Assembly (NCBI RefSeq): GCF_900564145.1 | Contig: NZ_UOOB01000001.1 | Location: forward strand, 2,544,754-2,608,753 | Source: Comamonas sp. lk | GTDB taxonomy: Bacteria; Pseudomonadota; Gammaproteobacteria; Burkholderiales; Burkholderiaceae_C | DNA: 64,000 nt | Direction: 5' to 3' | Shown here: positions 1 to 64,000 of the stretch, one piece after another | Position numbering within the stretch: the first letter of the stretch is position 1 | Layout: each line of letters begins with the position of its first letter | Notes under the pieces: model-generated | Told to the model about the DNA's origin: nothing | The model's input: only the letters and a program-made list of their open reading frames with translations | Databases searched by the model: none | Translations under genes and position numbers: made by a program

Positions 1-2
1 TG

Positions 3-311
3 CAAACCTTGCAGCGGGGTGACGTGATCGAAGGGTTTGGCAGAGCATTTTTGCGACAATGGCTGATAGAAAGCCGCACGGGCGACAAGCGCCTGCGCGC
101 CGGCATGCCCACTGATTGGAAGTTTGGGGGCAAGACCGGCTCGGGCGAGAACGGCACAGCCTGCGACAACCTGGTGGTCTGGCCCACGCCCCAGTCCTCG
201 CCGATTCTGGTGACGGCGTATCTGACGGGCAGCAAACTGGACGGCCCCGGGCGCGATGCCGTGCTGGCCAAGGCCGGGGAGGCGGTCAAGCGCTGGTATT
301 ACGCCATCTGA
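3..311 (+). CDS. Class A beta-lactamase, C-terminal part (5' end outside window)
   Basis: The reading frame is open from the first bases, so only about the last 100 residues are present. The segment RTGDKRLRAGMPTDWKFGGK followed by TGSGENGTACD carries the KTG triad of serine beta-lactamases (box VII), and the preceding GDKRLRAG is typical of class A enzymes. These periplasmic enzymes hydrolyse beta-lactams. The catalytic Ser-x-x-Lys and SDN motifs lie upstream of the window and cannot be checked, so activity and subclass are unknown. A strong hairpin terminator follows 14 nt after the stop. Confidence 0.85.
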   Translation, partial: QTLQRGDVIEGFGRAFLRQWLIESRTGDKRLRAGMPTDWKFGGKTGSGENGTACDNLVVWPTPQSSPILVTAYLTGSKLDGPGRDAVLAKAGEAVKRWYYAI

Positions 312-325
312 CGGTGAGCTGGCGC

Positions 326-363
326 AGCAACAAATCCCGGCAAGCCCGGGATTTGTTGCTTTT
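326..363. terminator. Intrinsic terminator after the beta-lactamase gene
   Basis: A perfect 15-bp inverted repeat (326-340 pairing with 346-360, 5-nt loop) is followed by a T run. It lies between two convergent genes and could serve both. Confidence 0.85.
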
Positions 364-389
364 GAAGCGCGTTCAAGGCCCCTGGGTTT

Positions 390-713
390 TCAGTTGTCCA
401 TATCCTTGCGCTGCACCGGCGGCTGCTGTGCATTTCTGCGGCTGGCGCCGGCGCGGCCGGCCTTGCTCCAGTCATAGGCGTGGCCGTCGGGCGTCTGGCC
501 GTTCTCCACAGCTGCCACGCCTATGGGACCCACCATGGCGCGCAGCTCTGACGAGATGGTGACGTGGGCGTTGCGCGTGTCGCCGCGCAGCAGCTGGCAT
601 TGTTTCAAGGCTTCGCTCATCTGGGCGTCGCTGAACGGCTGGCACAGGGCCTGCCATGCAGGCTCGGCTCCTTCGGGGCTGCTGTTGTGCAGGTAGTAGA
701 CGACGATGCTCAT
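390..713 (-). CDS. Hypothetical protein, 107 aa
   Basis: I do not recognise a named domain. The start was set at the ATG giving MSIVVYYLHN, not the longer upstream reading, because the upstream extension runs back into the end of nrdJ. The protein is soluble, has no signal peptide or membrane segment, contains two cysteines in the first half and ends in a basic, glutamine-rich tail (RRNAQQPPVQRKD). It lies 71 nt downstream of nrdJ on the same strand, so co-transcription is possible. The conserved-looking core is the segment VTISSELRAMVGPIGVAAVE. It resembles small hypothetical proteins of the Comamonadaceae from memory, without a known role. Confidence 0.6.
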   Translation of the reverse strand: MSIVVYYLHNSSPEGAEPAWQALCQPFSDAQMSEALKQCQLLRGDTRNAHVTISSELRAMVGPIGVAAVENGQTPDGHAYDWSKAGRAGASRRNAQQPPVQRKDMDN

Positions 714-784
714 GGCCGGTTGGGTAGAAATTGCATACCGCAGTTGTACCTCAGTCCAGAGCCGTTCATGCAGACCGCAGTGCT

Positions 785-3172
785 TTAACCGCAGGCTCCG
801 ATATGGCCGCAGGCCGTGCAAAAAGAGCAGCCGTCCTTCTTGATCACCGCATGGGCGCCGCATTCCGGGCATTTGCCGCCCATAAGGGGTGAATTGGAGG
901 GGGCAGGCGTGGCAGCCGTGCTGGGCGCAGGCTGCGGCTGGCCGCGGTTGGCGATGATGCTTTGAATGGCATAGGCCAGCAGCGCCACCTCGCTGTCATG
1001 CCACAGCGGGATGCGGCTGCCGTCTTCGCGTGTCTTATGGCCGTAGCGCACTGGGCCTCTATCCCAGGCGACCTTGCGCAGATCGGCCAGAGCCTTGTCC
1101 AGAAAGCCGCCGCGTGCGGCCAGGCTCAGACTGCGCATGGTGGCGGTAATCCACTGCTGGCTTTCTCCGGTCTGGCCCACGGGCATGAAAAATTCGATGG
1201 GGCGCTCCACGCCGTCTATGACCACAAAGCTCACCACCAGATACAGGCGGCGGGCACCGTCGTGGGTGAAGTACTCGATCTTGTCCACCACGGCGTTCAG
1301 CGGTCCTTCAGGGCGGCGTTCGATGACGGCGTTCATTCCTGAATTGATAGCTGGTGGTGCATTATCCGATTGGGCTGGGACTTGATTCTTATCAGGTTCC
1401 GGGGCCAGAGCCAGCACGGCGCCCAGCGTATCGTTGGGCCGGTAGGTGGCGCAGCCTTTGAGACCGGCCTCCCAGCACTCCATATACAGGTGCTTGAAAT
1501 CTTCGAATGGGTAGTCGGCCGGGATATTGACGGTCTTGGAGATCGAGGTGTCTATAAACGGCTGCACCGTGCGCATCATGGCCACATGCTCGCTGGCACT
1601 GAGCTCCAATGCGCTCACAAAATAATCGGGTAGCGGCGCGTCTTCGCCATGCAGGGCTTTGTAGAGGCGGTAGGCATGGTCTTGCACGCTATAGAACTGC
1701 TCGCCGCCATCGGCAGTGCGCTTTTTGCGGGTGTAAGTCCAGGAAAACGGCGGCTCTATGCCATTGGAGGCATTGTCGGCAAAGGCCAGCGAGACCGTGC
1801 CTGTGGGCGCAATCGACAGCAGATGGCTGTTGCGCAGGCCGTGCTTTTTGATGGCGGAGCGCAGCTCTTTGGGCAGGCGCTTGGCAAAACCGCTTTTGAG
1901 GTATTGCTTGGCGTTGAACAGCGGAAACACGCCTTTTTCCTGCGCTAGCTCCACCGAGGCGGCATAGGCGGCATCGCGCAAGGTGCGGGCAATGGCTTCG
2001 GCCTGGGCCAGGCCCTCGGCGCTGGCGTAATGCAGGCCCAGCAGAATCAGCGCATCGCCCAGTCCGGTAAAACCCACGCCGATGCGCCGCTTTTGCTGGG
2101 CTTCGCGCTGCTGCTCGGGCAGAGGCCAGACGGTGGCGTCTAGCACGTTGTCCAGCATGCGCACCTGAACGGCTACGGCGGCGGCAAAGCCCTCCAGATC
2201 GAAACAGGCCTGGCTGGTGAACGGCTCCCGCACAAAGCGGGTGAGTATGACCGGCCCCAGATCGCAGCAGCCATAAGGCGGAAGCGGCTGTTCGCCGCAG
2301 GGGTTGGTTGCCGAAATCTGCTCGGCATACCAAAGGTTGTTGTCCTGGTTGATATTGTCCAGAAACAGAATGCCGGGTTCGGCAAAGTCATAGGCCGAAC
2401 GCATGATGGCATCCCACAGCTGGCGGGCCGGCAGGCTTTGGTACACCCACACACTTTCTTTGCCGGCTTCCCTGAGGTGCGCGCCCGCCTGAATCTGCAC
2501 CTGGCTAGGCATGGCGACATGTACCAGATCCCAGGACGCATCTGCCTTGACGGCTTGCATGAAGGCGCTGCTGACTCCCACCGAAACATTGAAATTGTTC
2601 CAACGCCCCTTGACACGCTTGGCGGTGATGAATTCATGCACATCGGGGTGGTCAATGCGCAGGACTCCCATTTGCGCCCCGCGTCGGGCGCCTGCGGATT
2701 CCACCGTGGTGCAGGAGGCATCGAACACATCGATAAAAGAGCAGGGGCCGGAGGCCAGGGAGTTCGTGCCCCGCACCAGTGCACCGCGCGGGCGCAGGTT
2801 GGAAAAATCGTAGCCCACGCCGCCGCCCCGGCGCATGGTCTCTGCCGCCTGAGAGAGGGCGGTGTAAATGCCGGGGTTGCCCTGGGCATCAAAACCATTG
2901 GTGGCATCGGCCACCGGTTGCACAAAGCAGTTGATCAGCGTGGCCTTGGTATCGAGGCCGGCTGCGGCCATGATGCGACCCGCGCCAATGGCGCCACGTG
3001 CCAGATTGGCGGCAAACTGCTGCTCCCAGTGGGCCTGCAACTCGGGCGCTTCCACCGCCGCCAGGGCCTTGGCCACGCGGGCAAACAGTTCTTGCTCTGA
3101 CTGCTCACCTGCAGCCAGATATTTTTCGGCCAGCACATCCTGGCTGATGGCCTGGGGAGGGAGGGATTTCAT
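785..3172 (-). CDS. nrdJ: Adenosylcobalamin-dependent (class II) ribonucleoside-diphosphate reductase
   Basis: This cytoplasmic enzyme reduces ribonucleotides to deoxyribonucleotides using vitamin B12 and needs no oxygen. The 795-aa protein has the class II hallmarks: GGGVGYDFSNLRPRG at about residues 116-130, the active-site segment NPCGEQPLPPYGCCDLG near 290-305, and a C-terminal cysteine-rich tail (CPECG ... CSFCTACGHIGACG, about 768-795) that in NrdJ proteins serves dithiol exchange. Residues about 590-612, between the catalytic barrel and the C-terminal domain, form a low-complexity linker whose DNA resembles the dispersed repeat found elsewhere in the window. No cobalamin riboswitch is visible in the 107-nt upstream gap. 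msrB lies upstream on the same strand. Confidence 0.95.
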   Translation of the reverse strand: MKSLPPQAISQDVLAEKYLAAGEQSEQELFARVAKALAAVEAPELQAHWEQQFAANLARGAIGAGRIMAAAGLDTKATLINCFVQPVADATNGFDAQGNPGIYTALSQAAETMRRGGGVGYDFSNLRPRGALVRGTNSLASGPCSFIDVFDASCTTVESAGARRGAQMGVLRIDHPDVHEFITAKRVKGRWNNFNVSVGVSSAFMQAVKADASWDLVHVAMPSQVQIQAGAHLREAGKESVWVYQSLPARQLWDAIMRSAYDFAEPGILFLDNINQDNNLWYAEQISATNPCGEQPLPPYGCCDLGPVILTRFVREPFTSQACFDLEGFAAAVAVQVRMLDNVLDATVWPLPEQQREAQQKRRIGVGFTGLGDALILLGLHYASAEGLAQAEAIARTLRDAAYAASVELAQEKGVFPLFNAKQYLKSGFAKRLPKELRSAIKKHGLRNSHLLSIAPTGTVSLAFADNASNGIEPPFSWTYTRKKRTADGGEQFYSVQDHAYRLYKALHGEDAPLPDYFVSALELSASEHVAMMRTVQPFIDTSISKTVNIPADYPFEDFKHLYMECWEAGLKGCATYRPNDTLGAVLALAPEPDKNQVPAQSDNAPPAINSGMNAVIERRPEGPLNAVVDKIEYFTHDGARRLYLVVSFVVIDGVERPIEFFMPVGQTGESQQWITATMRSLSLAARGGFLDKALADLRKVAWDRGPVRYGHKTREDGSRIPLWHDSEVALLAYAIQSIIANRGQPQPAPSTAATPAPSNSPLMGGKCPECGAHAVIKKDGCSFCTACGHIGACG
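1339..1397. repeat. Dispersed-repeat-like segment inside nrdJ
   Basis: The stretch contains ATTGATAGCTGGTGGTGC and a nearby TTGATTCTTATCAG, matching the core of the intergenic element described at 8925, 24718 and 30262. It is in frame and encodes a Gln/Asn/Pro/Ala-rich linker. Confidence 0.45.
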
Positions 3173-3279
3173 GGCGTATCACTTGCTTGAGTCGGATACG
3201 CCTTTGTACCCAGTTGGTACAAAAAAGCTGTGACGCAGCGCAACAAACGCCCTGTGCTTATTTCCTGGTGAATGGTCAC

Positions 3280-3771
3280 TCAGGCTGGCGTTGGCGCAAA
3301 GCTGAGCGACAGACCGTTCATGCAGTAGCGCAGTCCTGTCGGGGGCGGTCCGTCGTCGAAGACGTGACCTAGGTGACCACCGCAGCGCCGGCAGTGAGCT
3401 TCGGTACGCACCATGCCAAAGCTTCGGTCCTGGCGGGTGGCCACCGCCTTGTCCAAGGGCTTCCAGAAGCTGGGCCAGCCGGTGCCGCTATCGAATTTGG
3501 TAGTAGATGCGAACAGCGGCAGCGCACAGGCCGCGCAGGAGAAGGTCCCCGAGCGATGCTCCTTGTTCAGCGGGCTGCTGCCAGCAGGCTCCGTGCCCTC
3601 TTGTCGCAGCACGGCATATTGCTGCGGGCTGAGCCGGGCCCGCCATTGCGCATCGGTGTAGCTGACCTCGAAGGTCTCGGTCGCTGCGGTGGCGCGGAGT
3701 TGGAAAACTCCGGCATAGAGCGCAGCAGCAGAACTTGCTGCGCCCAGGATCAGGTGGCGTCGGGTTGTCAT
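3280..3771 (-). CDS. msrB: Peptide-methionine (R)-S-oxide reductase, Tat-type export signal
   Basis: MsrB reduces methionine-R-sulfoxide in proteins. The 163-aa protein has the catalytic motif RYCMNGLSLSF near the C terminus, the HLGHVFDDGP segment, and two CxxC pairs (CAAC and CRRC) that bind structural zinc in this family. The first 29 residues begin MTTRRHLILGAASSAAAL, a twin-arginine-like signal with a hydrophobic stretch and an ALA-type end, so the enzyme is probably periplasmic and repairs oxidised envelope proteins. Known MsrBs of about 130 aa lack this extension. It is separated from nrdJ by 107 nt on the same strand. Confidence 0.9.
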   Translation of the reverse strand: MTTRRHLILGAASSAAALYAGVFQLRATAATETFEVSYTDAQWRARLSPQQYAVLRQEGTEPAGSSPLNKEHRSGTFSCAACALPLFASTTKFDSGTGWPSFWKPLDKAVATRQDRSFGMVRTEAHCRRCGGHLGHVFDDGPPPTGLRYCMNGLSLSFAPTPA

Positions 3772-3996
3772 GGCATAGGCTTTCTGGAGTCAACGCCAAT
3801 CAGCTTACAAAGGCACGATCTCGAAGTCCTCACGCAAAGTTAAAAGATTCGTGATAACTGCCGGCTTTTGGTTTGTGCACTATTTGAAATAAATAATAGT
3901 CGATGGTGTTCTGGAGATATTCGAGCAGAGCTAGAGCTTCGATGTCGATTGCATCGACCGGTGAATCCACAGTTCTTTCATACGGTTTACTCGGGT

Positions 3997-5361
3997 TTAT
4001 AGAATGCTAAACGGCATTTCTGCTTGCAGTCGAAGTTGATTCATATTCGACTCACCTTGCGCTTTATTCGTGCGGTGCACGCCATAGCGCAGTTGCAAAG
4101 ACAGATGCTTCGCAGTTCCATGCTGTACGGTGTATCGAAGCTGAATATCTCGCTCCCAGTGTTTGCCGTTGACTCCTGAATAGCCGAGGTAGTTGGCATA
4201 CACGATGTTGAGATGGCTGTTGTCGATGCCGGATCCCCGGGTGTAGGCTAGGCCCAGGCTAAGTCCAGGGGTTGCGATGGTTGAGAGGTCTGCGTCGTAC
4301 TTGAGCTGCCAAGAAGCTTCGCCCGGACCATTAAAATCGGACAGTTGCATTGCGTTTCCCAACCAGATGGAGCCTCGATTCACATAGTCAAACGGATTAT
4401 TTCCGTTGACTTTCTGGTAGCCGATTCCGAATTTGTGAGCGCCTATGCCGTAGGTGCTCATCAGACTCCAGGTTGTGGTGTCGATCTCGCCAGATTTTGC
4501 TTTACCTGTATCGGTGCTGCGATAGAGATTCAGATTGAACGACAGCGAACGCTTATCTGAAAGAGGAAGCTTGTAGAAACTTCCCAAATACGCGGTGTTC
4601 CAGTTATCCGCGTATTTCCCGTAATAGCTGCTAAGCGTCAGATGGGTGACGGGGGTAGCCCACGCCCCACCGATAAAACTGAATGCTCCACTGGTCGCGC
4701 CTGAGTAATTAGCCAGCAAGTCAGCGCCGTTCTTGCGCGCATTGCGATCGGCCCAGCCAGTAAAGCGCCCAGCTTGTAGCGTTAGTGTAGGGATGTCTCT
4801 GCTGATGACTTGCCAGCCTCGATTGCTCTCCGGCAGCAAGCGAGTATCGGATGAACTGAAAATCGGCGTCTTGGTTCGCATCTCGCCCAGTTTCAGTTCC
4901 GTGGATGAGATCCGAATTTTTAGCGCAGCACCGGCGCGTCCAAAGCTATCGGTAACCTCTTGTCCATCCTTGGCCACATAGCGTGGTGTGACACGCGCGT
5001 GGTTCGCTTCAGTGCCCAGATTCGCGGCTCCATAGGCGTGAGCATCCAGTCCCAGACCAAAGAGTCCGCGGGTATAGCCGGATTCATAGGTGAGCATCAG
5101 ACCGTATGCCGACTCGCGAGAAAGTGTTTGGCCTCTCTGTCCACTGACTGCACGAAAACGACTTCCTTTTTGATAGTCGAGCTGTTCAAAGAGCATGCGG
5201 TTTTGCATGTGGAATGCGCTGCCTTGGACAAAGCCCTTAGCCTCTTCCTGTGTCGCAGCGAAAGCCGTGCTACTCACCAAGAACAACGAAGTAGCTGCGG
5301 CTAGGACGAAGGTGATGATGTGGGGAGTCACGATAGATTTTTCAGAAAAGGCCATGCGCAT
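3997..5361 (-). CDS. OprD-family outer-membrane porin
   Basis: The 454-aa protein begins with a signal peptide (basic start, hydrophobic IITFVLAAATSLFLVSS, cleavage near AFA). It continues with the OprD pattern: a short helix-like GFVQGSAFHMQNRMLFEQ start, then many alternating aromatic/glycine beta strands (SLGLAYTRGSG, LQLRYGVHRTN). OprD porins form 18-strand channels for small, often carboxylated, nutrients; substrate cannot be read here. It is transcribed divergently from the membrane acyltransferase-like gene at 5487, with a 125-nt shared control region. The extreme C terminus (EMPFSIL) is slightly unusual, since many porins end in an aromatic residue. Confidence 0.85.
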   Translation of the reverse strand: MRMAFSEKSIVTPHIITFVLAAATSLFLVSSTAFAATQEEAKGFVQGSAFHMQNRMLFEQLDYQKGSRFRAVSGQRGQTLSRESAYGLMLTYESGYTRGLFGLGLDAHAYGAANLGTEANHARVTPRYVAKDGQEVTDSFGRAGAALKIRISSTELKLGEMRTKTPIFSSSDTRLLPESNRGWQVISRDIPTLTLQAGRFTGWADRNARKNGADLLANYSGATSGAFSFIGGAWATPVTHLTLSSYYGKYADNWNTAYLGSFYKLPLSDKRSLSFNLNLYRSTDTGKAKSGEIDTTTWSLMSTYGIGAHKFGIGYQKVNGNNPFDYVNRGSIWLGNAMQLSDFNGPGEASWQLKYDADLSTIATPGLSLGLAYTRGSGIDNSHLNIVYANYLGYSGVNGKHWERDIQLRYTVQHGTAKHLSLQLRYGVHRTNKAQGESNMNQLRLQAEMPFSIL

Positions 5362-5443
5362 GTGCTTCTATGCTTTTGAGCAGATAGGCCGTTTGCTAGA
5401 GATGGATGGCGTTCAAAGCACGCCGGATGCAGGTAAACAAAGA

Positions 5444-5474
5444 ATTGATATGATAGTGATAATTCAATATCAAT
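5444..5474. promoter_or_regulatory. AT-rich palindrome in the porin / DUF1624 divergent promoter
   Basis: ATTGATAT (5444-5451) is mirrored by ATATCAAT (5467-5474) with TGATAGTGATAATTC between. It sits just before the ribosome-binding site of the plus-strand gene. It has some likeness to a Fur box, but the match is imperfect. Confidence 0.3.
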
Positions 5475-5486
5475 AGGGAAAGTAGT

Positions 5487-6656
5487 TTGTTATCCTCTCC
5501 GTCTTCGCTAGCGAGTGCTGGCCGCCTGCAATCGGTCGATGCGCTGCGCGGTCTCGTCATGCTGTTCATGCTGCTCGACCATGTCCGTGAAACCTTTTAC
5601 CTGCATCTGCAAGTTCAGGACCCGATGGTGGTCGCTGATACCCCCCCGGGCCTGTTTTTCCCTCGTTTGCTGGCCCATTTATGTGCGCCGGTGTTCGTGT
5701 TCCTGACAGGACTGGGGGCGTACTTATATGCCATCCGCCATGCCGAGACAGGTCAGGCTCGCGCAGCGTCGGGCTTTTTGTGGCGGCGTGGCCTGTTTTT
5801 GGTGCTGCTGGAGGTGACGGTCGTCAACTTCGCCTGGACCTTCCAGTTCCCGCCCGCCAAAGTATTTTTGCAGGTGATCTGGGCGATTGGTCTTTCCATG
5901 CTGGCCCTGTCGGTACTGGTGTGGCTGCCACGCAAGGCCTTGCTGCTGCTGGGCTTCATGCTGGTGGCAGGGCACAACCTGTTCGACAGCCTGCATTTCC
6001 CTGCGGGCCACGTGATGCATGCACCCTGGGCCATCTTGCATGACCGTGGCTGGCTGGAACTGGCAGGAGTGCAACTGCGCACGTCCTATCCGCTGCTTCC
6101 CTGGATTGGCGTGATCGCCTTGGGCTATGGCATCGGTCCGTGGTTTAGCAAAGCGTTCGACACGGCACAGCGCAGACGCTATTTGCTCATTGCAGGCGCA
6201 AGCTGCCTGCTGGGCTTTGCGGTGCTACGCACGCTCAACTTGTATGGCGATGCACCTTGGTTCACCGGTGCGAACACGCTGCAGACAGTGATGTCCTGGT
6301 TCAACGTCACCAAGTATCCGCCGTCCCTATTGTTCCTGCTGTTGACGCTCGGTATCGGTTTGCTGCTGCTGTGCGCATTCGAGAACGCCGCAATTGGCAA
6401 CTGGCTGAAGCCTCTGGCCACGTTGGGAGCTGCACCCATGTTCTTTTATGTGCTGCATCTGTACGTGCTCAAGTTCATGTACTTGGCGGCAGTGACGATC
6501 TGGGGTGTCAACCAGGGGCAATTGTTTGGGCTCAGTAGTTTGTCGTGGCTGTGGGTGATCTCGGCGCTGCTGGCCGTGGCCTTGTATCCCGCAGTGCGCA
6601 GGTTTGCCGCCCTCAAACAGCGTCGGCGTGACATCACTTGGCTCAAGTACCTGTAG
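5487..6656 (+). CDS. DUF1624 / heparan-alpha-glucosaminide acetyltransferase-like membrane protein
   Basis: The 389-aa protein starts with RLQSVDALRGLVMLFMLLDH, the typical opening of DUF1624/YeiB-type membrane acyltransferase-like proteins (DALRG then a conserved D-H pair). About ten hydrophobic segments follow, with charged loops such as FTGANTLQTVMSWFNVTKYPPS, a conserved signature of this family. Members are thought to transfer acyl groups across the inner membrane, but the bacterial substrate is generally unknown. The start is TTG, chosen because an AGGGAAAG ribosome-binding site precedes it by about 6 nt and no in-frame ATG exists before the first membrane segment. A Fur-family gene follows 69 nt later on the same strand. 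Confidence 0.85.
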   Translation: MLSSPSSLASAGRLQSVDALRGLVMLFMLLDHVRETFYLHLQVQDPMVVADTPPGLFFPRLLAHLCAPVFVFLTGLGAYLYAIRHAETGQARAASGFLWRRGLFLVLLEVTVVNFAWTFQFPPAKVFLQVIWAIGLSMLALSVLVWLPRKALLLLGFMLVAGHNLFDSLHFPAGHVMHAPWAILHDRGWLELAGVQLRTSYPLLPWIGVIALGYGIGPWFSKAFDTAQRRRYLLIAGASCLLGFAVLRTLNLYGDAPWFTGANTLQTVMSWFNVTKYPPSLLFLLLTLGIGLLLLCAFENAAIGNWLKPLATLGAAPMFFYVLHLYVLKFMYLAAVTIWGVNQGQLFGLSSLSWLWVISALLAVALYPAVRRFAALKQRRRDITWLKYL

Positions 6657-6725
6657 ATGCTGGTCAAAGAGCGAGTCACGGCACAATATTGCCTCCTGCC
6701 GCTTCCATGACATAGCCTCGCCACG

Positions 6726-7109
6726 ATGAATTCCTCCATGCAACGATCCACGAAGCAGCGCGCGGCCATTGAGCAGGCCATGACAAAGGCCGAAAGGCCG
6801 CTGACTCCACAAGAAGTACTGGAGTTGGCGCAAGCAACGTTACCTGGGCTGGGAATTGCGACCGTGTACCGGGCGCTCAAAGCGATGGCTGAAGAGGGTT
6901 TGCTGCATGAGGTTCACTTGCCGGAGCGCACACCCATGTATGAAGTGGCGCACCACGGCCATCACCATCATTTCCAGTGCACGGTTTGCCAGCGGGTGTT
7001 CGATGTGCATGCCTGTCCCGGAAACTTAGCCGGTTTGGCACCTCCCGGCTTTTTGGTTGATAGCCATGAAATTACGCTTTATGGCCGCTGCAGCGATTGT
7101 GCCGCGTGA
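6726..7109 (+). CDS. Fur-family transcriptional regulator
   Basis: The 127-aa protein has the two-part Fur architecture: an N-terminal winged helix (STKQRAAIEQAMTKAERPLTPQEVLELA ... GIATVYRALKAMAEEGLL, where TVYRAL is the recognition helix signature) and a C-terminal metal-binding dimerisation domain with HHGHHHHFQCTVCQ and a final CSDC pair. The two CxxC pairs are those that hold structural zinc in Zur/PerR/Fur proteins. It lacks the longer C-terminal tail of classical Fur, so Zur-like or a Comamonadaceae-specific paralogue is possible. The effector metal cannot be assigned. It is followed by a long bidirectional terminator shared with argA. Confidence 0.88.
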   Translation: MNSSMQRSTKQRAAIEQAMTKAERPLTPQEVLELAQATLPGLGIATVYRALKAMAEEGLLHEVHLPERTPMYEVAHHGHHHHFQCTVCQRVFDVHACPGNLAGLAPPGFLVDSHEITLYGRCSDCAA

Positions 7110-7281
7110 GCTCACTTTCAACTGTCCAGGGCGTGTTTGCCGCACCAGTGTTTGAACGATAGACAGGAGACTCGATCATCGCCGGTTCTGCGCTATGGCA
7201 GCCGTTCACAGGCAGACCTAGATAGCCTGCAGCGGGCACGCTCCGTGTCAGTCAAGCAACGTCAGAAGCTTGATTCCATAA

Positions 7282-7328
7282 AAAAATAGCTGCCAGCGCT
7301 TATGCATCAAGCGCTGGCAGCTATTTTT
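7282..7328. terminator. Bidirectional terminator made from the dispersed repeat
   Basis: A perfect 20-bp inverted repeat (7282-7301 with 7309-7328, loop ATGCATC) has A and T runs at its two ends. It lies between the convergent fur-like gene and argA. The sequence (TAGCTGCCAGCGCTT) is the same core as the dispersed repeats. Confidence 0.88.
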
Positions 7329-7342
7329 ATGTCGGTTGGTGC

Positions 7343-8689
7343 TTACAGCTTCTTGACCAGCACCTGGCTTTTACGGCTTTTGTTGTATTTGGCTTTGCGG
7401 GCTTCGGGCAGCCATTCGGGGTCCACGGGCTGAAAGCCGCGCTTGATGAACCAGTGCATGGTGCGGGTGGTCAGCACAAACAGGGTGTCGCAGCCCTGGG
7501 CGCGGGCGCGCTGCTCTATGCGCTTGAGCAGCTTTTCGCCATCGCCCGTGCCCTGGCTCTTGGGCGAGACGGTGACCGCTGCCATCTCGGCCGTTCGGGC
7601 TTCGGGGTAGGGGTGCAGGGCTGCGCAGCCGAAGATCACGCCGTCGTGCTCGATGACGGTGTAGCTGGCGATGTCGCGTTCAATCTCGGTGCGGTCGCGC
7701 TTGACCAGGGTGCCGTCGTTCTCGAACGGTTCGATCAGCTGGATGATGCCGCCCACATCGTCAATCGTGGCCTCGCGCAGCTCTTCGAGCTTTTCGTCGA
7801 TGACCATGGTGCCGATGCCGTCGTGCACATAGATTTCCAGCAGCAGTGCGCCATCGACCGTAAACGGCAGGATGTGGCTGCGCTCCACGCCATGCTCGCA
7901 GGCTTGTGCGCAGTGCTGCAGGTAAAAGCCCACGTCGGTGGGGTGCTGGGCCGGTGGCAGCTGGGCCAGCATGCGGCGGGCGGCGTCCAGCGGCAGCTCG
8001 GTGTCTATGGGATTGCTTTCGTCGGCCGGGCCTGTGGGGTCCATGCGGATGCCGGGTACCTCCGACAGAAACAAGAGTTTGTCGGCCTTGAGCTCGATGG
8101 CTACGCGCGTCGCCACTTCTTCCATGCTGAGGTTGAAGGCCTCGCCCGTGGGCGAGAAGCCAAAGGGCGAGACCAGCACCATGGCTTCCGAAGCCAGTGC
8201 GCTGCGAATGCCTTCGACATCCACCTTGCGCACCAGGCCCGAGTGCATGAAGTCCACGCCGTCCACAATGCCCACGGGGCGGGCGGTGAGGAAGTTGCCC
8301 GAGATCACGCGCACGCGGGCTCCGGCCATGGGGGTGTTGGGCAGGCCTTGGCTAAAGGCGGCTTCGATTTCGTAGCGCAGCTGGCCGGCAGCTTCTTGCG
8401 CACAATCGAGGGCGATGGAATCGGTGACCCGCACGCCGTTGTAGTAACGCGGCTCCTGGCCTTTGAGGCGCAGTTGCTCGTTCACCTGAGGCCGGAAGCC
8501 GTGCACCAGCACGATCTTCACGCCCATGGCCTGGATCAGCGCCAGATCCTGAACGATGGAGCTGAGCTTGCCAGCGGCAATGGCTTCACCGGTCAAGCCC
8601 ACCACAAAGGTCTGGTGTCGGAACTTGTGGATGTAGGGGGCCACAGACCGGAACCAGGGGACAAAGGTGAAGTTGAAAACGGTGGACAT
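7343..8689 (-). CDS. argA: Amino-acid N-acetyltransferase (N-acetylglutamate synthase)
   Basis: ArgA makes N-acetylglutamate from glutamate and acetyl-CoA, the first step of arginine synthesis. The 448-aa protein has the classical fused layout: an amino-acid-kinase-like N-terminal domain (FVVGLTGEAIAAGKLSSIV, KIVLVHGFRPQVNEQL) to about residue 295 and a C-terminal GNAT domain (TVSPKSQGTGDGEKLLKRIE, the acetyl-CoA binding loop). It ends in KSRKSQVLVKKL. The start MSTVFNFTFVPWFRSVAPYIH was chosen because this is where ArgA homology begins; an upstream 27-residue extension is unlike the family. In enzymes of this type arginine inhibits through the kinase-like domain. Confidence 0.95.
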   Translation of the reverse strand: MSTVFNFTFVPWFRSVAPYIHKFRHQTFVVGLTGEAIAAGKLSSIVQDLALIQAMGVKIVLVHGFRPQVNEQLRLKGQEPRYYNGVRVTDSIALDCAQEAAGQLRYEIEAAFSQGLPNTPMAGARVRVISGNFLTARPVGIVDGVDFMHSGLVRKVDVEGIRSALASEAMVLVSPFGFSPTGEAFNLSMEEVATRVAIELKADKLLFLSEVPGIRMDPTGPADESNPIDTELPLDAARRMLAQLPPAQHPTDVGFYLQHCAQACEHGVERSHILPFTVDGALLLEIYVHDGIGTMVIDEKLEELREATIDDVGGIIQLIEPFENDGTLVKRDRTEIERDIASYTVIEHDGVIFGCAALHPYPEARTAEMAAVTVSPKSQGTGDGEKLLKRIEQRARAQGCDTLFVLTTRTMHWFIKRGFQPVDPEWLPEARKAKYNKSRKSQVLVKKL

Positions 8690-8924
8690 GGCGGTGGGGA
8701 GAAAACCTCGGAAGTCAGAGTCAAAAGGCCTGCGTTGCCATCGGATGGGGCACGCAAGCCTGCGGCGCAAAGTGTAGCGGCTACTAGCGCGCTCGAGCCG
8801 CTGGCGGCGTGGATTTCTCTACGCAGAATCCGCAGTTTGCGGCGCAAAAACAGGTGTGCTTTCAAAACCATAGCGGCTGGAGCCTGATATGGGCTTGTTT
8901 CAGGTCGAAAACCGCATAAAAACA

Positions 8925-8975
8925 AGATATATCAATCGCAGGCAGCTTTGTATTTGATAGCGCAAGCAAATGCGC
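8925..8975. repeat. Dispersed Comamonadaceae-type repeat, copy near 8.9 kb
   Basis: The 16-mer AGATATATCAATCGCA is identical to the copy at 24718, followed here by GCAGCTTTGTATTTGATAGC. It ends right after the stop of the MFS gene, read on the minus strand, and may act in 3' processing or termination. Confidence 0.6.
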
Positions 8976-10193
8976 TCATCCAGCCGCATTGGCCTTGACG
9001 GTTTGGAAGCGTCGGATGCCCAGCAACACCAGCACCACGGCCACCAGCGGCAGCATGCCGATGTTGATGCCGTTCCAGCCCGCGCTGTGCAGCAGCTGGC
9101 CCGAACCGAAGGAGGCAAGGGCCACCGTGCCGAAGACCAGAAAATCGTTGAGCGCCTGCACCTTGGCCCGCTCGGCCGGGCGATAGCACTCGGTCAGCAT
9201 GGCGGTGGCGCCGATAAAGCCGAAATTCCAGCCCACGCCCAGCAAGATCAGCGCGCCCCAGAAGTGAAAGATGTCCAGTCCCATCAAGGCCAGAGCGCTT
9301 GCCAGCCCGATCAGCAACAGGCCTAGCGCCGTGATCTGCCGTTTGCCAAAGTGGGCAATCAGGCGGCCGGTGACAAAGCTGGGCGCAAACATGGCCAGCA
9401 CATGCCATTGAATACCCATGGCTGCCTCGCCAACGCTGTGGCCGCAGCCCACCATGGCCATGGGGGCTGCCGTCATCAAAAAGGCCATCAGTCCATAGCT
9501 GACCACCCCGGCAGCGCAGGCCACGATGAATTGCGGCGTGCGGGCAATCTGGGCCAGCGGCCTGGCCTGGCCCGCCGCCTGCGTCTTGGCCTGGGGCGGT
9601 GGCAGGCGCAACGACATCAGCAAGGGAAGGGCTAGCAAAGCCAGCACGGCCTGGCTGTAAAAGCTGCCGGCAAACGGTGTGGCGGGCTGCAGATCGCGGG
9701 TCCAGATCACCACCTGCGGGCCGATGATGGCGGCGATCAGCCCGCCAATCATCACGCGTGAAATGGCCTTGGCTTGCTCGCCGGGGTCGCCCACCAGGTC
9801 GGTGGCCGCAAAACGGTAGCTTTGCACGCAGGCCGCATAAAAGCCGGCCAGCGCCGTGCCCAGGCAAAACATCACAAAGTTGGACTGCGCAATGCCTTGA
9901 GCGGCCACCACGCCCGAGATCACGCCCAGGAGCGCGCCCAATACATAGGCGGCGCGCCGCCCCATGCGGTTCATCATCCAGGCGGCAGGCAGGGTGGAGA
10001 GCGCCAGACCCAGCTGATAAATGCTGACCGGCAGGGTGGAGGCCGTGGGATTGCTCGACAACTGCTGCCCCACCAGCCCGCCCAGCGAGATGATGATGGG
10101 CGGGGAGGCGCCTCCCAGAGACTGGGCTGCGATCAGTAGGCCCATGTTGCGGGCGGGCTGCGTCGGAGGCGGTGTTGGAGTTTCAGTGTGCAT
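8976..10193 (-). CDS. MFS transporter
   Basis: The 405-aa protein has about twelve hydrophobic segments, split by a hydrophilic middle loop (LRLPPPQAKTQAAGQARPLAQIA), and an MFS motif-A-like loop NRMGRRAAYVLGA between the second and third helices. Its N terminus before the first helix is proline/threonine rich (TETPTPPPTQPARN). Such carriers move small solutes with a proton gradient; the substrate is unknown. The start MHTETPTPPP was chosen over a longer reading that would cross into the divergent gene. A 15-bp perfect inverted repeat sits 20 nt upstream of this start. Confidence 0.85.
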   Translation of the reverse strand: MHTETPTPPPTQPARNMGLLIAAQSLGGASPPIIISLGGLVGQQLSSNPTASTLPVSIYQLGLALSTLPAAWMMNRMGRRAAYVLGALLGVISGVVAAQGIAQSNFVMFCLGTALAGFYAACVQSYRFAATDLVGDPGEQAKAISRVMIGGLIAAIIGPQVVIWTRDLQPATPFAGSFYSQAVLALLALPLLMSLRLPPPQAKTQAAGQARPLAQIARTPQFIVACAAGVVSYGLMAFLMTAAPMAMVGCGHSVGEAAMGIQWHVLAMFAPSFVTGRLIAHFGKRQITALGLLLIGLASALALMGLDIFHFWGALILLGVGWNFGFIGATAMLTECYRPAERAKVQALNDFLVFGTVALASFGSGQLLHSAGWNGINIGMLPLVAVVLVLLGIRRFQTVKANAAG

Positions 10194-10212
10194 GGGGTGC
10201 GCCAAAGGAGCG

Positions 10213-10249
10213 GGCTTGCGGCAAGATACAAGCCATCTTGCCGCAAGCC
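10213..10249. promoter_or_regulatory. 15-bp inverted repeat in a divergent promoter region
   Basis: GGCTTGCGGCAAGAT (10213-10227) and its exact complement (10235-10249) are separated by 7 nt. There is no T run, so it is not a typical terminator. It lies between the MFS gene (minus) and the secreted-protein gene (plus), and could be an operator or a 5'-leader hairpin. Confidence 0.55.
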
Positions 10250-10336
10250 TATGGCGGATGGGCTCCAATGCGGTCAAATCGCCTGAACCCAATGTGCGTA
10301 TTGCGCTGGTTGCTATTGTTTTTTTACGATCTGACG

Positions 10337-11695
10337 ATGCACTTTCTGTTTCGCTTTCTTTCACAGCGTTCCTGGCGGGCCGGCGCCGCGTTGCTGCTGG
10401 CCTTGAGCACGGTGCTGTTGGCGGCTACTCAGATCCAGGCGCAAACCCGTGACAAAGCGGGCGGTGACCTGGGCGGGAACGCAGGCGAGACAGCGCAGGT
10501 CGGGCCGGTGTTTGAAGCTCCTACCTGGGCTGCGCAGTACCAGGGCCAGATTGCGGGCAAGCGCGTTGAGGTTCAGCTGTGGCGGCTTGGTGATGCGCTG
10601 ATGGGAAGCTATTGCTATCTGCCTTGTCGGCCCGAGGGGCGTATTGATCTGCAGGGAATGGTTGAGGCAGGAGCCGGCAGCCGCCTGACTGAAACACCGG
10701 CGCTAGCGCCCAAGGGCAGTGATGAGGCCGCGCCCAGCGGGCAATGGCTGCTGACGCCGCTGACTGGCAGGGCTCCGGTGCAGATTCAAGGCCGTTGGCA
10801 ATCGATGGACGGCAAAAAGCAGTGGCCGCTGCGGCTGCAGCAAAGTCAGAGCGCATTTGCGCATGCGCCGCAGCATGAGCTGCGCCTGGTGCTTGAGCGG
10901 CCCATACGCTCGGCCAAGGATTGCGATTTTCCGGACAACGAACTGCAAGTCAGTGCCATACGCATCTATGGCCAGGGCCGTCTGCTGCAGACCCTGGCGA
11001 CGCAGGCCTATGGCAGCTGCGGGCTGGTGCAGCCACAGTGGGTGGACGCCAATTTCGACGGCTGGCCCGACCTGACCCAGGCCCTGGCTTTGCCGGCCGG
11101 CCCCAATATTGCGCACACCACCTGGCTGTATGAACCGGCGCAGCAGCGATTTGTGCTGGCGCCGCCAGCTTTGCAAGACATCACCTCGCCCAGTTTTGAT
11201 GGCCAGGCCGCTCGCATTTACAACTATTGGCGCGGCAGCTGCTGCAGCCATGGCGTGGATATTTATGCCTGGCAGGGCGGCCAGTTGGTGGCGGTGGAAC
11301 AGGCTCAGAGCTATGTGCTGCCGGTGCGCCAAAACGGGCGCTTGATGGGTTGCTACATCATGCCTGCCTATGAGCGCGGCCATGTGGCCTGGCCCGATGC
11401 GCTCTACCAAACGCCGACCGGCCTGGCCATGGGCAAGGCGCCTGGCCCATGGTGTGATATTGCTGCGGATGCGCTGCCGCAGCAAACCCAGCTGCAGGTA
11501 CTGGCCCCGCCGCAAGCCGGCCGCTCGCCGCGCGTGCAGGCGGCCTATGCCATGAGCTATCTGCGCGTGGATACGCCCAAAGGCCCGCGTTACTGCCCCG
11601 ATCTGCCGGTGTTTGATGCCGATGCGCGCAAAGTGTTGCGCGTGACGCTGACACAAGACGCCGAGCAGCTCTGCGAGCTGGAAAAGCCGCAGTGA
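10337..11695 (+). CDS. Secreted hypothetical protein with a calcium-loop-like repeat
   Basis: The 452-aa protein opens with MHFLFRFLSQRSWRAGAALL and a signal peptide ending near IQAQ, so it is exported. The middle contains WVDANFDGWPDLTQALALPA, which resembles the DxNxDGxxDL loop of FG-GAP/XAC2610-type proteins, then an IYNYWRGSCCSHGVDIYAW block. About ten cysteines, several paired, suggest disulfides in the periplasm. The last third has no clear homology that I recognise. The start was placed at the ATG directly before the signal peptide. It is divergent from the MFS gene and followed by a hairpin terminator about 100 nt after the stop. Confidence 0.7.
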   Translation: MHFLFRFLSQRSWRAGAALLLALSTVLLAATQIQAQTRDKAGGDLGGNAGETAQVGPVFEAPTWAAQYQGQIAGKRVEVQLWRLGDALMGSYCYLPCRPEGRIDLQGMVEAGAGSRLTETPALAPKGSDEAAPSGQWLLTPLTGRAPVQIQGRWQSMDGKKQWPLRLQQSQSAFAHAPQHELRLVLERPIRSAKDCDFPDNELQVSAIRIYGQGRLLQTLATQAYGSCGLVQPQWVDANFDGWPDLTQALALPAGPNIAHTTWLYEPAQQRFVLAPPALQDITSPSFDGQAARIYNYWRGSCCSHGVDIYAWQGGQLVAVEQAQSYVLPVRQNGRLMGCYIMPAYERGHVAWPDALYQTPTGLAMGKAPGPWCDIAADALPQQTQLQVLAPPQAGRSPRVQAAYAMSYLRVDTPKGPRYCPDLPVFDADARKVLRVTLTQDAEQLCELEKPQ

Positions 11696-11792
11696 GCGCC
11701 CAGGCTCACCAGTAAGAAGCAAGTTGGGCTGATATGGCGCCGGCCCGCTCTGCCGTGAGTCAGAAAAGCACTTCGCCCAATATCCAAAGAAA

Positions 11793-11829
11793 AATGCCAG
11801 TCAGTGCTTGAACTGACTGGCATTGCTTT
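11793..11829. terminator. Intrinsic terminator between convergent genes
   Basis: A 13-bp inverted repeat (11793-11805 with 11812-11824, loop GCTTGA) has an A-rich left flank and a short T-containing right flank (gcttt). A further dispersed-repeat copy lies at about 11838-11885. Confidence 0.7.
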
Positions 11830-11837
11830 AAAGCCTA

Positions 11838-11885
11838 ACTCTCTAAAAGCCAGCGCCCATCAAGCGCTGTTTGCTATGCTTTTTA
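11838..11885. repeat. Dispersed repeat copy overlapping the end of the zinc-ribbon membrane gene
   Basis: The core AAAGCCAGCGC-CCATC-AAGCGCTGTTTGCT has the same AGCGC...GCGCT arms as the terminator at 7282, but imperfect. It overlaps the last 3 bases of the minus-strand gene. Confidence 0.4.
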
Positions 11886-13586
11886 CTTCAGCTTGTGTCC
11901 GCATTCGCCGCAGAACACATCGTCTGGAGTGACACGGGCCTGGCAGCTAGGGCAGTGGTTCGCAGCGGCGGCGGCCTGCTGGCGCGCTTTTTCTGCCGCT
12001 TCGGCTTCGGCTTCGGCCTTCAGACGTGCTTGCTCGGCTTGTTCACGTGCAGCTTGTTCGGCCGCTGCGCGCTTTTGGGCGGCCTCAGCTTCAGCACGCT
12101 GGTGCGCTGCTTGAGCCTCTTCGCGTTGGCGGGCGGCTTCGGCTTGTTCGCGTTGGCGAGAGGCTTCAGCTTCGGCCTGCAGGCGTTCGGCTTGCGCCTG
12201 GGCGCGCAGTCTTTCTTCCTGCTCTGCACGGGCCAGTGCTTCGCTGGCAGCGCGCTCGCGTGCCGCCTGCTGGACGGCTTGCTGCTCGGCCTGTAGACGT
12301 GCGGCTTCGGCCCGTGCCGTTTCGGCTTCGGTCTGGCGGCGCGCAGCCTCTGCGGCTGCCTGCGCGTCCAGTGCCTGCTGCTCGCTGGCTTGGTCTGGGG
12401 TATGCATGGCGCCACTGACGGCGGCGGCACCGGCTAGGCCAGCGGCCGTTGCTGCAGCATTAGCAGAGCTGGTGCTGCCCGTGGGGGACGCGTCGGCTGC
12501 TGTGGCAGCTGCGGCTTCCGCGCTGGCCTTGGCGTCGGCGCGTTCCTGCATTTTTTGCGCTGCAGCTTGCTTGGCACGCTCGGCAGCAGCCATGGTGCGC
12601 TCCTTGGCTTCCTCGGCTTTTTTGCGCACATCGCCAATCAGGCCGTCCAGAGCGCCTTCGGCTTCGGAGGAGTCCACGCTTTCGCGGGCCTGCAGATAGA
12701 TCAGGTTCATGCCCATGATCATGACCTGGGCCAGCATGGCACCGACCACGCAGTACAGCACGCCCAGACCGGCCATCAGGCCCAGACCGGCGCCGCTGCC
12801 CATCATGCTGGCCATGGGGCCCATGCCGCCATAACCACCCATGCCACCGTAGCCGCCGCCCATGGCTGCACCCATCATGGCGTTGGCGCCACCGGTAATG
12901 CCCAGAGCCAGGCCGGTCAGGCTGATGGTGGCCGGCATCAGGCCGGCGAACAGCATGATGGAGACCAGACCCAGAATGACGTAGAGCACGACTTCCATGA
13001 GCACGACTTCCACCAGGCGGGTGCGGGCAATGCTCACCACATTGGCCAGTGCGGCCTTGAGGGACAGGCCGCTCCATAGCGCGGGAGCCATCAACGGGCC
13101 AATGACCCAGATCAGCGCAATCAAAATGGCTGCCGCCGTCAGCACCAGCACGGGGTGGGCGACAAAGGCGATGAAGCCGCCGATGAACGGGATCTTGCAG
13201 ATGTAGTAGATGACGGCGGCCACAATCATGTAGGCCAGAAAACCGACCAGCAAGATGATGCCAAACAGCAAAAACTTGGGTAGGCACATCAGTCCGGCCG
13301 AGGCGGCGGCGCCAAAGGAGCGCACTGGCTCATTCTTGGCCTTGTCCATGAGCATGATGCCCACGCCCGACGAACCGGCCATCAGCACCACAAAGGCGAG
13401 CAGCATCATGATCAGGCCGAGAAAGCCTCCGGCGCTGATTGCCAGCCATTGCGCCAGACTGATGACGATGGCGGTGGACAGCAGCGTCAAAAAGCCCAGC
13501 AGCAGCGGCCGCCACTGCGTCAGGCCTTCGGCCGCACGCGCCAGCGTGCCGAAGCGAACCTCTCCCAATGATTGAACTTGTTTCAT
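11883..13586 (-). CDS. Polytopic membrane protein with Ala/Glu-rich coiled coil and C-terminal zinc ribbon
   Basis: The 567-aa protein has three visible parts. About residues 25-320 hold some six hydrophobic segments, with a glycine/methionine-rich loop (GGYGGMGGYGGMGPMASMMG). About 325-540 is a long charged Ala/Glu/Gln/Arg stretch with heptad character (AEAARRQTEAETARAEAARL), probably a cytoplasmic coiled coil. The last 24 residues are a zinc ribbon (CPSCQARVTPDDVFCGECGH). I do not recognise a family for the whole. It is last in a three-gene minus-strand cluster with a lipoprotein and another zinc-ribbon protein. The start at MKQVQSLGEV was chosen for its AGGACGGG ribosome site. Confidence 0.75.
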   Translation of the reverse strand: MKQVQSLGEVRFGTLARAAEGLTQWRPLLLGFLTLLSTAIVISLAQWLAISAGGFLGLIMMLLAFVVLMAGSSGVGIMLMDKAKNEPVRSFGAAASAGLMCLPKFLLFGIILLVGFLAYMIVAAVIYYICKIPFIGGFIAFVAHPVLVLTAAAILIALIWVIGPLMAPALWSGLSLKAALANVVSIARTRLVEVVLMEVVLYVILGLVSIMLFAGLMPATISLTGLALGITGGANAMMGAAMGGGYGGMGGYGGMGPMASMMGSGAGLGLMAGLGVLYCVVGAMLAQVMIMGMNLIYLQARESVDSSEAEGALDGLIGDVRKKAEEAKERTMAAAERAKQAAAQKMQERADAKASAEAAAATAADASPTGSTSSANAAATAAGLAGAAAVSGAMHTPDQASEQQALDAQAAAEAARRQTEAETARAEAARLQAEQQAVQQAARERAASEALARAEQEERLRAQAQAERLQAEAEASRQREQAEAARQREEAQAAHQRAEAEAAQKRAAAEQAAREQAEQARLKAEAEAEAAEKARQQAAAAANHCPSCQARVTPDDVFCGECGHKLK

Positions 13587-13696
13587 GTCCCGTCCTGTCT
13601 TGAAGGTGGATGGTTTACCAAGGGCGGCCATTGCCGGATCAGCTCTGGGTACAGGGCTGCCGGCAGGGCGGGTGATTGCTGTTTAGGCTTGAATCA

Positions 13697-14359
13697 TCAG
13701 AGCTGGCCGCGGATTTCGCCGGCCTGGATGGTGTAGCGCTCTATGCCTGCGGGCAGGCTGGCATCGCTTTGCTTTTGCACGCTGACGGGTTTGCCATGGC
13801 TTGTCTGGCTGGTGCCGGTCTGGGTGTTCACGCGGCCGGCTTTCACATCGGCTTCGGATTGCGTCACCACAATCGCCGAGGAGCCTCGGTTGTCTGCCAG
13901 CTGGTTGGCCAGTTCCTTGAGCGTATCCATGGCCCGCGTGTATTCGGGTCGGCCCTTGGCGGCCAGCGGCATATCGACGCTGACGGAGGAGAAACTGATC
14001 AGGCGCCTGGTGGAGTGGCTCTGGCTGTCGGTGATCTCTATGGGCTTGGTGCGAACCGGTCCGGCCACGCCGCGCAGATTGACGGGCAGGTTTCTCATGG
14101 CCTCGATGGCCCTGGCCTGCGCGCTCTGGGCTTGCTGGGTTTCCTGATTCAGCGCGGTTTGCAGGCGGCCGAAACGATCGGCCTGAGCGCCCGTGCTGGT
14201 GGCAGGTGCTGCGCCCGCTTGCTTGGCGCAATTGGGGTCAGCGGAGTTGGTGACCTGAGAGAGCATGCAGCTGAGGCCGATGGAGGCTTCCTCCAGCGTG
14301 GCGCAGCCGCTGGCCAGAACGGCGGCGCAGGCAATAACAGTGAGTTTGAGAGAACGCAT
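13697..14359 (-). CDS. Predicted lipoprotein, 220 aa
   Basis: The start at MRSLKLTVIACAAVLASGC gives a textbook lipoprotein signal with lipobox LASGC (lipidated Cys19). The remaining domain has a Gln/Ala-rich helical segment (LNQETQQAQSAQARAIEAMR) and a mixed alpha/beta region (RRLISFSSVSVDMPLAAKG, SSAIVVTQSEADVKAG). The latter looks like part of an OmpA-like or adhesin-type fold, but I cannot name it. It is the middle gene of the zinc-ribbon cluster, 116 nt after the 302-aa protein and 110 nt before the polytopic one, so all three probably act together at the envelope. Confidence 0.75.
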   Translation of the reverse strand: MRSLKLTVIACAAVLASGCATLEEASIGLSCMLSQVTNSADPNCAKQAGAAPATSTGAQADRFGRLQTALNQETQQAQSAQARAIEAMRNLPVNLRGVAGPVRTKPIEITDSQSHSTRRLISFSSVSVDMPLAAKGRPEYTRAMDTLKELANQLADNRGSSAIVVTQSEADVKAGRVNTQTGTSQTSHGKPVSVQKQSDASLPAGIERYTIQAGEIRGQL

Positions 14360-14475
14360 GGCAGGACTTTCAGAGAGAACGCGGGTGCCATCGTTGGCTT
14401 GAGCCCTCAGCAACCCGGTGAAAACAGGCATCAGCGGGCAGCAGCCGGGTCGGTCGGCACGCTGCGGGCTATGCA

Positions 14476-15384
14476 TTAATCGAGCAGGTCATCCAGTGAT
14501 GGCGGGCCCTTGGGCTGTGGCTTGGGCTTGGCTACGGGTCTAGGCGCGGGAGCTGGGGCCTCGACCGGCCTTGTCTGGCTGCTGTCGGCTCCCGTGCCCT
14601 GCGCCGGGATTGCGGGGGCTTGAGGGGCAACGGTTGGCGCAGGGGCGGTCGAGGCTTCGCCACCTGTCGAAGCGTCGGGCGGCACAACAATGGTGGTGGA
14701 GGGATCGACGGGCTTGGCCGTTGCGCCTTGCGGGCCTACCAGGGCATCGGCCCTGGCCTTGTCCTCGGCCGAGATGGCGTTTTTGTCTGCAGCTGGAACA
14801 GGCGTGCTTGGATTGCCGGAGCTGCCGGGAAACGCGCTCATATTGCGGGCCAGCAAGATGCCACCTGCGATGGCTGCTGCTACCAGAGCCAGGGCCGACC
14901 ATTTGATCCAGGCCCGGCTGCTGCGTTGCGGCTCTTGCGGAAAGGCCGGCGCGCTGTAGGCGTGCTTGTCTGGCGCTGGTGGCAAAAAGCCGGGAACTGG
15001 TTCCGATACCAGATCCGATACCGGCGCCGATGGCGCAATGCTTGGCTGATTGCCTGAGGCTGCGGCCTGAAACACAGGCTCCTGGCGTGCCGGCGCGGAT
15101 GATGGCGCGGGTGGTGGCGGTACCACGATATTGGCTTCGGGCAGGTGCACGGCGGGCTGAGGCGTCGTGGCTGCCGCAGCGACGGCAAAGGAATTTCCGC
15201 ATTGCGGGCAGAACCTGGCCAGGGGCTTGCAAATTGCCTGGCACTGGCCGCAGATTTTCTCCACTGCCGGTGCGGGAGATTTTTCGGCTGGTGCAGCTTC
15301 GGGTGCAAGCACTTGCTTGCTGCCACAGCGATTGCAAAACTTGGCCGAAGGGCTCAACGCGTTACCGCACAGTGAACAATTCAT
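14476..15384 (-). CDS. Double zinc-ribbon protein with one membrane segment
   Basis: The 302-aa protein starts with two zinc ribbons: CSLCGN...FCNRCGSK (Cys 3, 6, 17, 20) and ICGQCQ...FCPQCGNS (about 44-66). A long Pro/Ala-rich linker follows, then a single transmembrane helix (SALALVAAAIAGGILLA, about 160-176), and a Pro/Ala/Thr-rich C-terminal tail ending PPSLDDLLD. The layout predicts zinc ribbons in the cytoplasm and the low-complexity tail in the periplasm. It is first in the three-gene cluster. The function is not known. The 335 nt upstream contain no gene. Confidence 0.75.
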   Translation of the reverse strand: MNCSLCGNALSPSAKFCNRCGSKQVLAPEAAPAEKSPAPAVEKICGQCQAICKPLARFCPQCGNSFAVAAAATTPQPAVHLPEANIVVPPPPAPSSAPARQEPVFQAAASGNQPSIAPSAPVSDLVSEPVPGFLPPAPDKHAYSAPAFPQEPQRSSRAWIKWSALALVAAAIAGGILLARNMSAFPGSSGNPSTPVPAADKNAISAEDKARADALVGPQGATAKPVDPSTTIVVPPDASTGGEASTAPAPTVAPQAPAIPAQGTGADSSQTRPVEAPAPAPRPVAKPKPQPKGPPSLDDLLD

Positions 15385-15719
15385 TTGCTGTTGAGATCAA
15401 AAAAAGTGGTTTGCATGGGGGCAAGCAGGGCTATATCTGGCTTGCATCTTACTATCTGAATAAGCGCCGGTGCCCAGGCATGATTCGAGAAATGCTCAGC
15501 GCCATGCAATATCCGGGGCTGCGAAATATGGGCCAAGATATAGCCGATACCCAGGCTTGGGGTGGCAAGAAAATAAAGTGGATGGCTTGAATATTCAAAA
15601 GATTTGGGCCAGCGAAAACGTCTTTATGGCAGGCGTGAATATGGGTAGAAAATCATTGGCTGATTTCGTTCAAATAATGCTCCATATTCAAGACCGCGTG
15701 CGGGCCGCGATATGGGCGC
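15385..15719. other. Intergenic region, no gene seen
   Basis: It lies upstream of the zinc-ribbon gene and downstream of the metallophosphoesterase gene. It presumably carries the promoter of the former. I see no RNA gene, repeat or convincing hairpin. Confidence 0.5.
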
Positions 15720-16889
15720 TTACGGGGCGCGCTCCAGCGTCAGCACCTCGATGGCCGGCGGAACGCCCAGGCGCATGGCAAAACCGGCCCACAGACCTGC
15801 ACCGCTGCTGACCAGCAGCTTCATGGCGCCCACGTCATACAGACCGCGCACAAAGCCCTGGTTTACGGGCGCCACCACCCATTGATCCAGGCCGCGTATC
15901 AAGCCGCCATGGGTATGGCCAGAGAGCTGCAAATCAATGCCATGGGCGGCGTTGTCGCGCGCAAATTTGGGCTGGTGGGCCAGCAGCATATGAAACTGTG
16001 CCTGCGCCGCTTGGGCCTGGCGGGCCACGGCCTCCACGTCGGGCGGTACGCCTTCGGGCTGGGCCGGGTCGGCGTTATGGGGCGAGGTGCGGCCGTACAC
16101 CGGATCGCCAATGCCGGACAAGGCCAGCTTGGCCCCGTTGATATTGAGCAGCTGCATGCGGTTTTCCAGCACATTCAGGCCCAGACGGTGAAACTCCGCC
16201 ATCCAGCTGTTGTAGCCGCTGTAGTACTCGTGATTGCCGGGCGCCAGCCAGACCCCGTAAGGCGCTTTGAGCTGGGCCAGCGGCGCCACATTCGCGCGGC
16301 CGCTGTCTACATCGCCGTCCACCATATCGCCGGGCAGCACGATCAGATCGGGCTGAGCGCCAAGGGTCCGGTCCACCACCGTCTGTACGTAAGTGCTGTT
16401 ATTGACCGGGCTGGCATGGATATCGGCCAGCACGGCAATGCGCAGGCCGCTGAGCTGCGGCGGCAGATTCTTCAGCGCCACGGTTTGTTCCTGGATTTGT
16501 GGCGGCTGCAGCGCGTTGTGCACGCCAAGCGCAGCCAGTGCCCCTGCAGCCATCAAGGCCGCGCCGGTCAGTTGGGGGCTATGCAGGCCACGCGCCAGCG
16601 CCTTGGCTCCGCCCAGCTTGGACAGCAACCAGCTCGCATCGCGCAGCAGCACCAAGACCAGGGCCAGCATCAACACGGCCAGCACCCAGCCGCCGGGCAC
16701 CTGCCAGGGGGCAATGCTTGCATAGGGGGCGGCCCCGCTTTGCACCAGCTTGAGCAGCAGCGCAGGAAACAGGCCCAGCACTACCGTGACCAGGATGGCC
16801 ACTAGACGCGTGCGGCGGGCCAGAGAGTTGAGGGGCCACCACAGCCACAGGGCCAGTAGCGGAATGAAGAGCGTAGCAAGAGAAACCAT
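15720..16889 (-). CDS. Membrane-anchored metallophosphoesterase
   Basis: The 389-aa protein has about four N-terminal membrane helices (MVSLATLFIPLLALWLWW onward, to about 150) and a C-terminal calcineurin-like phosphoesterase domain with all metal-binding blocks: VLADIHASP, LPGDMVDGD, APGNHEYY, LLAHQP and LSGHTHGG. It is like the YaeI/LpxG type of membrane phosphoesterase. Those members act on phospholipids or UDP-diacylglucosamine, but the substrate here cannot be assigned. The start MVSLATLFIPLLAL was chosen because the longer reading overlaps the start of hrpA. It is divergent from hrpA with a 123-nt gap. Confidence 0.88.
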   Translation of the reverse strand: MVSLATLFIPLLALWLWWPLNSLARRTRLVAILVTVVLGLFPALLLKLVQSGAAPYASIAPWQVPGGWVLAVLMLALVLVLLRDASWLLSKLGGAKALARGLHSPQLTGAALMAAGALAALGVHNALQPPQIQEQTVALKNLPPQLSGLRIAVLADIHASPVNNSTYVQTVVDRTLGAQPDLIVLPGDMVDGDVDSGRANVAPLAQLKAPYGVWLAPGNHEYYSGYNSWMAEFHRLGLNVLENRMQLLNINGAKLALSGIGDPVYGRTSPHNADPAQPEGVPPDVEAVARQAQAAQAQFHMLLAHQPKFARDNAAHGIDLQLSGHTHGGLIRGLDQWVVAPVNQGFVRGLYDVGAMKLLVSSGAGLWAGFAMRLGVPPAIEVLTLERAP

Positions 16890-17012
16890 GGAATCAGCAG
16901 TAAAGCAATCGGGGCCGAGCATAGCAAGTTCATGTGGCAAAACAGCGCGGCGCCATGGAATTGCGCTGTGCGCCCGGCAACTGCGGCTGCGCGCAGGGAT
17001 AATCACGCCCCT

Positions 17013-20000
17013 ATGTCTTTGAAGATCACCTTCCCCGAGCAACTTCCCGTATCCAGCCGCCGTGACGAGATCATGGAGGCCATGGACCGCCACCAGGTCA
17101 TCATCGTCTGTGGCGAGACGGGTTCGGGCAAGACCACGCAGCTGCCCAAGATCGCGCTGGCGCTGGGCCGGGGCAAGGTCAACGCCGTGCCCGATGAAAA
17201 AGGGCAGGTGCGCGGCCACTTGATCGGCCACACCCAGCCGCGCCGGATTGCGGCCTCATCGGTGGCCAAGCGCATTGCCGAGGAGCTCAACACCCAGCCC
17301 GGCGAAGTGGTGGGCTACAAGGTGCGTTTTCAGGACACGCTGCAAAAAGGCGCCTCGGTCAAGCTGATGACGGACGGCATCTTGCTGGCCGAAACCCAGA
17401 CCGATCCGCTGCTCAAAGCCTACGACACGCTGATCATCGACGAGGCGCACGAGCGCAGCCTGAACATCGATTTCTTGCTGGGCTATCTCAAGCAGATCCT
17501 GCCCAAGCGCCCCGATCTCAAGGTGGTGGTGACTTCGGCCACGATTGATGCCGACCGTTTTGCCAAGCATTTCGAGTCCAAGAACGGCCCCGCGCCGGTG
17601 ATCATGGTCTCGGGTCGTACCTTCCCCGTGGAGATGCGCTACCGCCCCTTCGAGGAAAAGAAGGAACTGGACCTGAACGACGCCATTGCCGATGGCGTGG
17701 ACGAGCTGTGGCAAGGCGGCAAGGGCGGCGACATTCTGGTGTTTCTGCCCGGCGAGCGCGAAATCCGCGAGGCGGCCGACCATTTACGCAAGCATTTGCA
17801 GCACTCGCCCGTGCTGCGCAGCGCTGAAGTGCTGCCGCTGTTCTCGCGCCTGTCCCAGGCCGAGCAGGACCGCATTTTTGACGGCCATACGGGTCGCCGC
17901 ATTGTGCTGGCCACCAATGTGGCAGAAACCTCGCTCACGGTTCCTGGCATTCGATACGTGATTGATGCAGGTACAGCGCGCGTCAAGCGCTATTCCTTCC
18001 GTAGCAAGGTGGAGCAGTTGCTGGTCGAGCCCATTTCGCAGGCCGCCGCCAACCAGCGCGCCGGCCGCTGCGGCCGTGTGGCCAACGGTATCTGCATACG
18101 CCTCTATGACGAGGCAAGCTTTGCCAGTCGCGATCGGTTTACCGACCCGGAAATTCTGCGCTCCTCGCTGGCCGGCGTGATCTTGCGCATGAAGGCGTTG
18201 GGCCTGGGCGATGTGGTGCATTTCCCGTTTCTGGAAGCGCCTTCGGGCCGCGCCATTGCCGACGGCTACCAGTTGCTGGCCGAGCTGGGCGCGGTGGACG
18301 ACCACGGCCAGCTGCTGCCCATGGGCAAGGAGCTGTCGCGTCTGCCGCTGGACCCGCGCGTGGGCCGCATGATTTTGGAGGCACGCAGCCGGCGCGCTCT
18401 GGCCGAGGTGCTGATAATAGCCTCGGCCCTGTCGGTGCAGGATGTGCGCGACCGCCCCATGGAGGCGCAGCAGCAGGCCGATCAGGCCCACGCCAAGTTC
18501 GACGACGACAAGAGCGAGTTCACCGGCTATCTGCGCCTGTGGAAATGGCTGTCGGATGCGCGCGGCGGCAAGGTGGTGGCCAAGAGCCGCGCCGAAATGG
18601 CAGCGCAAAGCAAGCCAGCAGCAAAGCCCAGCGCCCGTAGCCAGGCTTTTCTGCCGGTCAGCCAGCGTGCCAGCGGTGCGCAGGTCGAAGGCACCGTGGA
18701 GGAGAGGCTGGCGCTGTTCAACCCGGCCGAGACCGAAGAGGGCACGCACAAGATCAGCAACCGCCAGTGGGAGCAGTTGCTGCGCCAGAACTTCATCAAC
18801 ATCCGCCGCGTGCGCGAGTGGCGTGACATCCATTCCCAACTGCTGACCGTGGTCAAGGAGCAGAAATGGCTGCTCAACAACGAGGCCGCTGGCTACGAGG
18901 CCGTGCATCTGTCCATGCTGGCCGGTTTGCTGGGCAATATTGGCTACAAGGGCGAGGAAAGCGAGTCCTATTTGGGCGCGCACGGCATCAAGTTCCACCC
19001 GCATCCGGGCGCGCATCTGTCCAAAAAGCCCGGTCGCTGGATTGTGGCGGCCGAGCAGGTCGAGACCTCGCGCCTATACGGCCGTGGCATTGCGGCCATC
19101 GAGCCTCAGTGGCTGGAAGAGGTGGGCGCCCATCTTTTGAAGAAGCAGCTGCTGGACCCGCACTGGAGCAAGAAGCAGGCCGATGTGATTGCACTGGAAC
19201 GCGCCACCTTGTACGGACTGGTGGTCTATAACGGCCGCCGCGTCAGCTACGGCCGAGTCGATCCGCACGAGGCGCGCAACCTCTTCATCCGCCAGGCGCT
19301 GGTCGAGGGCGAGTGGGAAACCAAATGGCATTTCCTGCCCGCCAATCTGAAGCTGATGCGCAAGGTGGAAGAGCTGGAGCACAAGAGCCGCCGCCAGGAC
19401 GTGCTGGTCGATGACGAGCTGATCTTTGCCTTCTACGACCAGCAGCTGCCACGCGATGTGTACAGCGGTGCCACCTTCGATCACTGGTTCCGCCAGCAAA
19501 GCAAGGGCAATCCCGATCTGCTGCGCCTGTCGCGCGACGAGCTGATGCGCCACGAGGCCGCTGGCATCACCACCGACAACTTCCCCAAGCTGGTGAAGCT
19601 GGGCGGCGTGGACTGCGCGGCCAGCTATCTGCACAGCCCCGGCGATCCGCGCGACGGCGTGACGGTGACCGTGCCGCTGTTTGTGCTCAATCAGGTGTCG
19701 GAGGAGCGGGCCGAGTGGCTGGTGCCCGGCATGCTCAAGGACAAGATTCAGGCGCTCTTGAAGAGCCTGCCCCAGCGCCCGCGCAGCCGCTTTGTGCCGC
19801 TGCCCGAGAGCGCGGCGCGCCTGGCCGAGCTGTTTACGCAGCCAGACCACTGGGCAGAAAACACGAAGAACAGTGGGCTGATCGACGTGCTGCTCAAGCA
19901 GGTGCGCGATGAAACCTCGCTGGATGTGAAGCGGGCCGACTTCAAGCTCGATATGCTGAGCCCGCATTTGTTCATGAACTTCCGCATCACGGACGAGCAC

Positions 20001-21080
20001 GGTCGCCAGCTGGGCCAGGGTCGCAATCTGGGCGCCTTGAAAGCCGAATGGGGGGCCAAGGCGCGCGGTGCTTTCCAGGCGCTTGCCTCATTAAAGATAG
20101 CTGCTGGCGCTGAAGCTGCTTCGACTTCAGATACAAACAAGCCTCAAGATCAAAAGAATCAAGCGCCAGCCGCTTCGCAATCGAGAGCACCTGCAGGCAA
20201 GCCAGAAAAATCGGCGCCTGCCCAGGCCTCGGATGCGCGCTACAAGGAGTGGAGCTTTGGCGAGCTGCCCGAGCTGATGGAAATCAAGCAGGGCGGACAG
20301 ACGCTGGTGGGCTTTCCGGCCTTGATCGACCATGGCGATTCGGTGGGCATCGAAGTGTTTGACGAGCCCGAGGTGGCGGCCGCCAAGCACCGCGTGGGCC
20401 TGCGCCGCTTGTTTGCGCTGCAGATTCGCGATGCGCTGAAATACCTGGAAAAAAACATTCCGGATCTGCAGAAAATGGCCGTGGCCTATATGCCGTTGGG
20501 CACACAGGAAGAGCTGCGCAGCCAGATCATTGACGTGGCGATAGACCGTGCTTTTCTGCAGGAGCCGCTGCCGGCCAATGAGGCCGACTTCAAGCAGCGC
20601 GTGCAGGAAGGCCGCGGCCGCCTGACGCTGATCGCCAACGAAGTGGCGCGCATGGCTGCGACGATTTTGACCGAGTACGCTGCTGCCGCGCGCAAGATCA
20701 AGGACACGAAGAATGCACCAGAGGCTACGAAGGACGGGGGCGAGCAGCTACAAAAGCTGATGCCCAAGAACTTCATCGCCATCGCGCCATGGAGCCAGTT
20801 AGGCCATTACGCGCGCTATCTCAGGGCCATCACCACGCGCCTGGATAAATACCGCGCCGACCCGGCCCGCGATGCCGCCAAGCTCAAGGAGTTGCAGCCC
20901 ATGGAGCAGCGCTACTGGCGTTTGCTGGCCGAGCGCAAGGGTCAGGTCGATGCCCGCATGCAGGAGTACCGCTGGATGCTGGAGGAGTTGCGCGTGAGCT
21001 TTTTTGCGCAGGAGCTGCGCACGCCGTATCCGGTCAGCACCAAGCGGCTGGACAAGGTCTGGCAGCAACTGCAAAGCTGA
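17013..21080 (+). CDS. hrpA: ATP-dependent RNA helicase HrpA (DEAH type)
   Basis: The 1355-aa protein has Walker A GETGSGKTT at residues 34-42, the DEAH box (LIIDEAHERSLN), motif III TSAT, and motif VI QRAGRCGR. The helicase-associated domains and the long C-terminal extension of HrpA (DUF3418) follow. E. coli HrpA has about 1300 residues. HrpA resolves stalled ribosomes and acts in mRNA processing. Two low-complexity linkers are visible: around 530-565 and around 1025-1075. The second overlaps a DNA segment resembling the dispersed repeat (20091-20166), and its peptide is Ala/Ser/Gln/Lys rich. The start at MSLKITFPEQ matches the family. Confidence 0.93.
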   Translation: MSLKITFPEQLPVSSRRDEIMEAMDRHQVIIVCGETGSGKTTQLPKIALALGRGKVNAVPDEKGQVRGHLIGHTQPRRIAASSVAKRIAEELNTQPGEVVGYKVRFQDTLQKGASVKLMTDGILLAETQTDPLLKAYDTLIIDEAHERSLNIDFLLGYLKQILPKRPDLKVVVTSATIDADRFAKHFESKNGPAPVIMVSGRTFPVEMRYRPFEEKKELDLNDAIADGVDELWQGGKGGDILVFLPGEREIREAADHLRKHLQHSPVLRSAEVLPLFSRLSQAEQDRIFDGHTGRRIVLATNVAETSLTVPGIRYVIDAGTARVKRYSFRSKVEQLLVEPISQAAANQRAGRCGRVANGICIRLYDEASFASRDRFTDPEILRSSLAGVILRMKALGLGDVVHFPFLEAPSGRAIADGYQLLAELGAVDDHGQLLPMGKELSRLPLDPRVGRMILEARSRRALAEVLIIASALSVQDVRDRPMEAQQQADQAHAKFDDDKSEFTGYLRLWKWLSDARGGKVVAKSRAEMAAQSKPAAKPSARSQAFLPVSQRASGAQVEGTVEERLALFNPAETEEGTHKISNRQWEQLLRQNFINIRRVREWRDIHSQLLTVVKEQKWLLNNEAAGYEAVHLSMLAGLLGNIGYKGEESESYLGAHGIKFHPHPGAHLSKKPGRWIVAAEQVETSRLYGRGIAAIEPQWLEEVGAHLLKKQLLDPHWSKKQADVIALERATLYGLVVYNGRRVSYGRVDPHEARNLFIRQALVEGEWETKWHFLPANLKLMRKVEELEHKSRRQDVLVDDELIFAFYDQQLPRDVYSGATFDHWFRQQSKGNPDLLRLSRDELMRHEAAGITTDNFPKLVKLGGVDCAASYLHSPGDPRDGVTVTVPLFVLNQVSEERAEWLVPGMLKDKIQALLKSLPQRPRSRFVPLPESAARLAELFTQPDHWAENTKNSGLIDVLLKQVRDETSLDVKRADFKLDMLSPHLFMNFRITDEHGRQLGQGRNLGALKAEWGAKARGAFQALASLKIAAGAEAASTSDTNKPQDQKNQAPAASQSRAPAGKPEKSAPAQASDARYKEWSFGELPELMEIKQGGQTLVGFPALIDHGDSVGIEVFDEPEVAAAKHRVGLRRLFALQIRDALKYLEKNIPDLQKMAVAYMPLGTQEELRSQIIDVAIDRAFLQEPLPANEADFKQRVQEGRGRLTLIANEVARMAATILTEYAAAARKIKDTKNAPEATKDGGEQLQKLMPKNFIAIAPWSQLGHYARYLRAITTRLDKYRADPARDAAKLKELQPMEQRYWRLLAERKGQVDARMQEYRWMLEELRVSFFAQELRTPYPVSTKRLDKVWQQLQS
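20091..20166. repeat. Dispersed-repeat-like segment inside hrpA
   Basis: TTAAAGATAGCTGCTGGCGC (20091-20110) is the canonical repeat core, followed further on by AATCAAGCGCC. The frame is kept, so the repeat is translated as a flexible linker before the C-terminal domain. Confidence 0.5.
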
Positions 21081-21155
21081 GATCGGCCGGGGGCGGTAGG
21101 GCTTGATAGCCGAGCTGCCCCAACCGTCTTAGGCATTGCAACTGCAGTCGGTGCC

Positions 21156-21629
21156 TCAGTCTCCGCGCGTACCGCTGAGCACGGGAAACTCGGCGCTGGC
21201 GGCGTTGCTGCTGCCGGATTGAGCCTGGCGCAGCAAGGCCAGCCGCCGCGTCATGCTTTCAATCTCAATGGTCTGGCTGGCGATGATCTCCTCGGCCAGC
21301 TGGCGGGTCAGCGGGTCGCGGCCATGCTTGAGCACAAGGCGGGCCATATCGACGGCACCCTCATGGTGGGGAATCATCATGACCAGAAAGTCCACATCGG
21401 CATTGCCGCTGTAGCCCGGACCATGCATGTCCCGCATCATGCGGGCCATGCCGGCATCCATCTCGGTTTGAAAGCCGGGCGCGGTGCCGGCGTCCGCGCC
21501 CGCGTCCATGGCGGCATGGTGATGATGGTGGGCGGTCTGCGCCAGGGCGTTGCCGGCCAGCAAGGCCGAGGCACAACTCAGCGCGAGATGCAAGACCAGG
21601 CCAAGCCCTGCTCCCCGGCCCGTCCTCAT
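21156..21629 (-). CDS. DUF305 family periplasmic protein
   Basis: The 157-aa protein has a signal peptide (LGLVLHLALSCASALLAGNALAQ), a His-rich start of the mature chain (TAHHHHHAAMDAG), and the DUF305 core: FLVMMIPHHEGAVDMARLVL, then EEIIASQTIEIESMTRRL. DUF305 proteins are ferritin-like four-helix proteins, often in metal or stress loci; some are linked to copper. Its start overlaps the stop of the upstream beta-propeller gene by 4 nt, so the two are translationally coupled. Confidence 0.88.
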   Translation of the reverse strand: MRTGRGAGLGLVLHLALSCASALLAGNALAQTAHHHHHAAMDAGADAGTAPGFQTEMDAGMARMMRDMHGPGYSGNADVDFLVMMIPHHEGAVDMARLVLKHGRDPLTRQLAEEIIASQTIEIESMTRRLALLRQAQSGSSNAASAEFPVLSGTRGD

Positions 21630-23002
21630 GCGGTCTGGCCTTTGACGCCGGTGCGCACATAGACCAGATTGATGCTTTTCTTGTTGCGCAATCCGCCCGA
21701 GGGCAGAGCCAGATTGCCCAGCGGGATCTGTGCAATGAATTGCGGCTGGAACGGGTCGCTGACATCAAAAGCGCTGCAGACGGTCTGGCCGGCATTGGGT
21801 GTGCCGGGCAACTCGTCTTGCTCGTGCGCCACATAGAGCAAGGTGTTCTCAGGATTGGTCCACAGACCATGGGATTCGCGGCCGTGGCTGAAAAAGCTGG
21901 CGACCATCTTGCGCTCGCCGGGCTTGGCGCTGCGGTCGATGATGGCGATCTGGCTGGAGGCCACGCCGCCGGGGCCGCTATCGTCCACCCGGGCCAGGCT
22001 GGCATAGACCACGCTGCCCTTGGCGTTGGACACAAATTCCACATGGTTGGGGCGTCCTAAAGTGCCCAGGGCCACGTTGTCCAGAAGCTCGAAACCTTGG
22101 TGCGTGGAGCGGCAGGACACGGCGTCCATCAGCTTGTGGGAGAACCAGACCTCCTTGCCGTCGGGTGTGGTCTTCATGAAAGGCGTGAAGCCCAGCTTGT
22201 CCTGGGCGCTGATATCTAGCGTGCGCAGATGCTTGGGTTGCGAGTAGCCGTCGGCGCCGGGGTTGACGCTGAACACATCGACCTTGGCCACTTTCTGGCT
22301 GGCGACAAAGGCCAGCGTGCCTTCGCGGTTGAACCAGACCTGCGCCGGGCCGTTGAGCGTGGGCAGGAACTGGCGCACCGCAGATACCTCGGAACCCCGC
22401 AGCTGGCGCAGGGCGCGGCCCACATCCAAAATGGCAATCCGGTCTTCGCCGCGCAAGGTGACCCAAAACTCCTTGCCGTTGCGGCTGAAGGTGGGCTCGT
22501 GCGGTTCGCGCCCCACGAGGATGCCGCTGGACAGGCGTTCCGCATTGGTGCTGGGGCCGGCGGCCGGGTTGGGCGTGTTGCCGATCACGCGCTTTTCCAA
22601 CGCGTCAATCAGATAGACATTGCTGGAGCCGCGCCCGCTGGTGGCGAGCAAGCGACCATCGGGCGAGGGCACGGCGCCGTGAGCGTCGATGCAGCCGTGG
22701 TAGAGCGGCTTGTGGATCATTGCCGCGTGGGTGGGGGCGACGCCGGCCGTGACGTAGCGAAACGGCGGGCGCGCATCTTCATCAAAACTGGTCAGATTGA
22801 TGGTGGTCTCCACCGTGTTGCTGCGTGGGTCGATGACGACCACGGTGTTGGAGTCTTCGTTGGTGATAAACACCCGATCGCGCACATCAATTCCCGCCCC
22901 TGTGTTTTGCGCAAAGCTGGCGGGCAGGGCCGCGACCGTGGCTGCGGCAGCCGTCGCTGCGGCAGCCGTGTATTTGAGAATTTCTCGGCGATTGGCGTGC
23001 AT
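21626..23002 (-). CDS. Tat-exported YVTN-type beta-propeller protein
   Basis: The 458-aa protein starts with MHANRREILKYTAAAATAAA, a twin-arginine signal, with cleavage near SFAQ. The mature part has repeated blades of the YVTN/YncE type (DRVFITNEDSNTVVVIDPRSN, NVYLIDALEKRVIGNTPNP, PNHVEFVSNAKGSVVYASLA), consistent with a seven-bladed propeller. Tat export suggests a cofactor or folding in the cytoplasm. Substrate and reaction are unknown. It follows the sigma/anti-sigma pair by 191 nt and is coupled to DUF305 by a 4-nt overlap. The start was moved inward because the longer N terminus lacks a signal. Confidence 0.85.
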   Translation of the reverse strand: MHANRREILKYTAAAATAAAATVAALPASFAQNTGAGIDVRDRVFITNEDSNTVVVIDPRSNTVETTINLTSFDEDARPPFRYVTAGVAPTHAAMIHKPLYHGCIDAHGAVPSPDGRLLATSGRGSSNVYLIDALEKRVIGNTPNPAAGPSTNAERLSSGILVGREPHEPTFSRNGKEFWVTLRGEDRIAILDVGRALRQLRGSEVSAVRQFLPTLNGPAQVWFNREGTLAFVASQKVAKVDVFSVNPGADGYSQPKHLRTLDISAQDKLGFTPFMKTTPDGKEVWFSHKLMDAVSCRSTHQGFELLDNVALGTLGRPNHVEFVSNAKGSVVYASLARVDDSGPGGVASSQIAIIDRSAKPGERKMVASFFSHGRESHGLWTNPENTLLYVAHEQDELPGTPNAGQTVCSAFDVSDPFQPQFIAQIPLGNLALPSGGLRNKKSINLVYVRTGVKGQTA

Positions 23003-23193
23003 AAAGACTCCTGAAAATGTCAGTTGGTGAAAGAAGCGCGCAGGGCGAAGACGACCCGGCCTGGGTGCTGGCCGGTGATCGGGTGAGCAGGGGTGGAGGT
23101 AGGGGGCGGCTTGGCCGGTGCGCAGATTCTTCGTGCATTCAGCCCCGAAGTAACGGCCGCCCAATCGTTGCTTAGTTGTTGCTCAGCGGTCGT

Positions 23194-24039
23194 TTAACTG
23201 TCGTTCAACTGCCGGTAGACCTCGGTAGCCACGCGCGTCAGTTCGGCGCGGTGAGAGCCGCCAGAAATGGCGTAGCCCAGGTTTTTGTCTACCCAGTAAA
23301 AGACGTTGACCGGACCGTCGGTACCAAAGCGAAAGGCGGTTTCGGGCCGATTTGCGGCCTTGGGTACTTCGCGGGTGACGTAGAGCGTCAGGCGCTGGCC
23401 GGTGCTGTCGTGGTACATGAACTGCGCGACCGGCCCAGTGTCGCCGGGCAGCAAGCGTCCGCCAATCAGCTCATAGCCAACAGCATGCAGGCTTGGCGGC
23501 TTGATTTCGATTCCGAGTCGCTTGGACAGCCAGCTTGCCAGTTGCTGCTCCTGGTCGGCATCGACTTCCACCGGGCGCCGTACATCGGGGCTGTACACCA
23601 CATGGGCCACGGCCGCCCGCAGTGCAAAGCCGCTGAGATCGCCGCTCTGGTAGGCGACAGCGGCAGGGTGTGCGTTGAAGGCCAGCCGGGCGCTGCGGCC
23701 GTCGTCTATGAAGCCGCGCGCCACCCAGGCCGAGCTGGCGCTGAGTACGGCAATAGCCAGGCCTGCGACAAGGCTGCGCCAGGGCCATGCCGTGGATTTG
23801 GGGCCTAGCGGCAGGCGCAGGGGCAGCGGTTCCTCAAGCACGGGATTGAGCAGATGGCGCAGCGACTGGTTTTGCGTCTGCCAGTCCTGCACGCGGCGGC
23901 GTTCATCGGGACGCGAGCTCAGAAACTGCTCGATTTCGGCGCGTCTGGCCGTGGAAAGCTGCTGATCGGCATAGGCGTGCAGATCGGCTTCGGTGATCGG
24001 TGCCGTGCCGCCGGGGTGAATGAGTTGGATTTTGTCCAT
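23194..24039 (-). CDS. Anti-sigma factor, membrane-spanning
   Basis: The 281-aa protein has an N-terminal cytoplasmic domain (ITEADLHAYADQQLSTARRAEIEQ), a single transmembrane helix at about 90-110 (SLVAGLAIAVLSASSAWVA) and a periplasmic domain that probably senses the signal. The layout and position next to an ECF sigma gene are those of RsiW/FecR-like anti-sigma factors. The N-terminal HxxxCxxC zinc motif of ZAS proteins is not visible. It starts 1 nt after the sigma factor stop, so the two are co-translated. It is probably cleaved or released on envelope stress (inference from the family). Confidence 0.85.
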   Translation of the reverse strand: MDKIQLIHPGGTAPITEADLHAYADQQLSTARRAEIEQFLSSRPDERRRVQDWQTQNQSLRHLLNPVLEEPLPLRLPLGPKSTAWPWRSLVAGLAIAVLSASSAWVARGFIDDGRSARLAFNAHPAAVAYQSGDLSGFALRAAVAHVVYSPDVRRPVEVDADQEQQLASWLSKRLGIEIKPPSLHAVGYELIGGRLLPGDTGPVAQFMYHDSTGQRLTLYVTREVPKAANRPETAFRFGTDGPVNVFYWVDKNLGYAISGGSHRAELTRVATEVYRQLNDS

Positions 24040-24040
24040 G

Positions 24041-24553
24041 TTATTTCACGCGCTGCAGTTTGCTGCTGACTTCGCGTCCTTCCATTTCGGCGCGCAAACG
24101 TTCCCTTGCCCGCGACAGCCGTGACATCACGGTGCCAATCGGCACCTGCAGCACGCTGGCCACGGCCTGGTAGCTCATCTCTTCCACGCCGACCAGCAGC
24201 AGCACCTCGCGCTGGTCATGCGACAGCTTTTGCAGCGCCCGGTCCAGATCGCGCACTTCCAGCCTGTCCGATGCGCTTGAGCGTTCGGGCTGTTCGGGCA
24301 GTGCATCCCCAGTGGCATCTTCGGGCGTGCGGCGCTGGCTGCGCATGCGGTCCACAAACAGGTTGTGCATGATGCCGAACATCCAGGCCCTGACATCGCC
24401 GCGTCTATGCCACAGGGCGAAACGCTCCCAGGCGCGCTCCAGCGTGTCCTGCACCAGATCGTCGGCACGTTCCCGGTCGGAAGTCAGGCCGCGCGCATAG
24501 CGGCGCAGGCTGGGAATGCAGGCAACAATATCCGCTTCGTCTTGAGCGCGCAT
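24041..24553 (-). CDS. ECF RNA polymerase sigma factor
   Basis: The 170-aa protein has region 2 (ARGLTSDRERADDLVQDTLERAWERFALW ... DVRAWMFGIMHNLFVDRMRS) and region 4 (LQKLSHDQREVLLLVGVEEMSYQAVASVL ... GTVMSRLSRARERLR). No region 1 or 3 is present, as in ECF factors. The start MRAQDEADIVACI fits the family length of about 170; the longer reading adds 37 unrelated residues. It probably directs transcription of its own operon, including the downstream anti-sigma gene and perhaps the propeller/DUF305 pair. Confidence 0.9.
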   Translation of the reverse strand: MRAQDEADIVACIPSLRRYARGLTSDRERADDLVQDTLERAWERFALWHRRGDVRAWMFGIMHNLFVDRMRSQRRTPEDATGDALPEQPERSSASDRLEVRDLDRALQKLSHDQREVLLLVGVEEMSYQAVASVLQVPIGTVMSRLSRARERLRAEMEGREVSSKLQRVK

Positions 24554-24717
24554 GGAGCTTGAGTGGTGTTTTTTAAAGGTTGGCTTCACTGGATAGACGC
24601 AGCCGAGCCGGCGTTTATTCCCTGCCGTGTTGAATTTCCTGTTTTTAATTTCAGGCCCTGGCAAGGCCAGATAGCGGTTCCAAGCCAGCTTTGAGCAGCT
24701 TGATAGGGTTGTAGCCC

Positions 24718-24763
24718 AGATATATCAATCGCAATTAGCTATTGATTGAATAGCAAAATACGC
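24718..24763. repeat. Dispersed repeat copy near 24.7 kb
   Basis: It begins with the same 16-mer AGATATATCAATCGCA as the copy at 8925 and continues with a TAGCTATTGATTG core. Like that copy, it lies just past the stop of a minus-strand gene. Confidence 0.6.
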
Positions 24764-24764
24764 T

Positions 24765-25283
24765 TTATTCGGCCCTGACCGGATTGAGCGCTTCTATCAA
24801 ATCATGGGCCGATACATGGCGTGCCGCTCCGAAGCCGGCTACATGGCGGGCCAGGGTGGGGGTGATGCAGACAAAGCGAAAGTCTCCCAGCGCTGTCATG
24901 GGTTCCGCTTCGGGAAAACGCTCCAGATAGCTGCTGCGTGCGCCTTGCCAGAGCACGCTGTCGTGGCCAGGGGTGGACGCCACGCCCTGAATGCTGACGC
25001 GCTCCAGCGCATGCACGCCTTGTCCGGCCACTTCATCGGCCGTCATCAAAAGACTCACGGCCGGGTGCAAGGCCATGGCTTGGGTATGGCCGGCCAGGGC
25101 GCTGACATGCAAGACGATGCAGCTGAAGCGGCTGTCCCAGGCCCAAGGTACGAAGGAGAGCAGGGGCGCGGGCAGGGCCGTGGACTGCGCAAAATCGGTC
25201 GCTGGCTGCACGGCCAAGGCGGCGGTGCGCCGGCTGACAAGCAGCGCGCGCATAGATTGCTGAAGGCGGGATTCATGTGTCAT
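24765..25283 (-). CDS. Pyridoxamine 5'-phosphate oxidase-related protein (HugZ-like)
   Basis: The 172-aa protein matches the flavin-binding split-barrel fold: MRALLVSRRTAALAV (start strand), FSCIVLHVSALAGHTQAM, LHPAVSLLM and ERVSIQGVAS strands, and the tail FRFVCITPTLARHVAGFGAAR. The GFG-with-A-R ending is characteristic of HugZ-like and PNPOx-like proteins that handle heme or FMN. The short length argues against a full heme oxygenase. It stands alone, with 281 nt to the next gene upstream (divergent). Confidence 0.8.
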   Translation of the reverse strand: MTHESRLQQSMRALLVSRRTAALAVQPATDFAQSTALPAPLLSFVPWAWDSRFSCIVLHVSALAGHTQAMALHPAVSLLMTADEVAGQGVHALERVSIQGVASTPGHDSVLWQGARSSYLERFPEAEPMTALGDFRFVCITPTLARHVAGFGAARHVSAHDLIEALNPVRAE

Positions 25284-25344
25284 GAGTCGATGGTAATCGT
25301 TGTTGCTGCGGGCCTTCGGTCGCCTGAGAGCTGGCGCCAGGTGA

Positions 25345-25390
25345 ATCTTGATTGCTTTTATTTTGATAGCTAGATGCGCAATTGATGTAA
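25345..25390. repeat. Dispersed repeat copy near 25.35 kb
   Basis: The segment TTGATTGCTTTTATTTTGAT followed by AGCTAGATGCGCAATTGATG carries the common core. It lies in the divergent promoter region between the split-barrel gene and the acyl-CoA synthetase gene. Confidence 0.45.
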
Positions 25391-25563
25391 TGGCTGCAGG
25401 GCGAATGACCTAGATTTTGAGGTCGCCTTGGTGACGCTTTCCTGGTTCAACCCCGATGTGATTCACGGGCAGTCGCACTAGCCTGCAGTCTGCGTAGTCC
25501 AAATGGACTAGCGTCTTCATTGCACCTTGGTGCCCGCCATCCTTCTTGAACTGCACGTTGCCC

Positions 25564-27246
25564 ATGTCTGCTCATCACACGTCCTGGCCTTCCCGTTTGC
25601 CGCATTCAATCACTGTTCCCACCACCAGCCTCTGGGAGAATCTGGCCATCAATGCCCGCCGCTATCCGGACAAGGCGGCGCTGGTGTTTCTGGGGCGCAG
25701 TACCAGCTACCGCGAGTTGTGCGAGGGAACCGAGCGCATGGCGGCCTATCTGCATGGCCTGGGCGTGAAGCAGGGCGACCGCGTGATCGTGCTGATGCAA
25801 AACACTTCTCAGCTGGTGCTGGCGCATTACGCCATTTTTCGTGCCAATGCCGTGGTGGTGCCGGTCAACCCCATGAATCTGGCCGAGGAGCTCAAGCACT
25901 ACATCACGGATTCGGGCGCCAAGGTCGCCATCACCACGGCCGATCTGGCGCTAGAACTGGCCAAGGCCAGCAATGCCTTGCCTGCCGAGCAGCGACTGGC
26001 CCATATGGTGGTGACGCGTTTTGCCGACGGCTTTGATGCCGATATCCAGGGGCTGGATGCTCCGCCCGAAGCCTGGCGCAACTGGATGCTCAGGGACTAT
26101 GCCGCTGCCGATATGCAAGGCGGCGAGGTCCATGCCTGGCAGCAGGCGCTGGCCTGCAGTGCGCAGCCACCCGCCCACGTAGTGGGGCGCGACGATCTGG
26201 CCTTGCTGCCCTATACCAGCGGCACCACCGGGCAGCCCAAGGGTTGCATGCATTTGCACCGCAGCATCAATCACAACGCGGTGGCGGGCACGCTCTGGGG
26301 CAGCGGCTGCAGCGAGAACGTGGTGCTGGGTGTGGTGCCCATGTTTCACATCACGGGCATGGTCTCGGTGTTGCACAGTGCCATCTACATGGGTGCCACG
26401 CTGATCATCATGCCGCGCTGGGACCGCGAGCTGGCGGGCAGGCTGATCTCGCACTACCAGGTCACCAGCTGGACCAATATCCCGACCATGGTCATCGATT
26501 TGTTGGCCAGCCCCAACTTTGCCTCGTTTGATCTGTCCAGCCTCAAATACATAGGCGGCGGCGGTGCTGCCATGCCGCAGGCGGTGGCTCAGCGTTTGCT
26601 GGATCAGTACGGCCTGCGTTTTTGCGAAGGCTATGGGCTGACGGAAACGGCGGCCCCATCGCACAGCAATCCGCCAGATCGCCCCAAGCAGCAGTGTCTG
26701 GGCATTCCCTTCATGAGCACGGACGCCCGCGTCATCAGCCCCGACACCTTGCAAGAGGTGCCGCAAGGTGAGCAGGGCGAGATTGTGGTCTGCGGCCCAG
26801 AGGTGTTCGAAGGCTATTGGCGGCGCCCCGAGGCCACGGCCCAGGCGTTCTTCGAGTTGGACGGCAAACGCTTCTTCCGTACTGGCGACTTGGGGCGGGT
26901 GGATGAGGACGGCTATTTCTTTATTACCGACCGCCTCAAACGCATGATCAATGCCAGCGGCTTCAAGGTCTGGCCGGCCGAGGTGGAAGCACTGATGTTC
27001 CGTCACCCTGCCATTCAGGAAGCCTGCGTCATCTCTGCCAAGGACGCCTATCGCGGCGAGACCGTCAAGGCTGTGGTCGTACTGCGCGCCGGCCATGAAA
27101 GCACCACCGAGCAAGACGTTGTGCAGTGGTGTCACGACAATATGGCAGCCTACAAAGCGCCCCGCATCGTGCAATTCATTACCGCCTTGCCCAAAAGTGG
27201 CAGCGGCAAGGTCATGTGGCGCTTGCTGCAGGAGCAGGAGGCGTGA
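25564..27246 (+). CDS. Acyl-CoA synthetase (long-chain-fatty-acid--CoA ligase type)
   Basis: The 560-aa AMP-forming enzyme activates a carboxylic acid with ATP and CoA. Visible motifs are the phosphate-binding loop LLPYTSGTTGQPKGCMH, the YGLTET motif, the FFRTGDLGRVDEDGYFFI hinge and DRLKRMINASGFKVWPAEVE. The C-terminal lysine motif PKSGSGKVMWR contains the catalytic lysine. It is most like FadD-type ligases, but chain length cannot be read from the sequence. The start MSAHHTSWPS is used; a TTG 18 nt upstream is the alternative. It is the last backbone gene before the capsule locus and is separated from it by a long AT-rich leader. Confidence 0.88.
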   Translation: MSAHHTSWPSRLPHSITVPTTSLWENLAINARRYPDKAALVFLGRSTSYRELCEGTERMAAYLHGLGVKQGDRVIVLMQNTSQLVLAHYAIFRANAVVVPVNPMNLAEELKHYITDSGAKVAITTADLALELAKASNALPAEQRLAHMVVTRFADGFDADIQGLDAPPEAWRNWMLRDYAAADMQGGEVHAWQQALACSAQPPAHVVGRDDLALLPYTSGTTGQPKGCMHLHRSINHNAVAGTLWGSGCSENVVLGVVPMFHITGMVSVLHSAIYMGATLIIMPRWDRELAGRLISHYQVTSWTNIPTMVIDLLASPNFASFDLSSLKYIGGGGAAMPQAVAQRLLDQYGLRFCEGYGLTETAAPSHSNPPDRPKQQCLGIPFMSTDARVISPDTLQEVPQGEQGEIVVCGPEVFEGYWRRPEATAQAFFELDGKRFFRTGDLGRVDEDGYFFITDRLKRMINASGFKVWPAEVEALMFRHPAIQEACVISAKDAYRGETVKAVVVLRAGHESTTEQDVVQWCHDNMAAYKAPRIVQFITALPKSGSGKVMWRLLQEQEA

Positions 27247-27582
27247 ATCGGTTCATGTGTTGAGTGCGGCGGCAGCGCATTCTGTAGCCGTTGCCGCAAA
27301 GCAGCGGTTGCCGCCAGAAGAAGTCCGTGTGGTTGGAGCCGGGCAGCAGTCATAAATAATGAATTAATCCTTTACATTTCATGGCAATGTCCTTACCACA
27401 TTAAGTGAAAATAATTATTTTAATTTGGTGGTTAATTGGTGGTTGTTGCATCTGTCTGATGGGTATTTTAAATTTCAGAATTTTTCCCATTGATTTTTTC
27501 AATTTTCATGGGTGTTTTGCACGTCTTGAAGGCATTCATTCGTCTGAATCATTGTTTTGTAAATTACACTTTAGAACTGCAT

Positions 27583-27592
27583 TGAGGTAGCG
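27583..27592 (+). promoter_or_regulatory. ops-like element upstream of the capsule operon
   Basis: TGAGGTAGCG matches eight of ten bases of the known ops core GGCGGTAGCG, through which RfaH is recruited to transcribe long surface-polysaccharide operons. It sits 21 nt before a terminator stem at the head of the operon. Confidence 0.4.
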
Positions 27593-27612
27593 GAACGATT
27601 TTTTTTAGTAGT

Positions 27613-27638
27613 GGGCGCTTATGCGCCCTCATTTTTTT
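27613..27638 (+). terminator. Leader terminator (possible attenuator) before kpsM
   Basis: A GC-rich 6-bp stem (GGGCGC 27613-27618, GCGCCC 27623-27628, loop TTAT) is followed by TCATTTTTTT. It is oriented to stop transcription before kpsM, whose ATG is 22 nt further on. A terminator at this spot only makes sense with an antitermination mechanism, or as the end of the upstream transcript. Confidence 0.65.
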
Positions 27639-27659
27639 GCAGGTGCTTCAGGCGGGTTT

Positions 27660-28478
27660 ATGGCAGAGACAGAAAAAATTGCAGGCAGCTCTGCGTACGG
27701 GGGAAGTAAGGCGTGGGTTGCCGCAGCCCATGTCTGGCAAGCGCTTTTTCTGCGCGAGGCGATGGTCAGGCTGTTTGGCTCCCGCTTTGCGTGGGTGTGG
27801 CTGTTGGTTGAGCCCATTGCCAACGTGCTGTGGCTGGTGTTGATCTTTACCTTCATTCAGGTTCGCCACATAGGGGGTGTGGCAACCGCACTGTGGCTTG
27901 CCGTCGGCATGCTGGTGTTCATGACCTTCAGGCGCACGCTCAGTCAGGTGCAGAACGGTGTGGATGCCAATCAATCCCTGTTTGCCTATCGACAGGTGCG
28001 CCCGCCTGATGTGGCCTTGGTGCGTGCGGCCGTGGAAGGCGTCAGCATGTTGATCATCAGCGCTTTGGTGTTTGCCATTGGCGCTTTCATGGGCTGGATG
28101 GCCTGGCCCGATAGTGCATGGAAAGTACTGGAGGCCTTTGTTCTCGCCTGGCTATGCGCTCTTGGCCTGGGCATGATTTTTGCGGTGATGGTGATGCTGG
28201 TGCCCGAACTGGAACGCATCATCGGCTTCATCATGATGCCTTTAATGATGATTTCTGGCGTGATGTTGCCGCTGTCTGCAATTAAACCTCCGTATGTGGA
28301 TTGGTTGCTTTACAACCCCTTGGCCCATGCGATTGAAGCGGCTCGACTTGGTTTTGCGCCTTACTACCACGCGGTGGGCGGTCTGGATCTGGCCTATGCC
28401 TATCAATGCGCTGTGGTGCTTGTCTTCACGGGGCTGCTGCTGTTCAGGCGCTTCAATCAAAGGCTGGTGACTCAATGA
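27660..28478 (+). CDS. kpsM: Capsule polysaccharide ABC exporter, permease KpsM
   Basis: KpsM with KpsT exports finished capsule chains across the inner membrane. The 272-aa protein has six membrane segments with the ABC-2 pattern (ALFLREAMVRLFGSRFAWVW, IIGFIMMPLMMISGVMLPLS, PYVDWLLYNPLAHAIEAAR). The ATG at 27660 was chosen since an earlier ATG at 27621 falls inside the leader terminator. The stop overlaps the start of kpsT by 4 nt. The gene is first in the operon. Confidence 0.93.
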   Translation: MAETEKIAGSSAYGGSKAWVAAAHVWQALFLREAMVRLFGSRFAWVWLLVEPIANVLWLVLIFTFIQVRHIGGVATALWLAVGMLVFMTFRRTLSQVQNGVDANQSLFAYRQVRPPDVALVRAAVEGVSMLIISALVFAIGAFMGWMAWPDSAWKVLEAFVLAWLCALGLGMIFAVMVMLVPELERIIGFIMMPLMMISGVMLPLSAIKPPYVDWLLYNPLAHAIEAARLGFAPYYHAVGGLDLAYAYQCAVVLVFTGLLLFRRFNQRLVTQ

Positions 28479-29149
28479 TTGAAGTCGTTGACGTACATAA
28501 GCGTTACTACACCGATCACGGCAATGGGCCCTGGGTGCTGCGTGGCGTGAACTTCACCATTCCCGCAGGCTGCAGCGTTGGCTTGATTGGAGGCAATGGT
28601 GCAGGCAAGTCCACGTTGCTGCGCATTATTGGTGGAGTGGACTACCCATCCCAAGGTGTTGTGCGAAGGCACTGCAATGTGTCCTGGCCAATGGGTTTTG
28701 GCGGTGGTCTGCAAGGCAGCATGACGGGCCGTCAGAACACCAAATTTGTGGCGCGGATCCACGGCATGGGACATGACTTGCCGCGCATTTTGCAACAGGT
28801 GCAGGATTTTGCCGAAATCGGTCCGGCCTTTGAGCAGCCCATCAAAACCTATTCATCGGGCATGAAATCGCGGCTGCAGTTTGCGCTGTCGCTGGCCTTT
28901 GATTTCGATGTCTATATCTCCGACGAAGTGACAGCCACTGGCGACCGAGCGTTCCAGGATAAGGCCGCTCAGGCTTTCAAGGACAAAGTGGGCAAAGCCA
29001 GTTTGATCATGGTCTCCCACAGCGAAAAAACCTTGCAGGACTTTTGCCAGGCCGGTGTTTGGTTGCACCAAGGCAAGGCCCAGTGGTTTGACCAGATTGA
29101 CGACGCGCTGCAAGCCTATCGCGACAGTATTTCCACCCGTACCCCATGA
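28475..29149 (+). CDS. kpsT: Capsule polysaccharide ABC exporter, ATPase KpsT
   Basis: The 224-aa ATP-binding subunit has Walker A GGNGAGKST (residues 39-47), a signature motif YSSGM (126-130, replacing LSGGQ as is usual for this family), Walker B VYISDE (146-151) and the H-loop histidine His182. KpsT drives capsule chain export with KpsM. Both ends overlap neighbours by 4 nt (ATGA), showing tight translational coupling of kpsM, kpsT and kpsE. Confidence 0.94.
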   Translation: MIEVVDVHKRYYTDHGNGPWVLRGVNFTIPAGCSVGLIGGNGAGKSTLLRIIGGVDYPSQGVVRRHCNVSWPMGFGGGLQGSMTGRQNTKFVARIHGMGHDLPRILQQVQDFAEIGPAFEQPIKTYSSGMKSRLQFALSLAFDFDVYISDEVTATGDRAFQDKAAQAFKDKVGKASLIMVSHSEKTLQDFCQAGVWLHQGKAQWFDQIDDALQAYRDSISTRTP

Positions 29150-30270
29150 AGCAATCTTTTCTCTCCGGGAGCCGTTGGTCGCGCTGGCTCCGTTCCTCCC
29201 CTCTCAGTGCAGTGACTTTAATGCTCTGCATAGGCTGCGCTGTTTACTGGCTGGTGCTTGCATCAGATCGTTATGTCTCTGAATCGCGGCTGATTGTGCA
29301 AAGCAGCAATTTGCCAACCGGAGGCTCGTTTGATCTGGGCAGCCTGCTCTCTGGGGGGGGAGCCGGCAATAACCGCAGCGATCAGCTGCTGCTGCGCGAG
29401 TATTTGCGCTCGCCAGACATGGCCGAGTTGCTGGACAAACAGCTGCAGTTGCGTGAGCACTTCAGCGCCTCTGGAGACTGGATCAGCAAACTGTGGTCGG
29501 CGGACGCCAGTCGTGAGCATTTCTACTGGTATTACCTGAGGCGTGTGGAGGTGGAATACGACGAATTTTCCGGGGTCCTCGTCATCAATGCCCAGGCTTT
29601 TTCTCCCGAAATGGCTCAGAAAATTACAGGCAGCCTGCTTCAGCAGGGCGAGCTGTTCATGAACCAGATGGCCCATGCCGTGGCGCAGGATCAAGTTAAT
29701 TTTCTGGAGGGGCAGGTTCGCGCGCTGGAGACCAAGGTGCGTAGTTCACGCCAGGCCGTGCTCGAGTTTCAAGAACAAAAAGGGCTGATCTCGCCGGAGG
29801 CCGCTGCACAGGCCATTGCCGTCATTGTGGCCAATATGCAAGGCCAGCTGGTCGACCTGCAGACCCAGCGCGGGGCACTTCAGGCCTATCTGGTGGCCGA
29901 CCACCCGAGCATTGTTTTGCTCAATCAGCGAATTGATGCGCTAGAGAAGCAGATGGCGCTTGAAAAAGACAAGCTTGCAGCGCCTGGCGGCAAGACGCTG
30001 AACCGCACGGCAGAAGCATTTGCCCAGCTCGAGCTTCAGTCCAAGTTTGCGCTGGATATGTACAAGACCGCTCTCACGGCGCTGGAGCAGGGGCGCCTGG
30101 AAGCGACTCGCACCTTGAAAAAAGTTGCCGTGCTGCAACAGCCTAATTTGCCAGAGCGCTCCATGCGCCCTCAGCGGCTATACAAGACCAGCATCTGGAT
30201 CATTGGCATTTTGCTTATGGCAGGTATCGCTCATTTGTTGTTGGCCATCGTCAAGGATCACCGCGATTGA
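29146..30270 (+). CDS. kpsE: Capsule polysaccharide export inner-membrane protein KpsE
   Basis: The 374-aa protein is a polysaccharide co-polymerase of the KpsE/CtrB/BexC type. It has a first transmembrane helix near 20-40 (LMLCIGCAVYWLVLAS), a large periplasmic part with coiled coil (QVNFLEGQVRALETKVRSS, QRIDALEKQMALEKDKL), the proline motif PNLPERSMRPQRLYK and a second helix near 350-368. KpsE bridges the KpsMT exporter to the outer-membrane KpsD channel. The start overlaps kpsT by 4 nt. Confidence 0.9.
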   Translation: MKQSFLSGSRWSRWLRSSPLSAVTLMLCIGCAVYWLVLASDRYVSESRLIVQSSNLPTGGSFDLGSLLSGGGAGNNRSDQLLLREYLRSPDMAELLDKQLQLREHFSASGDWISKLWSADASREHFYWYYLRRVEVEYDEFSGVLVINAQAFSPEMAQKITGSLLQQGELFMNQMAHAVAQDQVNFLEGQVRALETKVRSSRQAVLEFQEQKGLISPEAAAQAIAVIVANMQGQLVDLQTQRGALQAYLVADHPSIVLLNQRIDALEKQMALEKDKLAAPGGKTLNRTAEAFAQLELQSKFALDMYKTALTALEQGRLEATRTLKKVAVLQQPNLPERSMRPQRLYKTSIWIIGILLMAGIAHLLLAIVKDHRD

Positions 30271-30313
30271 TGCTATGTATTTGATAGCTTCTGGCGTCTA
30301 TCAGCGCTGGAGC
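30262..30313. repeat. Dispersed repeat copy between kpsE and kpsD
   Basis: GATTGATGCTATGTATTTGA followed by TAGCTTCTGGCGTCTATCAG and CGCTGG carries the core of the element. It overlaps the last codons of kpsE. Confidence 0.5.
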
Positions 30314-30334
30314 TCACGAAGAAAACTATCAAGA

Positions 30335-32122
30335 ATGTTCAAAAATATGGCGAGTCGCGCTACTCCACTGGTAGCGAATCAAAAAAACGAGTGCTTAAAG
30401 ACATTGGTTGCCACCCTGCTGTGGGGCGTTGCCCATGTTCATCCAGCACTGGCACAAACCGATCTCGGACTTGCGCAGGCTTTGTACGGAAGCAATGCGG
30501 CTGTGGCAAGCAACGCAACCATCCCAGGCAAGGAGGGCAAGGACTTAGCCTCAGTTGCAAAGCCCGCAGATGTGCGTGTGTTGGTTCCGGCACCTCAAAC
30601 ACAAGACCAATTGGAAAATCAGTCCAGTGATGTGTTTGGCGCGCAATTGTTTACCGGAGCCTTCAGCCAGCCTGGTGCCAGCCAGTTCAACCCGGACTAC
30701 GCCATTGCCATTGGCGACCAGATTCAGGTGCGTCTGTGGGGCGCATTTGCCTTTGAGCAAATGCTGACGGTAGACCCACGCGGCAATATCTTCTTGCCAC
30801 ACGCGGGGCCGGTCACCGTGGTTGGAGTGCGTAATCGAGAGCTGGAAGGCCTGGTGCAGGCTGCGGTGCGCCGCACCTTTCGCAACAACGTGAGCAGTTA
30901 TGCCAGCTTGGCGGCTGCGCAACCGGTGCGTGTGTTTGTCGGTGGCAACGTCAATCGCCCCGGCCTCTATAACGGTACCAGCATGGACAGCGTGCTGCGT
31001 TATCTGGACATGGCCGGTGGCGTGGACCCTGAGCGAGGCAGCTATCTGCAAGTGCAGGTCAAGCGCGGGCAGGAGACTAGAGCTACCGTCAATCTCTATG
31101 ATTTTTTACTGCAAGGCACCATGCCCATGGTGCAACTAGCGGATGGCGACGTGATCTTTGTGCCGCCGTATGAGCAGCGGGTCAAGGTCAAGGGTTTGGT
31201 TGCCAATGCCAAGCGCTTCGAATTTTTGGGTAGTCAGCAGACAGTGGCTCAGCTCATGGCGCTGGCCAAGCCCCAGGCCACGGCCACCCATGTTCGTGTC
31301 ACGCGCAATACCGGCAATATCCGCAATGCCGAGTACTACCCCTTGAGTGAAGCCAACCAAGTGGCGCTGGCCAATGGCGACGAGCTGGAGTTCACCGCAG
31401 ACAAAAAGCCGGGAACCATTACCGTGCGTGTGGAAGGCGAGCACAACAGCGCGCAGGAATATGTGCTGCCTTATGGCTCACATATGAGTGTGTTGTTGGA
31501 TCAGATTCAGTCCAATGTCAATTCAGACATGGGTAGCGTGCAACTGTTTCGTGAAAGCGTGAAACAGCGCCAAAAGGAAATGCTGGCAACCAGCCTGCAC
31601 AACTTGGAGATGAGTCTGCTGACCGCGCGCAGTGGCAGCAGCGACGAGGCCCGTCTGCGCAAGGATGAGGCAGAGCTGAGCCTGCAATGGGTCAAGCGCG
31701 CCAAGGAGGTTGAGCCCGTGGGGCAGGTGCAAATTGCCAAAGCCGGCCAGCTCGGCAGCATGCTGCTGGAAAACGGCGATGTGATCCGTATCCCTCGCAA
31801 AGATGATCTGGTGCTGGTCAGTGGCGAAGTGCTGTTCCCGAACGCCGTGGCCTACGACGCCAATCTAAATCTGCAAACCTATATCAACCGTGCCGGCGGC
31901 TTTACGCAAATGGCCGACAACGCGCGCGTGGTGGTGGCCAGACGTGATGGCTCGTATGAGCAGGTGGATACCGACAGCCTGTTTGGCCGCACCGATATCA
32001 AAGCCGGGGACCAGATTCTGGTGTTGCCCAAGGTGGACGAGAAAAAGCGCCAGTTCTGGAAGGATATGACGCAGATCATTTATCAGGTTGCTATCAGTGC
32101 CAAGGTTGTATTAGGTTTGTAG
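30335..32122 (+). CDS. kpsD: Capsule polysaccharide outer-membrane export protein KpsD
   Basis: The 595-aa protein has a signal peptide ending near HPALAQ, a polysaccharide-export domain (YAIAIGDQIQVRLWGAFAFE, then NIFLPHAGPVTVVGV) and several SLBB repeats (RVFVGGNVNRPGLYNGTSMD, DDLVLVSGEVLFPNAVAYDA, NLQTYINRAGGFTQMADNA). It is the KpsD/Wza-like outer-membrane channel partner. No lipobox cysteine is visible in the signal, as in KpsD. A 64-nt gap with a dispersed repeat separates it from kpsE. The start at MFKNMASRATPLVAN gives a proper signal peptide; upstream residues do not. Confidence 0.9.
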   Translation: MFKNMASRATPLVANQKNECLKTLVATLLWGVAHVHPALAQTDLGLAQALYGSNAAVASNATIPGKEGKDLASVAKPADVRVLVPAPQTQDQLENQSSDVFGAQLFTGAFSQPGASQFNPDYAIAIGDQIQVRLWGAFAFEQMLTVDPRGNIFLPHAGPVTVVGVRNRELEGLVQAAVRRTFRNNVSSYASLAAAQPVRVFVGGNVNRPGLYNGTSMDSVLRYLDMAGGVDPERGSYLQVQVKRGQETRATVNLYDFLLQGTMPMVQLADGDVIFVPPYEQRVKVKGLVANAKRFEFLGSQQTVAQLMALAKPQATATHVRVTRNTGNIRNAEYYPLSEANQVALANGDELEFTADKKPGTITVRVEGEHNSAQEYVLPYGSHMSVLLDQIQSNVNSDMGSVQLFRESVKQRQKEMLATSLHNLEMSLLTARSGSSDEARLRKDEAELSLQWVKRAKEVEPVGQVQIAKAGQLGSMLLENGDVIRIPRKDDLVLVSGEVLFPNAVAYDANLNLQTYINRAGGFTQMADNARVVVARRDGSYEQVDTDSLFGRTDIKAGDQILVLPKVDEKKRQFWKDMTQIIYQVAISAKVVLGL

Positions 32123-32155
32123 TTTGTTTTTTTGATAGCAGTCAGCGCAATTTAG
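32119..32155. repeat. Dispersed repeat copy after kpsD
   Basis: GTTTGTTTTTTTGATAGCAG followed by TCAGCGCAATTTAG has the TTGATAGC core of the element, right at the end of kpsD. Confidence 0.45.
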
Positions 32156-32270
32156 AGGCGTCTTAACGTCGGTTTTCCTCTTTCCGAGTTGGCGGAAGTG
32201 TTTGGGTAATGGAGCTTTCAGGCGAATTGCTTGTTCAGAGTCTCCATGCCTACCTTATAGAGAAGTACAC

Positions 32271-34526
32271 ATGAACAAGATCATCATCGTCGGGCACCCT
32301 CACTCAGGCCATGAAGAGGTACAACGCCTATTGGCGGAATGCGGTATGGCATCCCCATTGCCTTCGCGCCGTGAAAACCTGACACCCGTACAGATCAGCC
32401 AAACTCTGCTCAAGGTCCATGGCGCAGTACCCGTGGAGCAGCTGCAGACTGCGCAGCAGTTGCAGCAAATTCGGGTGGCACCTGTTTGGCAGGGCATGGT
32501 GCTGGACCTGATGCTCGCCAATCTGGATCAAACCTTGTGGGGTTGGGCGGACACTGGTGCTGTCTATCTGCTTGACTATTGGAAAGAGCAAGATCCGCAA
32601 GTCGTCTTTGTGCTGGTGTACGGCACTCCTGAAACAGTCTTTACTCGTGCGCCACTGGAAAAGGCTGCAGCCTCCGAGGAAGAGTTTCAGCGCCGCATCG
32701 ATGCTTGGGTGAGCTACAACGCAGCGCTGCTGCACTTTCACCTGCGCAACCCTGGTCGCAGCGTGCTGGTGCATGCTGCTCAGGTGCAGGCATCGGCCAA
32801 CAGCACACTGCACCATATCAGCGCGCATATCAAAGCACCTTTGCAATTGCCATTCGGTCTGCTGGCTGCTGCTGCCAATGGCACGCAGCAAGAGACGCTA
32901 GCAGAAGCTGACACCATAGAAAGCCTGACTGCCAAGCTTCATACCATGCAAGGCAGCCAATTCAAGAAAGCGCGTAAGCGTTTGCGTGCGCAATTGGAGG
33001 CGTTACAGGCCTCAGCCCCTACGGCCGCAGAAGGCCCGGTGGCTGTGCAACACCATGGCGTTGTGGTATCGGCAGTGGATCTGCCCCAATGCGCTGAACC
33101 TGGCGTATTCGAGCAGGGCTATGTGGGCAACGATGCTCTAACTGAACTGTTGGCCCGGCAACTGCTGCAAGCTCATCCTGAAGCTATGCAGCTGTATGAA
33201 GAGCTCCAGGCTGCCGCCACATTGGCTCATGGAATGGATGTTCAGCCCAGTACAGCCGTGCCCGCATTGCAATTGGAGAGCAGCCAAGCTTCGTATCAAG
33301 CCTGGCAGGCCTTGGTACAACAGCGCCTGCAACTGCAAGAGCAAACCCGGCGAGCTCGGATTCAGGCTGAACAAATCAAACTGATGCAGCAGCAAGTGCA
33401 AGAGGCGGTCAACGAGTCACTGGAGAAGCAGCTGTACCTGCAAGCCCAACTGCAGCAGACGCAGGAATGCCTAAAGGGACAGCAGCAGCTAACCCTGCAG
33501 CAAAAACAGGCCTCCGACGCAGAAAATCAACAGTTGCTAGCACAGTTGCATCAGATACAGGAATCGCTGGAACGCCGAACGGTTCAAGTGCAACAGCAGG
33601 AAAAGACTTTGGCGGAATTGCCCAAGGTCAAGGCTGATTTAAAGGCCGCGCAGGAAAAATCATTCACGCTGCAGGCCGTTGGCCAAGAAAACCAGATGCT
33701 GCTGGAGCAACTGCATAAAGTGCAGGAAGAGCTGGAAAGCCGTTATTTGCAGGCTCAGAAGCAGGAAAAGACTTTGGCAGAACTGCCCAAGGTCAAAGCT
33801 GAACTGCAGGCCGCACAGGACAAGGCCAATAAGCTGCAGCCATATCAGTCCCAGGCTAACAAGTTGCAGAATGATCTGAAAGTCGCGCAAGACAAGGCTT
33901 TGCAGTTGCAGCAAAGCGAAGAGCTACTGAAAAAGCAACTCCAAACCGAACTTGCCAGGGTAAGCGCTGCTGATTTGAAGGCTTTGCAGGAAAAAGCAGG
34001 CAAGTTGCAGCAAGTGGAAACTGCAGCAAACAAACTCAAAGTCGATCTGCAGGCTGCGCAGGACACTGCCAAAAAAATGCAACCGTATCAGGCGCAGGCT
34101 AACAAGCTGCAGACCGAGCTGAAAGCCGTCCAAGACAAGGCCTTGCAGCTGCAGCAAAGTGAAACCAAGCTGAAAAAGGAACTGCAGACCGAGCGTGCCA
34201 AGGTCCCTGTTGCGGAACTGCAAAAAGAAAATGAATTACTGTTGTCGCAACTGCACAAAGTCCAGGAAGAACTCGAGCGCTATTTCATGGAGAACAGGCG
34301 GTACAAGGCAGGCTCTCAGCCCAAGGCTTATTACGGTGCCGCTGATCGGGTCAAGCAACAGCTTCCGTACCGCTTGGGTGCATCAATGATCAAAAAATCA
34401 GGCAGTGTCTCTGGCGTGCTCTCCATGCCTTGGGCTTTGCATGCTGAGGCAAAGCGCATTCGTGCGGAGCTGGATGCAACTGCTGAAAAGCTGCCCCCTG
34501 TGAATCGACCAACTTTTTGTAGATAG
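32271..34526 (+). CDS. Sulfotransferase-like P-loop protein with long coiled coil, interrupted by an IS
   Basis: The N-terminal 200 residues begin MNKIIIVGHPHSGHEEVQRL, a P-loop-like start seen in PAPS-dependent sulfotransferases, and include a YNAALLHFHLRNPGRSVLVHA segment also typical of such proteins. About residues 375-670 form a coiled coil with repeated AELPKVKAELQAAQDKA blocks. The C-terminal YRLG-type domain (about 690-725) was duplicated, but the second copy has been cut off by an IS3-family element. Stop at 34524 lies within the IS; the last eight residues (VNRPTFCR) are encoded by it. The pre-insertion protein would have 797 aa (see the 3' fragment at 35733). The sulfotransferase call is inferred from the motif only. 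Confidence 0.65.
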   Translation: MNKIIIVGHPHSGHEEVQRLLAECGMASPLPSRRENLTPVQISQTLLKVHGAVPVEQLQTAQQLQQIRVAPVWQGMVLDLMLANLDQTLWGWADTGAVYLLDYWKEQDPQVVFVLVYGTPETVFTRAPLEKAAASEEEFQRRIDAWVSYNAALLHFHLRNPGRSVLVHAAQVQASANSTLHHISAHIKAPLQLPFGLLAAAANGTQQETLAEADTIESLTAKLHTMQGSQFKKARKRLRAQLEALQASAPTAAEGPVAVQHHGVVVSAVDLPQCAEPGVFEQGYVGNDALTELLARQLLQAHPEAMQLYEELQAAATLAHGMDVQPSTAVPALQLESSQASYQAWQALVQQRLQLQEQTRRARIQAEQIKLMQQQVQEAVNESLEKQLYLQAQLQQTQECLKGQQQLTLQQKQASDAENQQLLAQLHQIQESLERRTVQVQQQEKTLAELPKVKADLKAAQEKSFTLQAVGQENQMLLEQLHKVQEELESRYLQAQKQEKTLAELPKVKAELQAAQDKANKLQPYQSQANKLQNDLKVAQDKALQLQQSEELLKKQLQTELARVSAADLKALQEKAGKLQQVETAANKLKVDLQAAQDTAKKMQPYQAQANKLQTELKAVQDKALQLQQSETKLKKELQTERAKVPVAELQKENELLLSQLHKVQEELERYFMENRRYKAGSQPKAYYGAADRVKQQLPYRLGASMIKKSGSVSGVLSMPWALHAEAKRIRAELDATAEKLPPVNRPTFCR

Positions 34527-34563
34527 TTCACAGCCTCCTATTTCCGTTCAAATAGGAGTCCAT

Positions 34564-34842
34564 ATGAACGCACAACGCTACCCAGAAGAATTCAGGATTG
34601 AGGCCGTCAAGCAAATCTTGGAACACGGCCACAGCGCAGCCGACGTCTCACGCCGTTTAGGCGTGAGCACGCATAGTCTGTATAAGTGGATTCGACTGCA
34701 GCAAATCCCCGCAGCTCAGCGGCAGGAGCAAGTCAGTCAAAGCGAAGAATTACGCCGTATCAAAGCAGAACTCAAAAGGGTCACCGAGGAGCGTGACATC
34801 CTAAAAAAAGCGGCGGCGTACTTCGCTCGCCAGTGCGACTGA
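34564..34842 (+). CDS. IS3-family transposase OrfA
   Basis: The 92-aa protein has the IS3 OrfA helix-turn-helix (RYPEEFRIEAVKQILEHGHSA ... RRLGVSTHSLYKW) and the leucine-zipper-like tail (SEELRRIKAELKRVTEERDI) that links to OrfB. It ends after a run of seven A bases where ribosomes can shift to frame -1 and make an OrfAB fusion. Located 63 nt inside the left IS end. Confidence 0.95.
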   Translation: MNAQRYPEEFRIEAVKQILEHGHSAADVSRRLGVSTHSLYKWIRLQQIPAAQRQEQVSQSEELRRIKAELKRVTEERDILKKAAAYFARQCD

Positions 34843-34850
34843 AGTACGCC
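34803..34850 (+). promoter_or_regulatory. Programmed -1 frameshift site with downstream stem-loop
   Basis: The slippery run of seven A bases (34803-34809, then G) fits the orfA frame as CTA AAA AAA GCG. A perfect 10-bp inverted repeat (34815-34824 with 34841-34850) follows 5 nt later and would stimulate the slip. OrfB lies in the -1 frame. Confidence 0.8.
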
Positions 34851-35714
34851 TTCATTGCCAAGCACCAGTTGATTTACAGCGTTGTGCGCATGTGCCGGGT
34901 GCTGCAATTGCACCCCAGTGGTTACTACGCTTGGAGGGTTCGGCCGCTCAGTCAACGTGCGGCCGATGACCAGCGTCTATTGGGCCTTCTAAAGCAGGCA
35001 TGGCTAGAAAGCGGTGGCGTATATGGCTACCGCAAGTTGACATTGGACATGCGTGACTTAGGCGAGACCTGCAGCAGGCACCGGGTAGCAAGACTGCTGC
35101 GCTGTGAGGGATTAAAGGCTCAGCGAGGCTACGGACGACGCCCTCGTGTGCGAGGAGGTGCTCCAGCAGTCGTGGCTCCCAACTTACTATCGCAGCAGTT
35201 CACCGTGCATGCTCCGAACAAAGTCTGGGTGACTGATATCACCTATATCAGCACTCATGAGGGGTGGCTGTACCTGGCAACGGTAATTGACCTGTTCTCA
35301 CGCCAAGTTGTTGGCTGGGCAACAGGTAGCCGCATTGATACCCAGCTGCCCTTGGATGCATTGCATATGGCGCTCTGGCGTAGAAGACCATGCAATACCG
35401 TGACCGTGCACTCTGACCAAGGCTGCCAATTTACAAGCCATGAATGGCAGCGCTTCCTTGCTAGCCACAACCTGCAATCGAGTATGAGCAGGCGAGGAAA
35501 CTGTCACGACAACGCAGTTGCTGAAAGTTTTTTTCAGTTGCTTAAGCGGGAGCGCATCCGCAGAAAAACCTATCCTACGAGGCAAGAGGCGCACAGCGAT
35601 GTCTTCAGCTACATCGAAATGTTCTACAACCCCATTCGCAGACATTCGTCTGCTGATGGTCTGTCTCCAATAGAGTTTGAGAGACGTAATTCCGTGAGGC
35701 TGGCAGCTATCTAA
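34833..35714 (+). CDS. IS3-family transposase OrfB (DDE integrase)
   Basis: The protein has the DDE catalytic triad of IS3 OrfB: the first Asp in KVWVTDITYIST, the second in TVHSDQGCQFTS, and the Glu in NCHDNAVAESFFQLLKRE, all correctly spaced. It lies in the -1 frame relative to orfA and is probably made as an OrfAB fusion. Its stop is inside the right inverted repeat of the element. Confidence 0.94.
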   Translation: MRLKYAFIAKHQLIYSVVRMCRVLQLHPSGYYAWRVRPLSQRAADDQRLLGLLKQAWLESGGVYGYRKLTLDMRDLGETCSRHRVARLLRCEGLKAQRGYGRRPRVRGGAPAVVAPNLLSQQFTVHAPNKVWVTDITYISTHEGWLYLATVIDLFSRQVVGWATGSRIDTQLPLDALHMALWRRRPCNTVTVHSDQGCQFTSHEWQRFLASHNLQSSMSRRGNCHDNAVAESFFQLLKRERIRRKTYPTRQEAHSDVFSYIEMFYNPIRRHSSADGLSPIEFERRNSVRLAAI

Positions 35715-35732
35715 AAAAATCTGGTCGATTCA

Positions 35733-35899
35733 CTGTTACAGAGTACATAGATGCACATGAAGTCGCTCACGTTCAGCGCCATTTGTCTTATCGACTGGGC
35801 GAGACATGGGTACAGCGTACACAGTCGTTGAGTGGCTGGGTAACTCTTCCTGGTGCTTTATATGCTCAGGTGAGGGCATTCAGAAAAGAGCGTCGCTAA
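35733..35899 (+). pseudogene. 3' fragment of the IS-interrupted coiled-coil gene
   Basis: When the IS and one CTG duplicate are removed, the frame of the upstream gene continues through 54 codons to TAA at 35897-35899. The tail reads HLSYRLGETWVQ ... SLSGWVTLPGALYAQVRAFR and is homologous to the preceding QLPYRLGASMIKKSGSVSGV domain of the same gene, so it is a second copy of that domain. On its own it has no start and is probably not translated. Confidence 0.85.
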
Positions 35900-36001
35900 A
35901 ACAATAGGCCGTATCGACGCTGTCAGTGCTGACTAGTGGAGACTTGTATTCAGGCTGAAATTGCGCCCGATTGCCGAGTGCACAGCAGAAACCTGCAAAC
36001 A

Positions 36002-37171
36002 ATGAATAAAAAGCTAAGTAGCCTTATTTCCTGCATGGAGTGTCTTCAGGATCTGCTGCCTGCGCAGCATATGACTTTCGTGGGAGCAGGCGGTGGCAAA
36101 GGTGTCTGGGCGCAATCGTTGCATGACGGAGGCATTTCACGCACCTTGGTTGAAGGTGACCCCCTGAAATTTGCAGCACTGCAGCGTTTGTATACCTCAT
36201 GCTCAGAGGGTGAGGTATTTTTGATTAAACAGGTCGTGGCACCTAAGCAGGAGGTCGTGGCTTTCTTCTTTGCAAACCTGGAGCTTGAAAATGGGTTGCT
36301 GGCACCAGAAAGTTTGCGACACCTCTGGCCCAATTTGTGTACGGTAAATACAGAGCAGGTAGAGGCCATGACGCTAGCTTCATTGTTAAAGACTCATGCT
36401 TCGCATCAGTGGCTGATCCTGGATTGCCTGCCCGTAGCGACCATGCTGCAAACTTCTGAGGAGGTCTCGCCTCCGCTGGATGTAGTGCTTGCGCGAGTTG
36501 TCTTGCCCGAAGAGCAACAGCCCGGTCAACTGGAAGGTGCTACTTTGGCGGTGCTGGCAAGGGCCTTGCCAGGCTTTAGGCAACTGGCCCTGCAGTCTGA
36601 GCATCACCCAGATATTGCCTATGCGCTTTTTGCTCGTGACTATCAACGTGCTTGGAAGAGTGCTGAGCAGGCGCAGTTGCAATTGCAGTCAAACATCAAG
36701 GCGTCGAAAAAGTTGCAGACTGAGTTGCTTCAAGAACAAGAGCTGCCAGCACAGGTAAATAAGGGGGTGGAATCGAATTTAGCCCAGATTACAGAAAATC
36801 TGAAGTTGGAGAGCCTAGCCAAACAAGCCAGCATCAAAGCGCAGGAGCAACTGCAGGCTGAGCTGACTCATAAACAAGAGCCGCAAGCGCAACTACAGGC
36901 AGCATTAGAGGCTGATTTGGCTAAAACAGCTCAAGTACGCGATGCAGAAATGCAAGTGAAAAACAACCTGCAAGCCCAGTTGAAGGAATTGGAGGTCAAG
37001 CAGCATGAAGCCCAGCAGTGCCAATCTCTGTTGGATGAGGTGCTGTACAGAGCTGAAGTACAACTTAAATTGGTGGAAGAGCTTTTGTTGTCCGATACCG
37101 AGCAAAAACCGATGCTGTCTGATAGGGTCGACGGCCCCTTTGTAAATAGCCCTCGTAACGCTGAATCATGA
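36002..37171 (+). CDS. Methyltransferase-like protein with C-terminal coiled coil
   Basis: About residues 20-240 look like an FkbM-type SAM-dependent methyltransferase: MTFVGAGGGKGVWAQSL resembles the SAM glycine loop and TLVEGDPLKFAALQRLY the acidic-loop segment. The match is weak, so the call is tentative. The rest (about 240-375) is a Gln/Glu/Leu-rich coiled coil (KLQTELLQEQELPAQVNKG) similar in style to that of the upstream sulfotransferase-like gene. The start is uncertain: ATG at 36002 or GTG at 35936. The stop overlaps the next glycosyltransferase start by 4 nt. Confidence 0.55.
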   Translation: MNKKLSSLISCMECLQDLLPAQHMTFVGAGGGKGVWAQSLHDGGISRTLVEGDPLKFAALQRLYTSCSEGEVFLIKQVVAPKQEVVAFFFANLELENGLLAPESLRHLWPNLCTVNTEQVEAMTLASLLKTHASHQWLILDCLPVATMLQTSEEVSPPLDVVLARVVLPEEQQPGQLEGATLAVLARALPGFRQLALQSEHHPDIAYALFARDYQRAWKSAEQAQLQLQSNIKASKKLQTELLQEQELPAQVNKGVESNLAQITENLKLESLAKQASIKAQEQLQAELTHKQEPQAQLQAALEADLAKTAQVRDAEMQVKNNLQAQLKELEVKQHEAQQCQSLLDEVLYRAEVQLKLVEELLLSDTEQKPMLSDRVDGPFVNSPRNAES

Positions 37172-38613
37172 CGCTCCTGCAGCAAGCCAACCATGCCATG
37201 CAGGGCCGAGACTATGCTGCCGCTATTGCCTTGTATGTCCGTGCACTGCAGCAGTGCGCGCCTTTGGCGCCGGTTTTGCAGGGTAACTTGCATCGGGCGC
37301 AAAAAGCTTATCGTGCACAGCGTACTAGTCAGGGAGGGCAAGAATTTCCCCGTGTGCTGGTGAGTAGTTGGGACCTTTCTCTGAACGCCACGGGTCGTGC
37401 TACCACATTGGCGCAAATCTGGGCGGGCATAGGGCGGGCGGAGGTCATTGGGTGTCTTTATCCCCAGCAAAAATCGCAGATCTGGGAACCTCTTCAAGAC
37501 TTTCCTTTGTCCATCCACCCATTGTATGTAGCGACCGGGCAAAGCTTTGTACAGCAAGCGTTGGATTTTGTGCTGGCCCACCCTTGTGATCTGCTGCACT
37601 TATCTAAGCCGCGTTGGCCTAATATCTTGTTGGGCTTGCTGTACAAACTTGTTTGGGCTTGCCCTGTGTTAATGGATGTGGACGATGAAGAGCTAGCTTT
37701 CGCCAAGGCTATCAGTCCTGTTACGCTGGAAGAATACTTGCAAACAACCCCTCATCTGCCCAATACCCCATCCAGTTTGAGGAGTGCCACCAGCACCCGC
37801 CTAGGCGTAGGATTGACCAAGGTGTTTGATGGTATCACCACAGTCAACCCCGCTTTGCAGCAACGTTATGGTGGCAGTATTGTTCATCATGCACGCGATG
37901 CAGCTCAGTTTGCCCCCAGCACTCAGCGTCGTAGCCAGGCCCGTGCGAGGCTGGGAATTGACCCAGGGCATACCGTGATCCTTTTTGCAGGCACGCCGCG
38001 CGCTCACAAGGGCTTGCTGGAAACTGCGCAAGCTATTGCCGAGCAGCGGCACAGTGATTTGGTGTTTCTCATTGCGGGGGACTTTCCTGACAACTTGTCT
38101 AGCCTGAAACAGCAAATTGCTAGCTTGCCTGACGTTCAAACCATCATGCTGCCAAACCAGTGTTTTCAAACACTACCAGACACACTGGCCGCAGGTGATA
38201 TTTGTGTGTTGCTGCAGGACATGGACAGCGTAGCTGCACAGTATCAAACCCCGGCCAAGCTCACGGATGCTCTGGCCATGGGGCTGACCGTGTTGGCCAC
38301 GCCCACGCCTGCGTTGGCAGATTTGGCGGCACAAGGCGCTTTTACACCTGTGCCACCGGGGCAACTCCCTCAGGTGCTGGCCGCGACTCTGGCCAAACGG
38401 CAAAACCAGCGTTCTAACCAACCAGTGGCCCACCCCTTGTTTGAGCAATTTCTCACCACCACTGCCAACCAGGTAACGCTATACCAGTTATGGCAAAAGA
38501 CTTTGCAATCCAGTCAGCAGGAGTTGAATACCCGTTTGCTTGAAGTAGCAGCTCTGTTGCCTGGGATCTGTTTACTAGCTAGTGGAATAGGTGAAGGAGG
38601 AGAAAATGGATAA
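37168..38613 (+). CDS. Glycosyltransferase with N-terminal TPR-like segment
   Basis: The 481-aa protein starts with a TPR-like repeat (MTLLQQANHAMQGRDYAAAI). The remaining part is GT4-like: a donor-binding half with AGTPRAHKGLLETAQAIAEQ, LIAGDFPDNLSSLK and a PAKLTDALAMGLTVLATPTP segment. This predicts a retaining glycosyltransferase that adds a sugar to the growing capsule chain; donor and linkage cannot be assigned. The same TPR-like start is found in the protein at 39108. It overlaps the upstream gene by 4 nt, and the decayed gene after it begins inside its last codons. Confidence 0.75.
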   Translation: MTLLQQANHAMQGRDYAAAIALYVRALQQCAPLAPVLQGNLHRAQKAYRAQRTSQGGQEFPRVLVSSWDLSLNATGRATTLAQIWAGIGRAEVIGCLYPQQKSQIWEPLQDFPLSIHPLYVATGQSFVQQALDFVLAHPCDLLHLSKPRWPNILLGLLYKLVWACPVLMDVDDEELAFAKAISPVTLEEYLQTTPHLPNTPSSLRSATSTRLGVGLTKVFDGITTVNPALQQRYGGSIVHHARDAAQFAPSTQRRSQARARLGIDPGHTVILFAGTPRAHKGLLETAQAIAEQRHSDLVFLIAGDFPDNLSSLKQQIASLPDVQTIMLPNQCFQTLPDTLAAGDICVLLQDMDSVAAQYQTPAKLTDALAMGLTVLATPTPALADLAAQGAFTPVPPGQLPQVLAATLAKRQNQRSNQPVAHPLFEQFLTTTANQVTLYQLWQKTLQSSQQELNTRLLEVAALLPGICLLASGIGEGGENG

Positions 38614-39111
38614 GTCCCATCGCGTTTCGCTAGAAAATGCTTATTCTCTATGGATGTTTGGAGAATGGGAGGAATTGGTAGATTTAAAAAATTATCTGGA
38701 TAAAAACAATAAATCTTATGTGCATATTTTATGTCTAGCTGCAGGTTCTGAAAAAAGAAAATGATGTAATTATTTTTGGATAGACTTCATAGTAAAATTG
38801 AAGAAATAATAAATATTGAAATCGATAAGAAAAAATAAAATTGATAATTGCTTCTGGTGTTAAAAATATTCTGGGTTATACATTTAATAATAATCGAAAG
38901 AATTCGAGAATATATAAAATTGGCGCCTACCCTAAAGGTATTGCATGCATAATTAATTTTCTATAAATCATAGTAATATTGATTTGAAGATTTGGGGGTA
39001 TTGCTGAAGTTAAGTAAAAAAATTGTACCACCTGATGTTATTGTTGGAGTGAGTTCGGTGCACTGGGGTCAGTTCTTGAAATTTTTGGATAATGATGTGA
39101 GATTTAAATGA
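38606..39111 (+). pseudogene. Decayed gene between two glycosyltransferase genes
   Basis: A strong AGGAGG site precedes an ATG at 38606 that opens a 52-aa peptide (MDKSHRVSLENAYSLWMFGE ...) and stops. Protein-like stretches continue in two other frames: LIIASGVKNILGYTFNNNRK (from 38841) and KIVPPDVIVGVSSVHWGQFL, ending with a TGA at 39109-39111. That last TGA overlaps the start of the next gene as ATGA, as expected for an operon gene. The three pieces lie in three frames, so at least two indels broke it. The region is extremely AT-rich. The original function is not recognisable. Confidence 0.5.
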
Positions 39112-42100
39112 CTTTTATTAAAGAAGCGAATTTGGCTTTTCGTCAAGAAAAATATAAAGAGGCTGTTGAACTTTATAAAAAGGCTATTTCTAAAAATCCT
39201 GAACTAAATAATTATATAAAGATAAATATCGAATTGGCAAATCGACGGATTGGTATAGAAGAAAAGGAGGTTGCAACTCCTGTTGTCACGGATAAAAATA
39301 AGATTTTTCAGGCTCGGTCACCATACAGATACAGGCTGGAGCAGTCTGACGCTACCTCTATTCGTGGGTGGTGCGTTAACGAAAAAAAATCAAATGAAAT
39401 TTTCTACGTCGATGTTCTCCTGGATGGCCAATTTTTTCTAAAAGTTAAGAATGATGGTCGCAGACTGGATTTGAAAAAAAAGGGCGTTTCTGAGGGGTTC
39501 GGTGGATTAGAGTTTACGAATCCGGTAATTCATTTAAGGGAAGGTCAACATACGATTTCCCTTAGGTTCCCGGACGGCACTCTTTCGGAGAGCATTGTGG
39601 TACAAGCACCAGAGGGTGATCCGAAAGTAATACTTCTCGGCGCAAAGTTCCCTCAGCGTGGTTTAACCATCATTGTTCCTATTTATAACGCTCCAGATGA
39701 TGTGGAAGTTTGCATTAAGCGCTTGCTCGCTTACACACCACAGTTTGCAAAAATTCTCTTGATCGATGACTGTTCTCCTGATCAGCGCGTGAGTCGTATT
39801 TTGGCTGAGCATGATTGTGAACGCGTTCGTATTCTGCGTAATCCAGAGAACCTTGGCTTTACGCGCACAGTGAACCGCGGAATTGACGAGGCTGGGGATG
39901 ATGATGTCGTTTTACTGAACTCGGACGCTCGTGTTACACCTGGCTGGTTGGAGGGAATGCTGTTGGCTGCTTGTTCTGCGCCCCGCATTGCTACAGTGAC
40001 GGCCATGTCCGATCGGGCCGGGGCCTTTTCAGCTCCAGAGATGGGTAACGATAACAAGTTACCCGAGGGCGTGGACGAAATCACCTACGCGCGTGCTTTC
40101 CGCCGCCGTAGCTTGGGGTTGTACCCAAAGGTACCAACCGGCAACGGTTTTTGCATGTACGTTAGCCGTGAATGTATCAATAGTATCGGCTCATTGGATG
40201 CACAGGCTTTTCCACGTGGATACGGTGAGGAAAACGACTTCTGCATGAGAGCATGGCGTGCGGGGTGGAGCAATGTGATAGACGACCGAACCTATGTTTT
40301 CCATGATCGCTCTAAAAGTTTTGGTGAATCAAAGATTGATTTAATGAAAGCAGGGCGTGCGGTGGTGGATGTACGCTATCCTGAATATAAAAAAGCTATT
40401 CGGGTATTCGGCACCAGTGAAAAGATTGCATTGGCGCGTAACCGTGCATGCTTGGCAATGCAGGATGCTGTGGACTCGCAAGGAGTTGGCTGGATTCCGC
40501 GTGTTCTTTTCGTCACTGCCACGCAGACTGGGGGGACACCCCAAACCAATCGAGACTTAATGCAGGCACTTTCTGGGGTGTTTGAGGGCTGGGTTTTGCG
40601 ATGCGACAGTAAAATACTGGAGTTGAGTCGAATGAGTGACGACGGAGTTACCTCTCTCGAGCGTTCACGCAGATTGCATGAGCCGGTGGATCCCGTAACC
40701 CACAATTCTTCCGAATACGACGCTGTTATATCCAGCTGGCTACAAGAGTTTGGTTTTGATCTTGTGCATATCCGACATTTGGGTTGGCATGGACTTTCGC
40801 TTCCGCGCATAGCGCGGCAATTGGCTATAAAGGTTGTCTATTCCTTTCATGACTTTTATGCGCTTTCGCCTTCTTTAAAGCTGATAGACGATGCAGGTAT
40901 CTTTTTAGGTGATACCTTTTTAGAGGAGGGCTCTATTCATCGTGAGAGCTTATGGCCTAAAGATTCACTGCCAGTCCCGACGGGAAATTGGTTGCATTTT
41001 TGGCGTGACAGATTTCAGAGTGCGCTGGAGCATTGCGATGCTTTCGTGACTACGGCAGAAAGCGCGAGAAAGTTGATTTTGGAAGGAATGCCACGGCTAC
41101 CAGCTGACCGGTTTGTAGTAATTCCCCACGGACGTGACTTCCCTCAATTTCATCGCATTCGCGAAAAACCAAAGTCGGGGGAGCGGATACGCATTCTTGT
41201 TCCTGGAAACATTAATGCAATGAAGGGCCTTGAGATCATTCGTGCATTGATTGAGCACGATAAAGCTGGGCGACTGGAGTTTAACATTCTAGGTCGAATA
41301 ATTGGAGACGTTCCAAAAAATGGAGTTGTAGTTTTAGGTGCTTATGATCGACAAGATTTCTCTAAAAAAGCACTTTCCGTTCGTCCACACTTTGGCGCTA
41401 TCTTTTCCATATGGGATGAAACTTATTGCCACACATTAACTGAGTTGTGGTCTGTAGGTCTTCCGGTCGCAGTGTTTAATTTCCCGAATGTGGCAAATCG
41501 TGTGCGTCGAAGCGGTGCCGGCTGGGTCCTGGATCACAGTAATATTCCCAAGCTGTACGAAGAAATTCTTCACTTTGCTCTTGATGAGAGGGAATACGAA
41601 AAAACGGAAAAGGCACTGACGGACTGGCAAAATGGCTACGGCCTAGCCAACAGTACCACTCAAATGGCGGCAGGATATTTGAATATCTACAGTGACGTAC
41701 TTCGTGAAAGCGCCACGAATAAGCAAGTACTGTCGCCATATGGCCGTAAGCGTGTTGGTGTTGTGTGTCCTGCCAGTGCTGATTTGCGCCATGCGCCCGG
41801 TTCTACCCATATACGTGTATGGGAGCGTACTCGCAACGCCTTAGCTCGTAACGTCACCTATATTAAAATGACCGTGCCCATGCTGCTAGCGAGTGCAAGG
41901 GAGAAAATGCTGGATGGAGTCATAATCCAGAGAACAGCAATCGCAGAGGAGATGGTTGAAAATGTTATAGCTGAGCTTGCTAAGTCAAATATTCCATACT
42001 GTCTGGAATTAGATGATGATTTGCTGGCTGTACCTCGGGACAAAGATCCTCATGGAGTCTATGCGAATTATGCTTCTGCTTTGCAGCGGCAAATAGCATC

Positions 42101-42812
42101 AGCTGCTGCAATAACGGTTTCGACTCCTACGCTAAAGAATAAAATCAAGACGATGCACCCTCGTGTGTTTTTGCTGCCTAACCAGCTAAGCGATCGTTTG
42201 TGGCGTAAAGAGCTTAAGAAGCAATCGGTGGATAACACCATACGTGCTTTATATATGGGCACAATGACTCATGATGATGACTTGATGGTGGTATTGCCGG
42301 CCCTTGAGTCTGTGGCTAAAGTGTCTCCACAGTTTAGGCTTACACTTGTGGGAGTTACTGCGCGGAAAGACTTGGTGAATGGGCGGCCTTGGCTTGAAGT
42401 TTTAGATGTTCCTGCGAAGGACTATATAAATTTTACGAAATGGATACATGATCAGGCGCAGCGGTTTGATTTTGCTATCGCACCGCTGCGTGAAACAAGT
42501 TTCAATGTTTATAAGTCTGACTTAAAATTGCTCGATTGTGGAGTTTTGGGGTTACCTATCATTGCTTCAGATATAAGTGTGTATAGAAATGCGAATGCTC
42601 CGGGGGTTCGTTTGGTTCGCAATGAGGAGCTTGCATGGACGCAGGCTTTGCTTGATCAAATTGAATTAGGGTTAAATAACCGCACTTTGGGGGAGCAACT
42701 TCGGCAATGGGTACTTCGAGAGAGAATGCTTGCAAAGACGTTATCCGATTTTGATGCATTTGTGCTGGAATTACTTGCTACTCAGGGAGTCAAGTATTCT
42801 GGGGAGACTTGA
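39108..42812 (+). CDS. Three-module glycosyltransferase
   Basis: The 1234-aa protein carries: a TPR-like start (MTFIKEANLAFRQEKYKEAV); a beta-rich domain (about 65-175); a GT2 domain from about 184 (GLTIIVPIYNAPDDVEV, LIDDCSPDQ, LLNSDARVTPGWLEG, EENDFCMRAW); a GT4-like domain from about 460 (RVLFVTATQTGGTPQTN ... ILVPGNINAMKGLEII ... CHTLTELWSVGLPVAVFNFP); and a third GT1/GT4-like module from about 880 (RVGVVCPASADLRHAPGSTH ... FDFAIAPLRETSFNVYKSDLK). One chain could add two or three sugars of the repeat unit. It is much longer than single-domain transferases. AT-rich codon use sets it apart from the kps and rfb genes. Confidence 0.8.
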   Translation: MTFIKEANLAFRQEKYKEAVELYKKAISKNPELNNYIKINIELANRRIGIEEKEVATPVVTDKNKIFQARSPYRYRLEQSDATSIRGWCVNEKKSNEIFYVDVLLDGQFFLKVKNDGRRLDLKKKGVSEGFGGLEFTNPVIHLREGQHTISLRFPDGTLSESIVVQAPEGDPKVILLGAKFPQRGLTIIVPIYNAPDDVEVCIKRLLAYTPQFAKILLIDDCSPDQRVSRILAEHDCERVRILRNPENLGFTRTVNRGIDEAGDDDVVLLNSDARVTPGWLEGMLLAACSAPRIATVTAMSDRAGAFSAPEMGNDNKLPEGVDEITYARAFRRRSLGLYPKVPTGNGFCMYVSRECINSIGSLDAQAFPRGYGEENDFCMRAWRAGWSNVIDDRTYVFHDRSKSFGESKIDLMKAGRAVVDVRYPEYKKAIRVFGTSEKIALARNRACLAMQDAVDSQGVGWIPRVLFVTATQTGGTPQTNRDLMQALSGVFEGWVLRCDSKILELSRMSDDGVTSLERSRRLHEPVDPVTHNSSEYDAVISSWLQEFGFDLVHIRHLGWHGLSLPRIARQLAIKVVYSFHDFYALSPSLKLIDDAGIFLGDTFLEEGSIHRESLWPKDSLPVPTGNWLHFWRDRFQSALEHCDAFVTTAESARKLILEGMPRLPADRFVVIPHGRDFPQFHRIREKPKSGERIRILVPGNINAMKGLEIIRALIEHDKAGRLEFNILGRIIGDVPKNGVVVLGAYDRQDFSKKALSVRPHFGAIFSIWDETYCHTLTELWSVGLPVAVFNFPNVANRVRRSGAGWVLDHSNIPKLYEEILHFALDEREYEKTEKALTDWQNGYGLANSTTQMAAGYLNIYSDVLRESATNKQVLSPYGRKRVGVVCPASADLRHAPGSTHIRVWERTRNALARNVTYIKMTVPMLLASAREKMLDGVIIQRTAIAEEMVENVIAELAKSNIPYCLELDDDLLAVPRDKDPHGVYANYASALQRQIASAAAITVSTPTLKNKIKTMHPRVFLLPNQLSDRLWRKELKKQSVDNTIRALYMGTMTHDDDLMVVLPALESVAKVSPQFRLTLVGVTARKDLVNGRPWLEVLDVPAKDYINFTKWIHDQAQRFDFAIAPLRETSFNVYKSDLKLLDCGVLGLPIIASDISVYRNANAPGVRLVRNEELAWTQALLDQIELGLNNRTLGEQLRQWVLRERMLAKTLSDFDAFVLELLATQGVKYSGET

Positions 42813-42896
42813 AGAATCTGTCTCTTGTTAATAATGCTAACTTATAAATACAAGACTTATTTTATGAGGTCTTTGCACACTGTTGGAGATTGATCG

Positions 42897-44114
42897 ATGG
42901 ATAGTTTGGCGATATACAGTAACTCGAGTGTTTTTGAAAAAGCGCACGATTCGGAATTCAATATTAAGGTAAACTTAAGTAGTGGTTCCTTCAAATACGG
43001 TCAAGAAGATATTAAATTCACTAATCTGCTCAACTTGACTTCTGCTCTTGAAAAAAGTTTTTCTTTCGATAATGTGATTGTTTATGGATCAGTACTCAGC
43101 TACTCTTCTGAGATAAATGTCCGGACGATATTTGCGGGGCTTCTTGGGATTACAAAGAAAAGTCTCAGGTATATAGACGCAGATGAGAATATCACTAGTA
43201 GAGTAGGTCTTTTGTCAAGAGTATTCAATGCAATTGGTGTGAGACCAGAGTTTAGTAAGCTTAATGGGTTTGCTATGTTGGAATTTCGCAGGGATGTATC
43301 AAATGCTTGGGAGGATTTTGAGCGTGCACTGGTTTGTAAGGTGGTTAGTCAAAATATGCTTTCCACTCAGGAGTTTATAGAAGGGGTCTCAAAATCAATT
43401 GAGAAAAAGAAGCCGTATAGTTTTATTAGGGTTAATCACTGCGAAAATCGATTGCTAGGCTATGGTGTTTCTTACTCTCAGGAAGAAGCTGAGATAACCT
43501 ACCAAATCCAGTTTGGATATAATCTTGAAAAGAATGACACCTCAGCTATTTCACATATGCTACGCGGTGCCGTCGCAGATGCTGACTCAATAGGGTTGCC
43601 AACTTTAAAGAAGTTATCCTCTAATAAACTACACATTCTTGAGAATAGTACCTACTTTCATCTTCGGTATTTTAATTGCTACTTGAAAAAGAGCTACACG
43701 TCTGTCAATATTCACTACGAATTAGGACGGGCGCTCGAATTTAAGAGGCTCTTATGTCAAGTAAATAAGATATATGCAATTACATGTCGAAATTTGGCGA
43801 AACTTGAGTCATCTTTAGGGCGTGAAGTTGAAGTAATAAAAATTCCTGCTGAGTATGTTTATTCGGAGAATAGCAGCAATCAGAAGCACTACCCAGACAT
43901 ATTCTTTCAAGTTTTGAATCGTATAAGTAAATCTATAAAACCAGGAGACCTGGTACTGGTTGGTGCAGGTATTTTGGGTAAGATATACTGCAATGAGGTC
44001 AAAAAAGCAGGTGGTGTGGCGATTGACTTGGGCTCTCTTTTTGATGCAATTTCTGGTATAAATACACGAGGAAATGGATTTAATGATGACTTTTGGTGGA
44101 ATGTCACCGATTGA
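42897..44114 (+). CDS. GT-D-like (DUF1792-type) glycosyltransferase-like protein
   Basis: The 405-aa protein has a C-terminal block KPGDLVLVGAGILGKIYCNE followed by VKKAGGVAIDLGSLFDAISG, which matches the conserved end of GT-D-fold (DUF1792) glycosyltransferases. Segment FIRVNHCENRLLGYGVSYSQ, near residue 180, is like their R-x-G-D/N-x-E nucleotide-binding region. The N-terminal 170 residues are not recognisable. It is in the AT-rich island. The stop overlaps the start of the SGNH-like gene. The call rests on the C-terminal motif. Confidence 0.55.
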   Translation: MDSLAIYSNSSVFEKAHDSEFNIKVNLSSGSFKYGQEDIKFTNLLNLTSALEKSFSFDNVIVYGSVLSYSSEINVRTIFAGLLGITKKSLRYIDADENITSRVGLLSRVFNAIGVRPEFSKLNGFAMLEFRRDVSNAWEDFERALVCKVVSQNMLSTQEFIEGVSKSIEKKKPYSFIRVNHCENRLLGYGVSYSQEEAEITYQIQFGYNLEKNDTSAISHMLRGAVADADSIGLPTLKKLSSNKLHILENSTYFHLRYFNCYLKKSYTSVNIHYELGRALEFKRLLCQVNKIYAITCRNLAKLESSLGREVEVIKIPAEYVYSENSSNQKHYPDIFFQVLNRISKSIKPGDLVLVGAGILGKIYCNEVKKAGGVAIDLGSLFDAISGINTRGNGFNDDFWWNVTD

Positions 44115-45141
44115 ATATAAAATAAACTCTCTTGCGGATGTTAATTCTCAGGAGGAGTATATAGTCATAATTGGTGCTAGCAATAGTCTAATGAAAAATG
44201 GTTGGGCCTTCCATTTTTCAAGAATATTTAGCGGAAATAGAATTATTAATTTGTCATTAGGTGCAACTTGCTCAAGTTATATAGCATTTGTATTCCTGAT
44301 GTTCCGCGATATTTTGGATGGGGCTAAATACGTAATAGTAGAGCCATTCGTTAACGATGTGTCATTTTTTGGAAATGGGGATATTTCCATTCAGACACTA
44401 TCAACGTGTATGGATTATTATTACGGTAGTGGTATTGGTCTAAGTGATAAAACAATTATTTTACTACTTCCGACTCGAAAGAGAATTTTTGATATCGAAT
44501 TTAATCCTGTATACAGGGCGCACGTTCAAATGGCAAGGAGATCAAATGCAAAATTATTAGATTGTCATCCTTTTTTTAGCACACTTAGTGAAGACAATCT
44601 TGATAAAGCCTTTGATGACCCTGCTCACCTTAACTCCGATTATGCTTTTGAAATAGCTAATTGGGTTGTTAGTTATATAAATAATCAACCAAGTTACCGT
44701 ATTTCGTCTGACTTTGAATTCAGTAGGAAATCCGATATTTTTTATATTGATGTAAGTGATTCAGAGTCTTCTATTTTTAGATCAAACTCACTATTTGCAT
44801 CTAAGTTAATGAAATTGGAAAAAAAGACTTTTATTGATATTTCACCTGATTTGAGTTTGTTGGGTATTCTCCATTGGTCGGAATTCCATGAAAATTGCTT
44901 TAGAATTAGCTCTTGTGGAAACGTGCAGCAAGGTTCTCTGAAATCAAAATATTTAAAGCTAACATCTTTTCCTTTTAATATTAGGGGGCCATTTGTTTTT
45001 GGGAATGAGAGTGAGCACCCGGTTGGATTGGGTGGGTTTTTATTATCCAATAATACCCTGTCGGATTTTTGTTGCAATGAGGAGTATCTTGATGACGACA
45101 AAAAACATTTTGACCGATTTCACAAAGTCTTGCTTGAATGA
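44086..45141 (+). CDS. SGNH-hydrolase-like protein of the capsule locus
   Basis: The protein has IVIIGASNSLMKNGW near the start, resembling block I (GDSN/S) of SGNH hydrolases, and DDPAHLNSDYAFEIANWVV, like block V with its catalytic Asp and His. Such enzymes often add or remove acetyl groups on polysaccharides. The last 150 residues are of unknown fold. Start is uncertain (ATGs at 44074, 44083, 44086 and 44101 are all in frame and overlap the upstream gene). It ends the AT-rich island; a 176-nt AT-rich spacer follows before rfbB. Confidence 0.5.
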   Translation: MTFGGMSPIEYKINSLADVNSQEEYIVIIGASNSLMKNGWAFHFSRIFSGNRIINLSLGATCSSYIAFVFLMFRDILDGAKYVIVEPFVNDVSFFGNGDISIQTLSTCMDYYYGSGIGLSDKTIILLLPTRKRIFDIEFNPVYRAHVQMARRSNAKLLDCHPFFSTLSEDNLDKAFDDPAHLNSDYAFEIANWVVSYINNQPSYRISSDFEFSRKSDIFYIDVSDSESSIFRSNSLFASKLMKLEKKTFIDISPDLSLLGILHWSEFHENCFRISSCGNVQQGSLKSKYLKLTSFPFNIRGPFVFGNESEHPVGLGGFLLSNNTLSDFCCNEEYLDDDKKHFDRFHKVLLE

Positions 45142-45317
45142 TAGAGATTTAAAGTTTCTGATAATAGTTATTTAATCACATAAATGGTGATTTTCTATAT
45201 CAAATTTCAATGAAATATATTTGCACTCATTGATTTGGGAAATTGAAGGTGCACAATGTTATTTCATGGCAATAATTTTGGCTATTTGTTTTACTTTGAT
45301 TAAAGGTTCCGGTATTT
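45142..45317. other. AT-rich spacer before rfbB
   Basis: The 176 nt hold no gene. GC content rises sharply at rfbB, so this marks the right edge of the AT-rich island. An internal promoter for the rfb genes is possible but no clear -35/-10 pair is visible. Confidence 0.4.
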
Positions 45318-46391
45318 ATGTCAATTTTCATAACTGGCGGTGCAGGTTTTATCGGCGCCAACTTTGTTCTCGATTGGCTGGCACATGTGAATGAGCCCGT
45401 GGTCAATATTGATAAACTGACCTATGCGGGCAATCTGGAGAATCTGGTCAGTTTGAAGGACGATGCCCGCCATGTGTTTGTGCAGGCCGATATCGGCGAC
45501 AGTGCAAAACTGGCGCAATTGCTGGCGCAGTACCAGCCTCGTGCCGTGGTGAACTTTGCGGCCGAGTCGCATGTGGACCGTTCCATTCATGGCCCCGGGG
45601 ACTTTATCCAGACTAATGTAGTGGGCACTTTCCGCTTGCTGGAGGCGGTGCGCGCCTATTGGAATGGACTGGAAGGCGAGGCCAAGTCCGGCTTTCGCTT
45701 TTTGCATGTCTCCACCGACGAGGTCTATGGCACGCTGGCACCCACGGACCCTGCGTTTACCGAAGAGCACAATTACGAGCCCAATAGCCCGTACTCGGCC
45801 AGCAAGGCAGCCAGCGACCATCTGGTGCGAGCCTGGCATCACACCTACGGCCTGCCGGTGCTGACGACCAACTGCAGCAACAACTATGGTCCGCTGCATT
45901 TCCCAGAAAAACTCATCCCGCTGGTCATTGTCAATGCGCTGGCAGGCAAGCCGCTGCCCATCTACGGCGACGGCATGCAGGTGCGTGACTGGCTGTATGT
46001 GCGCGACCATTGCAGCGCCATCCGCCGTGTTCTCGAGGCCGGCCAATTGGGCGAGACCTATAACGTGGGCGGATGGAACGAGATGGCCAATATCGACATC
46101 GTCAAGACCGTGTGCGCATTGCTCGATGAGTTGCGCCCGCGCGCAGACGGCAAGCCCTACGCCGAGCAGATCACTTATGTGGCCGACCGGCCCGGCCATG
46201 ATCGCCGCTATGCGATTGACGCCCGCAAGCTGGAGCGTGAGCTGGGCTGGAAGCCTGCCGAGACCTTTGAGACCGGCATTCGCAAGACTGTGCAGTGGTA
46301 TCTGGGCAACCCGCAGTGGGTGGCCAATGTGCAGTCGGGTGCCTATCGTGACTGGATGCAGAAGCAATACACCAGCGAGGCTTCGGCATGA
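45318..46391 (+). CDS. rfbB: dTDP-glucose 4,6-dehydratase
   Basis: The 357-aa SDR enzyme makes dTDP-4-keto-6-deoxyglucose, the second step toward dTDP-L-rhamnose. It has the NAD-binding [14 protein letters not shown] motif, the STDEVYGTL segment with catalytic residues, the [15 protein letters not shown]xxxK motif, and [15 protein letters not shown]. It overlaps rfbD by 4 nt (ATGA). GC content is high, unlike the island upstream. Confidence 0.96.
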
Positions 46392-47281
46392 AGCTGCTGC
46401 TGCTGGGCAAGAACGGCCAAGTTGGCTGGGAGCTGCAGCGCAGTCTCGCGCCCTTGGGTGAAGTGATTGCACTGGATCGGCAGATCGTGAATGACCTGTG
46501 CGGCGATGTCAGTGATCTGCAGACACTGGCGCAGACCATTCGCAGCGTGCGCCCCGACGTGATCGTCAATGCCGCAGCGCATACGGCGGTGGACAAGGCT
46601 GAGAGCGAGTCGGACCTGGCCTTGCGCCTGAACGCCGAGGCGCCCGAAGTCATGGCACAAGAGGCCAAAAGCCTGGGCGCATTGCTGGTGCACTACAGCA
46701 CCGACTATGTGTTCGACGGCAGCGGTACGGCTGCGCGCAAGGAGGGTGATGCCACGGGACCGTTATCGGTCTATGGCCGCAGCAAGCTTGAAGGCGAGCA
46801 GCGGATTGCCGCCACGGCTTGTCGGCATCTGATTTTTCGCACCAGCTGGGTCTATGCGGCGCGTGGAGGCAACTTTGCCAAGACCATGCTGCGCTTGGCG
46901 CAGGAGCGTGAAGCGCTCAGCGTGATCAATGACCAATGGGGTGCGCCGGCCGGTGCCGATCTGATTGCCGATGTCACCGCTCACGCCGTGCGGCATGTTT
47001 GCGCTCATGAAGGCGATGGCGGTCTCTACCATTTGGTTGCCGGAGGAGAGACCAACTGGCATGCCTATGCCAGCCATGTGATTGAACAGGCTAAACGCCT
47101 GCGACCTGACCTGGACTGGAAGGTGAAAAGTATTGCTGCCGTTCCGACCACGGCCTTCCCGACACCGGCTGCACGACCTTTGAACTCGCGTCTGGATACG
47201 CAAAAACTGCAAACCACCATGCAATTGCATCTGCCTGCATGGCAGCAAGGCGTGGATCGTATGCTGCGAGAGATTCTGTAA
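46388..47281 (+). CDS. rfbD: dTDP-4-dehydrorhamnose reductase
   Basis: The 297-aa enzyme carries out the last step to dTDP-L-rhamnose, reducing the 4-keto group with NADPH. Motifs include [14 protein letters not shown] (nucleotide-binding), the [10 protein letters not shown] segment, [10 protein letters not shown] (YxxxK) and [14 protein letters not shown]. Start overlaps rfbB by 4 nt. A dispersed repeat copy sits in the 63-nt gap before rfbA. Confidence 0.95.
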
Positions 47282-47293
47282 TTTCTAAGAAAT

Positions 47294-47340
47294 CTGCTTC
47301 AAGTGCTTATCTGATAAGCGCCTGCTGCTATTAATTGATA
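47294..47340. repeat. Dispersed repeat copy between rfbD and rfbA
   Basis: AAGTGCTTATCTGATAAGCG followed by CCTGCTGCTATTAATTGATA carries the inverted core GCGCTTAT/ATAAGCGC in imperfect form, just before the rfbA start. Confidence 0.5.
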
Positions 47341-47344
47341 CATC

Positions 47345-48235
47345 ATGACGACACAGCGCAAAGGCATCATTTTGGCGGGCGGCTCCGGCACACGCCTGCA
47401 TCCCGCCACCCTGGCCATCAGCAAACAACTGCTGCCGATCTACGACAAGCCCATGATCTACTACCCGCTGAGCACGTTGATGCTGGCAGGGATCCGAGAC
47501 ATTTTGATCATCAGTACGCCGCAGGATACGCCGCGCTTTGAGCAACTGTTGGGGGATGGCAGTCAATGGGGACTGAATCTGGAATACGCAGTGCAACCCA
47601 GCCCGGATGGTTTGGCTCAAGCGTTTCTGATTGGCGAGAAATTCCTCAACGGCGCTCCCAGTGCCTTGGTCCTGGGTGACAACATCTTCTACGGTCATGA
47701 CTTCCAGCCGCTGCTCAAAAAAGCGGATGCTCAACATGAGGGTGCGACGGTGTTTGCCTACCATGTGCAAGATCCCGAGCGCTACGGCGTGGCCGAGTTT
47801 GATGCCAACGGCAAAGTGCTCTCGCTAGAAGAAAAGCCAAAGCAGCCCAAGAGCCATTACGCCGTCACCGGCCTGTACTTCTATGACGAGCAGGTGGTGG
47901 AGCTGGCCAAACAGGTCAAGCCTTCGGCGCGTGGCGAGCTGGAGATTACAGACCTCAATGGCATGTATCTTGCGCAGGGCAAGTTGAACGTGGAGCTGAT
48001 GGGGCGCGGTTATGCCTGGCTTGATACCGGAACCCACGATAGCTTGCTGGATGCGGGTCAATTCATTGCCACACTGCAGCAGCGCCAAGGCCTGAAAGTG
48101 GCCTGTCCGGAGGAAATCGCATATCGCCAGAAATGGATTGATGCTGCTCAACTGGAAAAGCTGGGCCAGGCGCTGGCCAAGAATGGCTATGGGCAGTATT
48201 TGCTGCAGGTACTTAGGGAACGCCTGCCGTTGTGA
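47345..48235 (+). CDS. rfbA: Glucose-1-phosphate thymidylyltransferase
   Basis: The 296-aa enzyme makes dTDP-glucose from glucose-1-phosphate and dTTP. It has the nucleotidyltransferase signature [20 protein letters not shown], the [16 protein letters not shown] segment, [10 protein letters not shown] and the [14 protein letters not shown] block. This is the first step of the rhamnose pathway, and its order here (B, D, A, C) is common in beta- and gammaproteobacteria. Confidence 0.96.
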
Positions 48236-48321
48236 ACGTGGCGGCAGTATTGCGGCTTTATGCCTGGCATTTAGGGAGAATATCAAAAATGCCGGGTTTA
48301 TTGGATTGACGAGATACCAAT

Positions 48322-48885
48322 ATGCAAGTGATTCAGACAGCGATTCCTGAGGTGCTGATTTTTGAGCCAAAGGTTTTTGGCGATGCACGCGGCTTTTTCT
48401 TTGAAAGCTTCAATCAAAAAATATTCGATGATGCGGTGGGTCGGTATGTGGATTTTGTGCAGGATAACCATTCGCGCTCCAGCAAGGGCGTTTTGCGTGG
48501 GATTCATTACCAGATTCAACAAGTCCAGGGCAAGCTGGTTCGCGTGAGCAGCGGCAGTGTGTTTGATGTGGCGGTGGATTTGCGAAAATCCTCTCCGACA
48601 TTTGGCCGCTGGGTGGGTGTGGAGCTTTCGGAAGAAAACCAGCGTCAGTTGTGGGTGCCTGAAGGCTTTGGCCATGGGTTTGTTGTTACGAGTGAGCGCG
48701 CAGATTTCCTCTACAAAACCACTGATTTTTACGCACCAGCGCATGAGCGCAGCATTCGCTGGAACGATGAGGATTTGGGTATTCAATGGCCGGATCTGGG
48801 TCAGGAGCCGCTGGTTTCTGCCAAGGATGCATTGGGTGCGTCGTTTTTCGAGGCCGAGGTTTTTGAAATGGATTGGAAAAAATGA
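48322..48885 (+). CDS. rfbC: dTDP-4-dehydrorhamnose 3,5-epimerase
   Basis: The 187-aa cupin-fold enzyme epimerises dTDP-4-keto-6-deoxyglucose at C3 and C5. It has the active-site segment [17 protein letters not shown] (catalytic His) and the [20 protein letters not shown] and [14 protein letters not shown] blocks. Length fits the family. The stop overlaps the start of ugd by 4 nt. Confidence 0.95.
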
Positions 48886-50054
48886 CAAAAATTGCCATCG
48901 CTGGAACCGGTTATGTAGGCTTGTCTAATGCGGTATTGCTTGCCGCTCGGCATCAAGTAGTGGCACTGGATATTGATGAGCGCAAAGTTTCTCTTTTGAA
49001 TGAGAGGAAATCGCCCATTGTGGATGCTGAAATTCAGGAGTTCCTGGCTCATAAGAAGCTAAATTTCAGAGCGACTTTGGATAGGCATGAGGCTTACAAA
49101 GAGGCAGACTTTGTCATCATTGCTACGCCAACGGATTACGACCCACAAACGCAGTATTTCAATACCCAGTCGGTTGAGGCGGTGGTGCGTGATGTGATGG
49201 CCATCAACCCCAATGCGGTGATGGTGATCAAGTCCACCGTACCCGTGGGTTTTACCAAGCGTTTGAAAGAAAAAACGGGTAGCGAAAATATTATTTTCTC
49301 GCCGGAGTTTCTGCGCGAAGGCAAGGCCTTGTACGACAATCTGCACCCCAGCCGGATTGTGGTGGGCGAGCGATCTGAACGCGGTCAGGTTTTTGCGGAT
49401 CTGCTGCGCGAAGGGGCGATCAAAAAGGATGTGCCGGTATTGCTGACGGACAGCACCGAGGCCGAGGCGATCAAGCTGTTTGCCAATACCTACCTGGCCA
49501 TGCGTGTGGCTTATTTCAATGAACTCGACAGCTATGCCGCCGTGCACGGATTGGATTCACGCCAGATTATTGAAGGCGTAGGATTGGACCCCCGAATTGG
49601 CGCGCATTACAACAATCCCTCATTTGGCTATGGGGGCTATTGTCTGCCTAAGGATACCAAGCAGTTGCTGGCCAACTATGCCGATGTTCCCCAGAGCCTG
49701 ATGCATGCGATTGTGGAGTCCAACCGCACACGCAAGGATTTTGTGGCTGAGGACATTCTTCGCCGTGCACCTAAAGTGGTGGGTATTTACCGCCTGGTGA
49801 TGAAAGCCGGTTCAGACAATTTCCGCGCTTCTTCTGTGCAGGGCGTGATGAAGCGCCTGAAGGCAAAAGGTGTGGAGGTTGTTGTGTATGAGCCTGTGCT
49901 CGATGCGCCGGATTTCTTCAACTCCCAGGTCATCAAGGACTTGGCCGAGTTCAAGCAGATGGCGGATGTGATTGTGGCAAACCGACTGGTTCCGGAAATT
50001 GCCGATATCTCAGATAAGGTCTATACGCGCGATTTATTCGGCGGTGATGCTTGA
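48882..50054 (+). CDS. ugd: UDP-glucose 6-dehydrogenase
   Basis: The 390-aa enzyme oxidises UDP-glucose to UDP-glucuronate with two NAD+. It has the Rossmann start [18 protein letters not shown], the catalytic cysteine in [19 protein letters not shown], and [12 protein letters not shown]. The start overlaps rfbC by 4 nt (ATGA). A UDP-GlcA donor implies an acidic residue in the capsule repeat (inference). The length is that of the short E. coli-type Ugd. Confidence 0.95.
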
Positions 50055-50085
50055 GGCGTTTTTTGCATTGAAAAGATAGATAAAA

Positions 50086-50952
50086 ATGAAAGTCACAAAA
50101 GCGGTTTTTCCAGTCGCGGGCATGGGCACTCGTTTTTTGCCTGCCACCAAGGCCAGCCCTAAAGAAATGCTGCCGGTGGTTGATAAGCCACTGATTCAGT
50201 ATGCGGTGGAAGAGGCCCTGGCTGCGGGCATCAAGGAAATGGTGTTTGTGACGGGGCGCAGCAAGCGCAGCATTGAAGACCATTTTGACAAGGCGTACGA
50301 GCTTGAAAATGAGTTGGAGTTGCGCGGTAAAACTGAAATGCTCAGTTATGTGCGCAGCCTGATGCCTTCGGATATGAAGTGCGTTTATATCCGCCAGCCT
50401 GAGGCCTTGGGCCTGGGCCATGCGGTGTTATGTGCGCAACCGGTAGTGGGCAATGAGCCGTTTGCGGTACTGCTGGCCGATGATTTGCTCGATGGCGAGC
50501 CGGCGGTGATGCGCCAGATGGTGGACGTGTACGACTACTATAAGTGCTCGGTGCTGGGGGTACAGCAGGTGCCGCGTGAAGATACGCGCAGCTATGGCAT
50601 TGTGGATAGCAAGCCTTTGAAGGAAGACCTGGAGGCTGTGCACGCGATTGTGGAAAAGCCCAAGCCAGAAGAGGCTCCTTCCACGCTGGCTGTGGTGGGC
50701 CGCTATGTGCTCACGCCGCGTATCTTCCACCACCTGGCCAGATTGGGTAAGGGTGCCGGCGGTGAGATTCAGTTGACTGACGGCATCGCGGCTTTGATGA
50801 AGGAAGAGCAGGTACTGGCCTACCGCTACCAGGGCAAGCGCTACGACTGCGGCTCCAAGATCGGCTATCTGGAGGCTACGCTGGCCATGGCGCGCAAGCA
50901 CCCTGAGGTGGGGCCTCAGTTTGAAGAATTGCTTCAAAGCCTCAAAGTTTGA
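50086..50952 (+). CDS. galU: UTP--glucose-1-phosphate uridylyltransferase
   Basis: The 288-aa enzyme makes UDP-glucose, the substrate of Ugd. Motifs are [39 protein letters not shown] and the [10 protein letters not shown] block. It lies 31 nt after ugd, in one operon with it. This housekeeping enzyme supplies sugar nucleotides for the capsule and other polymers. Confidence 0.95.
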
Positions 50953-50954
50953 TT

Positions 50955-50990
50955 TTTCAAAAAAGATAGCTTTAACCGATTGCACAGCAA
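50955..50990. repeat. Dispersed-repeat-like segment after galU
   Basis: TCAAAAAAGATAGCTTTAAC followed by CGATTGCACAGCAAG has only the GATAGCT core. It lies in the galU-pgi gap. Confidence 0.3.
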
Positions 50991-51094
50991 GGGTTGTAAG
51001 TCATTTTTACTCGTATTCTGGGGAATGATTGAAAGCAGCGCTTGCCTTGAGAAGTGGGGCAAGCGCCTGCGCAATGCAAACGCGATTAAAAACA

Positions 51095-52663
51095 ATGACA
51101 TTGAATGCGGATACCACTATTTGGCAGGGGTTGCAGGCCAGGGCGGCGGCTTGTGAGCGGGAGCTGAACCTTGCCCATGCCTTGCACGATGCGGGGCGTT
51201 TTGAGCGTTTGAGCCTTCAAGCGCCCCATGTCTTGCTGGATTGCTCCAAGTGCCTTTGGGATGAGGCAGCACTGGCGGCTTTGCTGCAATTGGCCGAGCA
51301 GGCTGGCGTGGCGCCGCGGCGTGATGCCTTGTATGACGGTGCGGTGGTGAATGAGACTGAGCAGCGACCGGCCTTGCATGTACGTTTGCGCGCGCCTTTG
51401 GTGCCGCAAGGGGGCGCTTGGGTGGTTGAGGATGAATGTCATGCTGGCCTGCGTGACATGCTGGCCTTGGCGCAGCAGATTCGCACCGATGCGCGTTTTA
51501 CCGATGTGGTGCATATCGGTATTGGTGGCTCCGGCCTGGGGCCGGAGTTGATGCTGCAGGCCTTGCAGCCCTGGTATGCCGGGGGGCCGAGAGTGCATGT
51601 GGTGTCGAATCTGGACGGGCATGACCTGCATCAGGCGCTGCAATGCTTGGTGCCGGCGCGCACTTTGTTCATTGTGGCGTCCAAGTCCTGGTCTACGGCT
51701 GAGACGCAGCGCAATATGGCGTCTGCCAAGGCGTGGCTGTGTGCGGGCGGCGATCTGCATTGGCCGAATCATTTTGTGGCCGTTTCCTCACGCGAGGATG
51801 TAGCGCGGCAAAGCGGTTTTACGCAGACGCTGCATATTCCTGAAGGCATTGGTGGGCGGTTCTCGGTCTGGTCGGCCGTCGGGCTACCGGTGGCGGTCGC
51901 TGTAGGCCCACAGGTGTTCGAGCGCTTGCTGCAAGGCGCTGCAGAAATGGATGCGCACTTTGCACAGGCACCGTTGGAGCACAATGCTCCTGTCTGGTTG
52001 GGTCTACTTGATGTGTGGTATGCCAGTTTTTTGCAGATGCCGGGGCGCTGCGTGGCACCTTATCACCATGGGCTGCGCCGTCTGCCTGCCTACCTGCAAC
52101 AGCTGGAGATGGAAAGCAATGGCAAGCAGGTGCGTGCAGATGGCAAACCCGTAGGCTGTCTCACGACCGGTATGGTGTGGGGAGAGCCAGGCAGCAACGG
52201 TCAACATGCATTTTTTCAGTGGCTGCATCAGGGCACGCAGCGTATTCCTGTTGAGTTCATCGCTGCGCGCACTGCCGAGCACGGTTTGCCCGAGCATCAG
52301 GAAGCACTGTTAGCCAATGCGTTGGCGCAGGCTCAGGCTTTGATGCAGGGTGCCAGAGCCGGAGAGGGGCAGTTACTTGGGCATCAGGATTTCCCGGGCA
52401 ATCGACCAAGCACTTTCATGCTGCTGGATGCTTTGACGCCCGAGTCACTGGGAGCATTGCTGGCCTTGCATGAGCATCGAGTGTTCGTGGCCGGCACGGT
52501 TTGGGGTATCAATAGTTTTGACCAGTGGGGAGTCGAACTGGGCAAAACTTTAGCCAAGGATTTGCGTGACCGCATGGATAGTGCTGAGCTAGAGGGTCTG
52601 GATGCATCTACTGCTGGCTTGTTGTCTTTTTGTTTGCAGGGTAGTTTGGTGAGTGTGTCTTGA
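51095..52663 (+). CDS. pgi: Glucose-6-phosphate isomerase
   Basis: The 522-aa enzyme interconverts glucose- and fructose-6-phosphate. It has the phosphosugar-binding HIGIGGSGLGPELML, FIVASKSWSTAETQRN, and the C-terminal PGI signature GTVWGINSFDQWGVELGKTL. The start at MTLNADTTIWQG was chosen from several in-frame ATGs (51029, 51074, 51095). Its stop overlaps the start of the next glycosyltransferase as TGATG, so a central-metabolism gene has been built into the capsule operon. Confidence 0.93.
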   Translation: MTLNADTTIWQGLQARAAACERELNLAHALHDAGRFERLSLQAPHVLLDCSKCLWDEAALAALLQLAEQAGVAPRRDALYDGAVVNETEQRPALHVRLRAPLVPQGGAWVVEDECHAGLRDMLALAQQIRTDARFTDVVHIGIGGSGLGPELMLQALQPWYAGGPRVHVVSNLDGHDLHQALQCLVPARTLFIVASKSWSTAETQRNMASAKAWLCAGGDLHWPNHFVAVSSREDVARQSGFTQTLHIPEGIGGRFSVWSAVGLPVAVAVGPQVFERLLQGAAEMDAHFAQAPLEHNAPVWLGLLDVWYASFLQMPGRCVAPYHHGLRRLPAYLQQLEMESNGKQVRADGKPVGCLTTGMVWGEPGSNGQHAFFQWLHQGTQRIPVEFIAARTAEHGLPEHQEALLANALAQAQALMQGARAGEGQLLGHQDFPGNRPSTFMLLDALTPESLGALLALHEHRVFVAGTVWGINSFDQWGVELGKTLAKDLRDRMDSAELEGLDASTAGLLSFCLQGSLVSVS

Positions 52664-54156
52664 TGACGGGTATGTTGCGCGCTTTGACCCATCTGGGTAA
52701 AGGTGAGTTTGCGAAGAGCCTGGCTGCTGTTGATCGCGGCTGGAGTGGTTTGAATAGCTGGCAGCCGCTGGCGTATTACCGCTTGGGAATGTACCGAACG
52801 GTGGCTGATATGCCACTGCCTTCTGGAGACTGGCGTTATGCCTTTCCTCAGCTTGTGTCACTGGCTGCCTGTGGCCAACATGAGCAAGCGCGTAGCTTGA
52901 TGCAGACATTGCATTGGCACAGGTTGCCACAGCCTCTCAGGCAACGTCTGCGCGTGTCAATGGCCGATGCATTGGCTCCGTTGATGCCCCTAGAGGCCTT
53001 GCAGCTGTTTGAGACTGGGGGCGAGCGTACTGCTGCACATCCGGCATTGCATGCGGCGCTGCTGCTATGCAACGGGCGACTCTTGGATGCGCAAGCAGTG
53101 CTGAAGTCAGCTTTGGCAACTGGGCAGGCAAGCCGCTGGCCTGAGCTGCATCTTTATCAAACGATGGCTGAGAAGGGTGAGCCTCAACTGCAGTTGCAAA
53201 GGCTCAATGCTTTTATGGTGGCCTTTGGCTTGCCAGCGCTGGAGCTTCGCGATGGAAGTATCGCTCCAAGCCCTTGCAATGTGATGCTCTCGAAAGAGCT
53301 GCCGTCCTGCAACGGCCCTTTGGTCAGTGTGCTGATGACGACTTTTCGAACCAAGGAGCGCGCCAGCGTTGCAATCGAATCCTTGCTGAATCAGAGCTAC
53401 CGCAATCTAGAAATCATTGTGGTGGACGACGCTAGCGGCGATGAAACGCCAGATTTTGTCGATGCATGGGCCCGTCGGGATGCTCGCGTGCGGCTGTTGC
53501 GGCTGGACACTAATGGGGGTACCTATCTGGCCAAGAGCATGGGGTTGCAGTTGGCGCGTGGCGAGTTTGTGACTTGCCATGACTCGGATGATTGGTCGCA
53601 TCCGCTGAAGATTGAACTGCAGGTGCGGCCACTGCTCGAAGATGCTTCGCTGGTGGCAACAACCTCGCATTGGGTGCGAATGACGGATGACGGTATGTTC
53701 TATGCACGGCCCGTCCATTCCCTGATGAGGTTGAATCCATCGTCGCCACTGTTCCGGCGCGAGCTCGTTTTACAACGCATGGGGGCCTGGGATTGCGTCC
53801 GAACGGGGGCAGACAGCGAGTTTCTTGCACGCCTGCGCTTGGTGTTTGGCAAGAGGGCCATTAAGCGAATTGCGAAGCCACTGGCGTTGGGGTCGCACCG
53901 CGTAGGCTCATTAATGACGGCCGGTGACACCGGTTATTCTGAAACCGGTGTATCGCCCCAGCGGCTTGCCTATTGGGAGGCATGGTCCGCTTGGCACCTA
54001 GACTGTTTGCGGCACGATGAATTGCCTTGTTTGCCACTGGATATGCAGGCGCTTGCCAAGGACCGCCCGTTTCCCGCACCTGCCGAAATTTGTGTGAGTG
54101 CGCAGCAAAAAGAAACGACACAAGGACAAATGTGGTTGCAAGCCCACTGTCACTAG
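52663..54156 (+). CDS. GT2-family glycosyltransferase
   Basis: The 497-aa protein has an N-terminal helical region (about 1-200, TPR-like, KGEFAKSLAAVDRGWSG) and a GT2 domain (PLVSVLMTTFRTKERASVAI, IVVDDASGDETPDFVDAW, FVTCHDSDDWSHPLKIEL). The D-D-D pattern in VDDAS and HDSDD is the metal/nucleotide site. Located just before kpsC, it may act on the start of the chain near the Kdo linker or on the repeat itself. It overlaps pgi by one base (TGATG). Confidence 0.8.
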   Translation: MTGMLRALTHLGKGEFAKSLAAVDRGWSGLNSWQPLAYYRLGMYRTVADMPLPSGDWRYAFPQLVSLAACGQHEQARSLMQTLHWHRLPQPLRQRLRVSMADALAPLMPLEALQLFETGGERTAAHPALHAALLLCNGRLLDAQAVLKSALATGQASRWPELHLYQTMAEKGEPQLQLQRLNAFMVAFGLPALELRDGSIAPSPCNVMLSKELPSCNGPLVSVLMTTFRTKERASVAIESLLNQSYRNLEIIVVDDASGDETPDFVDAWARRDARVRLLRLDTNGGTYLAKSMGLQLARGEFVTCHDSDDWSHPLKIELQVRPLLEDASLVATTSHWVRMTDDGMFYARPVHSLMRLNPSSPLFRRELVLQRMGAWDCVRTGADSEFLARLRLVFGKRAIKRIAKPLALGSHRVGSLMTAGDTGYSETGVSPQRLAYWEAWSAWHLDCLRHDELPCLPLDMQALAKDRPFPAPAEICVSAQQKETTQGQMWLQAHCH

Positions 54157-54184
54157 CAGTGCTGCATTCTTTAGTCATCACACT

Positions 54185-56272
54185 GTGAATCAAAAAATCG
54201 GCATTTTTTCTGCTGGAATTCTGAGGATTCCACTTCTCTCTGTGTTGCTCAAGGCAACGCCGGAGCGTGCACGCCCTTGGCGCAGATTAGTCGTGGATGT
54301 GATCGCAGGCTGGGGGCTGCGCCCAAGCACTAAGAAAGCTTTGCGCTATGCCCGCAAGCATGGGCTCCCTTATCTGGCACTGGAGGATGGTTTCCTACGC
54401 TCTTTCGGTACGGGCGAGTATTACCCGCCGCTATCGCTGGTAGTTGATGACGAAGGCATTTACTACGATTGCACCCGGCCTAGCGCGTTGGAGCGTTTGC
54501 TGTGCAGCGATGCAGATGTGCTGGCCCCAGACGCAGCGCCGGTGCGCCAAGCGCGCGCCGCGCTGCTTTCGGCTGGTTTGAGCAAATACAACCACGCGCC
54601 GGATTTGCCTGAAGGCGTTTTGCGTACCAGCGATGTGCTGCGGGTGCTGGTGGTGGATCAGACAGCAGGCGATATGAGTGTGAAGCTGGGTGGGGCAGAT
54701 GCTACAACCTTTAAGGCAATGCTCGCCGCCGCGCAGGCTGAGAACCCCAACGCCACCGTGTATGTCAAGACTCACCCGGAAGTGTCCTCCGGCCGCAAGA
54801 GGGGTTATCTGGCAGATGTGCAGCCTGAGGAGCGCACCGTATTGCTGCGCGATGCAGTGAACCCTATGAGTTTGATCGCCCAGATGGATAAGGTCTACGC
54901 TGTCAGCTCCACCATGGGATTTGAAGCCTTGCTGGCAGGTAAGCCGGTGACTTGCTTTGGTGTGCCTTGGTACGCAGGCTGGGGGGTGACGGATGATCGT
55001 CAGATGCAGCATCCTGCTATGGCTCGGCGTGCTGTTCAGCGGCGCACGGTTGATGAACTGTTTGCTGCAGCCTATATGCACTACACGCGCTACCTGAATC
55101 CGGAAACGCGGCAGTTGGGTTCCATTACGGATGTGATGGAGTGGCTGGAGTGCCAGCGGAGGATGGCAAGGCGCTTTTCCGGTCGAATGATTTGCATAGC
55201 GTTTCCGCGCTGGCGTGCGTGGAACTTTAAAGAAAGGCTTTCCTTGCATCAGGGCCGGGTGCTGTTTGTTCGTCATGCAGCAGCGGCTGCCAAGTTGCAG
55301 CCGGCAGGTGCAGATTGCTTGGTCTGCTGGGGTAGGGTGCCGCCCGACGGAGTGCAGGAGTTGGCTGAGGCATCCGGCGTTCGCCTGCTGCACATGGAGG
55401 ACGGCTTTGTGCGCTCCGTAGGCCTGGGCTCGGACTTGATTGCGCCGCATTCCTTTGTGCTGGATGCGCAAGGCATTTATTTCGACCCAATCCAGCCTTC
55501 CGAACTGGAGGACTTGCTCAATACGCGGGCTTTCACCGCTCAGGATCTGGAGCGTGCCAGGAATGTGCGCGCTTTCATCGTCAAGCACGGCATTACCAAG
55601 TACAACCTGGAACCAAATCTTTCCGTGGATTGGCCGATAAATGACAAGCAAGTGGTTTTGGTGCCGGGCCAGGTGGAGGATGATGCTTCCATTCGTTTTG
55701 GTTGCGATGTCAAGGGCGTACATACCAACTTGGGCTTGGTTCAGGCTGCGCGATTAGCGTTCCCCTCAGCGTTCATCGTCTTCAAGCCGCACCCCGATGT
55801 CAGCAGCGGCAATCGCAATGGGCATGTCGACAAGGCTCAAGTGTTGAAACATGCCGATTACATAGAGCTTGATGCTTCGGTCGTCAGTTGTATCGAGGCT
55901 TGCGATGCAGTGGTGACGATGACGTCTTTGACGGGCTTTGATGCCTTACTTCGTGGCAAACATGTGTTGGTGCATGGTCGGCCTTTTTACGCAGGCTGGG
56001 GGCTGACCGAGGATGTGCTGCCGGTTCCAAGGCGGAAAAGACAACTTTCGATAGATGAATTAGTTGCCGGAGCTTTGCTGCACTATCCCTTGTACTGGGA
56101 TCCGTTGCTCAAAGGCTACACGACCTGTGAGGCGGTTTTACTCAGACTGTTGGAGGAGCGCGATGCCCGTGTTGCAGACGGCTCTCTTCAGAAACTCAGG
56201 TATGGATCGATCCGACGCAAGCTAAGAAAAATTACCATTTTGTTGCAATCTTCTTTTTTTAAGAACAAATGA
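54185..56272 (+). CDS. kpsC: Capsule linker beta-Kdo transferase KpsC
   Basis: KpsC extends the poly-beta-Kdo linker on lyso-phosphatidylglycerol with two retaining modules. The 695-aa protein shows the duplication: the first module has YLALEDGFLRSFGTGEYYPP and VYVKTHPEVSSGRKRG, the second has LLHMEDGFVRSVGLGSDL and IVFKPHPDVSSGNRNG. Each is followed by a TMGFEALL or TSLTGFDALLRGK block. GTG at 54185 (VNQKIGIFSAGILRIP) was chosen because this matches the usual KpsC start; the longer ATG frame would overlap the upstream gene. Confidence 0.9.
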   Translation: MNQKIGIFSAGILRIPLLSVLLKATPERARPWRRLVVDVIAGWGLRPSTKKALRYARKHGLPYLALEDGFLRSFGTGEYYPPLSLVVDDEGIYYDCTRPSALERLLCSDADVLAPDAAPVRQARAALLSAGLSKYNHAPDLPEGVLRTSDVLRVLVVDQTAGDMSVKLGGADATTFKAMLAAAQAENPNATVYVKTHPEVSSGRKRGYLADVQPEERTVLLRDAVNPMSLIAQMDKVYAVSSTMGFEALLAGKPVTCFGVPWYAGWGVTDDRQMQHPAMARRAVQRRTVDELFAAAYMHYTRYLNPETRQLGSITDVMEWLECQRRMARRFSGRMICIAFPRWRAWNFKERLSLHQGRVLFVRHAAAAAKLQPAGADCLVCWGRVPPDGVQELAEASGVRLLHMEDGFVRSVGLGSDLIAPHSFVLDAQGIYFDPIQPSELEDLLNTRAFTAQDLERARNVRAFIVKHGITKYNLEPNLSVDWPINDKQVVLVPGQVEDDASIRFGCDVKGVHTNLGLVQAARLAFPSAFIVFKPHPDVSSGNRNGHVDKAQVLKHADYIELDASVVSCIEACDAVVTMTSLTGFDALLRGKHVLVHGRPFYAGWGLTEDVLPVPRRKRQLSIDELVAGALLHYPLYWDPLLKGYTTCEAVLLRLLEERDARVADGSLQKLRYGSIRRKLRKITILLQSSFFKNK

Positions 56273-56381
56273 ATCAATATGTCACCGCTATGATCGCTAC
56301 TCGAGATTCTGGCTGTTTGACTTGAGCTGACTTTGTGCACACATACGCGGTGCATTTTTTGCGATTTTTTGAGGGGCTGTT

Positions 56382-57794
56382 TTGGAGAGCGCAAGCAATT
56401 CAAGCTTTAAGCATAAAAAAGTATTGCTGCTGCAGGGGCCGGTAGGCCCATTTTTCTCAAATCTGGCTAGAGATCTGCGAGATGTGGGTGCTGAAGTTCT
56501 TAAATACAACTTCAATGCGGGGGACTGGCTGTTCTATCCCATGGGTGCAAGGAGCTTCAAAGGACAGATCGAAGACTGGTTGCCTGAGCTTAAGCGCTTC
56601 ATTCTTGCGCAGCAGATTGATGCCGTTTTGTTGTTCGGAGACTGCAGGCCTGTGCATGTCGGAGTCCGAAAGCTCGGCCAGCAAATGGGCTTTGCCGTGG
56701 GAGTGTTTGAAGAAGGCTATTTGCGGCCGGATCATGTGACCTTTGAGCCTATCGGAGTCAATGGTCATTCCCAATTTCATACGGCATTGGAATCTTGGCT
56801 CAGTTCCGTGGTGGCTGAAAGTGCCAGTTCATCGGAGCAGGATGAGCCAAGTGAAAGCATCAAGGCGACGGATAACTACCAGAAGGTAGGACGCTCCTAC
56901 TGGCATGCTGCCATGTGGGGCATGTTGTATTTCTTTGCGGCGTGGCTGGCGCAACGATTTTGGAACAACGATTTGCACCATCGCAAGATGTCGGTCGCTG
57001 ATGCTCCTTGGTGGTGGTTGTCCTTTGGGCGCAAGGCCTGGTATCGCTTTGCCGAGCGCGGTATTTCGCAGAGGTTGATAGGCGAAAGGCACGAACAGTT
57101 CTTTTTGGTGCCGCTACAGGTGCATAACGATGCACAAATCACCGTGCATTCGGACTATGAGTCGGTTTGCGGTTTTATCGACCATGTCATGAACTCCTTT
57201 GCTGCCGCATTGCGTCGCTCGGCAGTGGTGTCAGACAGCATTCCGCTGGGGCTTACCACGCTGAAGGATCATTTGCTCGTGTTTAAGCACCATCCTATGG
57301 ACCGAGGTCACAGGGACTATTCGAAAGTCATACGCTTGCTGACAAAGCGATATGGACTTGAGAAGCGAGTGCTCTACATACACGATCAGCACTTGCCCAG
57401 CTTGCTGAAAGCGGCCCAAGGGGTTGTGCTGGTCAACAGCACCACGGGTTTGTCCGCTCTGGGGCATGGAGCGCCGGTCAAGGTCTGCGGCAGTGCCTTG
57501 TACGACATACCCGGTCTGACTTATCAAGGGCATCTGAGCGAGTTCTGGCTTGCGGCACAGTCTGCTACGCCGGACAAGGAGGTTCTGAAACGCTTCAAGA
57601 GGGCTTTGCTGGAGAGAACGCAACTCAATGGCAATTTCTATAAGAAGCTGTCCGTATGTCAGTGGCGCTGTGGCGTCATGCTCCAGGGGAAGATGGCTCA
57701 GCGCCTGTGGCCTTTGCAAAATGCGGTATCTCCGCAACCTGTCTCCATCCATCCGCACGAGCCATTGGTGCAGGGGATGAAAGCAGAGCCATGA
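56382..57794 (+). CDS. kpsS: Capsule linker Kdo transferase KpsS
   Basis: KpsS adds the first beta-Kdo to lyso-phosphatidylglycerol. The 470-aa protein starts KKVLLLQGPVGPFFSNLARD, the family opening. It also contains LFGDCRPVHVGVRKLGQQMG, VFEEGYLRPDHVTFEPIGVN, LVFKHHPMDRGHRDYSKVI and LVNSTTGLSALGHGAPVKV. It starts with TTG, supported by a GAGGGG site 5 nt before. The stop overlaps the next gene by 4 nt, so the following three genes are physically coupled to it. Confidence 0.9.
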   Translation: MESASNSSFKHKKVLLLQGPVGPFFSNLARDLRDVGAEVLKYNFNAGDWLFYPMGARSFKGQIEDWLPELKRFILAQQIDAVLLFGDCRPVHVGVRKLGQQMGFAVGVFEEGYLRPDHVTFEPIGVNGHSQFHTALESWLSSVVAESASSSEQDEPSESIKATDNYQKVGRSYWHAAMWGMLYFFAAWLAQRFWNNDLHHRKMSVADAPWWWLSFGRKAWYRFAERGISQRLIGERHEQFFLVPLQVHNDAQITVHSDYESVCGFIDHVMNSFAAALRRSAVVSDSIPLGLTTLKDHLLVFKHHPMDRGHRDYSKVIRLLTKRYGLEKRVLYIHDQHLPSLLKAAQGVVLVNSTTGLSALGHGAPVKVCGSALYDIPGLTYQGHLSEFWLAAQSATPDKEVLKRFKRALLERTQLNGNFYKKLSVCQWRCGVMLQGKMAQRLWPLQNAVSPQPVSIHPHEPLVQGMKAEP

Positions 57795-58999
57795 GCGAGA
57801 AAGAAAATGCAGCCCCGTCGCGGTTGGTGGTGTTTGTTGGCGGATTTGATCCGAGAGGCGGACGCTACTACCACCGCTTGTGCGCTCAGCAGGCACGGCT
57901 CCAGGCGCAAGTGGATCAGGCTGAGTATGCAGTGGGCGAACTCAGAGCGCTTCAACTGGATGAAGCAGGCAAGGCACATTCGGTGTGGACCCTGGCCGGA
58001 TCTTCTGCTGACGCTAGCGAGTATGTGTTTTTCGACTGGACCGATCATATACGCGCGCATTGGCCCAAGTCGCTTTATGCCGTGTGCAAGGCAGGTCTTA
58101 GAACTTATGGGGAGGCGCTGATTAGTTGGCGCAGCCTTCGTTCGTTGGGTGCTGCACTTCCCTATACCTTGCTTGCCTTTGTCTATCCGTTGATCTTCAT
58201 GCTGCTGCTCGGTTTGTTCGGGGTAGCAGGTTTTTATGGCACTTGGCATGCAGGCGCCGACTGGCCCTGGTGGAGCCGGGCCCTGGCTTGTCTGGGTGTA
58301 GTTTCTGTGGTCGCGTGGGGCGGAAAAAAACTGGATGGTTTGTTGCACATCAGCTGGCTGCTCAGAATTTTTAACTTTGCACGTTCGAGTGCCAGAACTT
58401 CAGAGTCCGGTGCGACAGAACACGAGCGCATTCACGATATGGCTCAATGGCTTGCGCAACGAGTTCGGCAACAACCCGATTTGGAGTTGGTTGTGCTGGG
58501 CTTCAGCGTTGGAAGCGCTCAGTCCATCAAGCTGCTGGATGCACTGTCGGATGTATTGCGTAGCACTGAAGTGCAACCAGTGAAAGACCGGGTGACACTA
58601 CTGACCTTGGGCAACTGCATTCCCTTGTTCTCGTTCTTCCCGACGGCCAGTGGTTTTCGTTCAAGTGTGAGCAAGGTCGCCGCTGACCCGGAAATTTACT
58701 GGGTGGACATCTCCTCCCCAGGAGACAGCGTAAGCTTTGGCATGTGCGATTTATTGCAGTTGGCGTTACCCGACGCGTCTCCTGCGAATGAGTCTTACGT
58801 CAATCCTCGTCATATGTGCACTCCGCGCTTTCACAAGCTGTTTGAGCCTCGCCGTTACCGCTTCATTCGGCGCAACAAGATGCGCATGCATTTTCAGTAT
58901 CTGATGGCCTCCGAAAAAGCCGGAGCTTACAATTTTTTTGCCATGCTCACCGCGCCCACTACTGTGCGCAAATACGTAGAAAAGTTTTTGGTTCGATGA
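57791..58999 (+). CDS. Membrane alpha/beta-hydrolase-like protein coupled to kpsS
   Basis: The 402-aa protein has FVGGFDPRGGRYYHRLCAQQ near the start, two hydrophobic segments (about 121-149 and 163-177), and a C-terminal region with LELVVLGFSVGSAQSIKLLD. The GFSVGS motif (Ser239) fits the nucleophile elbow of an alpha/beta-hydrolase; possible partners are Asp315 and His367, but these are guesses. This suggests a membrane-bound esterase or lipase. No family is known to me for the whole. It overlaps kpsS and the P450 gene by 4 nt on each side. The start was set by the kpsS overlap. Confidence 0.55.
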   Translation: MSEKENAAPSRLVVFVGGFDPRGGRYYHRLCAQQARLQAQVDQAEYAVGELRALQLDEAGKAHSVWTLAGSSADASEYVFFDWTDHIRAHWPKSLYAVCKAGLRTYGEALISWRSLRSLGAALPYTLLAFVYPLIFMLLLGLFGVAGFYGTWHAGADWPWWSRALACLGVVSVVAWGGKKLDGLLHISWLLRIFNFARSSARTSESGATEHERIHDMAQWLAQRVRQQPDLELVVLGFSVGSAQSIKLLDALSDVLRSTEVQPVKDRVTLLTLGNCIPLFSFFPTASGFRSSVSKVAADPEIYWVDISSPGDSVSFGMCDLLQLALPDASPANESYVNPRHMCTPRFHKLFEPRRYRFIRRNKMRMHFQYLMASEKAGAYNFFAMLTAPTTVRKYVEKFLVR

Positions 59000-60414
59000 A
59001 TCGTTTTTGCCCCGTGTATCCCAAACCGCATCCTGAGAAAGCCTCCAAGCTCAGGATGTTTTTGCATGCCCGGCGTTCCTGGATGGATGCCTTGTTTGAA
59101 CGCAGCTACTCCATGCAAATGGGTGAGGTTCATCTGCCTGGCGTGGATCTGTACATGGTTAACGACACCAAGGAAATTAAGCGTGTGATGCAAACGCAGG
59201 CGCAGGACTTTCCTAAAAGTCATCTGCTGCATGAGTCCTTGAAGCCTCTGCTTGGTGACAGTATTTTCACTACTAATGGGGCGCTCTGGCAGAGTCAGCG
59301 CTCCATGATGAATCCCGCTTTTGAGCAGGCACGGCTGAATGTCGCATTCCCGCGCATGCTAGGTGCGGCCAACGCCATGCTGGAGCGGCTGGCCGAGCAG
59401 CAAACACAAGTGCCTTATGACATAGAAGTCGAAATGACGCATGTCACTGCCGATATTATTTTTCGCACGATTTTCTCCACGCCCATGCAGGGCGCTGATG
59501 CGCACCAAGTGTTTCATTCATTTGCGCACTACCAGGCACTGGCACCCAAATTGATGCTCCCGGCGCTATTTGGCATTCGCTGGCTCAAACTACCCTGGCT
59601 CAATTGGCAAAGTAAAAAATCCGCAAGGAAAATCCGCAATCTGCTGCATTCCATGATCAAGCCGCGTTATGAGGCACATATGCGTGGCGAATCTGGCGAG
59701 CACGAGGATATTTTGGCGGCCTTCATGACCGCCAAGGATCCTGAAACCGGCAAAGCATTTACTGAATCCGAATTGGTGAATCAGGTAGCCATGCTGTTTT
59801 TGGCCGGCCATGAAACCTCGGCCAGTGCTCTGACCTGGGCTTGTCATCTTTTGGCCAATTCGTCCGATATTCAGGCGAGAGCGCGCTTGCAAATCGATGA
59901 GGTGTTTGCCGGGCGCGAGCCTACGCAGGCAGATATGAAAAGCCTGCCTTTGCTATGGAATATTTTCAGGGAGACTTTGCGCCTGTTCCCTCCGGTGGGT
60001 TTTTTTGCCCGGGAAAATACCAGTGCCTGCCCTATGCGCGGGAAGCAGCTCAAGCCGCACAGCACGGTGGTGGTGGCTCCCTGGCTGCTGCAGCGCCACC
60101 GCAAATGGTGGAAGGAGCCCGATGCTTTCGATCCAGACCGCTTTGACAGACAGGAGAGCAAGGAGGCCATCAAGCACGCATATATGCCGTTCAGCATGGG
60201 ACCTAGAGTCTGCTTGGGGGCCGCTTTTGCGTTGCAGGAAGCGGTTCTCATCTTGGCCTGTTTGTTGAGAGAGTATGAGCTTTTGCCGGTGGACGACCAT
60301 GTGCCCCAGCCTGTGGGACGCTTGACAATCCGTTCTGAAAACGGAGTGCAGGTGCAACTGAAAAAACGCAACCCGCTAGAGCTTGCTGAGGGCGCGACGG
60401 GTGTATCGGCATGA
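58996..60414 (+). CDS. Cytochrome P450
   Basis: The 472-aa protein has all P450 signatures: the I-helix AGHETSAS (270-277), the K-helix ExxR in FRETLRLFPP (Glu326, Arg329), and the heme loop FSMGPRVCLG (Cys406 ligand). P450s insert oxygen into C-H bonds; they need reducing partners, not found in this window. Fatty-acid hydroxylases (CYP102-like) share the general pattern. A P450 coupled by ATGA overlaps to kpsS is unusual. It is probably soluble; no signal or anchor is visible. Confidence 0.92.
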   Translation: MNRFCPVYPKPHPEKASKLRMFLHARRSWMDALFERSYSMQMGEVHLPGVDLYMVNDTKEIKRVMQTQAQDFPKSHLLHESLKPLLGDSIFTTNGALWQSQRSMMNPAFEQARLNVAFPRMLGAANAMLERLAEQQTQVPYDIEVEMTHVTADIIFRTIFSTPMQGADAHQVFHSFAHYQALAPKLMLPALFGIRWLKLPWLNWQSKKSARKIRNLLHSMIKPRYEAHMRGESGEHEDILAAFMTAKDPETGKAFTESELVNQVAMLFLAGHETSASALTWACHLLANSSDIQARARLQIDEVFAGREPTQADMKSLPLLWNIFRETLRLFPPVGFFARENTSACPMRGKQLKPHSTVVVAPWLLQRHRKWWKEPDAFDPDRFDRQESKEAIKHAYMPFSMGPRVCLGAAFALQEAVLILACLLREYELLPVDDHVPQPVGRLTIRSENGVQVQLKKRNPLELAEGATGVSA

Positions 60415-60758
60415 AAGAGCGCTTAGCGGGGTTTGCGCTGATGTGCGCCATTGTGCCCATGGCATTTTTGGGCTACCTGCTCTTGGTCATCGTGGGTTTT
60501 TGCGGCAAGGCGGAGCGTGGCCGTTCGGGCGTCAGAGCCTTGGATCACTTTGTCAACGCAACCTTGTTCAATGGTTATGCATGGGAGAGTGTCTCGTCAC
60601 ATGCCTGGCGTGAACGCGAGAACAAATCCTGGGCGCGCGCAGTCATCAAATTGACCGATTGCTTCCAGAAAGACCATTGCATGCGGGCTAACAAGCGTGA
60701 GCAGCCGGTGGTGGACTTGATCCTTAAAAAAGGACTGGATAGACAAACGATTCGCTAG
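60411..60758 (+). CDS. Small membrane protein, last gene of the capsule operon
   Basis: The 115-aa protein has one transmembrane helix at about 7-33 (GFALMCAIVPMAFLGYLLLV) and a basic cytoplasmic or periplasmic tail (LDHFVNATLFNGYAWESVSS, DCFQKDHCMRANKREQPVV). The tail has a faint likeness to small phage membrane proteins (pattern iSsraW..HC...E), which is only an impression. It overlaps the P450 gene by 4 nt, the last in this chain of overlaps. No clear terminator follows. Confidence 0.6.
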   Translation: MKERLAGFALMCAIVPMAFLGYLLLVIVGFCGKAERGRSGVRALDHFVNATLFNGYAWESVSSHAWRERENKSWARAVIKLTDCFQKDHCMRANKREQPVVDLILKKGLDRQTIR

Positions 60759-60913
60759 CATTTACCCGGGCCGATGAGGTGGAATGTCAGCCAAATCATG
60801 GCTGGAAACGTTGCTTGTAGATGACGGCACGAGTTGAGAGCTAGCTTGGTTCCAAGTCTCAGCCTTCAACCCAGCCTCCCATTCCGTGCACTTCACAACG
60901 ACTTCAGTCCCCT

Positions 60914-61429
60914 ATGTCTATTCATCGATTTTCTGTGCGCGGCTTAGCTGTTCTGGCATTGCTGCTGGGGGCCGCTGCGGCCCATGCCCAGGCCTATATC
61001 AGCGGTGCCATATCCGGGCAGCTGGCACCCGGTGTCTACGGGCGGGTGGATATTGGCAATGCGCCGCCGCCGGCGCTGATGTATGCGCAGCCCATGCTGG
61101 GCATGCCCGGCGCCAGGGCGATGCCCCATGCGCAACCGATCTATCTGTGGGTGCCTCCCGATCATTCACGCAATTGGCGCCGCTACTGCGGGCGCTACAG
61201 CGCTTGCGGTCAGCAGGTGTATTTTCTGCGAAACGCACCCCCGCATTGGCGTGAAGCGCGACGCGATCGCCATGACCATCATCACGGCCGTGGCTGGGAG
61301 CGTGAACGCCATGACGAGCGCCGCTGGCAACGTGAGGAACGCCGCGAAAGAGATTGGGACAGGGACGGGCGGGGCGGACGCGGTCACGGCAACGGTCATG
61401 GGCGCGGGCATGGTCGTCATGATGATTAA
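60914..61429 (+). CDS. Secreted small protein, Cys-paired with Arg/His/Asp-rich tail
   Basis: The 171-aa protein has a signal peptide (RFSVRGLAVLALLLGAAAAH, cleavage near AHAQ). The mature part contains IYLWVPPDHSRNWRRYCGRY followed by SACGQQVYFLRN, with two cysteines. The last 60 residues are a repetitive charged tail (RRDRHDHHHGRGWERERHDE). It resembles small hypothetical envelope proteins of Comamonadaceae. The tail could bind metal or nucleic acid (inference). It ends in a strong terminator. Confidence 0.65.
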   Translation: MSIHRFSVRGLAVLALLLGAAAAHAQAYISGAISGQLAPGVYGRVDIGNAPPPALMYAQPMLGMPGARAMPHAQPIYLWVPPDHSRNWRRYCGRYSACGQQVYFLRNAPPHWREARRDRHDHHHGRGWERERHDERRWQREERRERDWDRDGRGGRGHGNGHGRGHGRHDD

Positions 61430-61500
61430 ATCCAAGGGTTAACCATTGTTTTTACTGTTGCTTACGCACAGCATTTAAAACGATGAATTCCTGATTTGAT

Positions 61501-61543
61501 AGCGCTTACCTCTTTTGTTTAAAAGAGGTAAGCGCTTTTTTAT
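61501..61543. terminator. Strong intrinsic terminator with the repeat core
   Basis: A perfect 16-bp inverted repeat (AGCGCTTACCTCTTTT, 61501-61516, with 61521-61536, loop GTTT) is followed by a T run. The flanking TTTGATAGC shows that it is another dispersed-repeat copy. Confidence 0.9.
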
Positions 61544-61546
61544 TGC

Positions 61547-61800
61547 CTATCTTCGTTTGGAATATGAGACGCCTTGGCTATGCTTTGCAGGCATAGCTGC
61601 TAGCCCGGCAGCTGGCTAGTCTGGCCGGGTGATGACGCACACAATAGCTTTATCTGTTGTTGAGTCAAAGCTGTCATGCTGCAAAACGTCCATCCCTGCA
61701 TGCCGAACTGCGGGGCTATCCCTTCATTCAAGCCCCTGTATCTGGATCAAGGTCGATCTGCGTCTGCGTTGCATGCGGCCATGGCTCTGAGGGGGAAGGC
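61547..61800. other. Intergenic region upstream of the substrate-binding-like gene
   Basis: This 254-nt stretch holds no gene that I can support. It presumably contains the promoter of the gene at 61801. Confidence 0.4.
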
Positions 61801-62493
61801 ATGAGCATGGTTCTTCGCGGTATTTCTTCCATGGCCACACGCCAGGTGCTGGCCGAACTGGCGGCAGCATGGCAGGCGCGCGGCGCAGAGTCCGTCACGA
61901 TTGAATCCGTAGGCGGCGTGGATGCCGCCAAGCGTGTAGCGGCGGGCGATGAAGCATTTGACGTGGTCTTTCTTGCCAATCAAGCCATCGACAAGCTGAT
62001 CGCTAGCGGCCGCGCCGTGGCCGGCAGCAAGGTGGATCTGGTGCTGTCGAGCACCGTAGTTGCCGTGCGGGCAGACGCGGCACAACCCGACATTTCCAGT
62101 GAAGATGCTTTGCGCGCCGCCGTGCTGGCTGCGCCCAGCATCGGCTATTCCACAGGCCCCAGCGGCGTGGCCTTGCAGCAATTGTTCGAACGCTGGGGTA
62201 TTGCCCAGCAGATCCAGCCTCGCATTGTTCAGGCGCGCCCCGGCGTGCCGGTGGGCTCGCTGGTCGCTTCGGGGGAAGTGGCCTTGGGCTTTCAGCAACT
62301 GAGCGAGCTGATTCACGTGGCCGGCATCGCCATCGTCGGTCCGCTGCCTGCGGCTTGCGCCATAGACACCGTGTTTTCAGGCGCCGTGGTGGCGGGCTCG
62401 CACCAGGTCGGGGCTGCCGAGCGTCTGCTGGCATTCATGGCTTCGGCCGAGACCGCAGAGGCCAAGCGGCGTCAGGGCATGGAGCCGGCCTGA
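61801..62493 (+). CDS. Substrate-binding (ModA-like) domain protein without signal peptide
   Basis: The 230-aa protein has the type II periplasmic-binding-protein pattern (LAELAAAWQARGAESVTIES, FDVVFLANQAIDKLIASGRA, SIGYSTGPSGVALQQLFERW, GEVALGFQQLSELIHVAG). These are features of molybdate/tungstate-like ModA proteins. The start follows a GGGGGAAGGC ribosome site, and no signal peptide lies upstream, so it seems cytoplasmic. It precedes an aromatic-acid symporter gene by 183 nt. Its ligand and role are unknown. Confidence 0.7.
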   Translation: MSMVLRGISSMATRQVLAELAAAWQARGAESVTIESVGGVDAAKRVAAGDEAFDVVFLANQAIDKLIASGRAVAGSKVDLVLSSTVVAVRADAAQPDISSEDALRAAVLAAPSIGYSTGPSGVALQQLFERWGIAQQIQPRIVQARPGVPVGSLVASGEVALGFQQLSELIHVAGIAIVGPLPAACAIDTVFSGAVVAGSHQVGAAERLLAFMASAETAEAKRRQGMEPA

Positions 62494-62676
62494 TTGCACA
62501 GCGGCCGCTGTCGGGAATGGCAAGGCCATTTCCTGGCAATTGATTTTCACCATGGAACAAGACAAAGGGCAGATATAGCCCTTCGTGACAGACGCACAGA
62601 AGTCTTCGCCGAAGGCTTTGGCGCCCGCCGCGAGATTGGAGCGTGAGGCGACAAAGAGAGGCAACCGAGAACCAAT

Positions 62677-64000
62677 ATGACTTCGCAACATTCTTCTGGC
62701 AGTGCGGCTTCGTCCGTGGCCAATGTACAAACGGTGCTCAACGAGCATCCGTTTTCCGGCTTTCAATGGGTGATTTTTGCCCTGTGCTTTTTGATCGTGC
62801 TGCTTGATGGCTTTGATACTGCCGCCATAGGCTATATCGCTCCTTCGTTGATCTCGGAGTGGGGCGTAAGCAAGCCCGCTTTGGCGCCCGTGCTCAGTGC
62901 GGCCCTGTTTGGTCTGGCCGCAGGCGCCATGTGCTCCGGCCCGCTGGCGGACCGGCTGGGCCGCAAGGCGGTGCTGGTGGGTTCGGTGTTTGTGTTTGGA
63001 GTGGCCTGCCTGGCTTCAGGCTATTCGCATGACATCACCACCTTGACCGCGCTGCGTTTTGTCACCGGCATCGGCCTGGGCGCCGCCATGCCCAATGCCG
63101 TAACCTTGATGAGCGAGTACTGCCCCGATGCCCGCCGTGCCACGCTGACCAATGCCATGTTCTGCGGTTTTCCGCTGGGGGCAGCTTTTGGCGGCTTTCT
63201 GGCCGCCTGGATGATTCCGCATTTCGGCTGGCGTAGTGTCTTGCACCTGGGCGGCATTGTGCCGCTGGTGCTGGCCGTGCTCTTGCTGCTGTTGCTGCCC
63301 GAGTCGGTGCGCTATATGGTGGCCAAGGGCCATTCGGCCGAACGCATTCGCAAGGTGCTCACCCGGATTGCCGGCAATGCCGTGCAAGGCGTGCAGCGCT
63401 TCATCATGACCGAAAACAAGCCCGTGACCGAAGGTCAGAGCGGCATGGCCGTGGTGCTGTCCAAACAGTACCGTGTGGGCACCATCATGCTGTGGGTGGC
63501 TTACTTCATGGGTCTGGTCATCTTCTATGCGCTGATGAACTGGATGCCGGTGTTGTTCAAGGAAGGCGGGCTGGACCCCAAGACCGGTACGCTGGTGGCG
63601 GCGCTGTTCCCACTGGGCGGCGTGGGTGCGGTGGCTTTTGGCTGGCTGATGGATCGCTACAACGCCAACCGCATCATTGCCGTGGGCTATGCGCTGACCG
63701 CCTTGTCCATCTGGTGGATTGGTCAGGAAGCCGGCAGCCTGGGCTGGCTGGTGGTCTCGGTGTTTGTGGCCGGCACCATCATGAATACGGCGCAATCTTC
63801 CATGCCTGCCTTGGCCGCGGCTTTTTACCCCACCAGCGGTCGCGCCACCGGCGTGGCCTGGATGCTGGGCATAGGCCGCTTTGGCGGCATTGCCGGTTCG
63901 TTTCTGGTGGCTGAACTCACGGTGCGCCAGATGAGCTTCAGCCAGATTTTCACCGTGGTTGCCATTCCCGGTTTGATTGCCACAGCGGCCCTGGTCATCA
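62677..64000 (+). CDS. Aromatic acid:H+ symporter (AAHS-type MFS), 3' end outside window
   Basis: The open frame runs to the window end (441 codons). It has the AAHS signature: FLIVLLDGFDTAAIGYIAPS in the first helix (DGFDT is conserved and essential in PcaK/BenK), the motif A-like loop GPLADRLGRKAVLVG, and RFVTGIGLGAAMPNAVTLMS. AAHS carriers take up 4-hydroxybenzoate, protocatechuate, vanillate and similar acids. The exact substrate cannot be read. The adjacent substrate-binding-like gene suggests a shared catabolic context, perhaps the protocatechuate or gallate route of Comamonas, but no catabolic gene is in the window. Confidence 0.88.
   Translation, partial: MTSQHSSGSAASSVANVQTVLNEHPFSGFQWVIFALCFLIVLLDGFDTAAIGYIAPSLISEWGVSKPALAPVLSAALFGLAAGAMCSGPLADRLGRKAVLVGSVFVFGVACLASGYSHDITTLTALRFVTGIGLGAAMPNAVTLMSEYCPDARRATLTNAMFCGFPLGAAFGGFLAAWMIPHFGWRSVLHLGGIVPLVLAVLLLLLLPESVRYMVAKGHSAERIRKVLTRIAGNAVQGVQRFIMTENKPVTEGQSGMAVVLSKQYRVGTIMLWVAYFMGLVIFYALMNWMPVLFKEGGLDPKTGTLVAALFPLGGVGAVAFGWLMDRYNANRIIAVGYALTALSIWWIGQEAGSLGWLVVSVFVAGTIMNTAQSSMPALAAAFYPTSGRATGVAWMLGIGRFGGIAGSFLVAELTVRQMSFSQIFTVVAIPGLIATAALVI

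Follow-up and report, generated by a model that had tools for sequence, protein, structure and literature searches.

A conserved trio of predicted membrane hydrolase, cytochrome P450 and small membrane protein is linked to KpsC/KpsS capsules

Three genes directly downstream of kpsS in a 64,000-nucleotide stretch of a Comamonas sp. lk genome (the window) encode a hydrolase, a cytochrome P450 and a small membrane protein. They constitute a real conserved module, and the link of this trio to KpsC/KpsS capsules is strong. We infer that it works at the inner membrane, where it would oxidise the lipid terminus of these capsules and deacylate or transacylate it, a reading to which we give an even chance of being correct. 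One Campylobacter P450 is known from the open-licence literature; the trio widens it into a better-defined system. The breadth of the module, its coupling to KpsC/KpsS when the genes are unlinked, the hydrolase triad, a gene fusion and an extended form are new, being absent from the open-licence PMC literature searched.

Results

The capsule locus of the window

The source genome (4.9 Mb, two contigs) has a completeness rating of 100%. The following features of its capsule locus were considered:

27621-32122, ABC membrane protein, ATPase protein and Poly_export protein (Pfam matches in the window)
54098..56272, + strand, kpsC, beta-Kdo transferase (PF05159, E 1.2e-98, four stretches; mechanical GTG start)
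56382..57794, + strand, kpsS, beta-Kdo transferase (PF05159, E 2.8e-65; mechanical TTG start)
57791..58999, + strand, predicted membrane alpha/beta serine hydrolase, 402 aa (conserved residues, predicted fold, hydrophobic stretch)
58996..60414, + strand, predicted cytochrome P450, 472 aa (PF00067, E 4e-75; P450 motifs)
60411..60758, + strand, 115-aa membrane protein (one N-terminal hydrophobic helix, strongly conserved helical part)

Adjacent kpsC and kpsS genes are accompanied by exporter genes in the same locus, and from this gene content the capsule is predicted to be made by a group 2-type KpsC/KpsS pathway. A KpsE-like frame was assigned by eye, with no Pfam family matched, and the kpsS product scored 392 bits against the KpsS model NF050054, below its cut-off of 600. 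The E. coli group 2 pathway shares the KpsC/KpsS family genes and the ABC exporter with this locus, whereas E. coli itself encodes no P450 according to the available excerpts of PMC3784454; the excerpts on its terminus give (lyso)phosphatidylglycerol-poly-Kdo and make no mention of oxidation.

An ATGA overlap joins each gene to the next from kpsS onward (kpsS/hydrolase at 57791-57794, hydrolase/P450 at 58996-58999, P450/small gene at 60411-60414), with coordinates and frames exactly as the first-pass annotation had given them. Within the trio the P450 alone has a Pfam family; the hydrolase and the small protein matched nothing in Pfam or NCBIfam at E 0.1.

A conserved three-gene module

An alignment of the small protein, used to scan species genomes, returned 146 relatives, and the best 80 of these 146 loci were kept, all picked by the small protein alone. 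In profile searches of the reading frames at these loci, the P450 turned up in all 80 and the hydrolase in 79, the one exception being a 4.4-kb contig cut within the P450. kpsC/kpsS lay nearby in 56 of the 80, and in 55 of these 56 the distance from the outermost module gene was at most 2 kb. The first-pass annotation had assigned the trio to the capsule genes as one module, which these counts bear out; homologues also stand beside kpsS elsewhere in Beta- and Gammaproteobacteria and in Campylobacterota. Export genes were seen less often (kpsM in 16/80, kpsT in 19/80, kpsE in 19/80 and kpsD in 15/80) by a less sensitive single-sequence search. By record title, hosts include Comamonas, Acidovorax, Ideonella, Sphaerotilus, Cupriavidus, Vogesella, Methylotenera, Oceanimonas, Zobellella, Campylobacter, Helicobacter, Sulfurovum and Poseidonibacter, among others.

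Read on the + strand, the gene order was hydrolase-P450-small in 53 loci, hydrolase-P450-small-hydrolase in 13, small-hydrolase-P450 in five and otherwise arranged in nine, some of the last group reflecting contig-end cuts or genes on opposite strands. The side of the module on which kpsS lies also differs between loci. This variation suggests that the genes are linked by function and not preserved as a frozen block. Among closely spaced gene pairs on the + strand, 45 of 71 hydrolase/P450 pairs and 51 of 67 P450/small-gene pairs retain a 4-nt NTGA overlap.

In three module loci with no kps gene nearby (L058, L073 and L113) the trio sits among genes of other pathways, and no common partner was found among the 10 neighbours scanned. 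Two observations on neighbouring genes may be recorded here. A paralogous pair (L146) has an LPG_synthase_TM-domain gene two genes off, and none was seen by the paralogous pairs L145 (eight neighbours scanned) and L148 (two scanned). A PhyH dioxygenase lies near kpsS in three loci only (L099, L100 and L163).

Coupling to KpsC/KpsS beyond adjacency

The remaining 24 of the 80 loci carry no kps gene on the examined stretch. Their genomes nevertheless encode kpsC in 21 of 24 cases and PF05159 in 23 of 24, a family that is not specific, since E. coli and B. subtilis, two of the 14 control genomes, matched it as well. The lone genome without PF05159 is a metagenome bin.

A survey of the window's family, covering 399 genomes and not independent of the 80 loci as several genomes occur in both (e.g., L060 and G128), gave 24 hydrolase matches, 44 kpsC matches and 19 P450s above 330 bits. 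By list comparison, all 19 of these P450 genomes have both the hydrolase and kpsC, while the best P450 in any non-module genome reached 232 bits. After removal of three weak kpsC matches (G298, G335 and G358; E 2.7e-7 or worse), 41 clear kpsC genomes remained, and the association of the module with kpsC (19/19 module genomes against 41 of 399) had a Fisher exact value of 1.8e-21. Counted by genus it was ten of ten against 23 of 141 (Fisher 1.9e-9), deeper kinship being uncorrected. Five kpsC-free genomes were hydrolase-positive at E 1.9e-17 to 3.9e-31 (G139, G223, G293, G353 and G361) and were not counted as module genomes, because none has a P450 above 330 bits; counting them too, kpsC is present in 19 of 24 (Fisher 3e-16). 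Co-occurrence counts and statistics thus rule out chance adjacency of the trio. Coordinates place the module and kpsC on separate contigs or hundreds of kb apart in 10 of the 19 genomes, across three genera.

The reverse does not hold: 22 of the 41 clear kpsC genomes lack the module. Twenty of these 22 were fetched (G056 and G316 were left out), and 13 of the 20 loci qualified for a KpsC tree of 56 rows, each of at least 600 bits and at least 560 aa. On this tree the presence and absence of the module needs at least four changes, three of them forced by supported branches. Together with its absence from 22 of 41 genomes, this marks the module as an optional accessory of KpsC/KpsS.

The membrane hydrolase

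A Ser-Asp-His triad (Ser239, Asp306/Asp312, His367) is retained across relatives of the window hydrolase. Among 83 aligned sequences Ser239 is kept in 82, with Cys in the remaining one, and Gly241, Asp306, Asp312 and His367 are present in all 83. A hydrophobic stretch lies at about residues 118-152, and the protein is 89% identical to a Comamonas aquatilis hydrolase. Its AlphaFold2 model (mean pLDDT 93.5) matched structures with alpha/beta hydrolase and lipase-like folds, lipid hydrolases included. With an elbow Ser, Asp, His and this fold, the protein is predicted to be an alpha/beta serine hydrolase.

The fold does not tell the substrate, because thioesterases (scores up to 10.9) and a monoacylglycerol lipase (9.8) score similarly to the GPI-inositol deacylase PGAP1/Bst1 and the phospholipase PlaB, which resemble the hydrolase in fold only (9-14% identity). 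A Foldseek search gave no match at E 0.001, and its ranking interspersed unrelated proteins (a pyridoxal kinase, FimX) with lipases and esterases. By sequence profile, the window protein weakly matched a mono- and diacylglycerol lipase (E 0.021) and the Campylobacter copy the lipid hydrolase family PF10230 (E 7.5e-5, 23 bits, cut-off 27); no profile of a named lipase or phospholipase family exceeded its curated cut-off for either copy.

The cytochrome P450

The P450 assignment rests on PF00067 together with the heme-Cys motif (FSMGPRVCLG at 399), the ExxR motif (ETLR at 326) and the I-helix acid-alcohol motif (AGHET at 270), which mark the window protein as a predicted cytochrome P450. It matches only itself within its own genome. 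P450-derived glycosyltransferase activators have lost the heme cysteine; the window protein retains it, and it scores 27.5 bits (E 2e-6) against TIGR04515, the model for these activators, whose cut-off is 343, which speaks against such an identity. A tree of 67 rows, built by a quick method and carrying a tool warning for long branches, separated, with support 100, the 12 P450s from the window's family that belong to no module; all 51 module P450s, including those of Campylobacter, fell on the other side of that branch, with four paralogues nested within.

The small membrane protein

Residues 4-35 of the 115-aa protein form a hydrophobic stretch, and copies in 18 compared loci are 69-80% identical to it. 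The predicted model is all-helical (pLDDT 81.5, pTM 0.53); its comparison with the PDB gave one row at E 9.5, and no function was read from structure. A distant match to PHROG 3342 (E 4.6e-6; for the Campylobacter copy, E 9.2e-8) is confined to residues 43-97. The idea of a phage or mobile module was considered and set aside; searched at E 1 against 50,697 phage records, the small protein gave no match.

A prophage copy of the small protein (L034) matched 18 phage records. Among the 15 of 18 listed, all are annotated as hypothetical protein and four stand at a tail or tail-fibre gene. A lysozyme-like frame near L034 was recognised by eye.

The Campylobacter jejuni counterpart

Two C. jejuni loci (L081 and L084) carry kpsC-kpsS-hydrolase-P450-small protein in this order, with a P450 of 453 aa. 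Between the window and L081, identity is 45% for the P450, 28% for the hydrolase and 73% for the small protein. By the P450 tree and the shared gene order, the window P450 falls in the orthologue group of C. jejuni Cj1411c, with the same neighbours, which in C. jejuni we take to be Cj1412c and Cj1410c. One passage of PMC8405632 names Cj1412c next to Cj1411c, and PMC3784454 gives Cj1411c a length of 453 aa, matching the P450 of both loci. A structure search at E 1e-60 returned no solved structure for the C. jejuni P450.

According to the excerpts of PMC3784454, Cj1411c has a Cys-ligated heme and a 450-nm CO band and is 83% membrane-associated; the discussion there places it mostly, though not unambiguously, in the outer-membrane fraction. 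Its spectra showed a substrate-like shift after incubation with inner membranes and none with cytosol. Deletion reduced capsule and LOS staining, which complementation restored, and lowered serum survival (PMC3784454). The first-pass annotation had known of no P450 in any described kps system, a view contradicted by Cj1411c, which lies beside kpsS and has a capsule phenotype. The same excerpts say that Cj1411c has no close homologues and deal with this P450 alone, to which the present module adds the hydrolase and the small protein.

Fusion and extended forms

One survey genome (G053) carries, away from its kps genes, a paralogous hydrolase and P450 in a single stop-free frame of 918 codons. 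The hydrolase part spans 43-413 and the P450 part 453-909, and the frame has no Met from the one into the other before 482. This fusion suggests that the hydrolase and the P450 may work together.

At least two hydrolases occur in 14 of the 80 loci; hosts of this extended form include Limnohabitans, Caenimonas and Ideonella. A GT28/GT1-type glycosyltransferase is joined to the module in 13 of these 14 and in none of the 66 others (Fisher 4e-14, kinship uncorrected), its absence being weaker evidence than its presence since many contigs are short; L073 is the sole two-hydrolase locus without one. Beyond the 80 loci, such an enzyme was found in two single-hydrolase survey genomes (G064, 256 bits; G080, 104 bits) and in a module-free kpsC locus (L154, 110 bits). 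The glycosyltransferases of the extended-form loci L055 and L080 match PF06722 and PF03033, and PDB relatives of the latter locus's enzyme are GtfB, a rhamnosyltransferase and a sterol glucosyltransferase.

GT28/GT1-type enzymes attach sugars to hydroxyls on small molecules or lipids, and a hydroxyl made by the P450 would thus be a natural acceptor. Sophorolipid- and rhamnolipid-type pathways combine fatty-acid oxidation or hydroxy-acyl building with a GT1 glycosyltransferase and an alpha/beta hydrolase. The extended form resembles this set of activities; those products are secreted surfactants, whereas the set described here goes with KpsC/KpsS.

Discussion

Taken as a cassette at the inner membrane, the trio would act on the lipid terminus that bears the capsule. 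On the phosphatidylglycerol (or Kdo-phosphatidylglycerol) acceptor, the hydrolase may remove or transfer an acyl chain, and the P450 would oxidise, most likely hydroxylate, an acyl chain as well; the small membrane protein could keep both enzymes at the membrane or present the lipid. The glycosyltransferase and second hydrolase of the extended form might then take the new hydroxyl as acceptor. A role at the lipid anchor is indirectly supported by the coupling to KpsC/KpsS, the lipase-like fold, the partner or substrate that the C. jejuni P450 has in inner membranes and the extended-form glycosyltransferase, and it is mainly this last enzyme that leads us to prefer lipid hydroxylation over other P450 chemistry. 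KpsS is described, in the excerpts available, as acting on a phosphatidylglycerol-based terminus. A precedent is offered by the Vi antigen, a capsule whose anchor lipid is tailored by a dedicated hydroxyacyltransferase of the pathway (PMC9597891), although that enzyme is a hydroxyacyltransferase by title, with no P450 mentioned in the excerpt, as against a P450 here.

The C. jejuni capsule anchor is dipalmitoyl. It is written as diacylglycerol phosphate in the excerpts available. This anchor structure and the reduced LOS staining of the Cj1411c deletion point against a lipid-anchor mechanism, as does the negative outcome of our searches of the open-licence PMC literature for a hydroxylated anchor in a KpsC/KpsS pathway.

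Among other explanations, the hydrolase could be a phospholipase A supplying lyso-phosphatidylglycerol to KpsS, with the P450 handling the freed fatty acid or a side product. The (lyso)phosphatidylglycerol terminus of E. coli group 2 capsules, as given in the excerpts, the lipase/phospholipase-like fold and the weak PF10230 match of the Campylobacter copy speak for it; we nonetheless think it unlikely, given that 22 of the family's 41 genomes with a clear kpsC lack the module and that the P450, linked as strictly as the hydrolase, is hard to square with acting only on waste. More doubtful is a general oxidation of envelope lipids, in which bulk phospholipid or lipid A would be modified and the capsule affected indirectly. 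The lowered LOS staining in C. jejuni (PMC3784454) and the three loci amid genes of other pathways fit such a role, but the module tracks KpsC/KpsS (56 of 80 nearby, 23 of the other 24 by genome PF05159, 19 of 19 in the survey).

The location of the P450 in the capsule operon would equally suit tailoring of the capsule sugar or the Kdo linker, Kdo being the other common part made by KpsC/KpsS. This we regard as improbable, as the partners of the P450 are a lipase-like protein and a transmembrane protein, and the spectral shift of Cj1411c required the inner-membrane fraction and not cytosol (PMC3784454). That the P450 is a non-catalytic glycosyltransferase activator, like the P450-derived partners of macrolide glycosyltransferases, is highly improbable: the window P450 touches TIGR04515, and the L080 glycosyltransferase TIGR04516 (E 5.7e-22, 78 bits, cut-off 440), but the heme-Cys, AGHET and ExxR motifs are intact, Cj1411c has a Cys-ligated heme with a 450-nm CO band (PMC3784454), and 67 of the 80 loci have no such glycosyltransferase on the examined stretch.

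Extended to the whole class, the lipid-anchor reading holds that many KpsC/KpsS capsules, that of C. jejuni included, are built on or carried by an oxidised lipid: the trio would produce a hydroxy-acyl phosphatidylglycerol in an O2-dependent manner, which the GT28/GT1-type enzyme and second hydrolase of some Burkholderiales would further glycosylate and re-acylate. We offer this extension tentatively, as possible rather than probable.

The KpsC/KpsS glycolipid is regarded as the conserved part of its capsule class. A P450 cassette that tracks KpsC/KpsS in Beta- and Gammaproteobacteria and Campylobacterota suggests variant chemistry, so far undrawn, in this conserved glycolipid. For the C. jejuni P450, whose substrate was open in 2013 according to the excerpts of PMC3784454, the trio provides a context and two partners, and environmental hosts such as Comamonas, Oceanimonas and Sphaerotilus are offered for study. 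If true, the lipid-oxidation reading would make one step of capsule formation oxygen-dependent.

Hydrolase and P450 paralogues

The hydrolase and P450 that follow kpsS in the window have relatives elsewhere, both as neighbours and as a single gene. Three loci (L145, L146 and L147) carry paralogous P450s that fall within the clade of module P450s and lie distant from kps genes, and in L145 and L146 a hydrolase adjoins the paralogous P450. At a further locus, L148 (the same as L027), such a paralogous pair occupies one reading frame:

L148:5001-7754, minus strand: hydrolase-P450 fusion of the paralogous pair, one stop-free frame of 918 codons

Judged from its sequence, this single frame is a natural fusion. 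Two genes from the paralogous P450 and hydrolase, L146 also encodes a lysylphosphatidylglycerol synthase membrane domain. Separately, the usual P450 is accompanied by a second, divergent copy in L149, L150 and L047.

Extended modules and the capsule neighbourhood

An extended form of the module, with a second hydrolase and a joined GT28/GT1-type glycosyltransferase, was found at L055, L062, L064, L068, L071, L078, L080, L083, L085, L087, L088, L090 and L112; at L055 there are three hydrolases and two P450s. KpsC matches covering about half of KpsC were observed at L055, L068, L078 and L090 and in survey genomes G039, G053 (which holds a hydrolase-P450 fusion), G064, G113 and G279. They look as if they comprised a single transferase module, and many of them lie at loci of the extended form.

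At the Methylobacillus-type loci L099 and L100, a PhyH-family dioxygenase adjoins kpsS and the P450 lies some kilobases off; in the L100 hydrolase, Cys stands where the nucleophile Ser is expected. An element table for C. jejuni lists Cj1411c, the counterpart of the window P450, and Cj1412c near the phospholipase gene pldA (PMC8405632). The capsule locus of the window itself includes the following gene:

34833-35714: transposase-like gene with integrase core (PF00665, E 6.8e-31)

The small protein of the window (60411-60758) bears a distant likeness to PHROG 3342, a phage family of unknown function. Beside its prophage copy in L034 lies a lysozyme-like frame, recognised by eye.

Interrupted genes

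In the L081 record (Campylobacter jejuni 414), kpsS is split over two overlapping frames; it forms one frame in other Campylobacter loci. In Comamonas testosteroni NFYY023 (L060), the match to the hydrolase falls into two parts with about 3.8 kb between them and the break ahead of the catalytic His, and kpsS is likewise in separate pieces. As read from these pieces, L060 looks like a natural case of loss.
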